Shown one piece after another: positions 1-41,312 of a DNA stretch of 41,312 nt (position 1 is its first letter; each line of letters opens with the position of its first letter). This DNA comes from Streptosporangiales bacterium. GTDB lineage: Bacteria; Actinomycetota; Actinomycetes; Streptosporangiales; WHST01. The notes under the pieces are model-generated. The model saw only the letters and a list, made by a program, of their open reading frames with translations. It did no database searches and had not been told where the DNA came from. The DNA lies in assembly GCA_009379955.1 (NCBI GenBank), contig WHST01000052.1, positions 1 through 41,312 on the forward strand, given 5' to 3'. The position numbers and the translations under genes are program-made.

Positions 1-88
1 ACGGGCGCGAGGCACCGCCCGCAGCGACGCACCACCATCCACCCACGACCAAGCTCAGCGGCATCCAGCCGGTGAGCCAGCCCACCAT
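1..88 (-). CDS. Possible N-terminus of a hydrophobic protein (partial)
   Basis: An ATG at 88 on the minus strand opens a frame that runs off the window edge for 29 codons. A GAGGTG ribosome-binding-like sequence lies 9 bases upstream. The predicted start is rich in Trp, Gly, Val and Leu, which fits a first membrane segment or signal anchor. It lies downstream of the E2 gene in the same direction. Too little is visible to assign a family, and a chance frame in GC-rich DNA is possible. Confidence 0.25.
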   Translation of the reverse strand, partial: MVGWLTGWMPLSLVVGGWWCVAAGGASRP

Positions 89-136
89 GCCCAAGCTCAC
101 CTCAAGCCCGGACTTGACTTCGACCTCATAGGTTGG

Positions 137-1294
137 TCAGTTCTCGTCGAGCAGCAGCAACGGTTGCTCGACCACCGCCGCGAGGTCTCCGACGAGCGCC
201 GCGAGGTGGGCGCCGTCGTTGACCCTGTGGTCGGTCGCCGCGACGACCGGAAGTACCGGACGCACCACGGGAACGCCGTCGACAGCGACGACCTTCTCCG
301 TGACGCGGCCGAAGCCGATGATCGCCACCTCTGGTGGCCGGATCACCGGCGTACCCAGCCAGGTGCCGAGCGACCCGAAGTTGCTCAACGTGCACGAGCC
401 CGCAGCCAGGTCGGCAGGTCGCGCGGTGCGTGCGCGTGCGGCTTCGACGAGACGGTCGAGTTCGCTCACGGTGTCGCGCAGTGACCTCCGGTCGGCGTCG
501 TGCAGCACGGGCACGATCAGGCCGTCGTCGGTTGCGGTGGCGATGCCGAGACCCACGGAGCCGCACTGGGTGAGGCGCTCGTTCTCGGCGTCGAAGCGTG
601 CGTTCATCGACGGGTGACGGGCAAGCGCCCAGGCGCAGACACGTACCAGCAGCGGCAGCATGGTCAGCCGCAACCCGTCGCGCTCCAGCCGTGGCCGCAA
701 TGCTTCCCTGGCCGCGAGTAACGCCGTCGCGTCGACCTCGCGGAACTCGGTGATGTGCGGGATGCGCAGCGCCTCGGTCATGGACCGCGCGACCTGCCGT
801 CGTACCCCGTGCAGCTCGACGACCTTGTCGTCCTTGCCCGACGCCGGCGTCACGACTGGCTCTGGTGCGGGTTCCGGTGTCGGCGCGCCTTCGACCGTGT
901 CCAGGTCGGCGGCGAGCACCCGTCCACGCGGTCCCGTGCCCACGACATCGGCGAGGTCGACGCCAAGGCGCAATGCGCGCTTGCGCACGCTCGGACTCGC
1001 CAGCGCACGCCGTCGTACGGGTTGCGCGGCACTGCCGCTGCTTCCCATGCTGCCCGTGGCGATGCGGGTCAGCAGCGCGCCCACCTCGACGACGTCGCCG
1101 ACGGCCGCGCCGAGCTGCATCACAGTGCCCGCGACCGGCGCCGGCAGCTCCACCTGCGACTTGTCCGTCTCCACGACGACGATGGCCTGGTCGGCGGCGA
1201 CCGTGTCACCGACACCCACCAGCCACTCGACGAGCTCGGCCTCCGCGATGCCCTCACCGACGTCCGGCAGCAGGAACTCCGTCGCGTCACTCAT
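137..1294 (-). CDS. bkdC: Dihydrolipoamide acyltransferase (E2) of a 2-oxo acid dehydrogenase complex
   Basis: This is the E2 core of a branched-chain 2-oxo acid dehydrogenase type complex, which transfers acyl groups from E1 to CoA through a swinging lipoyl arm in the cytoplasm. The protein has 385 residues. An N-terminal lipoyl domain (about 1-80) carries the lipoylated lysine in ETDKS (Lys45). A peripheral subunit-binding domain lies at about 94-132. The C-terminal catalytic domain ends with DHRVNDG, which supplies the His356 and Asp360 pair. There is one lipoyl domain, as usual for this class. Its ATG overlaps the E1-beta stop (ATGA), so the genes are translationally coupled. No E3 (lipoamide dehydrogenase) gene is nearby, so E3 must come from elsewhere. 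Branched-chain rather than pyruvate specificity is inferred from the split alpha/beta E1. Confidence 0.93.
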   Translation of the reverse strand: MSDATEFLLPDVGEGIAEAELVEWLVGVGDTVAADQAIVVVETDKSQVELPAPVAGTVMQLGAAVGDVVEVGALLTRIATGSMGSSGSAAQPVRRRALASPSVRKRALRLGVDLADVVGTGPRGRVLAADLDTVEGAPTPEPAPEPVVTPASGKDDKVVELHGVRRQVARSMTEALRIPHITEFREVDATALLAAREALRPRLERDGLRLTMLPLLVRVCAWALARHPSMNARFDAENERLTQCGSVGLGIATATDDGLIVPVLHDADRRSLRDTVSELDRLVEAARARTARPADLAAGSCTLSNFGSLGTWLGTPVIRPPEVAIIGFGRVTEKVVAVDGVPVVRPVLPVVAATDHRVNDGAHLAALVGDLAAVVEQPLLLLDEN

Positions 1295-2274
1295 GCCGGA
1301 ACCGCCATCAGCGCGCCGACCTCGGCGACCACCCGGTCGACGTCGGGTACGTACAGGTCCTCGACGCCGGCAAGCGGGTACGGCGTGTCAGGCGCGGTGA
1401 TCCGCAGGATCGGCGCCTCGAGCTCGTAGAAGCACTCCTGCTGGATGGTCGCGGTGAGCTCCGCGGCGAACCCGCCGGTGAACGGCGCCTCCTGCACGAT
1501 GGCCACCCTTCCGGTGCGGGCGACCGAGTCCCTGACGGTGTCGGTGTCGAGCGGCACGAGCGAACGCAGGTCGACCACCTCGGCGCCGATGCCCCCGGCC
1601 GCGAGCTCGTCGGCGGCTCGCTCCGCCACGGCGATGGCCGCCGACCACGCGACCAGCGTGACGTCGTCGCCCTGCCGCACCACCCGCGCCTTGCCGAAAC
1701 CGACCCGGTAGCGCTCGTCGGGCACATCGTCGCGGACGAGGCGGTAGCCCTTCAGCGGCTCGAGGAACAGCACGGGGTCATCGCTCGCGATCGCCTCGGC
1801 GAGCATGCCTTTCGCGTCGTAGGCCGTCGCGGGCGCGACCACGGTGAGTCCAGGGGCATGGGCGTAGAGCGCCTCGAACGCGTCCGAGTGCATCTCGGGC
1901 GTCCTCACCCCACCACCGAACGGCGCACGGATCACCAGCGGCACCCCGTACCGGCCCTGTGACCGGTAACGCAGCCGCGCGGCCTGCTGGCCGATCTGGT
2001 GGAACGCCTGGTGCCCGAAGCCGAGGAACTGGATCTCGACCACCGGCCGCAGCCCACTGATCGCCAGGCCGATGCCCGCGCCGACGATCGCCCCCTCGGC
2101 AACCGGCATATCCACCACCCGCTCGCCGCCGAAGCGGTCGAGCAGGCCCTCGGTGGCACGGAACACGCCGCCGAGCCTGCCGACGTCCTCGCCGAGCACC
2201 ATGACGCGTTCGTCGAGCTCCATCTCCTGGCGCAGGCACTCCCTGATGCTCTCGACCATCGTCCGCGTCGTCAT
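1291..2274 (-). CDS. bkdB: 2-oxo acid dehydrogenase E1 component, beta subunit
   Basis: This is the beta subunit of the thiamine-diphosphate E1 decarboxylase (327 residues). It pairs with the alpha subunit to decarboxylate a 2-oxo acid and acylate the E2 lipoyl group. The start MTTRTMVESIRECLRQEM and segments such as VLGEDVGRLGGVF, FGGGVRTPEMHSD and DLRSLVPLDTDTV are typical of transketolase-like E1-beta chains: a pyrimidine-binding domain followed by a C-terminal transketolase domain. The start at 2274 was chosen because it overlaps the E1-alpha stop as ATGA. The 50 upstream in-frame codons are an Arg-rich shadow of the alpha gene. It is the second gene of the alpha-beta-E2 operon. Confidence 0.93.
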   Translation of the reverse strand: MTTRTMVESIRECLRQEMELDERVMVLGEDVGRLGGVFRATEGLLDRFGGERVVDMPVAEGAIVGAGIGLAISGLRPVVEIQFLGFGHQAFHQIGQQAARLRYRSQGRYGVPLVIRAPFGGGVRTPEMHSDAFEALYAHAPGLTVVAPATAYDAKGMLAEAIASDDPVLFLEPLKGYRLVRDDVPDERYRVGFGKARVVRQGDDVTLVAWSAAIAVAERAADELAAGGIGAEVVDLRSLVPLDTDTVRDSVARTGRVAIVQEAPFTGGFAAELTATIQQECFYELEAPILRITAPDTPYPLAGVEDLYVPDVDRVVAEVGALMAVPA

Positions 2275-3359
2275 GCCATGCCCTCCTGCCTCGCGACCCA
2301 CGCCGCCCGCTGCTCGACCAGACGGGTCGGCGGGTCTGCGTGCACGTGGTCGAACAGCGACGCCGCCCCTGCATCCGGTGTCTCGAACGCGACCGTCAGC
2401 GCGCGCTCGACCTCGGCCGCGCACTCCGCGGCAAGCCGCTCATGGCCGGCGTCGTCGAGCGCGCCGCGAGCACGCAGGTAGCGCTCCACCCTGGCCACGG
2501 GGTCGCGGTCCGCCCATTCCCGATCCTCGCCGGGCTCGACGTAACGGGTCGGGTCGTCGGCGGTGTTGTGTGCCCCGGCTCGCCAGGTCAGCGACTCGAC
2601 CAGGGTGGGCCCGCCACCGGCACGGGCACGGGCGACCGCCGCCGCGGTCACCTGGTGGACGGCGAGCAGATCGTTGCCGTCGACGAGCACACCCTCGACG
2701 CCGTAACCGGGCGCGCGCTCCGCGAGCGTCCGCGCGGCGGTCTGCGCGGCGCGCGGAGTCGAGATCGCCCAGCCGTTGTTCTGCAGGAAGAAGACCACAG
2801 GCGCGCGGGTGACGCCGGCGAGGTTGAGGCTCTCGTGGAAGTCGCCCTCGGAGGACGCACCGTCGCCGAAGTAGGTAACGACGACGCCGTCCCCACCCTG
2901 CGTGCGCAGTCCCCAGGCGAGCCCGACCGCCTGGGGCAGCTGCGCGGCGAGCGAGATCTGGATCGGCAGCGTCCTCACTCCGTCAGGGATGGCTCCCCCG
3001 TCCGGATGCCCCATGAAGTAGAGAGCGAAGTTCTCCAGCGGCAGGCCGTGCCGCAACAGCGCGGGCAGCTCCCGATACTGCGGCACGATCCAGTCGCGGG
3101 ACGGGTCGAGGGCGCTCGCCGACCCGACCACCGACGCCTCCTGCCCGCGCACGGAGGAGAACGTGCCGAACCGTCCCTGCCGCTGCAGGCTGGTGGCCCG
3201 CTCGTCGAACGTCCGGGCAAGCGTCATGTACCGCAGCGCGTCGAGCACCGCCTCATCGGTCATCGAGGGCTCGTCGACACACAGCGTTCCGTCAGGAGAC
3301 AGCATCCTCGACGGAGCCACGGGCTCCCCGGTCGCCGGGAAGCGGAAGCTCACAGTCAT
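2271..3359 (-). CDS. bkdA: 2-oxo acid dehydrogenase E1 component, alpha subunit
   Basis: This is the thiamine-diphosphate-binding alpha subunit (362 residues from the chosen ATG). The ThDP motif runs from GDGASSEGDFHESLNLAG to NNGWAIS, the GDG...NN pattern of the family. LARTFDERATSLQRQGRFG near the N-terminus is typical of branched-chain E1-alpha. A TTG at 3395 would add 12 residues, but the ATG at 3359 gives a family-like N-terminus. No good Shine-Dalgarno precedes it, so a leaderless transcript is possible. It lies 72 bases downstream of the GntR gene on the same strand and is the first enzyme gene of the operon. Family assignment is firm. Natural substrate (branched-chain oxo acids or pyruvate) is inferred. 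Confidence 0.92.
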   Translation of the reverse strand: MTVSFRFPATGEPVAPSRMLSPDGTLCVDEPSMTDEAVLDALRYMTLARTFDERATSLQRQGRFGTFSSVRGQEASVVGSASALDPSRDWIVPQYRELPALLRHGLPLENFALYFMGHPDGGAIPDGVRTLPIQISLAAQLPQAVGLAWGLRTQGGDGVVVTYFGDGASSEGDFHESLNLAGVTRAPVVFFLQNNGWAISTPRAAQTAARTLAERAPGYGVEGVLVDGNDLLAVHQVTAAAVARARAGGGPTLVESLTWRAGAHNTADDPTRYVEPGEDREWADRDPVARVERYLRARGALDDAGHERLAAECAAEVERALTVAFETPDAGAASLFDHVHADPPTRLVEQRAAWVARQEGMA

Positions 3360-3361
3360 GG

Positions 3362-3381
3362 ATACAATGCTGCATGCAATG
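3362..3381 (-). promoter_or_regulatory. Candidate operator: 12-bp-spaced direct repeat before E1-alpha
   Basis: Read on the minus strand, CATTGCAT and CATTGTAT are two near-identical octamers 12 bp apart that end just upstream of the E1-alpha ATG. They include the palindrome TGCATGCA. The position between the GntR gene and its presumed target operon suggests a regulator-binding site. Binding by this GntR protein is inference only. Confidence 0.3.
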
Positions 3382-3431
3382 ATGGACGCTGACAAGTCTG
3401 GGGCCGGCCGGCGGGGCGCAGCCCCGTCACG

Positions 3432-4076
3432 TCAGCGCAGCTTGCTCAACACGACGTCGAGCGCCTCGAGCACGTGCTCGCGAGCGGCGTCCGCGGCCGC
3501 GTCCTGGTCCCTGTCGAGGAGGGCCCGCACGATCCTGCCGTGTCCGCGCACGGAGGCGAGCGCCTCGGCGTCGGTGTAGAGGGCGGCGATGCGGTAGCTG
3601 AAGAAGTGCTCGCTGTTCCTGCCGTTGAGCTCCCCGAGCCTGCCGTTGCCCGACCCGGCGACGATGGCGTCGTGGAACCTGCTGTTCAGCTCGACCAGCA
3701 CCGACCGGTCCGCCTCAGCGAGACCCTCGTCGCACGCACCGATGGCGACGATGGCCTCGATCCGCTCGTCACCGGCCCGCTGCGCCACGAGCCTCGCGGC
3801 CATGGCCTCGAGTGCCGCACGCACCTCGTAGATCTCGCGGATCTCCGCACCGGTGTGCTCCCGCACCACGTAGCCGCGCTTGGCGCCGACGACCAGTCCG
3901 TCGGCTGCGAGCAGCTTCAACGCCTCGCGGACGGGGGTGCGCGAGACCTGCATCCGCTCCGCGAGTTCGGTGGCGACCAGCCGCTGGTTGGGCCTGATCC
4001 GCCCCTCGATGATGTCGGCCCGGAGCCGGCCGTGCGCCTGGTCGGTCAACGACAACGAGTCCGTCGACACCGTCAC
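3432..4076 (-). CDS. GntR-family transcriptional regulator, FCD subfamily
   Basis: The protein (214 residues) has an N-terminal winged helix-turn-helix (about residues 8-70), including LAERMQVSRTPVREALKLLAADGLV, followed by an all-helical FCD effector domain with the metal-binding-type Asp/His pattern (ELNSRFHDAI). FCD regulators usually respond to small carboxylic acids. It lies directly upstream of, and in line with, the E1-alpha/E1-beta/E2 genes, so it is likely their local regulator and may autoregulate. The GTG at 4076 was chosen because GAAGGGG lies 6 bases upstream. A longer frame to 4154 would add an atypical basic extension, with an in-frame ATG at 4115. Family call is secure. The effector is unknown. 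Confidence 0.88.
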   Translation of the reverse strand: MTVSTDSLSLTDQAHGRLRADIIEGRIRPNQRLVATELAERMQVSRTPVREALKLLAADGLVVGAKRGYVVREHTGAEIREIYEVRAALEAMAARLVAQRAGDERIEAIVAIGACDEGLAEADRSVLVELNSRFHDAIVAGSGNGRLGELNGRNSEHFFSYRIAALYTDAEALASVRGHGRIVRALLDRDQDAAADAAREHVLEALDVVLSKLR

Positions 4077-4445
4077 TGCCAGCCCCTTCGTTCGCCGAGG
4101 ACGCCAAAGTAACATTTGCAGGGTGACGAACACATTCCGACATGGAGCTCTCAAACGAGGTTCACGTTATGCAGGTGAGTACCTACCTCCCGCGCCATGC
4201 AGGCCTGGAGTCGTCGACCCAGCGAGGGCGGTCCGGATACTCCTGTTGAGGCACGCCGTCGGGGAGTCGCGCAGACCCCACGCGGCCCTTGCATAAGACT
4301 TGCGATCGGCGGGCAACGCACCCGGCAAGGGTCGTCCCGAACCGACTCAGATGGCTCACCGCGTCTCACGCGTTTCGACAGGTCTCCTCGCCGAGCGCCC
4401 CGGCGAGGAGCCTTGACTACCGATGTGGCTACAGCCGCGACGTGA
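4077..4445. other. Intergenic region between GntR gene and tRNA hairpin
   Basis: This stretch of about 370 bases has no convincing gene on either strand. The part next to 4076 probably holds the GntR promoter. A short GC hairpin (CTCGCCG / CGGCGAG) lies near 4385-4406. Nothing else stands out. Confidence 0.4.
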
Positions 4446-4478
4446 CAGAGGCCCTCTCCCATCGGAAAAGGGCCTCTG
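4446..4478 (-). terminator. Hairpin downstream of the initiator tRNA
   Basis: A perfect 10-bp stem (CAGAGGCCCT / AGGGCCTCTG) with a 13-base loop lies 13 bases beyond the tRNA 3' end. No U-tract follows, so it is terminator-like in the GC-rich actinobacterial sense, or a processing hairpin. Confidence 0.55.
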
Positions 4479-4491
4479 ACCTGCACTTACG

Positions 4492-4568
4492 TGGTAGCGG
4501 GGGCAGGATTTGAACCTGCGACCTCTGGGTTATGAGCCCAGCGAGCTACCGAACTGCTCCACCCCGCG
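4492..4568 (-). tRNA. Initiator tRNA-fMet (CAT anticodon), CCA encoded
   Basis: On the minus strand a 77-base cloverleaf can be drawn. The acceptor is CGCGGGG paired with CCCCGC, followed by T72, A73 and an encoded CCA. The D arm is GAGC/GCTC. The anticodon arm CTGGG-CTCATAA-CCCAG has anticodon CAT. The variable region is AGGTC, and the T arm GCAGG-TTCAAAT-CCTGC. The unpaired first base (C1 opposite T72) and the three consecutive G-C pairs below the anticodon loop mark it as the initiator rather than the elongator tRNA-Met. Confidence 0.96.
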
Positions 4569-4658
4569 TCGGTCTCTCAACCATAGTGCACGCGGCGTGA
4601 AGGGGCCAAATCGGGGTGGGCGAGCCCGTGACGAGCCCGCCCGACCCGATTCGCCGGG

Positions 4659-7613
4659 TCACGGTGAAGGGCTCGGACTGCCTCGGCCTCCCGTGCTGGT
4701 CGCGGGCGACGGACGGCCGCTGGTGGTGCTGGTCGGCCGCGGACTCGGGGTGGGCGAGGGCGAGACGCCCAGCTGTTTCTGCAGTCCTTCGGCCTTGTCC
4801 AGTGCCGACTTCAGCCGCTTCTGCGCCTCGCCGTAGGCCGCGAAGTCGTTGGACTTCAGGGCAGTCTGACCCTCCTGGTACGCATCCTGCGCGTCCGCGA
4901 GGGCCTTGGTCAGCTGGGCGCGGAGGTCGCCGGTCTTCTCCTCCTCACCCTTGCCCTTCTCCTCCTCTTCGCCCTTCGACTCGCCGCCGAGCACCTGCTC
5001 GAGGGCCTCGTCGAGCGTGGGCGCGTAGCCGATCTTGGAGCCGAACGACACCAGGACGCGTTGCAGCAGCGGGTACGACTCACCGGCGGCCGCCTGGACG
5101 TAGACCGGCTCCACGTAGAGCAGGCCACCCCCGTACGGCAGCGTCAACAGGTTGCCGTATCTGACCGTCGAGCCGCCGCGTCTCAGCAGGTTCAGCTCGC
5201 TCGACGCCGGTGCGTACGACTCGAAGTTGCCCTGGATCGTGCCTGGTCCAGGCACGGCGGTGTTCGGTGGTAAGCGGAGTGCACGTAACTTGCCGTACTC
5301 CTTGTCGGGGTCGCTCGACACGGTGACGAACGCGGCGAGGTTGGGTCTGTTTCTCGGCACCAGGGTCGAGGTCAGCGAGAAGACCGATTCGTCGTCGCCC
5401 GGCATGCGCGTCATCAGGTAGTACGGCGGCTGCGCGACGTCGTTGTCGCCCGCCGTCGTCGGGTCGTTGGGGACGCCCCAGAAGTCCTGACCGCCGTAGA
5501 ACGCGCCCGGGTCGGTCACGTGGTAGCGGCTCAGCATCTCGCGCTGCGCCTTGAACATGTCCGCCGGGTACCGGACGTGCGCCCGCAGCTCGTCGCTCAT
5601 CTCCGACGCGGGACGAACGGTGTTGCCGAACACGCCCTGCCAGGTCTTGAGGATCGGGTCCTTCGCATCCCACGCGTAGAGGGTGACCTTGCCGCTGTAC
5701 GCGTCGACGGTCGCCTTCACCGAGTTGCGGATGTAGTTGACCTCGTCGTTCGGCTGCGCCGTCCGCGCGTTGGTCCCTGTCAGGCTGTCCTGGGTCGCCT
5801 CGCCGAGCGACGTGCGCTGGGCGTACGGGTAGTTCTCGGTGGTGGTGTAGCCGTCGACGATCCACTGGATGCGTCCGTCGACCACGGCTGCGTACGGGTC
5901 ACCGTCGAGGGTGAGGAACGGCGCGGCCTTCTCGACCCGGTCGCGCGGCGACCGGTCATACAGGATCTGCGAGTCGTCGTTGATGTCGCCGGAGAACAGG
6001 ATGTTGTAGTCCTGGAACTGGATCGCGTAGAGCAGCCGGTTCGCGAACGATCCGATGTCGACGCCGCCGTCGCCGGAGTAGGTGTTCCGCTGCTGGCCGC
6101 TGCCGCCTTCCTTGGCGTAGTCGAACTCCTGCGGCGGGGTGCCCTTGGGAGCGCCGACGATCGAGTACTCCGGCACCTGCTCGCCGAAGTAGATGCGCGG
6201 CTCGAACTTGCCCAGGTCGCCCTTGGTCGGGATGTCGCTCGACTGCCACACCGGCTTGCCCTCGTTGTCGACGGCGTTGCCCTCGGCGGCGACGAATCCG
6301 TAGCCGTGGGTGTACTGCAGGCGCTCGACGAGCCACTGTCCCTGGCGGTCCTCCGGTGGCGCGGGCAGCTCACGGACGGCCGCGATCGACGTGCGCTCCT
6401 CGCCGTCGATCTCGTACCTGTCGACGTCGAGTGCCTCGGGGAAGCTGTAGAAGCCGCGGATCTGCTGCAGCTGCTGGAACGTCTTCGACACGACGTTGGG
6501 GTCGACGAGCCGGATGTTGTCGGTGTTGTCACGGCTGCTCGTCTGGTTCCGCGTGACGTCGCTGCGGGCGTCGTAGCTCGTGACTTCGGCCGTATCCAAC
6601 CCGTACGCCGTGCGTGTGCTCTTGATATTTCGTTCGATGGACGAGCGTTCCCTGGCCTCCTGGTTCGGCTTGACCTGGAACTGCTGGATCACGGCCGGGT
6701 AGGCGCCGCCGACGAGGATCGCGGAGAGGACCAGCAAGCCGAGGCTCAGGCCGGCGAACAGCAGGCCACGCCGTAGCGCGCTGACGAAGAACAGCACCGC
6801 GCAGATCAGCGCGATGGCCGCGAGGATCGTCTTCGCCGGCAACACGGCATGGATGTCGGTGTAGGACGCGCCGGTCGTGATGCCGCGGTCGGAGTGCACC
6901 AGGCCGTACCGGTCCATCCAGTACGCCACGGCCTTGAGGAGCATGAACAGCCCGACGATGATGCCGAGGTGGGCGCGGGCGCCCACGCTGACCTGGCCGC
7001 CGCGGCCGGCGACCCGCAGGCCGCCGTACAGGTAGTGGGCGACCGCGGCCGCGAGGAACGCCAGGACCATCGCAGCGAACCCGAAGCCGAGCAGCAGCCG
7101 CACGAACGGATACGTGAAGACGTAGAAACTCGCGTCCATGCCGAACTGGGGATCGGTCTGCCCGAACGGGGTACGGTTCAGGAACGCCAGGACCGTCTTC
7201 CAGTTGCCCTCGACCGTCAACCCGCCGATGAGGCCGACCAGGGCGGCGATGACGAGCGCCACCTTGCCCGAGTGCGGGTCGAAGACACCGCGGTAGCGCG
7301 CGAGCAACTGCTGGTCGGGAGTGTTCGGCACTACCCGCGGTCGCAACCGCCTGGCGATCGCCAGGCTCAGGAAGACGACACCTCCGAGCAGGAGGACACC
7401 CGCGCCGAACAGCGCGACCTGCGTGCCGATGACGCGTCCGTACACACCGCCGAAACCGATCGAGCGGTACCACAGGACGTTGGTCCAGATGTGGGTGAAC
7501 ACGACGAGGAGGATCACCACGGCGATCGCCACGGCGAGGGCTATCAGAATTCCTCGAGCCCGTCTGGACGTCTTCAATCGACGTCCACCGGCCGCATAGG
7601 TCACAGCATCCAC
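4659..7613 (-). CDS. UPF0182 family large membrane protein
   Basis: This 984-residue protein is the counterpart of mycobacterial Rv3193c. It begins with a basic cytoplasmic start and then has about seven hydrophobic segments in the first 300 residues (for example ILIALAVAIAVVILLVVF and IIVGLFMLLKAVAYWM). A large extracytoplasmic domain of about 600 residues follows. A charged Glu/Lys segment (near 895-915), a helical tail and a Pro/Ser/Thr-rich C-terminus (PSPTPSPRPTSTTSG) complete it. Family function is not established. The topology suggests an envelope role. It is 52 bases downstream of the PDZ protease gene on the same strand. The start is uncertain by a few codons: ATG at 7613 or GTG at 7604, which has a better-spaced GGGGTGG. 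Confidence 0.9.
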   Translation of the reverse strand: MDAVTYAAGGRRLKTSRRARGILIALAVAIAVVILLVVFTHIWTNVLWYRSIGFGGVYGRVIGTQVALFGAGVLLLGGVVFLSLAIARRLRPRVVPNTPDQQLLARYRGVFDPHSGKVALVIAALVGLIGGLTVEGNWKTVLAFLNRTPFGQTDPQFGMDASFYVFTYPFVRLLLGFGFAAMVLAFLAAAVAHYLYGGLRVAGRGGQVSVGARAHLGIIVGLFMLLKAVAYWMDRYGLVHSDRGITTGASYTDIHAVLPAKTILAAIALICAVLFFVSALRRGLLFAGLSLGLLVLSAILVGGAYPAVIQQFQVKPNQEARERSSIERNIKSTRTAYGLDTAEVTSYDARSDVTRNQTSSRDNTDNIRLVDPNVVSKTFQQLQQIRGFYSFPEALDVDRYEIDGEERTSIAAVRELPAPPEDRQGQWLVERLQYTHGYGFVAAEGNAVDNEGKPVWQSSDIPTKGDLGKFEPRIYFGEQVPEYSIVGAPKGTPPQEFDYAKEGGSGQQRNTYSGDGGVDIGSFANRLLYAIQFQDYNILFSGDINDDSQILYDRSPRDRVEKAAPFLTLDGDPYAAVVDGRIQWIVDGYTTTENYPYAQRTSLGEATQDSLTGTNARTAQPNDEVNYIRNSVKATVDAYSGKVTLYAWDAKDPILKTWQGVFGNTVRPASEMSDELRAHVRYPADMFKAQREMLSRYHVTDPGAFYGGQDFWGVPNDPTTAGDNDVAQPPYYLMTRMPGDDESVFSLTSTLVPRNRPNLAAFVTVSSDPDKEYGKLRALRLPPNTAVPGPGTIQGNFESYAPASSELNLLRRGGSTVRYGNLLTLPYGGGLLYVEPVYVQAAAGESYPLLQRVLVSFGSKIGYAPTLDEALEQVLGGESKGEEEEKGKGEEEKTGDLRAQLTKALADAQDAYQEGQTALKSNDFAAYGEAQKRLKSALDKAEGLQKQLGVSPSPTPSPRPTSTTSGRPSPATSTGGRGSPSPSP

Positions 7614-7665
7614 CCCATCCGAACTACGGTCCGGTCTCCGGTCGCTCCGGCTACCGTGACTTCAC

Positions 7666-8715
7666 TCACCGCGCACATGGTGACACCTTGCCCCGCCCGG
7701 TACGCAGCGCGTCCAACGACGAGACGGCGTCGTCGAGGGTCTCGACCTTCACCAGTCGAAGGCCGTCCGGGCGGGTCTTGCTCGCTTCGGCACAGTTGTC
7801 GGCGGGTGTGAGGAACACCGTGGCGCCCTTCTTCTCGGCGGCGATCATCTTCTGCGTGATGCCGCCGATGGCGCCGACCTTGCCGGCGGGGTCCATCGTG
7901 CCGGTGCCCGCCACGAACCTGCCGCCGGTCAGCGGCCCCTCCGTCATCCGGTCGACGACCGCAAGCGCGAACATCAGGCCCGCCGAGGGGCCACCGACGT
8001 TCTGCAGGCGGATCGTCACCTTCACCGGGTAGGTGAAGTCGCTCCCGAGGATGATGCCGACGATCGGCCGCTTCTCGTCGTCGGGCGCCTTGACCGTGCG
8101 TACCGACACGTCGACCTGCTTCTTCTTGCGCTCTACGGTGAAGCGCACCGTGTCGCCCACCTGGTGCCCGCTCATCCGCTTCTGGACGGCCTCGGCGTCC
8201 GTTGTGCGCGTGCCGTCGATGGCCTTGATCCGGTCGCCGGCGTGCAGCTTGCCCTCCGCGGGGCGGCCCTTCTCGACCGAGGAGACGACGACGTGCTCGG
8301 TCACCGGGACGCCGACATGCCGGAGGGCCGCGACCGTACCGTAGCTCTCGGAGTTCTCGAACTGCTCGGCACTGCGCTCCTCGACCTCTTTCCTCGTCGT
8401 GCCCTCGGGGTAGTAGAGCTCCTGCGGCACGACGGCGACCCGCGGATCGGCCCACCCGGTCAGGACCTGCCCAAGGCTCGGCTGGTTGCCCGGCCCGCCG
8501 ATCACGGAGACCGTGGTCATGTTGAGGTGGCCGCTCACGGGGTACGTCTTGTGCCCGCCGATCGACACCACCTGCTTGCCCTCGACCGATCCGAGGGTGT
8601 CGTACGTGGGTCCGGGCGCCTCACGGACGTACGGAACCGGCATGAACCAGCCGGTGGCGGCGAGCAGGACGACGAGGACGCCGGAGACGAGGAGCGTCAC
8701 GAGCCGACCAACCAT
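7666..8715 (-). CDS. Lon-like (S16) membrane-anchored PDZ serine protease
   Basis: This 349-residue protein has one N-terminal membrane anchor (about residues 6-25), a PDZ domain in the middle (around GVPVTEHVVVSSVEKGRPAE to GTRTTDAEAV), and a C-terminal Lon-type proteolytic domain. The catalytic Ser is in GGPSAGLMFAL and the catalytic Lys in IGGITQKMIAA, the S16 Ser-Lys dyad. It lacks an AAA+ domain, like Rv3194c and the YlbL family. The active domain lies outside the membrane and probably trims or degrades envelope proteins. It is transcribed after moaE (26-base gap) and ahead of the UPF0182 gene. Substrates are unknown. Confidence 0.9.
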   Translation of the reverse strand: MVGRLVTLLVSGVLVVLLAATGWFMPVPYVREAPGPTYDTLGSVEGKQVVSIGGHKTYPVSGHLNMTTVSVIGGPGNQPSLGQVLTGWADPRVAVVPQELYYPEGTTRKEVEERSAEQFENSESYGTVAALRHVGVPVTEHVVVSSVEKGRPAEGKLHAGDRIKAIDGTRTTDAEAVQKRMSGHQVGDTVRFTVERKKKQVDVSVRTVKAPDDEKRPIVGIILGSDFTYPVKVTIRLQNVGGPSAGLMFALAVVDRMTEGPLTGGRFVAGTGTMDPAGKVGAIGGITQKMIAAEKKGATVFLTPADNCAEASKTRPDGLRLVKVETLDDAVSSLDALRTGRGKVSPCAR

Positions 8716-8741
8716 GACCAGAGCCTAGATTGTCGGCGGCG

Positions 8742-9191
8742 CTACGGCGAACCGACCCATTCGGATGTGCCGTCGCCGAAATCCTGCCGTTTCCAGATCG
8801 GTACCTGGGCCTTCAGATCGTCGATCAGGCGCTGCGCGGCCGTGAACGCCTCCCCGCGGTGCTCGGCGGACGCCGCCACGACCACCGCGATGTCGCCGAT
8901 CTCCAGCGAGCCGACCCGGTGGACGGCCGCGAGGGCGCGTACCGGCACGTCGGCCGCGACCTTCTCGGTGACCTGCCTGAGCTGGTCGAGCGCCGTCGGA
9001 TGCGCCGCGTACTCCAGCCGCGTGACCTCCCGGCCGAGGTCCCTGGTGCGGACGGTGCCGACGAACACGACGACCCCGCCGGCCGACCGGTCGGCGACCA
9101 CCGCGTCGACCTCGTCGACCGACAGGGGCACGTCGCGGATGTCGACCAGCCGCACCACGTCGGCGCGTCGGGAATCCGGCGGCGTGTCCAT
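8742..9191 (-). CDS. moaE: Molybdopterin synthase catalytic subunit MoaE
   Basis: This 149-residue cytoplasmic protein is the large subunit of molybdopterin synthase. It transfers sulfur from MoaD thiocarboxylate to precursor Z (cPMP). Family marks are GGVVVFVGTVRTRDLGREV with LEYAAHP, AAVHRVGSLEIGDIAVVV and KAQVPIWKRQ, which holds the active-site lysines. ATG at 9191 gives the usual family length. No moaD or other Moco genes are in the window, so its partner is encoded elsewhere. It is divergent from the zincin gene with about 120 bases between. Confidence 0.93.
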   Translation of the reverse strand: MDTPPDSRRADVVRLVDIRDVPLSVDEVDAVVADRSAGGVVVFVGTVRTRDLGREVTRLEYAAHPTALDQLRQVTEKVAADVPVRALAAVHRVGSLEIGDIAVVVAASAEHRGEAFTAAQRLIDDLKAQVPIWKRQDFGDGTSEWVGSP

Positions 9192-9312
9192 GCTCGCGAC
9201 AGTACGCCACCGGCTACGCGCAAGGCGAACATCCGCTCCACCAGCGGAGGCGTACGGGAGATAGCGTTGCCGGAACGTCGGCAAACCAAGCAGTGGGAGT
9301 GGGTACGAGGCG

Positions 9313-10668
9313 ATGAGCGGCGACAACCCCATCGACGGCCCTCGCGACGACGAGCCCGACGACGGCAAGGACTCAGGCAAGACCCCGGATCCTGCGGGCG
9401 GCCAGGACAACCCGTTCGCGGCGATGTTCGGCGGCGCGAGCCCCGAGCAGTTCGCCCAGGTGCTCCAGGGCTTCGCCCAGGCGATGTCCAACCCCAGCCA
9501 GGGCCCGGTCAACTGGGACCTCGCGAAGCAGACCGCCAGGCAAGCGGTATCCGCGGCGGGTGACTCGTCGGTGCTCGACCGCGACAAGCGGGAGCTGGCC
9601 GACTCGATCAGGCTCGCGGACGTCTGGCTCGACGACGTGACCGCTCTCCCGTCCGGCTGCACCAAGGTCGAGGCGTGGAGCAAGGCCGAGTGGGTCGAGG
9701 CGACGCTGCCGACATGGTCGCGCCTGTGCGATCCCGTCGTCGCGCGCATGGCCGACAGCATGGGCTCGGTGATCCCTGAGGAGATGCGGCAGCATGCCGG
9801 CCCGATGCTCGGCATGGTGCGGCAGATGGGCGGCATCATGTTCGGCAGCCAGGTCGGCCAGGCGGTCGGCGGGCTCGCCGGAGAGGTGCTGAGCGCGTCG
9901 GACATCGGGCTGCCGCTGGCCCAGGCCGGCACGGCGGCGCTGCTGCCGGCGAACGTCCAGGCGTTCGGCGAGGGGCTCGGTGTCGGGAGCGACGACGTGC
10001 GCCTCTACCTGTCACTGCGCGAGGCCGCGCACCAACGGCTGTTCGTCCACGCGCCGTGGCTGCCCGCGCGGCTGCTCGGCGCGGTCGAGGAGTACGCCAA
10101 GGGCATCGACGTCGACACCTCCCGCCTCGAGGAGGTCGTCGGGCAGATCGACCTGAGCAACCCTGAGGCGCTGCAGCGCGCGCTGTCGGAGGGACTGTTC
10201 GACGGCGACGACGTCGCGAACACTCCGGAGCAGAAGACCGCGCTGCGCCGGCTCGAGACGATGCTCGCGCTGGTCGAGGGATGGGTCGACACCGTGGTGT
10301 CGGCCGCCACCCACGACCGGATGCCGTCCGCCACTCCCCTGGCCGAGGCCGTACGCCGCCGCCGCGCGACCGGCGGTCCCGCCGAGCGCACCCTCGCCGC
10401 CCTCGTCGGGCTCGAGCTGCGACCCCGCCGCATGCGCGAGGCCGCGAGCCTGTGGAGCACGCTGACCGAGGCGCGCGGCGTCGACGGGCGCGATGCGCTG
10501 TGGGCCCACCCCGACCTGCTGCCCGACGCCGACGACCTCGAGAACCCCGACGCGTTCGTCACCGGTTCCTCGGAGCTGGAGGGCTTCTCCGATCTCTCCC
10601 AGCTCGGCTGGGACGAGGAGACCCCCGGCGACGGAGATGGCGAGTCGGACGGCGACGAGTCGCGCTAG
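9313..10668 (+). CDS. Zinc-dependent metalloprotease of the DUF2342/COG5282 family
   Basis: This 451-residue protein is like Rv3195. It has an acidic, low-complexity N-terminus, a Gly-rich helical stretch (QVGQAVGGLAGEVL), then the zincin-type helix LREAAHQRLFVHAPWL, where EAAH and the second His replace the classical HExxH spacing. Downstream helices include LVEGWVDTVV and an Arg-rich ATGGPAERTLAALVGLELRPR type block characteristic of the family. The C-terminus is acidic. The family is annotated as a putative metallopeptidase, but activity is poorly tested. It is convergent with the DUF45 metallopeptidase gene (46-base gap). Confidence 0.85.
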   Translation: MSGDNPIDGPRDDEPDDGKDSGKTPDPAGGQDNPFAAMFGGASPEQFAQVLQGFAQAMSNPSQGPVNWDLAKQTARQAVSAAGDSSVLDRDKRELADSIRLADVWLDDVTALPSGCTKVEAWSKAEWVEATLPTWSRLCDPVVARMADSMGSVIPEEMRQHAGPMLGMVRQMGGIMFGSQVGQAVGGLAGEVLSASDIGLPLAQAGTAALLPANVQAFGEGLGVGSDDVRLYLSLREAAHQRLFVHAPWLPARLLGAVEEYAKGIDVDTSRLEEVVGQIDLSNPEALQRALSEGLFDGDDVANTPEQKTALRRLETMLALVEGWVDTVVSAATHDRMPSATPLAEAVRRRRATGGPAERTLAALVGLELRPRRMREAASLWSTLTEARGVDGRDALWAHPDLLPDADDLENPDAFVTGSSELEGFSDLSQLGWDEETPGDGDGESDGDESR

Positions 10669-10714
10669 TCGCGCCAGGCCGGGGGCGACGGCGCACCTCG
10701 TCGTCCCCCCCGGG

Positions 10715-11410
10715 TCACCACAACTCGTCCTGGTCGCCGGCACTGACCCGGGGGGCGCGACGGTGGGCGTGGGGTGCCGGCGGGCCCATCGGCACGTCGT
10801 GGGGTTCGGGCCGCGCACCGCGAGCGACGTCGGTGTCGTCGCCGTCGGTGAGGGTCAGGCCGGCGGCGGCGCAGACGCCCTCGAGGTAGCCACGGGCGCG
10901 CTCGGTCTTCGGGTACGCGGCGACGAGCCGCCAGAACTCCGGGCCGTGCCCGGGCTCCAGGAGGTGGGCCAGCTCGTGCACCAGGACGTAGTCGGACACC
11001 CATGCCGGCATGTCGCGGAGCCGGTCGGACAGCCGGATCGACCGGTGCGCCGGCGTGCAGGAGCCCCAGCGGTCGTTCTGGTTGCCGACCCAGCGGACCT
11101 CGTCCGGACGCGCGCGACCGCCGAGGTAGCGGTCGGACAGCCGCGTCGCCCGGGCCAACAGGTCATCGTCCCCCCGACTACGGCGTTTGTCCCTTTTGTC
11201 CTCCTGGCGTTCCAGTTTGCCGACCATCTCGGCCACCCAGAACCGCTCCTCGGCCTTGGTCATGCGTGCCGGTAGCAGCACGACGACCGTGTCGTCGCGT
11301 AGGTACGCCTGCACGGTGCGTCGCCGGCGACGGGACCTGCGCACCTCGACCCGCCAGCGCCCCGACGAGGCGCCGGCGAGGGGCTGCGGGGTGGCCTCTC
11401 CGGAGTTCAC
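10715..11410 (-). CDS. YgjP-like (DUF45, M48-type) metallopeptidase
   Basis: This 231-residue protein has a very basic N-terminal strand region (RRSRRRRRTVQAYL), the family signature GNQNDRWGSCTPAHRSIRLS, and the zinc-binding HELAH with a downstream H-GPEFW motif (HELAHLLEPGHGPEFW). These supply the two His, catalytic Glu and third ligand. The C-terminal 60 residues are Pro/Arg-rich and probably disordered. It is a predicted cytoplasmic metal-dependent hydrolase. Substrate is unknown. Confidence 0.88.
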   Translation of the reverse strand: MNSGEATPQPLAGASSGRWRVEVRRSRRRRRTVQAYLRDDTVVVLLPARMTKAEERFWVAEMVGKLERQEDKRDKRRSRGDDDLLARATRLSDRYLGGRARPDEVRWVGNQNDRWGSCTPAHRSIRLSDRLRDMPAWVSDYVLVHELAHLLEPGHGPEFWRLVAAYPKTERARGYLEGVCAAAGLTLTDGDDTDVARGARPEPHDVPMGPPAPHAHRRAPRVSAGDQDELW

Positions 11411-11897
11411 GGCACGACGCTAACCCACGGCGCCGACGGGTCCGCGTTGCCCACAGGCCGACGCGTGTCCGCATGCGGACACGCGTCGCCAGAGACGGCC
11501 GGCCCCGGCGAGATTTCTTTCCTCCACACCCGGTGTACAGCGTTTCCGCAGGTCAGAGCGATTACTGACGGGCTCTCGTGGCCTTGTGCACAGGTCGTCA
11601 CGTCGCCTTCCACAGCGGCACGCCGAGCGGTCCCCACGTCGTCCACAGGGTTATCCACAGGTGTGGGTGACGGTAGGTTGACGGCCGCCCGAACCGTTCC
11701 TAACGTCGTGACGGACGAGGTCCCCGGGGCCGCACAACCGTTCGCGAGGGGAAGGCGGACGGGCGTGTCGGCCCCGAGGACCTCGCGACATCTCCGGCCC
11801 TCGGACGGGCTCCTCCACGGCTGCCAGGCCCCTCTGCCGTATGGTGAGGCCGGTTCCACCGCCTGGGTGACCAGGCGCCGACGACGAGGAGAGGTTC
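11411..11897. other. 487-base intergenic region with DnaA-box-like repeats
   Basis: No supported gene was found here. Several DnaA-box-like nonamers lie on the plus strand: TTGCCCACA (11447), TTGTGCACA (11584), TCGTCCACA (11639) and a perfect TTATCCACA (11651). Further on, the region must hold the promoter for the zinc-ribbon gene at 11898. Confidence 0.5.
11447..11659 (+). repeat. Cluster of four DnaA-box-like nonamers
   Basis: TTATCCACA at 11651-11659 matches the DnaA box exactly. TTGCCCACA (11447-11455), TTGTGCACA (11584-11592) and TCGTCCACA (11639-11647) each differ from TTGTCCACA by one base. All have the same orientation, and the last two are 12 bp apart. CTGTCCACA at 12561 is a fifth, isolated one-mismatch site. 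No dnaA, dnaN or gyr gene is near, so this is not oriC by context. It may titrate DnaA or serve as a regulatory site. Confidence 0.45.
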
Positions 11898-12053
11898 GTG
11901 GCCGAGACCTACAAGGGCGACGCATACTGCGTCAAGTGCAAGGAGAAGCGGGACTTCGAGGGCGAGGTCGTCGAGACGAACGGCCGTCGCATGGCGAAGG
12001 GCACGTGTCCCGTCTGCGGGACCAAGCTCAACCGCATCCTCGGCAAGGCATGA
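11898..12053 (+). CDS. DUF5679 zinc-ribbon microprotein (51 aa)
   Basis: A GTG start preceded by GGAGAGG opens a 51-residue protein with two CxxC knuckles (CVKCKEKRDF and TCPVCGTKLNRI) and a central VVETNGRRMAKG segment, the layout of DUF5679 actinobacterial small proteins. It is predicted to bind one zinc in the cytoplasm. Function is unknown. Some relatives are annotated as ribosomal-like zinc ribbons. Length and Cys spacing make this a confident real gene despite its size. A strong hairpin follows 76 bases downstream. Confidence 0.85.
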   Translation: MAETYKGDAYCVKCKEKRDFEGEVVETNGRRMAKGTCPVCGTKLNRILGKA

Positions 12054-12129
12054 CGTAACGCTTCTCGAGACCATGCGACGCCGTCCGTCGACCTTCGGCG
12101 GCCGGGTCGCGACAGAGCGATGATCGACA

Positions 12130-12166
12130 CGGCCTGGGGCCGGGACACCCGTTCCGCCCCAGGCCG
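12130..12166 (+). terminator. Hairpin terminator after the zinc-ribbon gene
   Basis: A perfect 11-bp GC stem (CGGCCTGGGGC / GCCCCAGGCCG) with a 15-base loop follows the DUF5679 gene. There is no clear U-tract, as often seen in high-GC actinobacteria. Confidence 0.6.
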
Positions 12167-12220
12167 TCGCCATGCCCGACCGACGGGGGTCAGCCGCTCC
12201 GCCGGTCGTGAGACGATCTG

Positions 12221-12493
12221 GTGGTGACGGTGGACCTGGAGGACCAGAAGCGGCGAGGACGCGCGCTCGCACTGGCGACCGTGCTCGCCTTCGTCTTCGG
12301 CGCGGTGGTTCTCGTCCAGGCGGTACGCCTGTACATCGGCGGCGGCGCAGAGGCCCCCGGCGCAGGCCTGTTCGGCCTGGTCCTGCTCGGCTCCATGGCG
12401 TTGATCCTGGTCGTCGTGGGATTCGTCCTGCTGGGAAGGATCGCCACCTCTCGGGCGCGCCGGGCGAACCAGCAGTCCGAGACCGACGGCTGA
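12221..12493 (+). CDS. Small two-helix membrane protein, unknown function
   Basis: This 90-residue protein starts at one of three closely spaced GTG codons (12221, 12224, 12230). It has a charged cytoplasmic start (LEDQKRRGR), two membrane segments (about residues 16-38 and 48-71), and a basic then acidic tail (SRARRANQQSETDG). No family was recognised. It is followed by a 130-base gap before the E1-like gene and may be its own transcription unit. Confidence 0.65.
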   Translation: MVTVDLEDQKRRGRALALATVLAFVFGAVVLVQAVRLYIGGGAEAPGAGLFGLVLLGSMALILVVVGFVLLGRIATSRARRANQQSETDG

Positions 12494-12620
12494 GTCTTCA
12501 GAGCACGGCGCCCGGCGGGCGGTAGTCGCCCGCGGAGAAGCGTCCGAACCGGTCCGGCCGCTGTCCACAACTTGGCCCGCGCACCTGCCACAACCACATC
12601 CGCGGTGACACGCTCGCGGC

Positions 12621-13637
12621 ATGCGCCCCGTTCTGAAACCTGCCCTGCGCCGCATCTGGCGCGGACCCGCCACCGTGCAGATCGGCCTCGACCCCTCCCG
12701 AGCCGTCGTGCTGTCCGGCTGCGACGACGACGTCGTCGAACTCCTCGACGTCCTCGACGGCACCCGCGAGCCCCGCGCCGGCAGTGCCGGTGCCGACCAC
12801 GGCGGCCTGCTCACCCTGCTGTCGGGTGCCGGTCTGCTCGACGACGCGGTGGCCAGCACTGCGCCGCTCCCCGGTCTGAGCCGCACCCATCGCGAACGCC
12901 TCGCTCCCGACCTCGCCGCAATGTCGCTGCTGTCCGGCGCGGCCGACGGCGGGCTCGGCCTGCTCCGGCGCCGCCGGGGATCCGCGGTCGCCGTCCACGG
13001 CGCGGGCCGGGTCGGCACGACCGTGGCGACACTGCTCGCCGCCGCCGGTGTCGGCGCGATCCACGTGGTCGACGGCGGCATCTGCCAGCCAGGCGACTGC
13101 GCGCCGGGGGCCCTGCCGATGGCCGAGCTCGGCCGGCGACGCGACGAGGTCGTCGGCGACCTCCTCGCGTCCTACGCGGCCGAGGCGGGCCCGCCGGCAG
13201 GCCAGCTGGTCGCGGTGGTCCTGACCGGCGCGGCCGCGACGGATCCACGGGTCCGCGACGGCCTCGCCCGCGAGCGGGTGCCACACCTCGTCGCGGCGGT
13301 CCGCGAGACCACCGGCCTGGTCGGCGCGTTCGTCCTCCCCGGCCGGTCGGCGTGCCTGCGCTGCCTCGACCTGCACCGCACCGACCGCGATCCCGGCTGG
13401 CCGGTGGTCGCGGCGCAGCTCGCCGCGGCGACCCCGACCACGATCGACGCCTGCGACACCGTCCTCGCCACCGCTGTCGCCTGCTGGGCCGCGCACGAGG
13501 TGCTCGCGCTCATCGACGAGTCGCGACGCCCCCTCACGGTCAACGGCTCGCTGGAACTGTCGATGAACGATTGGCGCTGGCGCCGTCGCACCTGGTCCCC
13601 TCATCCGGACTGCGCATGCACCGAGCCCGCGGTCTGA
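12621..13637 (+). CDS. Orphan E1/ThiF-like protein (TOMM leader-peptide-binding type)
   Basis: This 338-residue protein has a nucleotide-binding fold of the ThiF/MoeB/HesA superfamily: VAVHGAGRVGTTVATLLAAA at about 124-143, then HVVDGGICQPGD. Cys pairs are CLRC near 247-250 and CAC at the C-terminus (DCACTEP), which probably bind zinc. The N-terminal part (RAVVLSGCDDDVVELLDVLD) resembles the winged domain found in cyclodehydratase partners annotated as TOMM precursor leader-peptide-binding proteins. No YcaO, dehydrogenase or precursor peptide lies next to it. It ends 24 bases before the ABC1 kinase gene, suggesting cotranscription. Family call is by motif. Reaction and substrate are unknown. 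Confidence 0.75.
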   Translation: MRPVLKPALRRIWRGPATVQIGLDPSRAVVLSGCDDDVVELLDVLDGTREPRAGSAGADHGGLLTLLSGAGLLDDAVASTAPLPGLSRTHRERLAPDLAAMSLLSGAADGGLGLLRRRRGSAVAVHGAGRVGTTVATLLAAAGVGAIHVVDGGICQPGDCAPGALPMAELGRRRDEVVGDLLASYAAEAGPPAGQLVAVVLTGAAATDPRVRDGLARERVPHLVAAVRETTGLVGAFVLPGRSACLRCLDLHRTDRDPGWPVVAAQLAAATPTTIDACDTVLATAVACWAAHEVLALIDESRRPLTVNGSLELSMNDWRWRRRTWSPHPDCACTEPAV

Positions 13638-13661
13638 CGGCCGACCCGGCAGAATGGAGGC

Positions 13662-14978
13662 GTGAACGATCTCCCGCGCTGGGCGCTGACCCGCACTGCC
13701 AAGCTGGCCTCGGTGCCGCTCGGCTACGCCGGTCGCACCGCGCTCGGCCTCGGCCGGCGCATCGGCGGCCAGTCCGCCGACGCCGTCGCGGCGGAGGTCC
13801 AGCGGCGCACCGCCGAGCAGCTGTTCAAGGTGCTCGGCCAGCTCAAGGGCGGGGCCATGAAATTCGGCCAGGCACTCTCGGTGCTCGAGGCCGCGATCCC
13901 GCCGGAGCTCGCCGGCCCGTACCGCGCGACGCTGACCCGGCTGCAGGAGGCGGCGCCGCCGATGCCCACGGCGACGATCCACGGGGTTCTCGCCGAGCAC
14001 CTCGGCGACGGCTGGCGCGAGCTGTTCACCGAGTTCGACGACAGACCCGCCGCCGCGGCGTCGATCGGCCAGGTCCACCGGGCCGTGTGGTCCGACGGCC
14101 GCGAGGTGGCCGTCAAGGTGCAGTACCCCGGTGCCGGTCCCGCGCTGCTCAGCGACCTCGCCCAGCTCAGCCGCATGGGCCGGCTGTTCAGCTCGATCAT
14201 CCCCGGCATCGAGGTCCGCCCGCTGATCGACGAGCTGCGCGAGCGGGTGGCCGAGGAGCTCGACTACGCCCGCGAGGCCGAGGCCCAGCGCCGGTTCGCC
14301 GAGACGTACGCCACCGACCCCGACATCGTCATCCCCGACGTCGTCGACCAGCGCGGCCACGTCCTCGTGAGCAGCTGGCTCGAGGGCACGCCGCTGTCCA
14401 AGGTCATCGCCTCGGGCAGCCAGGACGACCGCAACCGGGCGGGCCTGCTCCTCGCCCGGCTGCTGTTCTCCTGCCCGGGCCGGGCACGCATGCTGCATGC
14501 TGACCCGCACCCGGGCAACTTCCGGCTGCTCCCCGACGGCCGGCTCGGCGTCCTCGACTTCGGTCTCGTCGCACGCCTCCCCGACGGCCTGCCGGCGTCG
14601 ATCGGCCACGTGCTGCGGCTCGGGCTCGAGGGCGACGCCGCCAGCGTCGCGGCCGGGCTGCGCGACGAGGGCTTCGTCCGCAGCGACCAGGAGGTCGACG
14701 CCGAGGAGCTGCTCGCCTACCTCCAGCCGTTCCTCGACCCGATCAGGCAGGAGCGGTTCCGCTTCACCCGCGAGTGGATGCGCGAGCAGATGAGGCGCGT
14801 CGGCGACCCGCGGTCGGCGACCGCCGAGCTCAGCAGGCGGCTCAATCTGCCGCCCTCCTACCTGCTCGTGCACCGGGTGTGGATCGGCGGCATCGGCGTG
14901 CTCTGCCAGCTCGAGGCCGAGGGCCCGTTCCGGGCCGAGCTCGAGACCTGGGTGCCGGGCTTCGCCCCCGCCGTCTGA
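13662..14978 (+). CDS. ABC1/AarF/UbiB-family atypical kinase
   Basis: This 438-residue protein (Rv3197-like) has the UbiB-family hallmarks in order. The KxGQ motif is in [14 protein letters not shown], and the Ala-rich nucleotide loop is [13 protein letters not shown], followed by [10 protein letters not shown] with the ATP-binding Lys. [12 protein letters not shown] is the catalytic loop and [12 protein letters not shown] the DFG motif. Family members bind and hydrolyse ATP and in other organisms support isoprenoid-quinone metabolism. Bacterial targets are unclear. The start is GTG at 13662, seven bases after a TGGAGG. A bidirectional terminator follows. Confidence 0.92.
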
Positions 14979-15008
14979 CGCCGCCCGCGCCCACGAACGT
15001 AATGCCGA

Positions 15009-15039
15009 GGGCCTCCCCGCCTGCGTGGCGGGGAGGCCC
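15009..15039. terminator. Bidirectional terminator between kinase and whiB7 operon
   Basis: A perfect 13-bp stem (GGGCCTCCCCGCC / GGCGGGGAGGCCC) with a 5-base loop lies between two convergent genes. On the plus strand it is followed by a T/C-rich tract. Confidence 0.8.
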
Positions 15040-15062
15040 TTCTCCTCTTCTTCCTTCGCGGG

Positions 15063-15227
15063 TCAGTACACCCTGCGCCTGGCCACGGCCAGACGCGCCT
15101 GGGCCTTACGGACCCTGTTCTCCGCCCGGCGAAGCGCTGCGACGCGTCCCGCGTCGCGCTCACGCTCGGCTTCCGCCAGGCGGCTGCGCATTCGTTCTCG
15201 CGCGTGTTCTTGGGGTAGCAAATTCAT
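15063..15227 (-). CDS. Small basic coiled-coil protein downstream of whiB7 (54 aa)
   Basis: An AAGGAG seven bases before the ATG at 15227 supports this 54-residue gene. The product is almost wholly charged helix (RMRSRLAEAERERDAGRVAA and onward) with heptad-like spacing, strongly basic, and ends in RRRVY. It lies 73 bases downstream of whiB7 on the same strand, with the strong terminator just beyond, so it may be cotranscribed and co-induced. No family was recognised. A ribosome- or nucleic-acid-associated role is only a guess from composition and context. Confidence 0.65.
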   Translation of the reverse strand: MNLLPQEHARERMRSRLAEAERERDAGRVAALRRAENRVRKAQARLAVARRRVY

Positions 15228-15300
15228 GATCATGCTCCTTGGCGTCAGTGCAGTCTGTGTGTTGGTCATCTCGGTCGTTTCGTGTCGGCGGGCGACCCGG

Positions 15301-15585
15301 TCAGGCAGCCACCTCGGACTTGCGCGGACGTCCTCGCGGCCGCTTGCGCGGTACGACGACGCCCTGCACGAAGAGCTCTCCACCCCAGACACCCCACGGC
15401 TCGCGCCGCTCGAGTGCCGAGGCAAGGCACTGCGTACGTACCGGACAGTCCCGGCACAGCGCCTTCGCGAACTCCACATCGGCCGGCGACTCGGCGAAGA
15501 AGAGCTCGGGGTCTTGCGCACGACACGGCAGGTCGAGGTCCTCGGCGAAGGGCGCCTCGAACAGCTCGAACACGGTCGCGGACAT
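15301..15585 (-). CDS. whiB7: WhiB7/WblC-type iron-sulfur transcription factor
   Basis: This 94-residue WhiB-like protein has four cluster-binding cysteines (C21, C44, C47, C53, the C...CxxCx5C pattern), the turn GVWGGE at 64-69, and a C-terminal AT-hook RGRPRK at 84-89, which marks the WhiB7 subgroup. WhiB7 binds the housekeeping sigma factor and activates promoters with an AT-rich element upstream of -35, inducing resistance to ribosome-targeting drugs. A GGAGGTGG ribosome-binding site precedes the ATG. An intrinsic terminator and a leader ORF lie upstream, the arrangement expected for attenuation control. It is downstream of uvrD2 in the same direction, as in mycobacteria and Streptomyces. 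Confidence 0.95.
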   Translation of the reverse strand: MSATVFELFEAPFAEDLDLPCRAQDPELFFAESPADVEFAKALCRDCPVRTQCLASALERREPWGVWGGELFVQGVVVPRKRPRGRPRKSEVAA

Positions 15586-15652
15586 CGGGTTGCCACCTCC
15601 TCGTGACGGTGTTGACAGTGCTGGGTCTTCGGGTTCGTTCCTTCGGTTGGGG

Positions 15653-15695
15653 CAAACAAAAAGGCCGCGGATCCCGGAGTCGGGTTCCGCGGCCT
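15653..15695 (-). terminator. Intrinsic terminator (attenuator) in the whiB7 leader
   Basis: On the minus strand a 10-bp perfect stem (AGGCCGCGGA / TCCGCGGCCT) with an inner CCC/GGG extension and six-base loop is followed by TTTTTGTTT. It is the only textbook U-tract terminator seen in the window. It stands 67 bases before the whiB7 start and 23 bases after the leader ORF stop. Such a position would block whiB7 transcription unless antitermination occurs. Confidence 0.85.
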
Positions 15696-15718
15696 GGAGA
15701 GGCGGCCGGTCTTTTCGT

Positions 15719-15955
15719 CTAGACCGGATGCTGACTCCAGGGACGGAGGCCCGAAACCGCGCCATCCTTGACGGCGGCCGGGGTGTTCTCGACGGACGGG
15801 TCGATGAAGCTGACCGCGGACACACCGGTCCCCTCGAGCTTCATCTGGACGGGCGCGACGAACGCGCCGGGACCGAACGTGTACCGCTCACGCGAGACGA
15901 GACCGCCACCGAGGCAGGTCGGACGCGTGACGCCGAGAGTCGTCATCGTGATCAC
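15719..15955 (-). CDS. 78-codon leader ORF upstream of whiB7
   Basis: A GGAGG eight bases before a GTG at 15955 opens a 78-residue frame ending 23 bases before the terminator stem. An ATG at 15946 is a less well-spaced alternative. The peptide includes RPTCLGGGLVSRERYTFGPG and ends SGLRPWSQHPV. It matches no family I know. It sits in the roughly 420-base leader between the promoter-like sequence at 16010-16048 and whiB7, so the likeliest role is a regulatory uORF: ribosome stalling or slow translation near its 3' end would alter folding of the adjacent terminator. A stand-alone small protein is an alternative. Confidence 0.6.
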   Translation of the reverse strand: MITMTTLGVTRPTCLGGGLVSRERYTFGPGAFVAPVQMKLEGTGVSAVSFIDPSVENTPAAVKDGAVSGLRPWSQHPV

Positions 15956-16009
15956 GGGACCCACCTCCACTCGCTGCTCGCGGATGCGGCATCGATGGCC
16001 GCACACCAG

Positions 16010-16048
16010 AGCGTATGGGGTCAGGGGGGAGGGGGCAACTCAATTACC
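16010..16048 (-). promoter_or_regulatory. Candidate whiB7 promoter with AT-rich upstream element
   Basis: On the minus strand, TTGCCC (16033-16038) and TACGCT (16010-16015) are 17 bases apart, as -35 and -10. TAATTG-type AT-rich sequence lies directly upstream (16041-16048). This is where WhiB7-SigA complexes bind in known targets, so autoregulation is plausible. Confidence 0.5.
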
Positions 16049-16085
16049 GAACATTTCATCGTCGTAGTCCGGACGGTGCGTTCGG

Positions 16086-18176
16086 TCAGTCCGCGGAGGT
16101 GACGCCGGGCTCCTCACCGCGCACCAGGGCGAGGACGGCCGGGCCGTACAGGTCAACCTTGCGGGTGCCGACTCCGGCGACCGCGGACAGCTCCTTGTGC
16201 GTGCTCGGGCGCTGCTCGGCGATCGCCGTGAGCGTGGCGTCGGTGAAGACGACGAAGGCCGGGACGTGTTGGTCGCCCGCGGCAGACCTGCGCCATTCGA
16301 CGAGTCGCGCGAACAGGTCGCCGTCGACGTCGCCGGGACAGGTGAGGCAGTGCCCGAGCTTGCGCTCGACGGCGCCGGAAAGCTTGCGCCCGCACACGCC
16401 GCACGGTGTCGGGCCGCTCTTGGGGGTGACGGCACGGCGCGCGCCCGCCGGCTCACGGGCCGCCCCCACGCTCGACATCAGTCCGGTGAGGAAGCGGGTC
16501 GGCTCCCTGTTGGCCCGTCCACCCGGCTGCCGCGCGCGCGACCAGGACAACAGCAGCCGCTGCCGCGCCCTGGTGACCCCGACGTAGAGCAGCCTGCGCT
16601 CCTCCTCGACCTGCTCGGGCGTCTCGGCGTAGACGATCGGCATCGTGCCGTCGGTCAGGCCGACCAGGAAGACGGCGTCCCACTCCAGGCCCTTCGCCGA
16701 GTGGAGGCTGGCGAGCGTCACGCCGTCGGGAGTGGGGGCGTGCTGGACAGCCGACCGCTCGTCGAGCTCGGCGACGAGGGTGCCGAGCGACGCGTCGGAG
16801 TCGGCGGCCGCGAGGTCGGCGGACAGGCGGACGAGCGCCGCGAGCGACTCCCACCGCTCGCGTGCCGCTCCGCCTCCGGTGGGTGCCTGCCGGCGGTACC
16901 CGGACGCGCCGAGGACGTCGGCGACCCGGTCGGCCAGGCTCCGGTCGGGGTCGTCGTCGGACCGCGCCGCCGCCCGGAGCAGGACACTCGCCTCGCGCAC
17001 CTCGGGACGGTCGAAGAAGCGCTCGGCGCCGCGGACGACGTACGGCACGTCGACCTCGGCGAAGGCCTGCTCGAACGCCTCGGACTGGGCGTTGATGCGG
17101 AACAGCACGCCGATCTCGGCGGGCGGGGTGCCCGCCTCGACGAGGTCGCGGGCGCGGGCGGCGACGGCCATGGCCTCGGCCTGCTCGTCGTCGTACGCCG
17201 CGATCTCCGGCTCGGGTCCCGTCTCGCGCTGGGCGACGAGGGTGAGGTGGTGGGCGGGGTTGCGGTCGCGCGCGCGGTCGATGACGGCGTTGGCGAGCCG
17301 GACGACCTCGGGGGTCGACCGGTAGTCGCGTTCGAGCCGGATCAGCCGGGTGCCGGGGTGCTCGTCGGCGAAGTTCAGGAGGTACGAGGGGGTCGCGCCG
17401 GTGAACGAGTAGATGGTCTGGTTGGGATCGCCGACGACGCAGAGATCGTGCCGGTCGCCGAGCCAGGCGTCGAGCAGCAGCTTCTGCAGCGGGTTGACAT
17501 CCTGGAACTCGTCGACGACGAAGTGGCGGTACTGCCGGTGCACCTCCGCGGCGACGTCGGTGTGCTCGACGAGCATGCCCGCGGTGAGCTCGAGCACGGA
17601 CTCGAAGTCGAGCATGTTGCGCTGCTCGCGGATGTCCTCGTACGTCGCGTACACGCGCGCGACGTCGTCCGAGCTCACCGGCGGACGCCGGCCGGTGCGC
17701 TTGGCCTCGCGGACGTAGCGGTCGGGCCGGATCTGGCCGGCCTTCGCCCACTCCAGCTCTCCGGTGACGTCGCGGAGCTCGGCGCGTCCGAGGGTGAGGC
17801 CGCACCGGCGCGCGGCGTCGAGCACGAACCTGACCTTGCTCTCGACGATCTGCGGCGGCGGGCCGCCCACCACGCGCGGCCAGAAGAACCGCAGCTGGCG
17901 CAGCGCCGCCGAGTGGAACGTGCGGGCCTGCACGGACGGCACGCCGAGCGCGCGCAACCGGCCGCGCATCTCCCCCGCCGCCCGGGTCGTGAACGTGACC
18001 GCGAGCAGCTGACCCGCGGGGACGGTGCCGCGGTGTACCGCGTAGGCGATGCGGTGCGTGATGGCACGGGTCTTGCCCGTGCCCGCGCCGGCGAGCACGC
18101 AGACGGGGCCCTCGACGGCCTCGGCCACCGCGCGCTGCTCGGGATCGAGCCCCTGCAACACCCGCTCGGCCACCAT
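16086..18176 (-). CDS. uvrD2: UvrD2 superfamily 1 DNA helicase with HRDC domain
   Basis: This is an ATP-dependent 3'-5' DNA helicase of the actinobacterial UvrD2 type (696 residues from the chosen ATG). Walker A AGAGTGKT is at 29-36. Motif II is VVDEFQDVNPLQ and motif III GDPNQTIYSFTGA. Motifs V/VI are LASLHSAKGLEWD and YVGVTRARQRL. A tetracysteine zinc module (CGVCGRKL...HCLTCPGD) follows, then an HRDC domain with the signature ELSAVAGVGTRKVDLYG. The GAGG nine bases upstream favours the ATG at 18176. In-frame starts at 18185 and 18200 are possible. It is divergent from the mycoredoxin gene. It differs from UvrD1 by the Cys/HRDC tail. Confidence 0.94.
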   Translation of the reverse strand: MVAERVLQGLDPEQRAVAEAVEGPVCVLAGAGTGKTRAITHRIAYAVHRGTVPAGQLLAVTFTTRAAGEMRGRLRALGVPSVQARTFHSAALRQLRFFWPRVVGGPPPQIVESKVRFVLDAARRCGLTLGRAELRDVTGELEWAKAGQIRPDRYVREAKRTGRRPPVSSDDVARVYATYEDIREQRNMLDFESVLELTAGMLVEHTDVAAEVHRQYRHFVVDEFQDVNPLQKLLLDAWLGDRHDLCVVGDPNQTIYSFTGATPSYLLNFADEHPGTRLIRLERDYRSTPEVVRLANAVIDRARDRNPAHHLTLVAQRETGPEPEIAAYDDEQAEAMAVAARARDLVEAGTPPAEIGVLFRINAQSEAFEQAFAEVDVPYVVRGAERFFDRPEVREASVLLRAAARSDDDPDRSLADRVADVLGASGYRRQAPTGGGAARERWESLAALVRLSADLAAADSDASLGTLVAELDERSAVQHAPTPDGVTLASLHSAKGLEWDAVFLVGLTDGTMPIVYAETPEQVEEERRLLYVGVTRARQRLLLSWSRARQPGGRANREPTRFLTGLMSSVGAAREPAGARRAVTPKSGPTPCGVCGRKLSGAVERKLGHCLTCPGDVDGDLFARLVEWRRSAAGDQHVPAFVVFTDATLTAIAEQRPSTHKELSAVAGVGTRKVDLYGPAVLALVRGEEPGVTSAD

Positions 18177-18305
18177 GTCCGCCATCCTCGCAAAGGCCAC
18201 GGCCGCCCGTCGCCGCCACCCACAACCCCGGTTCTGTCGTCCCCGATCCGGCGGACGGCAGCCGCTACGGGGTGTAGCTGGTACTGGGGGCGCCCGGCCC
18301 TCGTG

Positions 18306-18331
18306 GGAAGCTTCGGCAACGCGTGGACGTT
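18306..18331 (+). promoter_or_regulatory. Candidate SigR/SigH-type promoter for mycoredoxin
   Basis: GGAAG, an 18-base spacer and GTT resemble the thiol-stress sigma factor consensus GGAAT-N18-GTT with one mismatch. A start here would give a leader of about 38 bases before the mycoredoxin ATG, consistent with a redox role. Confidence 0.4.
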
Positions 18332-18375
18332 GTCGCCTTCGACAGCACCCACCTACCCGAGGGGACTCTTCGACG

Positions 18376-18621
18376 ATGTCGGCCCAGGTGACGATGTACT
18401 CGACGCCGTGGTGCGGCTACTGCCGCCGGCTCAAGAGCCAGATGGAGCGCGAGGGCATCGCGTTCGCAGAGGTCGACATCGAGCAGGACCCCGAGGCCGC
18501 CGACTACGTCATGAGCGTCAACGGTGGCAACCAGACCGTCCCGACGCTGGTCTTCCCGGACGGCTCGGCGCTGACCAACCCGTCGATCGCCCAGGTCAAG
18601 GCGCAGCTCGCCACCGTCTGA
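18376..18621 (+). CDS. mrx1: Mycoredoxin (glutaredoxin-fold, CxxC)
   Basis: This 81-residue thioredoxin-fold protein has active site CGYC at 13-16 (STPWCGYCRRLK), the cis-Pro loop TVPTLVFPDG and the family GGNQTVP segment. Mycoredoxins reduce protein-mycothiol mixed disulfides in the actinobacterial cytoplasm. The position beside uvrD2 and whiB7 matches Rv3198A. The ATG has only a weak upstream GAGGGGAC at about 10 bases. It is convergent with nudC (9-base gap). Confidence 0.94.
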   Translation: MSAQVTMYSTPWCGYCRRLKSQMEREGIAFAEVDIEQDPEAADYVMSVNGGNQTVPTLVFPDGSALTNPSIAQVKAQLATV

Positions 18622-18630
18622 CCGGCACCC

Positions 18631-19518
18631 TCAGCCCTCGAGCGGGCCGCCGTACCAGTTCTCGACGAGGCGCCGCGCGATGGACACTCGGTTGGGCGGC
18701 AGCACCTCGCCCGCCCTGACCGCGTCGGCGAGCCCGTCCCTGCTGAACCAGCGCGCCTCGACGATCTCGTGGTCGTCGGGGCGCAGCTCGCCGCCGACCA
18801 CCCTGGCCGTGAAGCCCAGCATCAGGCTGGACGGGAACGGCCACGGCTGGCTGGCGACGTAGCGCACGTCGTCGACGACGAGGTTGACCTCTTCCTCTAC
18901 CTCGCGGGCGACGGCGCGTTCGAGTGACTCGCCCGGCTCGACGAAGCCGGCGAGCACGGAGTAGCGGCCGTTCGGCCACACCGTCTGCCGTGCCAGCACG
19001 CAGCGGTCGTCATCGTCGTACACCAGCATGATCACCGCGGGGTCGACCCGCGGGAAGTGGCTGCTGCCGTCGTTGGGACAGTCACGCTGGCTGCCGCCCT
19101 GCACGACGACCGTCGGGGTGCCGCAGCGCGGACAGTGCTGGTGGTTGGCGTGCCAACGTTCGAGCGCGACAGCATGGACGGCGAGTCCCGCGTCGCGCGG
19201 GCCGAGGGTGACGCCGATCTCGCGCAGCCCGCCCGCCCGCACACCGGCGCGACCGTCGGGCAGCGGCGCGCGCACCGCGAAGTAGGCGCGGTCGTCGGCA
19301 TGACCGAGGAAGTAGCGCTCGCCGTCCGGGGCCTCCGCCGTGGTGAGGAGCGCCAGCTCGGCACCGGACTCCTCGACGAGGGTCTGCCCGTCGTCGACGA
19401 CGAGGACGCGCGTTCCGTCGGCCTGCCACCTCTCCTCGAGCGCCTCGGCGTCCTCGCGGAGGTACGACCCCCGGTCGACGTCGGAACGCGACAACGGCAG
19501 GCCGGCGATGCTAGTCAC
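18631..19518 (-). CDS. nudC: NudC-type NAD(+)/NADH pyrophosphatase
   Basis: This 295-residue Nudix hydrolase has an N-terminal NUDIX-like domain, a zinc ribbon (HCPRCGTPT with a second Cys/His knuckle at RDCPNDGSSHFPR), and the Nudix box GFVEPGESLERAVAREVEEE. The downstream SQPWPFPSSLMLGF motif identifies the NudC subgroup acting on NADH and 5'-NAD-capped RNA. The second zinc knuckle has only one Cys. The start is GTG at 19518. Context matches Rv3199c. Confidence 0.93.
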   Translation of the reverse strand: MTSIAGLPLSRSDVDRGSYLREDAEALEERWQADGTRVLVVDDGQTLVEESGAELALLTTAEAPDGERYFLGHADDRAYFAVRAPLPDGRAGVRAGGLREIGVTLGPRDAGLAVHAVALERWHANHQHCPRCGTPTVVVQGGSQRDCPNDGSSHFPRVDPAVIMLVYDDDDRCVLARQTVWPNGRYSVLAGFVEPGESLERAVAREVEEEVNLVVDDVRYVASQPWPFPSSLMLGFTARVVGGELRPDDHEIVEARWFSRDGLADAVRAGEVLPPNRVSIARRLVENWYGGPLEG

Positions 19519-19581
19519 GGCTCCGACCCTAACGCCCGGGAAGTGCCCGCACAGCCGCGCCTCGGCCTGGACGAACTCGGC

Positions 19582-20063
19582 TCATGGACCGACGGTCAGA
19601 AGGAAGCATCCCTTGTCGGGGCCAGCGGTGGCCGTCAGCCGCCACGTGCCGGCCGACGGGATCGGCGATGCGGACGGATAGAAGCCCGAGTCGCAGTTCT
19701 CCGATGTGTAGGCCGGGTTCCGCTGATGTACGACCCGAGTGACGGGCGTGCCGGTGATCCTCCTGATGTGCACGGTGAGACCTGGCATCCGGTCGGTGTG
19801 GAGGGAATCCAGTAGATCTTGACGGCGGCGTCCGAACCCCGCTCACGGTGGACGCGCGGCCAGCCGCTTCTGGCGAGCCGGAAGTCTCCGGCGACGAAGC
19901 CACCCGATCGTACGTTGCGGTGGTCATCGACGTCGACGCACTTCCCGCTGGGGCTACCCGACGCCGAACGGAAGGCCGACGGCAAAGTCGATCTTGGCTT
20001 GCTCACTTCCTGCGCCTGACAACCGGTCGAAACCAACAGGCCTGCGGCTAACGAGACACTCAC
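19582..20063 (-). pseudogene. Lipoprotein gene with an apparent single-base frameshift
   Basis: A GTG at 20063 opens a short signal peptide with lipobox LVSTGC (VSVSLAAGLLVSTGCQAQE) and an 86-residue readable part ending KIYWIPS. The continuation lies in the next frame (MPGLTVHIRRITGTPVTRVV to CFLLTVGP, stop at 19582). The combined length, 482 bases, is one short of a multiple of three, and one extra C in the CCC run near 19800-19805 would join the frames as IPLHTDRMPGL. The joined product would be a secreted lipoprotein of about 160 residues with a GTWRLTATAG beta-type domain. It is either a recent pseudogene or a sequence error. Function is unknown. Confidence 0.6.
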
Positions 20064-20266
20064 CGCCGACCAGACATGTCTACCGGTTAGGGCGATGTTG
20101 CACCCTCGCCATCACCAGGAACGGGCAAGCAAGCCTTCTAGGCCAGTTCTTACGCCGCTTTCTGCATGATCGCAAGGCACTACTGCCGTTGTGACACCGA
20201 CACCGTCAGTCCTCAGCCACTGGTGGGATGCTGGCGCCTCGGCCGACGCAGTGTCACGACCGACAC

Positions 20267-23200
20267 TTACTCGGCTGGGGCGGGGAGGTCGCGGATCATC
20301 GCGGACAGGCCGTCGGCGTCGAGCAGGTCGACGGGCCTGACGGTGTCGTCGGTGCGGACGTAGTGGAACGCGGCGTGCACCCGATCGATCGGCACGTCGC
20401 GCAGGCGTGACCAGGCCAGCCGGTAGGCGGCGAGCTGGACGGCTGCGCTGCGCGCCTCGTCGACGTCGTTGGGCGGGTGGCCGGTCTTCCAGTCGACGAC
20501 CTCGTAGCCGCCGGCGCCGTCGGCGAACACGGCGTCCATCCGGCCGCGGACGAGCACGCCCTCGACGAGCATGTCGAACGGCACCTCGACGTCGACCGGG
20601 GTGCGGTCGGCCCACGCGCTCGCCTCGAACCTCTCGGCCAGCTCCGCGAGCTCGGCGTCGCTCGCGCCGCCGGCGTCGCCCGCGCCAGGCTCGTCGTCGG
20701 GTCCGAACAGGCGCTGCTGGCCCCAGCGCGCCTCGAGGTAGCGGTGGAACGCGGTGCCGCGCCTGGCCTGCGGCTCGGGCCGATGCGGGACCGGCCGGCG
20801 CAGGTCGAGGGCGAACCGGTCGGGATCGCGCGCGAGCGCGACGAGCGCGGACACCGACAGGTGGTCGGGCAGCTCGACGGGCACCTCGTGGATGCGCCTG
20901 GTCTGCGCCAGCTCGGCGAGCAGCAGCTCGACGTCGGTCGCCCAGTCGTCGCCCGCGGTCGGCAGCGCCATCGGCAGGGTCGTCGACGCCTCGCGCACCA
21001 GCCGCTCCCCCGCGGCGAGCTCGCCGTCGGGTTCGCGCTCCAACGGCCACGGCGCGGTGAGCGGTTGTTCGAGCAGCGGGTTGTCGCCGTCCTTCGCCTC
21101 GATCCACGACACGACCTCACCCGCGCCCGCGGCGCACACGTCGCGCACCTCGGTGAGGAACGCCGACGGGCCGAGTGGGGTGATGCCGAGACCCCAGTGG
21201 TAGCCGGTGCAGCACAGCAGCCGCTGCGCCCTGGTGACCGCGACGTAGAAGAGCCGGCGCTCCTCCGCCTCCTGGCGCTCCGCGCAGGCGGTGGCGTAGC
21301 GCTGGGCGTCGTCCCTGCTCACGCCGTCGAGCCGCGGCAGGTCGCGCGCGTCGCCGCGCAGCGGGAACGGCAGCAGCCGCGCGTTATCGGTCCAGCTCGT
21401 GGACGTCTGCGCCCGGGCGGGGAAGATCGACGCCTTGCCGCCGCTCGCGAGGCCGGGCACGCAGACCACGGGCCACTCCAGGCCCTTCGCCGCGTGCACG
21501 GTCATCACCTTGACGCTGTCGGAGTCGCCGACCTGCGGGATCTCGAGCCCCGACTCCTGCTGCTCGGCGGCGTCGAGGTAGGCGAGGAACGCCGCCAGCG
21601 TCGGGCGCTCGTCGTCGCGGGAGAACCTCGCGGCCTCCTCGGCGAACGCGTCGAGCTCGGCGCGCGCCGCACGCGGGTCGACGCCGGGCCGCGCCGCGAC
21701 CTCGATGTCGAGGCGCAAGGTGCGCTCGACCTCGGCGACCAGCTCGGGCAGTGGCAGGTGGGCGCGCTCGCGCAGCACCCGCAGCTCGGCGGCCAGGTCG
21801 AGGAACCTCGCGTGCGCCGGCGCGGAGTACGCCGCCGCAGGACCGGGATCGTCGAGCGCGTCGGCGAGGCTGCCGAGGTCGAGGTCGGACATGACGACGC
21901 CCGCGAACGGGTCTGGCGGGTCGGTAGCCGCCGGCGGCTCCCGGTCGGCGCGGACGAGGTGGCGGGCGCGCCGGCCGAGCGCGACGAGGTCGCGCGCGCC
22001 GATGCGCCACCTGGCACCCGCGAGCAGCCGGATCAGCGACGCGTTGGCGGTGGGGTCGTGGAGCACCCGCAGCGTCGAGACGACGTCGGCGACAGCGGGC
22101 ACGGTCAGCAGGCCGGTGAGGCCGACGACCTCGACGGGCACGTCACGGCGTTCGAGCGCCTCGCGGATGCGCGGGATCTGGCTGCGCTTACGGACGAGCA
22201 CCGCGATCTCGCGCGGGTGCAGGTCGCCGGTGTCGAGCAGCCCAGCGATGCGCGAGCCGACCCACGCGGCCTCGTCGTCGATGGTCTCGACGAGCGCGCA
22301 CTCGACCCGGCCCGGGTCCTCGAGCACCGGTGCCGGGACCAGCCGGGGGCTGACGTCGGTGGCGCCGAGCGGCTCCATGACCCGGTTGGCGACGCCGAGG
22401 ACGCGCTCGGCGTTGCGGAAGCTCCAGGTCAGGTCGAGCCGCGTGGCCGGACGCCCGTCGGCCTGCGGGAAGTCGCCGGGGAACCTGCGCAGGTTGCCCG
22501 CGGTCGCCCCGCGCCAGGAGTAGATCGACTGCGCCGGGTCACCGACGGCCATCACGGGGAAGCCGTCGGGGAACAGCGCGCGGAGGAGGGTCAGCTGGCT
22601 GTGGCTGGTGTCCTGGAACTCGTCGAGCAGGCAGGCCGCGAACAGCGAACGCTCCGTGCCACCGACGGCGGGATGACGGACGGCGAGGCGAGCGGCGGCC
22701 GCCATCTGGTCGTCGTGGTCGAGCAGGCCCGCCTCGTGCTTCGCGCGCCGGTAGCCCTCGACCAGCGGCAGCAGCTGGGTGCGGACCAGCTGGTTCTTCA
22801 ACAGCCTGGTCACCAGCGCGGACCGGTTCTTCGGCGACGCGGCGACGCGGTCGACCCAGCGCTCACCCTCGAACAGCACGTCGGACGGCGAGACGAGGTG
22901 TTCGGCCATCTCACCGGAGAGCTCGAGCACCGCGGCGGTCACGGTCGCCGGGACCCACTCGACGGCGTCCATCGGGCCGTCGTACCTGGCGACGACGCCG
23001 TAGGCGAGCTGCCACTGGACCGCGGGGGTGACCAGGCGCGCGCCGGGCTCCGCGCCGTCGCGCAGCGCGTGCATGCGGTAGATGCGGCCGGCGTACGCGT
23101 GGTACGTCGCGATCGTCGGATCGCCGGCGAGCCGCTCGTACTCCGCCGGGGTGCCGAACTCCGGCAGTGCCCTGAGCCGGTCGAGCCAGCCCCGCACCTT

Positions 23201-23464
23201 GACCCCGAGCTCGCGCGCGGCCTTGCGGGTGAAGGTGAGGCCGAGCACGTGCTCGGGGCGGACGACGCCGTTGGCGACCAGCCAGACGACGCGGCGCGCC
23301 ATCGTCTCGCTCTTGCCAGACCCCGCGCCCGCGACGACCACGCACGGGGCAACCGGAGCGCCGATGACGGCGGCCTGCTCCGGGGTCGGCGGCAGTGCGC
23401 CGCACATGCGGGCGAGGTCGGACGGCGAGTACGCGTACCGCGCGGGAAGAGATGTCACGCTCAT
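20267..23464 (-). CDS. adnB: AdnB: UvrD-family helicase with RecB-like nuclease domain
   Basis: This 1065-residue subunit belongs to the AdnAB double-strand-break resection motor, the actinobacterial counterpart of RecBCD/AddAB (Rv3201c-like). Walker A is AGAGSGKS (45-52). Motif II is LLDEFQDTSHSQ, and motif III GDPAQSIYSWRGAT. The helicase C-lobe motifs are VMTVHAAKGLEWPVV and YVAVTRAQRLL. The C-terminal nuclease is marked by GTAFHRYLEA, GRMDAVF, YEVVDWKTG and QLAAYR, the Asp, Asp-x-Lys and QxxxY residues of RecB nucleases. The ATG at 23464 was chosen. In-frame sequence farther upstream is the antisense shadow of adnA. It lies 28 bases after adnA on the same strand. Confidence 0.94.
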   Translation of the reverse strand: MSVTSLPARYAYSPSDLARMCGALPPTPEQAAVIGAPVAPCVVVAGAGSGKSETMARRVVWLVANGVVRPEHVLGLTFTRKAARELGVKVRGWLDRLRALPEFGTPAEYERLAGDPTIATYHAYAGRIYRMHALRDGAEPGARLVTPAVQWQLAYGVVARYDGPMDAVEWVPATVTAAVLELSGEMAEHLVSPSDVLFEGERWVDRVAASPKNRSALVTRLLKNQLVRTQLLPLVEGYRRAKHEAGLLDHDDQMAAAARLAVRHPAVGGTERSLFAACLLDEFQDTSHSQLTLLRALFPDGFPVMAVGDPAQSIYSWRGATAGNLRRFPGDFPQADGRPATRLDLTWSFRNAERVLGVANRVMEPLGATDVSPRLVPAPVLEDPGRVECALVETIDDEAAWVGSRIAGLLDTGDLHPREIAVLVRKRSQIPRIREALERRDVPVEVVGLTGLLTVPAVADVVSTLRVLHDPTANASLIRLLAGARWRIGARDLVALGRRARHLVRADREPPAATDPPDPFAGVVMSDLDLGSLADALDDPGPAAAYSAPAHARFLDLAAELRVLRERAHLPLPELVAEVERTLRLDIEVAARPGVDPRAARAELDAFAEEAARFSRDDERPTLAAFLAYLDAAEQQESGLEIPQVGDSDSVKVMTVHAAKGLEWPVVCVPGLASGGKASIFPARAQTSTSWTDNARLLPFPLRGDARDLPRLDGVSRDDAQRYATACAERQEAEERRLFYVAVTRAQRLLCCTGYHWGLGITPLGPSAFLTEVRDVCAAGAGEVVSWIEAKDGDNPLLEQPLTAPWPLEREPDGELAAGERLVREASTTLPMALPTAGDDWATDVELLLAELAQTRRIHEVPVELPDHLSVSALVALARDPDRFALDLRRPVPHRPEPQARRGTAFHRYLEARWGQQRLFGPDDEPGAGDAGGASDAELAELAERFEASAWADRTPVDVEVPFDMLVEGVLVRGRMDAVFADGAGGYEVVDWKTGHPPNDVDEARSAAVQLAAYRLAWSRLRDVPIDRVHAAFHYVRTDDTVRPVDLLDADGLSAMIRDLPAPAE

Positions 23465-23492
23465 CGGCCCACGCGCCCGCTTCCTGCGCTCA

Positions 23493-26400
23493 TCATGGGC
23501 GAACCTGGCCGCCCTCGTCCTGCAGCGGGCAGGACGAGCGGACGCGGCACGAGCCGCAGTACGGGTTGACGCGGGCGACGAACCGCGCCGCCGACATCCG
23601 GGCGGCGACGCCCTGCACGAGGTCGTCGGCCCAGCCGGACTCGTCGTCGTCGCCGAGCGCCTGCTGCGCCTGCACCTTGACCTTCTTGCCCTTGCCCAGG
23701 TGGACGAGCGACGCGCCGCCCGGCTCGTCGACGCCGAGGGCCGCGAAGGCGCCGAGGCGCGCGGCGAGCTGGTAGACGCCGAGCTGCGGGTGCCGGCCGA
23801 TCGCCTCGTCGCGCGGACCCGACTTGCCGGTCTTGAGGTCGACGACGTATGCCCGGCCGTGCCGGTCGCGCTCGACCCGGTCGACGCGACCGGCGAGACG
23901 CAACCGGCCCGTCTCGACGTCGAACGGCTGCTCCACCGCGAGCAGGGAGCGCGGGTTGTGGGTGTGCCAGCCGACGAAGCGTTCGACCATCTCCGCCGCA
24001 TCGGACTCGCGGCGGCGCGCGTACCAGCGGCTCTCGAAGTCGAGCCGGCCGAACACCTCCGACAGGGTGGACTGCAGGTCGTCGAGGTCGGCCTCGCCGG
24101 GCTCCGCGACGAGGGACGCGAGCGCGTGTACGACGTTGCCGACGGTCTGCGGGGCGCCGTTGTCCTGCGCGCCGACCGCGCGCTCGAGCAGCCACCGCAG
24201 GCCGCACGCGTCGAACCCCTCCACCTGCGAGGGCGACAGGGTGATGCGCTCGTCCTCGTCGAACAGCGGGAGGTCGCTGGACGGGGTGGTCGTGGCGTAC
24301 CACTCGTCGGGGTCGGCGCCGCGGACGCCGTCGCCGGCGAGGCGGGCGAGGTGACCGGCGGCCACGCGCCGCACCTCGGTGAGCCGGCCGGCGTCGGCGA
24401 CGGTCGCGCGCAGCTCCGCCACCAGCGACGGCAGAGTCAGCGCGCGCATCCGGGTCGCCGAGACCTCGCGGGGCTCGACGCCCAGGTCGCCGAGGAACCG
24501 CGACGGCTGCTCGTCGCCGTCGACGCCGCCGAGCACGGCGGTGACGACGAGCCGCCGGCGCGCCCTGGTGACCGCGACGTAGAACAGCCGCCGCTCCTCC
24601 TCGAGCAGCTTGGCGGCGATGGACGGGACGAGCGGCTGGTTGCCCTGCGCGACCTCGACGAACTCCTCGACGCCGAGCAGGGTGCCGCGCAGCCGGGTGT
24701 CGGGCCAGATGCCGTCCTGGACGCCGGCGACGACGACGAGGTCCCACTCCAGCCCCTTCGACCGGTGGGCGGTCAGCAGGCGGACGGAGTCGGTGCGCGG
24801 GGCCTGCTCGCCAAGGGTGTCGCCCGGGATCTCCTGCGCCACCAGGTCGTCGAGGAAGCTCTCGACGCTGCCGCCCGGCATACGGTCGGCGTAGCGCGCG
24901 ACGGCGTCGAACAGCGCGCAGACGGCGTCGAGGTCGCGGTCGGCCTGCTGGCCACGGAACCCGCCGCGCAGGCTCGCGTCGCGCCAGCGCTCGGCGAGGC
25001 CCGCGCCGTGCCACAGCTCCCACAGGGCGTCCTCCGCCGAGCCGCCCGCCACGATCTTGGCGGTCGCTTCGAGGGTCCTGGCCAGCCGCTCGGCGGGGCC
25101 GCGGATCTCCGGCGGGACGAGGGTGAGCTCGCGCTCGTCGAGCAGGGCGGACGCCAGCAGCGTGGTGACCGGACGGGTGCCACCGGCGAGTTGTTCGGTC
25201 TCGCGCAACGCACGCCGCAGCCGGCGCAGTGACAGCCGGTCGGCGCCGCCGAGCGGCCCGCAGAGCAGCTCGGTGGCGGTCTCCTCGTCGAGGGTGTCGG
25301 GACGCACGACGGCGCGCAGCGCGAGGAGCAACGGGCGTACGGCGGGTTCGAGCACCAGCGGCACCTCGTCGCCGGCCACGACCACCGGCACCCCCGCGGC
25401 GGTGAGGGCGCGGTGCAGCGGCGACGCCTGCAGGCTCGCGGAGCGGACGAGCACGGCCATGCGCTCCCACGGCACACCGTCGACGAGGTGGGCGCGACGC
25501 AGCACGTCGGCGACGTGGGCGGCCTCCTGCTCGCGGCTCTGCACGAGGTCGACCTCGACCTCGCCGGGCTCGCCGGTGCGGTCGGATGTGAGCATGCGGT
25601 GCGTGGACGCGCCGCCGGGCAGCCGCGCGGCCACCCCGCGGGACGCGGCGAGCAGCGTGGTGCCGAAGCGCCGGGAGGTGCGCAGGTCGACGACGTCGGC
25701 CGACCGCCGGTCGACCGTGCGGAACACCTCGGGGAACCGTTCGATGCAGCCGACCTCGGCGCCGCGGAACCCGTAGATGGACTGGTCGGGGTCGCCGACG
25801 ACGGTGAGGTCACGGCCCTGCCCGGCGAGCGCGCGCAGCAGCCCCTCCTGGGCGGGATCGGTGTCCTGGTACTCGTCGACGAACACCGCACGCCTGGTGT
25901 CGCGCTCGTACGCACCCACGCCGCGCGGGTCGGGGTCGTCCATCAGCGTGATCGCCTCCCGGACGAGCGACGCGTAGTCGAACGCCCGCGCCCACTCGAT
26001 GTCGAACCTGCCCGCGTACCGGTCCATGAACCCGGCCACGGCCTCCCACTCGCGCCGGCCGTACTCGCCGGCGAGCGTGTCGAGGTCGGCCGAGGTGTGG
26101 TCGCGCTCGGTGACCCGCAGCATCAGGTCGCGCACCTCCTCGGCGAACCCGCGGGTGAGCAGTGCCGGGCGCAGCGCCTCCGGCCACTCGGTGGCGCCGT
26201 CGGTGACCTCGCCCGCGAGCAGGCGGCGTATCTCGACGAGGTGCTCGGGCCCCGACAGCAGCCGCGGCGGCGGCTCGCCGTTCGCCACGGCGGCCTTGCG
26301 GACCAAGGCGTACGCGTAGGCGTGGAACGTCAGCGCGAGCGGCTCCTGCGTGGTGCGGCCGAGGCGCGCGGTGATGCGCTCGCGCAGCTCGGCGGCCGCC

Positions 26401-26627
26401 TTGCGGCTGAACGTGAGCACGAGAACCTGCTCGGGAGCGAACCCCCGACCGGCGATCCGGTCGACGACGGCCTCGACCAACGTGGTCGTCTTGCCGGTGC
26501 CGGGACCCGCCCGGACGAGCAGCGGACCGCCCGGGTGCGCGACGACGCGACGCTGGGCGTCGTCCAGCGTCGGGGCGATTCCGGTCTCCGGGGGGCGCCG
26601 GACCAACCGGAAGGTCGGGGCGTGCAC
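23493..26627 (-). CDS. adnA: AdnA: UvrD-family helicase with RecB-like nuclease domain
   Basis: This is the partner subunit of AdnB (1044 residues, Rv3202c-like). Walker A is GPGTGKTT (41-48). Motif II is FVDEYQDTDPAQE, motif III GDPDQSIYGFRGAE, and the later motifs are LLTAHRSKGLEWDLV and YVAVTRARRRL. The C-terminal nuclease has LAGRVDRVERD, AYVVDLKTG and GVYQLAA. A distant Cys in FDACGLRW and the terminal CGSCRVRSSC form a C...CxxCx5C pattern that resembles the iron-sulfur staple of AddB-type nucleases (inference). The start is GTG at 26627 with no clear ribosome-binding site. It is divergent from the MBL gene. It is a repair enzyme, not evidence for a phage-defence island. Confidence 0.94.
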   Translation of the reverse strand: MHAPTFRLVRRPPETGIAPTLDDAQRRVVAHPGGPLLVRAGPGTGKTTTLVEAVVDRIAGRGFAPEQVLVLTFSRKAAAELRERITARLGRTTQEPLALTFHAYAYALVRKAAVANGEPPPRLLSGPEHLVEIRRLLAGEVTDGATEWPEALRPALLTRGFAEEVRDLMLRVTERDHTSADLDTLAGEYGRREWEAVAGFMDRYAGRFDIEWARAFDYASLVREAITLMDDPDPRGVGAYERDTRRAVFVDEYQDTDPAQEGLLRALAGQGRDLTVVGDPDQSIYGFRGAEVGCIERFPEVFRTVDRRSADVVDLRTSRRFGTTLLAASRGVAARLPGGASTHRMLTSDRTGEPGEVEVDLVQSREQEAAHVADVLRRAHLVDGVPWERMAVLVRSASLQASPLHRALTAAGVPVVVAGDEVPLVLEPAVRPLLLALRAVVRPDTLDEETATELLCGPLGGADRLSLRRLRRALRETEQLAGGTRPVTTLLASALLDERELTLVPPEIRGPAERLARTLEATAKIVAGGSAEDALWELWHGAGLAERWRDASLRGGFRGQQADRDLDAVCALFDAVARYADRMPGGSVESFLDDLVAQEIPGDTLGEQAPRTDSVRLLTAHRSKGLEWDLVVVAGVQDGIWPDTRLRGTLLGVEEFVEVAQGNQPLVPSIAAKLLEEERRLFYVAVTRARRRLVVTAVLGGVDGDEQPSRFLGDLGVEPREVSATRMRALTLPSLVAELRATVADAGRLTEVRRVAAGHLARLAGDGVRGADPDEWYATTTPSSDLPLFDEDERITLSPSQVEGFDACGLRWLLERAVGAQDNGAPQTVGNVVHALASLVAEPGEADLDDLQSTLSEVFGRLDFESRWYARRRESDAAEMVERFVGWHTHNPRSLLAVEQPFDVETGRLRLAGRVDRVERDRHGRAYVVDLKTGKSGPRDEAIGRHPQLGVYQLAARLGAFAALGVDEPGGASLVHLGKGKKVKVQAQQALGDDDESGWADDLVQGVAARMSAARFVARVNPYCGSCRVRSSCPLQDEGGQVRP

Positions 26628-26713
26628 GATTCGATTGGACCATCCCCGGCCGACACCCCACCACCACGACCCGCCGACTGTGGATATCGCGACCGGCGCG
26701 CTGGCTAGGATCC

Positions 26714-27415
26714 GTGATTGTGCGCATCGATGGCATCGCGAGGTTGCTCCTCGGCACGTTCGTGCGCCCGCCCGAGGAGACCGGCACCGGGCGGCCCCGA
26801 GTCGAAGCCGTCTACGGCTACGTGATCCGACACGATCGCGGCCTGGTGCTGCTGGACACCGGTCTGGGTCGAGGTGGCGAGGACACCGAGGCCTGGTACC
26901 GACCGCAGCGGATCCCGTTACAACGGGCCCTGGGTGATCGCGGAGTCGCGCTGGATCAGATCGACGTCGTGGTGAACTGTCACCTGCACTTCGACCACTG
27001 CGGTGGCAACCCCTTGCTGGCAGGCAGGCCCATCATCTGTCAGCGGGAAGAGCTCACGACAGCTCGAGCCGGTGACTACACGATGGAGCACCTCGTGGAC
27101 TATCCCGGCTGCCGGTACGAACTACTGGACGACGAAGCCGAGATCTGGCCAGGAGTGCATGTAATACCCACCCCTGGCCACGGCGACGGTCACCAGTCGC
27201 TGGTGGTGGAGTGTGACGATGGCTCCGTGGTGCTGGCAGGCCAGTCACACGACACCGCGTCGGCATGGAGCGCGGACGTTCTCGCTGCCTCGGCCCCGAT
27301 CCTCGGCCACGCGGAACCGCTGCCTCGCGCACCATCCTGGATGACGCGCCTGCTGGAGTTCGATCCGAAACGGGTCATCTTCGCCCACGACGCCGCAGTG
27401 TGGGAGCCAGCCTGA
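26714..27415 (+). CDS. MBL-fold metallohydrolase (lactonase-like)
   Basis: This 233-residue metallo-beta-lactamase-fold enzyme has the binuclear metal motif HLHFDH (His90, His92, Asp94, His95), a further His in PTPGHGDGHQSL, the bridging Asp in GQSHDTAS and a last His in IFAHDAAV. The layout resembles N-acyl homoserine lactonase and related hydrolases, so a lactone or ester substrate is plausible but not shown. The start is GTG at 26714, or GTG at 26720, which is better spaced from an AGGA. Codon use is slightly less GC-biased than in its neighbours. Tandem hairpins follow the stop. Confidence 0.85.
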   Translation: MIVRIDGIARLLLGTFVRPPEETGTGRPRVEAVYGYVIRHDRGLVLLDTGLGRGGEDTEAWYRPQRIPLQRALGDRGVALDQIDVVVNCHLHFDHCGGNPLLAGRPIICQREELTTARAGDYTMEHLVDYPGCRYELLDDEAEIWPGVHVIPTPGHGDGHQSLVVECDDGSVVLAGQSHDTASAWSADVLAASAPILGHAEPLPRAPSWMTRLLEFDPKRVIFAHDAAVWEPA

Positions 27416-27427
27416 TCAGCCCGCACC

Positions 27428-27490
27428 GTTGATCACGTTCACGTGATCAACGTGGACTTCACCTCGTGCCGGGACGAGGTGAAGTCCACG
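27428..27490. terminator. Two tandem perfect hairpins after the MBL gene
   Basis: Stem one is GTTGATCACG / CGTGATCAAC (10 bp, 4-base loop). Stem two is a perfect 17-bp stem (27451-27467 with 27474-27490, 6-base loop) that shares one base with the first. There is no U-tract. They probably terminate or insulate transcription. The GATCACGTTC core recurs at 36631. Confidence 0.7.
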
Positions 27491-27529
27491 TCGGTGAGGT
27501 GAAGCTCCGCCGACGACCCTCGCAGCGCA

Positions 27530-27583
27530 CCCGTGAACGGCACCCTCACCATGCCCCGACACGGTGAGGGTGCCCCTCACGGG
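27530..27583. repeat. Imperfect palindromic repeat, copy 1
   Basis: The right arm at 27562-27583 (CGGTGAGGGTGCCCCTCACG and GG) is identical to an arm of the palindrome at 36687-36740. The left arm at 27530-27550 differs from a perfect complement at two internal bases and the tip. Two related copies in intergenic DNA indicate a dispersed palindromic repeat family. Confidence 0.75.
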
Positions 27584-27612
27584 TTCCGGTACCGGGACGT
27601 CCGCCGGGGTTG

Positions 27613-27826
27613 TCAGTGGCAGGCGTTGCTCTGCCGCGCGAGCGCCTGCAACAGCACCGGCATCTTCCGCGTGGCTTCTTCGGCGGCGAGGAGAAGACCG
27701 TCGAGATCGGAGTCGGACACCGGCGCCAGGTCGGTGCCGGCGAGGCGGGTCAGGGTGGCTGATGCCGAGGACGTCTTCCCACACCGACGCTGCCGCCGGT
27801 GTCGTGGTGGTCGTGTCTTCGTCCAT
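27613..27826 (-). pseudogene. Degenerate or frameshifted small gene
   Basis: An ATG at 27826 opens MDEDTTTTTPAAASVWEDVL. The coding-like continuation is in the next frame (SATLTRLAGTDLAPVSDSDL onward to ALARQSNACH, stop at 27613). The span is one base over a multiple of three, consistent with a single insertion. The joined product would be about 70 residues, acidic and helical. The second half faintly recalls helical segments of actinobacterial DUF222 proteins, but this is weak. No function is assigned. Confidence 0.35.
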
Positions 27827-27940
27827 ATTCAAAGGCTAGACCGACCACTGACAATACTCCGTGAATTCAGGCGCATTACCGACCGATGCGGATCACGAAC
27901 CAATAGCGAGATGCGACCGGAAAGCTAGGCAGCCACAGGA

Positions 27941-28083
27941 GCTGCCTCACCCCGTAGGCGCGGGCTGTTCAGGTCGATCGTCGGGTGTCAAGACTCCGCC
28001 AGACCCGAGCACCGCAATAAACGCCAAGCGGATTCTTGACACCCGACGATCGACTTACACAATGAAAAGAGGGGTGAGGCAGC
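27941..28083. mobile_element. Nested inverted-repeat element (MITE-like or regulatory)
   Basis: A 13-bp outer inverted repeat (GCTGCCTCACCCC at 27941-27953, complement at 28071-28083) encloses a perfect 20-bp inner inverted repeat (27974-27993 with 28034-28053, core TCGTCGGGTGTCAAGA). The unit spans 143 bases, has no ORF, and is less GC-rich than its surroundings. It may be a non-autonomous miniature element or a large operator ahead of the LLM gene. Confidence 0.6.
28036..28063 (+). promoter_or_regulatory. Candidate promoter inside the inverted repeat, toward the LLM gene
   Basis: TTGACA (28036-28041), a 16-base spacer and CACAAT (28058-28063) form a good -35 and moderate -10 reading toward the LLM gene at 28201. 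The -35 is embedded in the right arm of the 20-bp inverted repeat. Confidence 0.45.
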
Positions 28084-28200
28084 GGACCCACAGCAACGGC
28101 CCACAGCAAGCAGCCCCACTTGGCACCAACCCCGGCGACCGAGTAGGAAGGAGGGCGGCGCGGACGCGCCACATCGACAGCAGCAGAGAGGTCAGTGCGA

Positions 28201-29172
28201 ATGGCGACACGATTCGGCATCTTCGTTCCGCAGGGCTGGCGGATGGACCTCGCGGAGATCGCGGACCCGGTCGAGCAGTTCGACGCGATGGTCGGCGTCG
28301 CCAAGGCCGCCGACGCGGGGCCGTGGGACTCGATCTGGCTCTACGACCACTTCCACACCACCCCCCAGCCGACGCGGAACACCGTCTTCGAGTGCTGGAC
28401 GTCGACCGCCGCGCTCGTGCGCGAGACGAGCCGGGTCAACGTCGGCCAGATGGTCGGCTGCAACGGGTACCGCAACCCCGCGCTCTACGCCAAGACGGCG
28501 TCGACCGTCGACGTCGCGGCGGGCGGGCGGCTCTATGCCGGCATCGGCGCCGGCTGGTACGAGCACGAGTGGAAGGCGTACGGGTACGAGTGGCCCGAGC
28601 TGAAGGACCGCATGGGCGCGTTCCGCGAGGCCGTCGAGATCATCTACCGGATGTGGACCGAGGACGACGTCGTCTACGACGGGAAGTACTACTCGGTCGA
28701 CAAGCCGTTCAACGAGCCGAAGGGCGCGCGCGACCCGCACCCGTCGCTGTGGATCGGCGGCGGCGGCGAGCGCGTCACGCTGAGGCTCGTGGCGAAGTAC
28801 GGGGACGCCGCGAACATCGGCGCCGGGAACCCCGAGACCATCAGGGAGAAGGCCGCGATCCTCCGCAGGCACTGCGACGACGTCGGCCGTGACTACGACG
28901 AGATCATCAAGTCGACCAACTTCAACGTGTTCCCCGTGGCGGGCGGCGCCGACCCGGAGAAGGCGTCGACGAAGGCACGCGGCAGCGCCGACTACGACAC
29001 CTTCACCGGCAGGTACCCGGGGCTCGTCGTCGACACGACCGACGAGATCGCCGGCCGGGTCGAGAAGGCACTCGAGGCCGGCGCCGACTACGTCAACTTC
29101 TACGTGCCCGGACTCGCCTACGACGACGAGCTCCTCGGCCGTACGGCAGAGGTCGTGGCTCGCTTCTCCTGA
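28201..29172 (+). CDS. LLM-class F420-dependent oxidoreductase
   Basis: This 323-residue TIM-barrel enzyme of the luciferase-like monooxygenase family starts RFGIFVPQGW. It continues with WLYDHF, VNVGQMVGCNGYRNPALYAK, GRLYAGIGAGWYEHEW and the EIIYRMW...GKYYSV lid region. The sequence fits the F420-dependent branch (MSMEG-type reductases) rather than FMN enzymes. It is a cytoplasmic redox enzyme. Substrate is unknown. The ATG at 28201 has AGAGAGG nine bases upstream. A GTG two codons earlier is possible. It is convergent with, and overlaps by 55 bases, the IclR regulator gene. Confidence 0.9.
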   Translation: MATRFGIFVPQGWRMDLAEIADPVEQFDAMVGVAKAADAGPWDSIWLYDHFHTTPQPTRNTVFECWTSTAALVRETSRVNVGQMVGCNGYRNPALYAKTASTVDVAAGGRLYAGIGAGWYEHEWKAYGYEWPELKDRMGAFREAVEIIYRMWTEDDVVYDGKYYSVDKPFNEPKGARDPHPSLWIGGGGERVTLRLVAKYGDAANIGAGNPETIREKAAILRRHCDDVGRDYDEIIKSTNFNVFPVAGGADPEKASTKARGSADYDTFTGRYPGLVVDTTDEIAGRVEKALEAGADYVNFYVPGLAYDDELLGRTAEVVARFS

Positions 29173-29927
29173 CGACCCGACAGGTGGCCGAGGTCGGCCG
29201 ACATCGCGTCGGCCGCGTCGCGGACGAGGCCGCGCATCCGGTCGCGCTCGGCCACGTCGGCGACCCGGTAGGCGGGCGCGGCGAGCGTCACCGACGCGGC
29301 CACCCGTCCCGTAGAGGTGCGGACGGGCATCGACACGGCCCAGACACCTCGGTCGAGCTCGTCGTCGCACACGTCGTACCCACGCTCCCTGACCACGGCG
29401 AGATGCCCGACGACGGCGTCGACGTCGGTGAGCGTGTCGTCGGTGTACGCGTGGAGTGGGCGCGACCCCAGCAGCCGCCGCACGTGGTCCTCGGTCGCGT
29501 ACGCGAGCAGGGTCCTGGCCGCGGCGGCGGCGTGCAGCGGCAGGTCCTGGCCGATGCGCACGAACATCCGCAGCGCGTGCACGGACTCGACGAGCGACAC
29601 GCACACCGCCCGGTCTCCCACCAGCTCGGTGAGGAACACCGTCTCGCCGCTCGCGTCGGCGGCACCGGTCAGGGCGGGATGCGGCGTGACCAGCAGCGCG
29701 TTCATGCGGGAGCTCTCCTCCGCCAGCTGGCGCGCACCCGGCCCGAGGAAGTAGCGCCTGTTGGACGGTGACCTGGTCACGAACTCCTCGCGCTCGAGCA
29801 CCGCGAGGAGGCGGTGCATGCTGCCCACCGGGACGTCGAGCGAGCCCGCGAGCTGCGCGAGCGTCAGGCCGTTCGGCGTCGGCGCGAGCGACCGCAGGAC
29901 CGCGAGCGCGCGTACGACCGGCTGCAT
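29118..29927 (-). CDS. IclR-family transcriptional regulator
   Basis: This 269-residue protein has an N-terminal winged helix-turn-helix (ALAVLRSLAPTPNGLTLAQL, then VPVGSMHRLLAVLEREEFV) and a C-terminal effector domain (HAAAAARTLLAYATE, YDVCDDELDRGVWAVSMPVR, VTLAAPAYR), typical of catabolic IclR regulators. A strong GGAGGGAGC precedes the ATG. It is the last gene of the minus-strand transporter and catabolic run, 40 bases after the amidohydrolase, so it probably controls that run. The last 18 residues (Arg/Ser-rich) are encoded antisense to the end of the LLM gene and look like an extension after a lost stop. Confidence 0.9.
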   Translation of the reverse strand: MQPVVRALAVLRSLAPTPNGLTLAQLAGSLDVPVGSMHRLLAVLEREEFVTRSPSNRRYFLGPGARQLAEESSRMNALLVTPHPALTGAADASGETVFLTELVGDRAVCVSLVESVHALRMFVRIGQDLPLHAAAAARTLLAYATEDHVRRLLGSRPLHAYTDDTLTDVDAVVGHLAVVRERGYDVCDDELDRGVWAVSMPVRTSTGRVAASVTLAAPAYRVADVAERDRMRGLVRDAADAMSADLGHLSGRQEKRATTSAVRPRSSSS

Positions 29928-29967
29928 AGAGCTCCCTCCGTTGGTGAGCTACGGCCCCTTCGGCACT

Positions 29968-31395
29968 CTAGGTGGGTGGCGGGCTCGCCCTGGCGAAGGT
30001 CTCCCAGATCCGCTCGACCACGGCATTGGCGCTGCGCCGCACCGCGGCCGCGTCGATCCGCGTGTGTCGACCCTGCTCGACGAGGACGGCTCCGTCGACG
30101 ACGACGAGGTCGACCCCGGTGCCCGCGCTGTGCCAGACGGCGGTGCTCAGCGGGTCGAGCACGGGTTCGAGCCCCGGGTCGTTCAGCGTGAGCCCCACGA
30201 GGTCGGCACGGGCACCGCGCTCGATGCGACCGAGGTCGGACCGGCCGAGCACCGCCGCCGATCCCTCCGTGCCGGTCCGCAGCAGGTCGGCCGAGGTGAC
30301 CCCGGACGGACCGCCCGCCGCCAGCTTCGCGACCGTGCCGGCGACACGCAGCTCCTCCAGGTACGTCAGGCTGTGGCCGTCGGTGCCGATGCCCGTCGTG
30401 ACGCCCGCGTCGACGAACGTCCGGTACGAGACATGGCGTCCCGAGTGCACGAACGTCGCGGGACAGCACGCGACGGGGGTGCCCGTAGAGGCGAGCACGG
30501 CCAGGTCGTCGGGCGTCGCGAACGCGCAGTGCGCGGCGACGACGTCCGGGCCGCAGATGCCGTGCCGGGCGAGGAACTCCACCGGCGTGCAGTCGTGGTG
30601 ACGTCGCAGGTACGCCAGCTCGGGCCTGCTCTGCGCGACGTGGATCGTCATGTTCGTGCCGAGGTCACGGGCGGTCGCGAGCACCTTCGCCAGGTACGCG
30701 GGTGAGCAGGTGTCGGTGCAGTGCGGCCCCAGCATGACCCTGATCCGCCCGCCCGGCCCTTCGTCGTACTCGCGGAAGAGCTGCACGGCGTGCTCGAGCT
30801 GGGCAGGACCGTCCGACTCTCTCGTCACCGGCGTGCCGTGCGCGTCGACACCGGCGACGGTACGGGTCGCCAGGTAGGGAGCGCCGTACGCGCGGATGCC
30901 GACGTCACGCGCCGCGTCGAGGAACGCGCGGTGGCGGGGCCGGAACACGTCGACGGTGGTCGTCGTGCCGCCGGCGAGGATGCGCAGCAGGCTCGCGGTG
31001 TAGACGGCGCGCGCCTCGTCGTCGGTCATCGTGGTCGCCGCGAGGTCTCCCACGGGCATCAGCACGTCGTAGACCAGCGTGGACTGGGTGCCGGCCCGCG
31101 ACCGGTCCTCGGTCATGCCGCGGAACAGCGGGCCGTTGAGCGAGTGGCTGTGCACATCCACGAAACCGGGCAGCAGCAGGCTGTTCCCGGGCAGCCGGAT
31201 CCGCCTGGCGTCCGCCACCTCCGCCGTGGTCACGTCCTCGATGCGGCCGTCGCGGACGACGACGGTGCCGTGCGGGACCAGCTCGGGCGTGCCCGAACGG
31301 TGACCGGTCAGCACCCATCGCGCCGTGACGGCGACGCGGTCCGCCCGCGACGTCACCACCGGCTCAGGACTCATCTCTCTCGGCTCAGGACCCAT
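29968..31395 (-). CDS. Amidohydrolase-superfamily deaminase/chlorohydrolase-like enzyme
   Basis: This 475-residue metal-dependent hydrolase belongs to the TrzN/AtzA/8-oxoguanine deaminase group. It has a beta-sandwich start (TARWVLTGHRSG), then the TIM-barrel with DVHSHS (His82, His84), IHVAQSR and AAHCAFAT for further metal and catalytic His residues, and the metal Asp in GIGTDGHSLTY. These enzymes remove amino or other leaving groups from heterocycles. Its substrate here is unknown. The ATG at 31395 overlaps the cupin stop by 11 bases. An ATG at 31374 is an alternative. It is part of the ABC-transporter operon. Confidence 0.88.
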   Translation of the reverse strand: MGPEPREMSPEPVVTSRADRVAVTARWVLTGHRSGTPELVPHGTVVVRDGRIEDVTTAEVADARRIRLPGNSLLLPGFVDVHSHSLNGPLFRGMTEDRSRAGTQSTLVYDVLMPVGDLAATTMTDDEARAVYTASLLRILAGGTTTTVDVFRPRHRAFLDAARDVGIRAYGAPYLATRTVAGVDAHGTPVTRESDGPAQLEHAVQLFREYDEGPGGRIRVMLGPHCTDTCSPAYLAKVLATARDLGTNMTIHVAQSRPELAYLRRHHDCTPVEFLARHGICGPDVVAAHCAFATPDDLAVLASTGTPVACCPATFVHSGRHVSYRTFVDAGVTTGIGTDGHSLTYLEELRVAGTVAKLAAGGPSGVTSADLLRTGTEGSAAVLGRSDLGRIERGARADLVGLTLNDPGLEPVLDPLSTAVWHSAGTGVDLVVVDGAVLVEQGRHTRIDAAAVRRSANAVVERIWETFARASPPPT

Positions 31396-31804
31396 CCCCG
31401 GGACTCACGACTGGGGGAGGCTCGACGACGTGGAAGTCCCTGCCGACCGGCGCGTAGATCTCGATCATCGTGACGGGACCGTCGGCGGTGCTGCCGGCGG
31501 CGTGCGGAACACCAGGCGGGATGAACGCGACGTCGTGCGGGTTCAGTCGCATCCTCTCCCCGCCGACGATCGCCTCGGCCGTGCCCTCCAGCACGATGTA
31601 CACGTTCTCCGCGTGCGCGTGGTAGTGGTACGGCGCGGGCGGGGTGTTCGGCTTGATGACGTTGACGTGCACGTCGACGTTGCGGGCACCGTCGGCCGCG
31701 CCCACGAGGTCGCGCGCGATCCCCTTGTCGTCGTTCATCGGGCGTTCCGTGCCGCCCGTCAGCGAGGTGAGCTTGACCTTCGGCTCCGGTAGGGATTCCG
31801 TCAC
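31385..31804 (-). CDS. Single-domain cupin protein
   Basis: This 139-residue protein has cupin motif 1 PAPYHYHAHAENVYIVLEG (metal-binding His residues and Glu) and motif 2 DVAFIPPGVPHAAG with its His. It is a small beta-barrel, often a metal-dependent dioxygenase, isomerase or ligand-binding protein. The strict H-x-H-x(3-4)-E pattern suggests a bound metal. It lies 15 bases after the mu-crystallin-like gene and overlaps the amidohydrolase start, so it is cotranscribed. Reaction is unknown. Confidence 0.87.
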   Translation of the reverse strand: MTESLPEPKVKLTSLTGGTERPMNDDKGIARDLVGAADGARNVDVHVNVIKPNTPPAPYHYHAHAENVYIVLEGTAEAIVGGERMRLNPHDVAFIPPGVPHAAGSTADGPVTMIEIYAPVGRDFHVVEPPPVVSPGDGS

Positions 31805-31819
31805 GAGATGCCTCCTGCC

Positions 31820-32842
31820 TCAGAACAGCGGGTCGCCTGCGCGCTCGGTCAGGGCGGGCTCGAGACTGATCCCGCGACCGTGCTTCCGCGCCTGCTCGTA
31901 GACCCAGTACGCCTGCCTGACGTCCTGCGTCTGCAGGCCCTGGCTGCGGACGAGGAACTGGTCCTCCGGATTCGTACGCTGTCCCGCCCTGCCGGTGACG
32001 ACCTCGGCGAGGTCGGCCTCGACCACGAGCGAGTCGTACGTGCCGTCCTCGCGCCACGCGCGCATCTCCGTACAGATGGCGATCTGCTCACGCTCGTCGA
32101 CGAGGAACCGCATCCGCCGGTAGCAGTCGAGGTCGCACTCCTGGCCGCCGCCCATGGCGTAGACGACGACGCCGGGTCGCAACCACGCGTACTCGACGAT
32201 CGGGCTCATCGCCTCGGTCGCGGTGATGACGACGCTCGCGTCGCGCACGCACGACTCGGCGTCGTCGGAAGCGGTCACGGTGATGCCGAGCTCCGTGCTC
32301 AGCCGGTCGGCGAACGCCTTGCGTCGCTGCGGATCGCGGGAGTACACGCGCATGTGGTCGAGTGGCATGACCTCGTTGACGGTCAGCGCGGTGGCGTACG
32401 CCATGTGCCCGGTGCCGAGGATCGAGCAGTCGGTGCTGTCCGGCGTACGCAGGCACTCGATGGCGACCGCCGCGCAGGCGCCGGTGCGCAGCCCGTACCC
32501 CCAGCGCTCGTCGACGATACCGAAGAACTCCCCCGTCGCCGGGTCGCTCAGCATGACGTTCTTGGTCGGCCGGTGCGCCGCGAGCGCGTAGCCCTCCTCT
32601 GAGCGGTGCAGCGAGAGCACACGGAAGCCCGCGACCCCGGTGTCGTGCAGCACGCAGCCCTTGACCTTGTAGCGCGTCAGCGAGTCGCGGACGGCGAGGT
32701 TGGCCTGGCGCGGCTCGGACCAGTCGATCGCGTCGTTCGCGTACTCGACGAGCGTCTCGCGCGCCAGTCGCACGGCGTCGGCCGGCGTCAGCAGGGCCTT
32801 CACGTCCGCGTTGGACACGTACAGGAACTCTTTCGCGGCCAT
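31820..32842 (-). CDS. Ornithine cyclodeaminase/mu-crystallin family NAD(P)-dependent enzyme
   Basis: This 340-residue protein has the family N-terminal substrate region (TPADAVRLARETLVEY, RYKVKGCVLHDTGVAGFR) and a Rossmann segment with nucleotide loop CSILGTGHMAYATALTV, followed by RVYSRDPQRRKAFADRL. Relatives include ornithine cyclodeaminase, ketimine reductases and alanine dehydrogenases. Exact activity cannot be told. In this operon an imine or amino-acid-like intermediate is plausible. A GAAAGG six bases upstream sets the ATG at 32842. Confidence 0.88.
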   Translation of the reverse strand: MAAKEFLYVSNADVKALLTPADAVRLARETLVEYANDAIDWSEPRQANLAVRDSLTRYKVKGCVLHDTGVAGFRVLSLHRSEEGYALAAHRPTKNVMLSDPATGEFFGIVDERWGYGLRTGACAAVAIECLRTPDSTDCSILGTGHMAYATALTVNEVMPLDHMRVYSRDPQRRKAFADRLSTELGITVTASDDAESCVRDASVVITATEAMSPIVEYAWLRPGVVVYAMGGGQECDLDCYRRMRFLVDEREQIAICTEMRAWREDGTYDSLVVEADLAEVVTGRAGQRTNPEDQFLVRSQGLQTQDVRQAYWVYEQARKHGRGISLEPALTERAGDPLF

Positions 32843-32874
32843 CGACGACCTTTCGTTCGAGGAGGGTGACGGGG

Positions 32875-33666
32875 TCAGCGGGAGCGCCAGACGGCGAAGC
32901 GGTTCTCCAGCGCGCCGAGCGCGGTGATGATGAGCCAGCCGAACGCCGCGTAGACGGACGCGGCCGCGAGCACGTATGCGGTGTTGAAGCGCTCGGCCTC
33001 GGTCTGGATGATCCCGCCGATGCCGGTGAGCGACAGGAACACCTCGGCGATCACCGCGCCGACGAGCGCGCGCTCGGCGCCGATCCGCAGGCCGGAGACG
33101 ACGAACGGCACGGCACCGGGGAGCACGACGTGGCGGACGAGGTGCCGTTCCGTCGCGAGGAAGCTGCGCGCCGTCTCGATCAGGTCCGCGCGGGTGTAGC
33201 GCACGCCGACGGCCGTGTTGAGGATGATCGGGATGACGGTGCCGAGCCAGATGATGAACATGCGCCCGGAGTAGCCGACGCCGAACCACACGATCACCAG
33301 CGGGATGATGACGACGCGCGGGGTGGCGTAGATCGCGTCGATGTACGGCTCGAGCAGCTTGCCCCACGTCACCGACCGCCCGATCAGCACGCCGAGCGCG
33401 ATGCCGGTGACGACGGAGATCGCGAAGCCGGGTATCAGGTAGGACATCGTCTGGACGAACGCCGCGGGCAGCCGGCCCGAGGCGACGAGCTCACCGAACG
33501 CCGAGACGACACGGGACGGCGGGGCGAACAGCAGCGGGTCGACGGCCCTGCCGACGATCTCCCACACCACCAGGACGACCGCGACCGTCGCGAGCGGCGG
33601 CCAGTACCTGGTGAGAGCGTTCGTCCGGCGCCGGCGCGTGGCACGCGCCTCGACGACGGTGGTCAC
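32875..33666 (-). CDS. ABC transporter permease (SsuC/TauC/ThiX-like)
   Basis: This 263-residue inner-membrane permease has about six hydrophobic helices and the EAA-type coupling loop (ERHLVRHVVLPGAVPFVVSG). It is the BPD_transp_1 type used for alkanesulfonates, taurine, nitrate or pyrimidine-like ligands. The GTG at 33666 overlaps the binding-protein stop (GTGA). An ATG 15 bases farther upstream is less likely. It is one of two distinct permeases in the operon. Confidence 0.9.
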   Translation of the reverse strand: MTTVVEARATRRRRTNALTRYWPPLATVAVVLVVWEIVGRAVDPLLFAPPSRVVSAFGELVASGRLPAAFVQTMSYLIPGFAISVVTGIALGVLIGRSVTWGKLLEPYIDAIYATPRVVIIPLVIVWFGVGYSGRMFIIWLGTVIPIILNTAVGVRYTRADLIETARSFLATERHLVRHVVLPGAVPFVVSGLRIGAERALVGAVIAEVFLSLTGIGGIIQTEAERFNTAYVLAAASVYAAFGWLIITALGALENRFAVWRSR

Positions 33667-34744
33667 GCGGTCTCTCCGCACCCCTTGTCAGCCGCCTTCT
33701 TCAGGTAGCTGAGGTCGACGAGTCCCTTGGTGTCGACCTTCTTGTCCAGCGTCTCGGACTCGATCATCAGCTCGACCAGACCGTCGAGCCCGCCCTCGTT
33801 CATGATCTTCTCGGGGTCGGTCGGCCAGTTGCCGAGCTTGGTCAGCTCGTCGTACGTGGAGGCGAGCACCTTCTTGTCCGACCCCTTGATGCTCTTGGCG
33901 GCGAAGTCGACGAAGGCGTCCTTGTCCTTGGCGATGATCGCGTTGGCCTGCAGGTTGGCGCAGGCGACGGCCTCGGCGACCTTCGGGTTCTCCTTCCAGT
34001 ACGACGACTTGCCGTAGTAGTAGAGATCGGGAATGGCGGGGACCAGGTCTCCCATGCGCGCCAGCAGCTTCACGTCCTTCGACCTGTCGGCGATGGCCGC
34101 CCAGTCGGCGAAGAAGATGACCGTGGCGTCGACCTGGCCGGTGAGCAGTGCCGCCGACCGCTCCGGGCTGCCGCCGATCGTCACGAACTTGACGTCCTTC
34201 TCGGCGAGGCCGGCCTTGCGCAGCGCGACGTGCGCCAGCGCGGTGTTAAGCCGCCGGGTCCCGAGGTCGCGAGACGCTTGCCCTTGAGGTCGCCGACGTC
34301 CTTGATCTCCTTCTTCGACACGATGACGTAGGAGTTGGCGCTGTCCGGCGCGCCGATCGCGGTCACGTCGGCGCCGTTGGACCGGCCGAGAACTGCCTCG
34401 TCGGCGCCCTGACCGGCAGCGAAGTCCGCCCGTCCCGCGACGATGGCCGAGAGCCCGGTCGCCGTCGTCAGGGTGATCTCGTCGACCTCGGCGCCCCACT
34501 TCTTCAGTTGGCTCGCCATGTACTGGTTGCCGAGCGACTGGGCACTCGCGTCGCCGAAGGTGACGCGCACCTTCTCGCCCTTGAGGTCGTACGTCGGCAG
34601 GTCCTTGCCCTCGGACCCGCTGCCGAGGGTGGCGGACTCGCCGCCACCGCCGCACCCTGCCAGCGCCCCCGACATCAGGACGCACGCCAGGACGCCGACG
34701 AGTCTCGTGCGGGGTCGTGTCGACCAGCTGTTCGAGCGTTCCAT
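33663..34744 (-). pseudogene. ABC transporter substrate-binding lipoprotein, frameshifted
   Basis: The start at 34744 gives a signal peptide with lipobox ALAGC (Cys at about 31) and an NMT1/TauA-like periplasmic binding domain (VRVTFGDASAQSLGNQYMAS, VAGRADFAAGQGADEAVLG). After KRLATSGPGG the frame is lost. The rest continues one frame over (NTALAHVALRKAGLAEKDVK to KAADKGCGETA, stop at 33663). The span of 1082 bases is one short of 361 codons, so a one-base deletion near 34245-34250 (GGC-GGC-TTAAC, where GGC-GGC-CTN-AAC is expected) explains it. If real, uptake through this system would be lost. If a read error, the operon is intact. About 360 residues would be normal for the family. Confidence 0.8.
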
Positions 34745-34784
34745 GTCACACCAGCCTGTCGTTGGAGTGTTCTTCGGAGTCGGG

Positions 34785-35561
34785 TTAGGTGGCCTGCGGG
34801 CGCCAGTACTGGAAGCGGTGCTCGACCCGCCCGGCGAGCTTGGTCAGGATGATGCCGAGCAGCGGGAGCGGCAGGATGCACGCGAGCACGTAGTCGGTGC
34901 GGAAGACCGAGCCGTACGTGGAGATCAGGGCGCCGATCCCGCCGAGCCTGAGGTAGACCTCGGCGACAGCCATGCCGACGATCGCGCGTCCGATCGACAG
35001 CCGCACGCCCGCCATGATCAGCGGGACGGCGCTGGGCAGCACCACGTTGCGCAGCAGGGACAGCTCGCCGCGCAGGTTGAAGGAGTGGGCGACCTCGATG
35101 AGGTCCTCCGGCGTGTCCCGCACGCCGGCGTAGACGTTGACGAGCATCGGGAAGAACGCGATGAGCCAGACCACGATCACGCGGCCCGTCAGTCCGAACC
35201 CGAACCACACGAGCAGCAGCGGCACCAGGGCGATGATCGGCATCGCGTACAGGGCGCCGAGGAACGGCAGCACCGAACGCTCGACCATTCTGGAACGGCC
35301 GACGAGCACTCCGACCACCAGCCCGGAGACGAACGCGGCAGCGAGGCCGAGCACCAGCAGGACGAGGCTCTGGCCGAGCGCCGCCACGAGTGAGCCGTCG
35401 AACAGGATCGACCCGAACGCGAGGACGACGTCGTGCAGCGGCGGCCACAGGATCGGGTTGGCGAACAGTCCCGCCACCTCCCACACCGTCATGACGACGG
35501 CGGCGAAGAGCGCGTGTTTGGCGGGCATGGGGAGGGCGCGGAGGAACCGAGGACCTTTCAC
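34785..35561 (-). CDS. ABC transporter permease (second)
   Basis: This 258-residue permease is of the same family as the one at 32875, with six predicted helices and the cytoplasmic coupling loop (GELSLLRNVVLPSAVPLIMA). LLVWFGFGLTGR and GRAIVGMAVAEVYLRLGGIG are typical SsuC-like segments. The GTG at 35561 overlaps the ATPase stop (GTGA) and is preceded by GAGGAGG. Two different permeases with one ATPase and one binding protein suggest a heterodimeric channel. Confidence 0.9.
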   Translation of the reverse strand: MKGPRFLRALPMPAKHALFAAVVMTVWEVAGLFANPILWPPLHDVVLAFGSILFDGSLVAALGQSLVLLVLGLAAAFVSGLVVGVLVGRSRMVERSVLPFLGALYAMPIIALVPLLLVWFGFGLTGRVIVVWLIAFFPMLVNVYAGVRDTPEDLIEVAHSFNLRGELSLLRNVVLPSAVPLIMAGVRLSIGRAIVGMAVAEVYLRLGGIGALISTYGSVFRTDYVLACILPLPLLGIILTKLAGRVEHRFQYWRPQAT

Positions 35562-36421
35562 GCCTCCTCCCTCCCCTCGGTCAGCTCGTCGCGGATCTGT
35601 GAGCGGAGCAGGTCCCACACCGTGCGGCGGATGGCGGCGTACCGCGGGTGCGCGTGGACGTCGTACTCCCAGCGCGGGCGCGGCAGGTCGACGTCGACGA
35701 TCTCGAACACGCGGCCGGGAGCACCGGTGAGGACGAGCACGCGGTCGGCCATCAGGACCGCCTCGTCGATGTCGTGCGTCACGAGGACGACGGTCTTGGT
35801 CGCCTGGGCGACCAGCCGCGACAGGTCGCCCTGCATGATCTCGCGGGTCTGCGCGTCGATCGCGCCGAACGGCTCGTCCATCAGCAGGATCTCGGCGTCG
35901 GTCGCCAGGGCCCTGGCCAGGCCGACGCGCTGCTGCATGCCGCCGGACAGCTGATGCGGGTGGCTCTTCTCGAAGCTCGCCGCCAGGCCCACGCGCCGCA
36001 GCTGCGCCCGAGCGGCTGCCGTCGCCTCGGCGTCGGGCACCTTGCGGATCGCGAGGGGGAACTTGACGTTGTCGAGGATGGTCTTCCACGGGTAGAGCCC
36101 GAAGTGCTGGAACACCATCGCGCGCTCGGGTCCCGGCTCGACGACGGGACGTCCGTCGATCCTGATCGCGCCGGAGTCGGCCGGGGTGAGGCTGGCGATG
36201 ATCCGCAGCAGGGTCGTCTTGCCGCAGCCGCTCGGCCCGATGATCGAGAGGAACTCCCCCTGCTCGACCTCGAACGAGACGTCCTGCAGCGCGACGAGCT
36301 CGTCCTGGGACTTCCCGTGCTTGAACGTCCTGACGATCCGGTCCGCGGCGATCTTCGGCGCGTGGGCGACGGAGTCCGGTGCCCCCTCGGACTCGGTCGT
36401 CGACTGGACGCGGTTTCTCAT
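35558..36421 (-). CDS. ABC transporter ATP-binding protein (SsuB/TauB-like)
   Basis: This 287-residue cytoplasmic ATPase has Walker A GPSGCGKTT, Q-loop MVFQHFGLYPWKT, signature LSGGMQQRVGLARAL, Walker B ILLMDEPFGAID and H-loop VLVTHDIDEAV. The sequence is closest in style to nitrate/sulfonate/taurine importers. It is the first gene of a seven- to eight-gene minus-strand run. A promoter-like sequence lies about 100 bases upstream. Confidence 0.93.
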   Translation of the reverse strand: MRNRVQSTTESEGAPDSVAHAPKIAADRIVRTFKHGKSQDELVALQDVSFEVEQGEFLSIIGPSGCGKTTLLRIIASLTPADSGAIRIDGRPVVEPGPERAMVFQHFGLYPWKTILDNVKFPLAIRKVPDAEATAAARAQLRRVGLAASFEKSHPHQLSGGMQQRVGLARALATDAEILLMDEPFGAIDAQTREIMQGDLSRLVAQATKTVVLVTHDIDEAVLMADRVLVLTGAPGRVFEIVDVDLPRPRWEYDVHAHPRYAAIRRTVWDLLRSQIRDELTEGREEA

Positions 36422-36489
36422 GACCGGCTCCCGGAGCGAGAGGGGCTCGTGATCGAGGAGCGGTCACGGGCACACGACGAATGTTTCTT

Positions 36490-36553
36490 CCGTGTTACGG
36501 AGGACACCTTTCCGTTGAGCGATAGATTGCTGTATGACAGTCATATCGTCAAG
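36490..36553 (-). promoter_or_regulatory. Candidate promoter and operator of the ABC operon
   Basis: On the minus strand TTGACG (36548-36553) and CAATCT (36525-36530) are 17 bases apart. The spacer holds a perfect palindrome, TATGAC-A-GTCATA (36534-36546), where a repressor would block RNA polymerase. A second palindrome TCCGT-GTT-ACGGA lies just downstream (36490-36502). IclR is the obvious local candidate regulator (inference). Confidence 0.5.
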
Positions 36554-36871
36554 AGCCGATCTCCGGCGAGCGACGCACCTCGTCGGAACGTCAACGGGCC
36601 CTGCCACCACGCCCTGGGTGGCGCGCGAATGATCACGTTCAGTTGGTCAAGCCGTACCCGGCGCTGAGCGCGGGGTTCAGCGGCACCCCGTGAGGGGCAC
36701 CCTCACCGTGCTCTGGCGCGGTGAGGGTGCCCCTCACGGGTTCAGCGGCGGTGACCCCGGTCGAGCCGCACTGAACATGGCGCGTGGGCCATGTTCGGCA
36801 CACCTTCACCGCGGGAGGTCGGTGGTCGCCGGCGTCTAGATTGGGAGTCACATCGCAGTGAGGAGGACCCC
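36554..36871. other. Intergenic region with palindromic repeat
   Basis: No gene is supported between the ABC promoter and the hydrolase start. It contains a GATCACGTTCAGT sequence shared with the 27.43 kb hairpin, the 54-base perfect palindrome, and a GAGGAGG ribosome-binding site just before 36872. Confidence 0.5.
36687..36740. repeat. Perfect palindromic repeat, copy 2 (22-bp arms)
   Basis: Arms at 36687-36708 and 36719-36740 are fully complementary (starting CCCGTGAGGGGCACCCTCAC) around a 10-base loop. The decamer GTTCAGCGGC flanks it on both sides (36675-36684 and 36740-36749). It is closely related to the copy at 27530-27583. Confidence 0.8.
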
Positions 36872-37618
36872 ATGGACAAGACGACGTTCGTGCTCATCCC
36901 CGGCTCCGACGGCCGGGCCTGGTACTGGCACCGGGTCGTCCCCGAGCTGCGGCGCCGCGGCCACGAGACGGTCACGGTCGAGTTCCCGCTCGCGGGCACG
37001 GCGGGACTCACCGAGTACGCCGACGCGGTCGTCGAGGCGGTCGGCACCCGCACCCGCACCCGGCTCGTCGTGGTCGCCCAGTCGCTGGGCGCCATCACCG
37101 GGCCGCTCGTCTGCGACCGGCTGCCGGTCGACCTGCTCGTCCTGCTGAACCCGATGGTCCCCGCGCCGGGCGAGACGGCCGGCGACTGGTGGGAGAACAC
37201 GGGTCAGGGCGAGGCGATGACCGCGCGGGCCGTCAGGGACGGCAGGCCGACCGAGTTCGACCTGCGGACGGACTTCTTCCACGACGTGCCGCCGGAGGTC
37301 ACCGAGGAGGCGTTCGCCGCGGGCACCGAGGTGGCGGAGCTCGATGCGGTCTTCGCCCAGCCCTGGCCGCGGGAGTCGTGGCCCGACGTGCCGACCAGGT
37401 TCCTGCAGGGACGCGACGACCGGTTCTTCCCACCCGAGTTCCAGCGCCGCATCGCGCGTGAGCGGCTCGGCATGGACGCGATAGACGAGATGCCGGGCGG
37501 GCACCTGCTCGCGCTGAGCGAGCCGGCGGAGCTCGCCGCTCGGTTGACCGCGTACGCGTCAGAGGTTCACGACTCCGACCGTCCGCGCTCGGCGAGCTTC
37601 CGTCCCGTCTCCAGGTAG
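36872..37618 (+). CDS. Alpha/beta-hydrolase fold protein
   Basis: This 248-residue protein has the start FVLIPGSDGRAWYWHRVVPE (oxyanion region), the nucleophile elbow AQSLGAITG with the catalytic Ser, an Asp in LQGRDDRFFPPEF and the His in MPGGHLLALS. It resembles small esterase, lactonase or MhpC-like hydrolases. The substrate may relate to the neighbouring catabolic genes. A GAGGAGG five bases before the ATG fixes the start. Its last 52 bases overlap the convergent UbiD gene, and its final 17 residues look like antisense extension. Confidence 0.87.
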   Translation: MDKTTFVLIPGSDGRAWYWHRVVPELRRRGHETVTVEFPLAGTAGLTEYADAVVEAVGTRTRTRLVVVAQSLGAITGPLVCDRLPVDLLVLLNPMVPAPGETAGDWWENTGQGEAMTARAVRDGRPTEFDLRTDFFHDVPPEVTEEAFAAGTEVAELDAVFAQPWPRESWPDVPTRFLQGRDDRFFPPEFQRRIARERLGMDAIDEMPGGHLLALSEPAELAARLTAYASEVHDSDRPRSASFRPVSR

Positions 37619-39153
37619 CGCCCCAGCACGGCGAGCCTCGCCTCCTCCCGGTTCTCGTCGGTCCAGCCGCCGAGCTCGTACCCGTGCACCGGGTCGCGCA
37701 GCGTCAGCTCAGGCAGGCCGAGCTCGCGCCACAGTTCCTGCGCCCGCTGCATGTGCTCGTCGCTCGGCAACGAGGTCGGCGGGTACGGCACGTGCCGCGT
37801 CGCGTCGATCAGGAGCGCGGACGCGTCCGCGCCGACCTCGACCCCGGGCACCGGAGGCAGCGACGGGTCGAGCCTGGGCAGCTTGTTGTCGAGCACGCGG
37901 ACATCGCGGTGCGGCTGCATGCGGAAGCTGAGCGCCCAGAGCACGGACTCCAGGTCGGACGTGTCGATGTCGTCGTCGACGGCGATGACGATCTTGCCCA
38001 GCGACGGCTCGTACCCGGACGCCGCGTACATGGCCTGCCACGCCTGGCCGGGCGTCGGGTCGTGCAGCCGGATGACGAACACCATGTTGACCGACGCGGC
38101 CTCGTACAGCGTGACGTCGCGGACCGACCCGATGTTGCAGCTCTCCCGCAGGAACCGCCGGTAGACGGCCTCGAAGCCCACCTTGCGCATCAGCGTCGAC
38201 TCGCTCGGCGGGAACTCGCTGATGAACGCCTGCACCACGGGAGCGCGCCGGTGGGTGATCGCGGTCACCTCGAGCACGGGCGACTCGGTGCGCGGGCCCA
38301 TGTAGCCGCTCGCCTCGCCGAACGGTCCCTCCGGCTCGAGGTACGTCGGGTCGATGGTGCCCTCGATGACGATCTCGGCGGTCGCGGGCACGACGAGGTC
38401 GACCGTCTCGCAGCGCACCACGTCGAGCGGCTCGCCCATGAGCCCGCCCGTGATCGCGTACTCACTGACGCCGTACGGCACCTTCTGCGCGCTCGCGAGA
38501 CCGAGTGCGGGGAGCGCGCCGAGGACGACCGCCGCCTCCAGCCTCTCCCCGCGTGCCCTCGCCTTGCGCAGGTGGACGGCGATGTGCTGCGACGGCGTGT
38601 CCATCTGGAGGCCGACGCCGGTGGGTCCCTTGATCATGCCCCGGTACACGCCGAGGTTGTAGACGCCGTCGTCCGGGTCCTTGGTCACCCAGTACGGCGA
38701 GGTGAGGAACGGCGCGTTGTCGAAGCCCGGCGTGGAGACGGGGTGCGGGAACGCGTCGACGCCGCCGCTCGCCTCGAGCTCGGCGGCCGAGGTGAGGACG
38801 ACCTCCTTGCACGGCCCGGTGTCGACGACGACCGGCTCCACGGGAGAGGACAGCGCCTGCTGCCACACCCCGCCGACGCCGGCGAGATCGGTGCCGAGCG
38901 CGGCAGCGTAGATCTCCCGCGACGCGGCGAACGCGCCGACGACCGTGGAGCCGTCGAACGTCCGGCCGCGACCGTCGACGACATTGTCGAAGCGGAACGC
39001 GCGTCGCCGCTCCTCGGGCAGGCCGCGGAACTGCAGCCGTACCAACGGGATCAGCTCGGTGTCCTTGTCGACGGCGCGGTCGACCCGCACCAGCAGCCCG
39101 CGGCCCTCGAGCACGTCGAGGTACTCGCGGAAGTCCCGGTACGGGTATGCCAC
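37567..39153 (-). CDS. UbiD-family prenylated-FMN-dependent decarboxylase
   Basis: This 528-residue enzyme has the typical start YRDFREYLDVLEGRGLLVRV, the cofactor-binding region (PYWVTKDPDDGVYNLGVYRG), and the active-site Glu-rich EGPFGEASGYMGPR. IVIAVDDDIDTSDLESVLWA is another family hallmark. UbiD enzymes reversibly decarboxylate aromatic, heteroaromatic or unsaturated acids and need prFMN made by UbiX. No ubiX is in the window. It lies 16 bases after the NCS2 permease gene, forming a two-gene operon, so the permease probably imports its substrate or a product precursor. Confidence 0.92.
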   Translation of the reverse strand: MAYPYRDFREYLDVLEGRGLLVRVDRAVDKDTELIPLVRLQFRGLPEERRRAFRFDNVVDGRGRTFDGSTVVGAFAASREIYAAALGTDLAGVGGVWQQALSSPVEPVVVDTGPCKEVVLTSAAELEASGGVDAFPHPVSTPGFDNAPFLTSPYWVTKDPDDGVYNLGVYRGMIKGPTGVGLQMDTPSQHIAVHLRKARARGERLEAAVVLGALPALGLASAQKVPYGVSEYAITGGLMGEPLDVVRCETVDLVVPATAEIVIEGTIDPTYLEPEGPFGEASGYMGPRTESPVLEVTAITHRRAPVVQAFISEFPPSESTLMRKVGFEAVYRRFLRESCNIGSVRDVTLYEAASVNMVFVIRLHDPTPGQAWQAMYAASGYEPSLGKIVIAVDDDIDTSDLESVLWALSFRMQPHRDVRVLDNKLPRLDPSLPPVPGVEVGADASALLIDATRHVPYPPTSLPSDEHMQRAQELWRELGLPELTLRDPVHGYELGGWTDENREEARLAVLGRYLETGRKLAERGRSES

Positions 39154-39169
39154 GGGCGTCGCCCTTTCG

Positions 39170-40492
39170 TCAGGCCCCGGTCGCGGGGGTCGGTTGGTGG
39201 GTCCGGTGCAGCCGGAAGACGAGGACGGCGACCAGCGACAGGACCGTACCCGTCACCAGCGGCTGCCCGATCAGCAGCCGCACCAGCGACGGCAGGTGCG
39301 CCTGGACGTCCGGCGGGGTGAAGAGCGCACCGATGGAGACGATGAACGGCACGCCCGCCGCGAGCAGGTGCCCCTGGTCCCACCGCACCCGCGCGAGCAC
39401 CTCGATGCCACTGGCGAACAGCAGGCCGAACAGGACGGCCGTCGCGCCGGACAGCACCGGCGGCGGGATCGCGACGAGTGCGGCGTCGAAGAAGCCGAAG
39501 CCGCCGAGCACCAGCAGGATGATCCCCGTCGTGAGCGTCACGTAGCGCGAGCCGACGCGGGTGACGCGCAGCAGCGCGACGTTGTCGGGGTACGCGAGCG
39601 TCGCCATACCGCCGAAGAGCGCCCCGATCGTGCTGCCCAGGACCTCACCAAAGACGCCCTGCGCCACGCGCTGCGGTGGCAGTGGCTCGCCGCTCCACTC
39701 GGCGACGATCTCGTACGTGGCCACCGTCTCGGCGATGGCGGGGAACAGCACGATGAAGAAGATGACGACGGCGACCGCGTCGACGCCGAAGCCGAACGGG
39801 AAGAAGCGGGGTGTGCTGAACAGCTGCGCGTCGAGCACGTGACTCCACGACGTCGACGCGAGGAGCGTGTAGAGCAGCGCCCCGAGCGCGACGCCCCACA
39901 GGACCGCGCCGCGCCGCAGGATCGTGGACGGCGCGCGCATGCAGACGACCACGACCAGTGCCGCGACGACCGCGACGAGGACGTTGGTACCGGGGAAGCC
40001 CGGCGTGCCGGGCCGGCCGATCCAGCCGGGCAGCACGATCGTCGCCAGCTGGGCGGACATGACGATCAGGATCACGCCGGCGACGACCGGCAGCCGCAGG
40101 TAGCGGGACATCCGCCCGACCACGCTGAACCGCCGGAACGGCAGGGCGAGCACGCACCAGATCGCGCAGGCGACGAACAGCGAGCCGAAGGCGGTGCCGA
40201 GCCCGCCGCGCTGCTGACCCGTCACGAGGACCGCCGCGAAGACGCCCGCGAACGGACCCTGCACGATCGGCAGCCGCAGGAGCAGCACCGCCTGGAGGAT
40301 CACCACCAGGCCCGAGGTCATGAACGTGATGCCGTACAGGTACGCGGTGTCGGACGGCGACAGCTCGAACGTGCTGCCGAGCAGGCCGGGGAACAGGAAC
40401 AAGCCGGCGAGGCACAGGATGTTCTGGAACCCGATGCCGACGGCGGTGCCGAGGCCGACACGTTCGTGCACCCCGACGTCGAGTCCGGACAT
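39170..40492 (-). CDS. NCS2 (uracil/xanthine) family permease
   Basis: This 440-residue integral membrane transporter has 12 or more hydrophobic segments. Family-type stretches include GVGFQNIL-like GIGFQNILCLAGLFLFPGLL, the substrate-region FPAIAETVATYEIVAEW and GSTIGALFGGMATLAYPDNV. NCS2 proteins are proton- or sodium-coupled nucleobase or ascorbate transporters. This branch, paired with UbiD, may move an aromatic or heteroaromatic acid (inference). The ATG at 40492 follows a GGAGGAGG. The frame continues to 40546 but is atypical there. Confidence 0.9.
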   Translation of the reverse strand: MSGLDVGVHERVGLGTAVGIGFQNILCLAGLFLFPGLLGSTFELSPSDTAYLYGITFMTSGLVVILQAVLLLRLPIVQGPFAGVFAAVLVTGQQRGGLGTAFGSLFVACAIWCVLALPFRRFSVVGRMSRYLRLPVVAGVILIVMSAQLATIVLPGWIGRPGTPGFPGTNVLVAVVAALVVVVCMRAPSTILRRGAVLWGVALGALLYTLLASTSWSHVLDAQLFSTPRFFPFGFGVDAVAVVIFFIVLFPAIAETVATYEIVAEWSGEPLPPQRVAQGVFGEVLGSTIGALFGGMATLAYPDNVALLRVTRVGSRYVTLTTGIILLVLGGFGFFDAALVAIPPPVLSGATAVLFGLLFASGIEVLARVRWDQGHLLAAGVPFIVSIGALFTPPDVQAHLPSLVRLLIGQPLVTGTVLSLVAVLVFRLHRTHQPTPATGA

Positions 40493-40557
40493 GAGGCCTC
40501 CTCCGGCCTGCGCGTCTGCCGGGGCACGCTCGGCGAGGTGGCGCACAGAACGGCGCT

Positions 40558-40586
40558 ACGCTACTTAAGTCATTGACTTAGATCAA
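40558..40586 (-). promoter_or_regulatory. Promoter with spacer palindrome for the permease-UbiD operon
   Basis: On the minus strand TTGATC (40581-40586) and TAGCGT (40558-40563) are 17 bases apart. The spacer contains a perfect 15-bp palindrome, TAAGTCA-A-TGACTTA (40566-40580). The predicted leader is about 60 bases. This is a classic repressor-site layout. Confidence 0.6.
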
Positions 40587-40622
40587 GCGTCCGATCCGGT
40601 CACGCCATGACCGGCCCTGTCG

Positions 40623-41177
40623 CTACACGGTGATTCGCGGTGGTCCCTGCTCGATGCGGCGCAGGACCGGGTCGAGTTCGCCGACGTGGTCGTCGAAGGG
40701 TCTCTGCTCGTCCCACCAGGTGGCACCGGCGTCGGCCACTCGTGCCACGTGCTCGACAGCCGCGGTTGTCGGGGTCGTGGTTCCTCCGATCACGACGTCG
40801 AAGGGCTGGTCGTGCACGTTTGCCTCGGCGCGGTGGTCCGCGATGTAGTTCACCAGCCGAGTCACGTCGGCTGGTGACGGCACCTGGCCGGTTTCGGTGC
40901 CGGGCAAAAGGGGGATAACCCCGTCCCAGCGGGCAGCGCGACGCATCGGGGGCTTGTTCGGCCAGCGGCCGGCGACCCAGATCGGAATACGCGGTCGCTG
41001 CAGGGGCGTCGGCAGGCACAAGACATCGTCGAGCAAGACATGCTCACCCCGGTAGTCGACTGGTTCACCGGACCACAACAGAGCCAGCGCATCGAGGCCC
41101 TCATCGAGTGCCGCGGCGATCTGCTTGGGATCGGTTGGTTCGCCGAATCGACCGAACTCGTCCTCGATCGGCGCCCC
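40623..41177 (-). pseudogene. 5'-truncated LLM-class oxidoreductase
   Basis: The remaining 184 codons read GAPIEDEFGRFGEPTDPKQI, then EGLDALALLWSGEPVDYRGE, the TPLQRPRIPIWVAGRWPNK signature, and a normal C-terminus with stop at 40623. This is the C-terminal two-thirds of a luciferase-like F420/FMN oxidoreductase. The N-terminal third is missing. Upstream of residue G the reading frame enters the sequence next to a transposase stop, so an insertion sequence has probably interrupted the gene. The 5' part may lie beyond the window. Confidence 0.8.
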
Positions 41178-41205
41178 TAGATGAATGATTCCGTGAAGCT
41201 GCTGG

Positions 41206-41312
41206 TCAGTGGTCGTAGGCGGTGAGTGATCGTTTGCTGGTGACGCCGGTGGTCCAGTTGTGCCAGATCCCGGCGGCCATGGCCAGCAGGCGTTGGGCGA
41301 CTCGGGTGAATA
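41206..41312 (-). mobile_element. Insertion-sequence transposase, C-terminal end (partial)
   Basis: On the minus strand the last 34 codons read RVAQRLLAMAAGIWHNW and SKRSLTAYDH, then stop. This is the characteristic C-terminus of a DDE transposase family common in actinobacteria, probably IS982 or IS5 type (family not certain). The element continues beyond the window. Its right end must lie in about 41178-41205, since LLM coding sequence resumes at 41177. Confidence 0.75.

Follow-up and report, generated by a model that had tools for sequence, protein, structure and literature searches.

The whiB7 leader described here is very probably a transcription attenuator controlled by an upstream open reading frame (uORF). 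Within the 41,312-nt stretch of DNA that we analyzed (the window), all of its parts lie on the minus strand in the order promoter, uORF, 23-nt spacer, terminator, and whiB7. An earlier note on this DNA had proposed that terminator folding is governed by translation of the ORF; in support of this, we found a covarying antiterminator overlapping the end of the uORF as well as the 5' arm of the terminator. With distinctly less assurance, we lean toward a broader reading in which the leader is an uncatalogued, class-wide structured RNA, the body of its uORF serves as a sequence-free gauge, and the peptide end GPxPW(R/S)xPV is the 5' half of the antiterminator written as codons.

The positions given earlier for the promoter, the leader ORF with its Shine-Dalgarno sequence, the terminator, and whiB7 all proved correct when the sequence was read again, as did the 23 bases between the stop of the leader ORF and the terminator stem, which we measured as 23 nt. 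The promoter (16010..16038) has a -35 element TTGCCC at 16038-16033, a 17-nt spacer, and a -10 element TACGCT at 16015-16010. A WhiB7-like box, GTAATT (16042..16047), recognized from sequence only, lies 3 nt upstream of the -35 element and agrees with GAAAWY at 5 of 6 positions; the full string from 16047 to 16010 on the minus strand is GTAATT-N3-TTGCCC-N17-TACGCT. Spacing places the transcription start near 16003-16000, and with the start placed in this way the 5' leader would be about 45 to 48 nt. The Shine-Dalgarno sequence of the uORF, GGAGG at 15964..15968, is kept in two congeners and precedes a uORF of 78 codons (15719..15955), which starts with GTG at 15955, ends in TAG, and has an end that is also antiterminator RNA. 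Having a Shine-Dalgarno sequence and, by comparison, a kept frame, the uORF is putatively translated.

The downstream gene (15301..15585), which encodes 94 aa from an ATG at 15585 behind AGGAGG at 15601-15596, is by its sequence certainly whiB7. Its product matches Pfam Whib (2.7e-18) and AT_hook and is 90-93% identical to WhiB7 in two congeners. All 249 genomes of the order contain a WhiB match at E <= 0.001, with a best match of 2.5e-33 or better in 247 of them; the weak best matches in the other two (G197 and G235) are probably other WhiB proteins. The window's family is represented by three genomes, each of which carries one strong WhiB7 homologue, with further WhiB proteins at E 1e-10 or weaker. 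Leaders were compared in a set of 79, made up of nine named records and 70 of the 249 order genomes, namely, the 30 best-scoring (window included) and 40 picked for spread over genera. Four leaders (L014, L022, L035, and L036) have no Shine-Dalgarno-preceded uORF by our selection rule and are absent from all counts given over 75 leaders.

Of these 75 leaders, 72 have the promoter together with a WhiB7-like box scoring 5 or more out of 6, as opposed to 0.4% of mononucleotide-shuffled regions. The consensus GAAAWY and its spacing to the -35 element were taken from the available text of PMC7157823, and a promoter with such a box fits autoregulation of whiB7. Sequence comparison of the promoter with its box, and of the open frame described below, lifts the leader finding above chance. 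Downstream of the uORF, the terminator stem-loop (15662..15695) has arms AGGCCGCGGA (15695-15686) and UCCGCGGCCU (15671-15662) followed by UUUUGUUUG, with the U-tract UUUUGUUU read from the sequence at 15654..15661. The uORF and whiB7 are separated by a stem with a U-tract, a Rho-independent terminator of the kind expected in whiB7/wblC attenuators. It folds at -29.8 kcal/mol (z -5.65; none of 200 shuffles was equally stable), and 36 of the 41 columns in its zone (88%) are identical across three congeners. A generic scanner reported neither the promoter nor the terminator in 15560-16100, which in our reading reflects its strict consensus rules, the -35 element being too weak and the internal mismatch of the stem breaking the stem-loop rule.

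The predicted antiterminator consists of three helices, the 5' strands of which are the last ~9 codons of the uORF and the 3' strands of which reach into the 5' arm of the terminator. Helix 1 pairs UCCG (15744..15747) with CGGA at 15689-15686 in the terminator arm, as suggested by folds. Helix 2 pairs CCUGGAG (15735..15741) with CUCCAGG (15693..15699), which overlaps the first three bases of the terminator 5' arm, and is indicated by folds, covariation, and strand swapping. Helix 3 pairs CCGGUCU (15721..15727), which includes the first base of the stop codon, with AGACCGG (15706..15712), and is indicated by RNAalifold, covariation, and strand swapping. The stop codon sits at the loop of helix 3 in the window fold, and the arm at 15695-15686 is common to both structures. 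In silico, the antiterminator excludes the terminator and involves the end of the uORF, although the window folds allow the terminator to form alongside helix 3 and part of helix 2. Taken alone, the antiterminator stretch of the window is only moderately more stable than its shuffles (z -2.37, with 3 of 200 as good). One shape prevails among the single-sequence folds, which cover 76 of the 79 leaders (without L081-L083).

Covariation was assessed in a sequence-only MAFFT alignment (A1) of 72 leaders, 70 of them distinct, from which seven leaders (L003, L004, and L006-L010) were left out as too divergent. RNAalifold on A1 predicted helix 3 alone, each of its 6 predicted pairs having changed on both sides; helices 1 and 2 were derived from the single-sequence folds and then tested as named pairs. 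Over the 70 distinct rows, the 19 antiterminator pairs are formed in 84.9% of cells, and in 12 of the 19 both sides have changed. Not one of 500 shuffles attained any of five covariation measures, and slid partners paired in at most 51.9%; these nulls ignore kinship, so the shuffle controls overstate significance and related sequences inflate all covariation figures. Helix 3, paired in 93.3% of cells, carries most of the both-side changes, and helix 2 reaches 76.7%, one of its pairs being open in 43 of 70 rows. Helix 1 has both-side changes in two rows only, because its 3' strand is nearly fixed by the terminator. A1 also puts the window's helix 1 two bases out of register, and the covariance model R1 scores 2 of its 5 pairs as unpaired. 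An alignment-free strand swap across the 75 leaders gave -12.60 kcal/mol for matched and -10.85 for swapped strands of helix 2, and -10.89 and -8.35, respectively, for helix 3 (0 of 1000 permutations in each case).

R1 matches the whole element in the window at 15686..15758 with 53.0 bits. This is the single match at E <= 1 in the 6.6-Mb genome of the window, where 150 of 7952 first-look candidates were scored. Across the class, scanned under strict filters with 26 first-look candidates scored per genome, 70 of 197 genomes match at E <= 0.01, of which 16 belong to the order and 54 do not. Each of the 70 carries the element on the strand that encodes WhiB7, at a distance of 87-289 nt upstream of the coding segment, and the remaining 4 of the 74 matches are on the opposite strand of the same element. 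Reverse-strand matches to R1, as in L108, L109, L105, and L124, arise because the structure of the element is nearly palindromic. Thirty of the 74 matches were fetched as loci, the others being checked by position alone, and WhiB7 is encoded downstream in all 30. The 16 fetched loci from outside the order all have a Shine-Dalgarno-preceded uORF of 59-147 codons with its stop inside the element, and in 12 of them the uORF ends in WS(P/H)PV. None of these 16 was used in building the model, although L122 closely resembles two Streptomyces leaders that were.

The other 127 of the 197 class genomes gave no R1 match at E <= 0.01. With whiB7 present at E <= 1e-16 in 169 class genomes, 99 of these have the gene without a match, and either a different or diverged leader or losses at the first look and filters could account for them; elements that R1 missed, or that lie away from whiB7, are possible. 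The seven divergent leaders omitted from A1, which come from mycobacteria, Lentzea, Umezawaea, and Nocardia, gave no match at E up to 10, and predicted folds of the mycobacterial leaders suggest UCCGUG/CACGGA plus a hairpin around the stop. Rfam 15 contained no family for the whiB7 leader at gathering score; its only match in the window was a tRNA elsewhere, and the eight matches to 15560-16100 at E <= 5 were all below threshold and seemingly unrelated.

The stepwise energies of the growing RNA indicate how the two structures would compete. Until the 3' arm of the terminator is almost complete, the optimal fold is the antiterminator: with the RNA ending at 15668, it has -59.3 kcal/mol against -56.0 for the terminator, and with the end at 15665, the values are -60.3 and -65.0. 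In the finished free RNA the terminator has -70.3 kcal/mol and the antiterminator -67.0, a difference of 3.3, and because the terminator is thus slightly favored at equilibrium, read-through must be kinetic. Blocking the footprint of a ribosome at the stop (from 18 nt upstream to 12 nt downstream of the first stop-codon base) makes the terminator, without the antiterminator, the best structure.

What follows on the kinetics, translation, and drug response of the leader is our inference. RNA polymerase would copy the leader with a ribosome trailing behind it, and under normal translation that ribosome would arrive at the stop codon, inside the innermost antiterminator hairpin. Its footprint there would melt helix 3 and part of helix 2, freeing the terminator arm, and transcription would end. 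A ribosome that stalled or lagged in about the first 64 of the 78 codons, or that never started, would instead let the antiterminator fold first; the folded antiterminator would hold the terminator arm and polymerase would read into whiB7, the product of which would then boost its own promoter. The limit follows from the position of UCCG, since it starts 26 nt before the stop codon and a ribosome held in roughly the first 64 codons would leave the antiterminator free, if its footprint extends ~15 nt ahead of the P site.

The uORF itself was conserved as a frame more clearly than as a peptide. A uORF preceded by a Shine-Dalgarno sequence was found in 75 of the 79 leaders, with a stop 15-32 nt before the terminator stem, stops having been sought only within ~48 nt of it. 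Its length ranges from 59 to 174 codons with a median of 100, so that the 78 codons of the window, which had been regarded as unusually long for a leader peptide, are not unusual among these leaders. We dropped uORF length alone as evidence in the window, because the frame also remains open in 2207 of 5000 dinucleotide shuffles and length by itself is consequently uninformative. Across the leader set, the median open stretch is 131 codons in this frame and 28 and 45 codons in the two alternatives; the contrast is somewhat inflated by the rule, which took the longest Shine-Dalgarno-preceded frame ending near the terminator. Random placement of the observed differences gave a probability of ~4e-5 for the frame to stay open without selection in all 12 pairs of relatives (the 11 pairs used below plus L012/L013 of the window's genus), conditional on leaders in which the rule had found such a frame.

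Within the kept frame, the pooled pN/pS of the uORF body was 0.93 (303 nonsynonymous and 116 synonymous differences) compared with 0.10 for whiB7 in the same 11 disjoint pairs of close relatives, a crude measure for short high-GC frames. These are 11 of 15 pairs, as L047/L060 (dN/dS 0.41) and three pairs of the window's genus (1.06-2.93) were dropped as poorly aligned. Single pairs vary from 0.28 to 1.7, and weak amino acid constraint on the body is possible in some lineages. Within the window's genus, the body is also more alike (48% identity) than the zones flanking it (33-42%), which speaks somewhat against a wholly unconstrained body. In several same-family uORFs among L014-L083, we also observed a shared W-x-x-A-C-like N-terminal stretch, absent in the window's genus, which could be residual constraint near the uORF start. 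The pooled composition of the 75 bodies is close to that expected from the bases for Ala (15.5% versus 14.3%) and Trp (1.2% versus 1.0%), above expectation for Gln (4.0% versus 2.0%), and below it for Pro (6.3% versus 9.1%) and His (1.7% versus 3.1%); the only residue run in the window's uORF, by eye, is GGG. The earlier note had left to an alignment across relatives the question of whether codons, the peptide, or RNA is conserved, and the answer is an open frame plus the 3' RNA structure. At the level of sequence, translation through the uORF body thus seems to be selected and its residues hardly so. Because the body evolves without clear amino acid constraint, it is most likely a sequence-independent gauge of elongation and not a specific arrest peptide, and a gauge of this kind would fit induction by many unrelated drugs.

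The end of the uORF could be read differently. Its last 13 codons are its best-conserved part among the three congeners, at 64% identity compared with 48% in the body and 33-42% in other zones. Of the 75 leaders, 47 have a Trp among their final 10 codons, and so, close to the end, do 15 of the 16 loci outside the order (all except L106). Such conservation might be expected if the uORF were an arrest peptide of the erm type, in which residues stall the drug-bound ribosome and GPxPW(R/S)xPV is the arrest sequence, an explanation we consider improbable. The Trp is absent in 28 of the 75 leaders. Six of these are divergent leaders that the model does not include, and several of the others keep helix 2 by matching changes: CCCGG/CCGGG in L029, L031, and L032, CCACGG/CCGUGG in one group, and CCUUGAG/CUCAAGG in L061. 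Helix 2 likewise becomes CCUCGAG/CUCGAGG in L106; it pairs poorly in L057, L081, and the mycobacterial leaders. UCCG, present in 54 of the 75 leaders and absent in 21, is kept in differing codon phases and so encodes different residues, starting at the third codon base in 43, the second in 5, and the first in 6 of the 54; of the 16 outside loci, 7 have it starting at the second base, 2 have it in another phase, and 7 lack it. Moreover, a ribosome stalled in this end stretch would block the antiterminator instead of favoring it, and the body shows no clear constraint. The conserved nascent-peptide sequence expected of an erm-type leader was not seen, the end motif following RNA pairing over residues. 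GPxPW(R/S)xPV was dropped as a conserved peptide, since pairing is often kept despite residue change and the phase of UCCG varies. Because helix 2 is often compensated without Trp and the codon phase of UCCG differs, the motif is best read, from the aligned sequences, as RNA that happens to be translated.

The same data bear on whether the uORF is a functional small protein, with the terminator merely separating two genes. The good Shine-Dalgarno sequence, the 78 codons, and the kept frame would all suit such a protein, a possibility the earlier note had raised. Purifying selection on the amino acid sequence would then be expected, whereas the body shows no clear sign of it by pN/pS, and a match to the peptide was found at E <= 0.001 in only 3 of the 249 order genomes, all of the window's genus including the window itself, with 50% identity in the two congeners. 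The peptide matched nothing in Pfam at E <= 1 or in NCBIfam at E <= 0.001, lengths vary widely among leaders, and a small protein leaves the covarying antiterminator unexplained; we regard this explanation as very unlikely. A functional protein and a specific arrest peptide share one difficulty, which is that the body lacks clear constraint although its frame is open. We would give equally little credence to a terminator that just ends transcription of the upstream helicase gene, with whiB7 having its own start right before the ATG. That gene shares the strand of whiB7, and 390 nt separate the end of its frame, at 16086, from the terminator stem, but the promoter with a WhiB7 box lies upstream of the uORF in nearly every leader and an antiterminator would be pointless. 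A strict scan found no promoter between the terminator and whiB7, which weighs little against such a start since the scan misses the main promoter too. Attenuation controlled by the uORF remains the explanation that we prefer.

Several neighboring genes were recorded alongside the leader. Directly upstream, window positions 16086-18200 (minus strand) encode a UvrD-type helicase with a C-terminal HRDC domain. Convergent with whiB7, positions 13662-14978 (plus strand) encode an ABC1/UbiB-like kinase most similar to the macrolide-binding ATPase MABP-1 (NCBIfam, 472.7 bits, below the cut-off of 800). The local order is thus helicase, whiB7, and MABP-1-like gene, which we take to be that of Rv3198c-Rv3197A-Rv3197 in M. 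tuberculosis. Right after whiB7 lies a small basic ORF of 54 codons (15063-15227, minus strand) with AAGGAG upstream and, beyond it, a G+C-rich hairpin near 15039-15009. By tblastn, this ORF has relatives in both congeners, and in L117, L122, L100, and L101 weak relatives (E 7e-4 to 2e-3) follow whiB7; it is possibly a second gene of the whiB7 transcript. Positions 12621-13637 (plus strand) encode a ThiF-like protein that weakly matches TOMM leader-peptide-binding proteins.

Attenuators of this kind are already known, and the present leader joins them. In the available text of three reports on whiB7/wblC (PMC11550727, PMC13393426, and PMC9618640), translation of the uORF leads to termination and stalling leads to an antiterminator and read-through, and a uORF with a terminator in the mycobacterial whiB7 leader is described in PMC4128351. 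As far as these texts extend, our leader resembles Streptomyces wblC and mycobacterial whiB7 in the gene controlled, the WhiB7-responsive promoter, the uORF, the Rho-independent terminator, and the predicted logic; the literature examined mentions neither a uORF body free of constraint nor a covariance model that spans the class. No RNA family for the whiB7 leader was described in the titles and abstract openings searched. What is new, within the literature examined, is limited to the absence of clear amino acid constraint, the association with whiB7 in 70 of 70 matched genomes, and the identity of the peptide end with the antiterminator. The length of the uORF has probably been noted already. 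Lee, Lee, and Roe reportedly described uORF-mediated attenuation of whiB7/wblC in 2022, with an abstract said to speak of an unusually long uORF, and their paper may reportedly already contain the antiterminator and remarks on uORF length.

Comparison with other attenuators places the uORF body apart. In trp/ilv-type amino acid attenuators such as mycobacterial ilvB1 (available text of PMC13236596), the position of the ribosome likewise picks the antiterminator or the terminator, and completed translation leads to the terminator; unlike in that type, no residue dominates the pooled uORF bodies here, as judged by composition only. In leaders of ARE-ABCF/erm type, too, drugs that target the ribosome work by way of a uORF and a conditional terminator, a likeness that here is drawn by sequence alone. 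Among them, the are5sc and tiaA leaders have very short frames (MLV and MVGDDDISG) with stalling at the start codon, according to the available text of PMC12421871, whereas the present frame is long and of free sequence. The leader frames of usual amino acid attenuators are several times shorter than the whiB7 uORF.

In actinobacteria, intrinsic resistance to many drugs that target the ribosome is under the control of WhiB7/WblC. R1 provides a handle to find and compare such switches in unannotated genomes, and it suggests a reason, RNA pairing, for the short conserved end of the peptide. If the uORF body is mere translatable length, so that only an open frame of sufficient length counts, then the response of one leader to unrelated drugs and to amino acid shortage would be simple to test. 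Control of whiB7 would in that case be a physical measure of how far translation lags behind transcription, independent of the chemistry of the nascent peptide.
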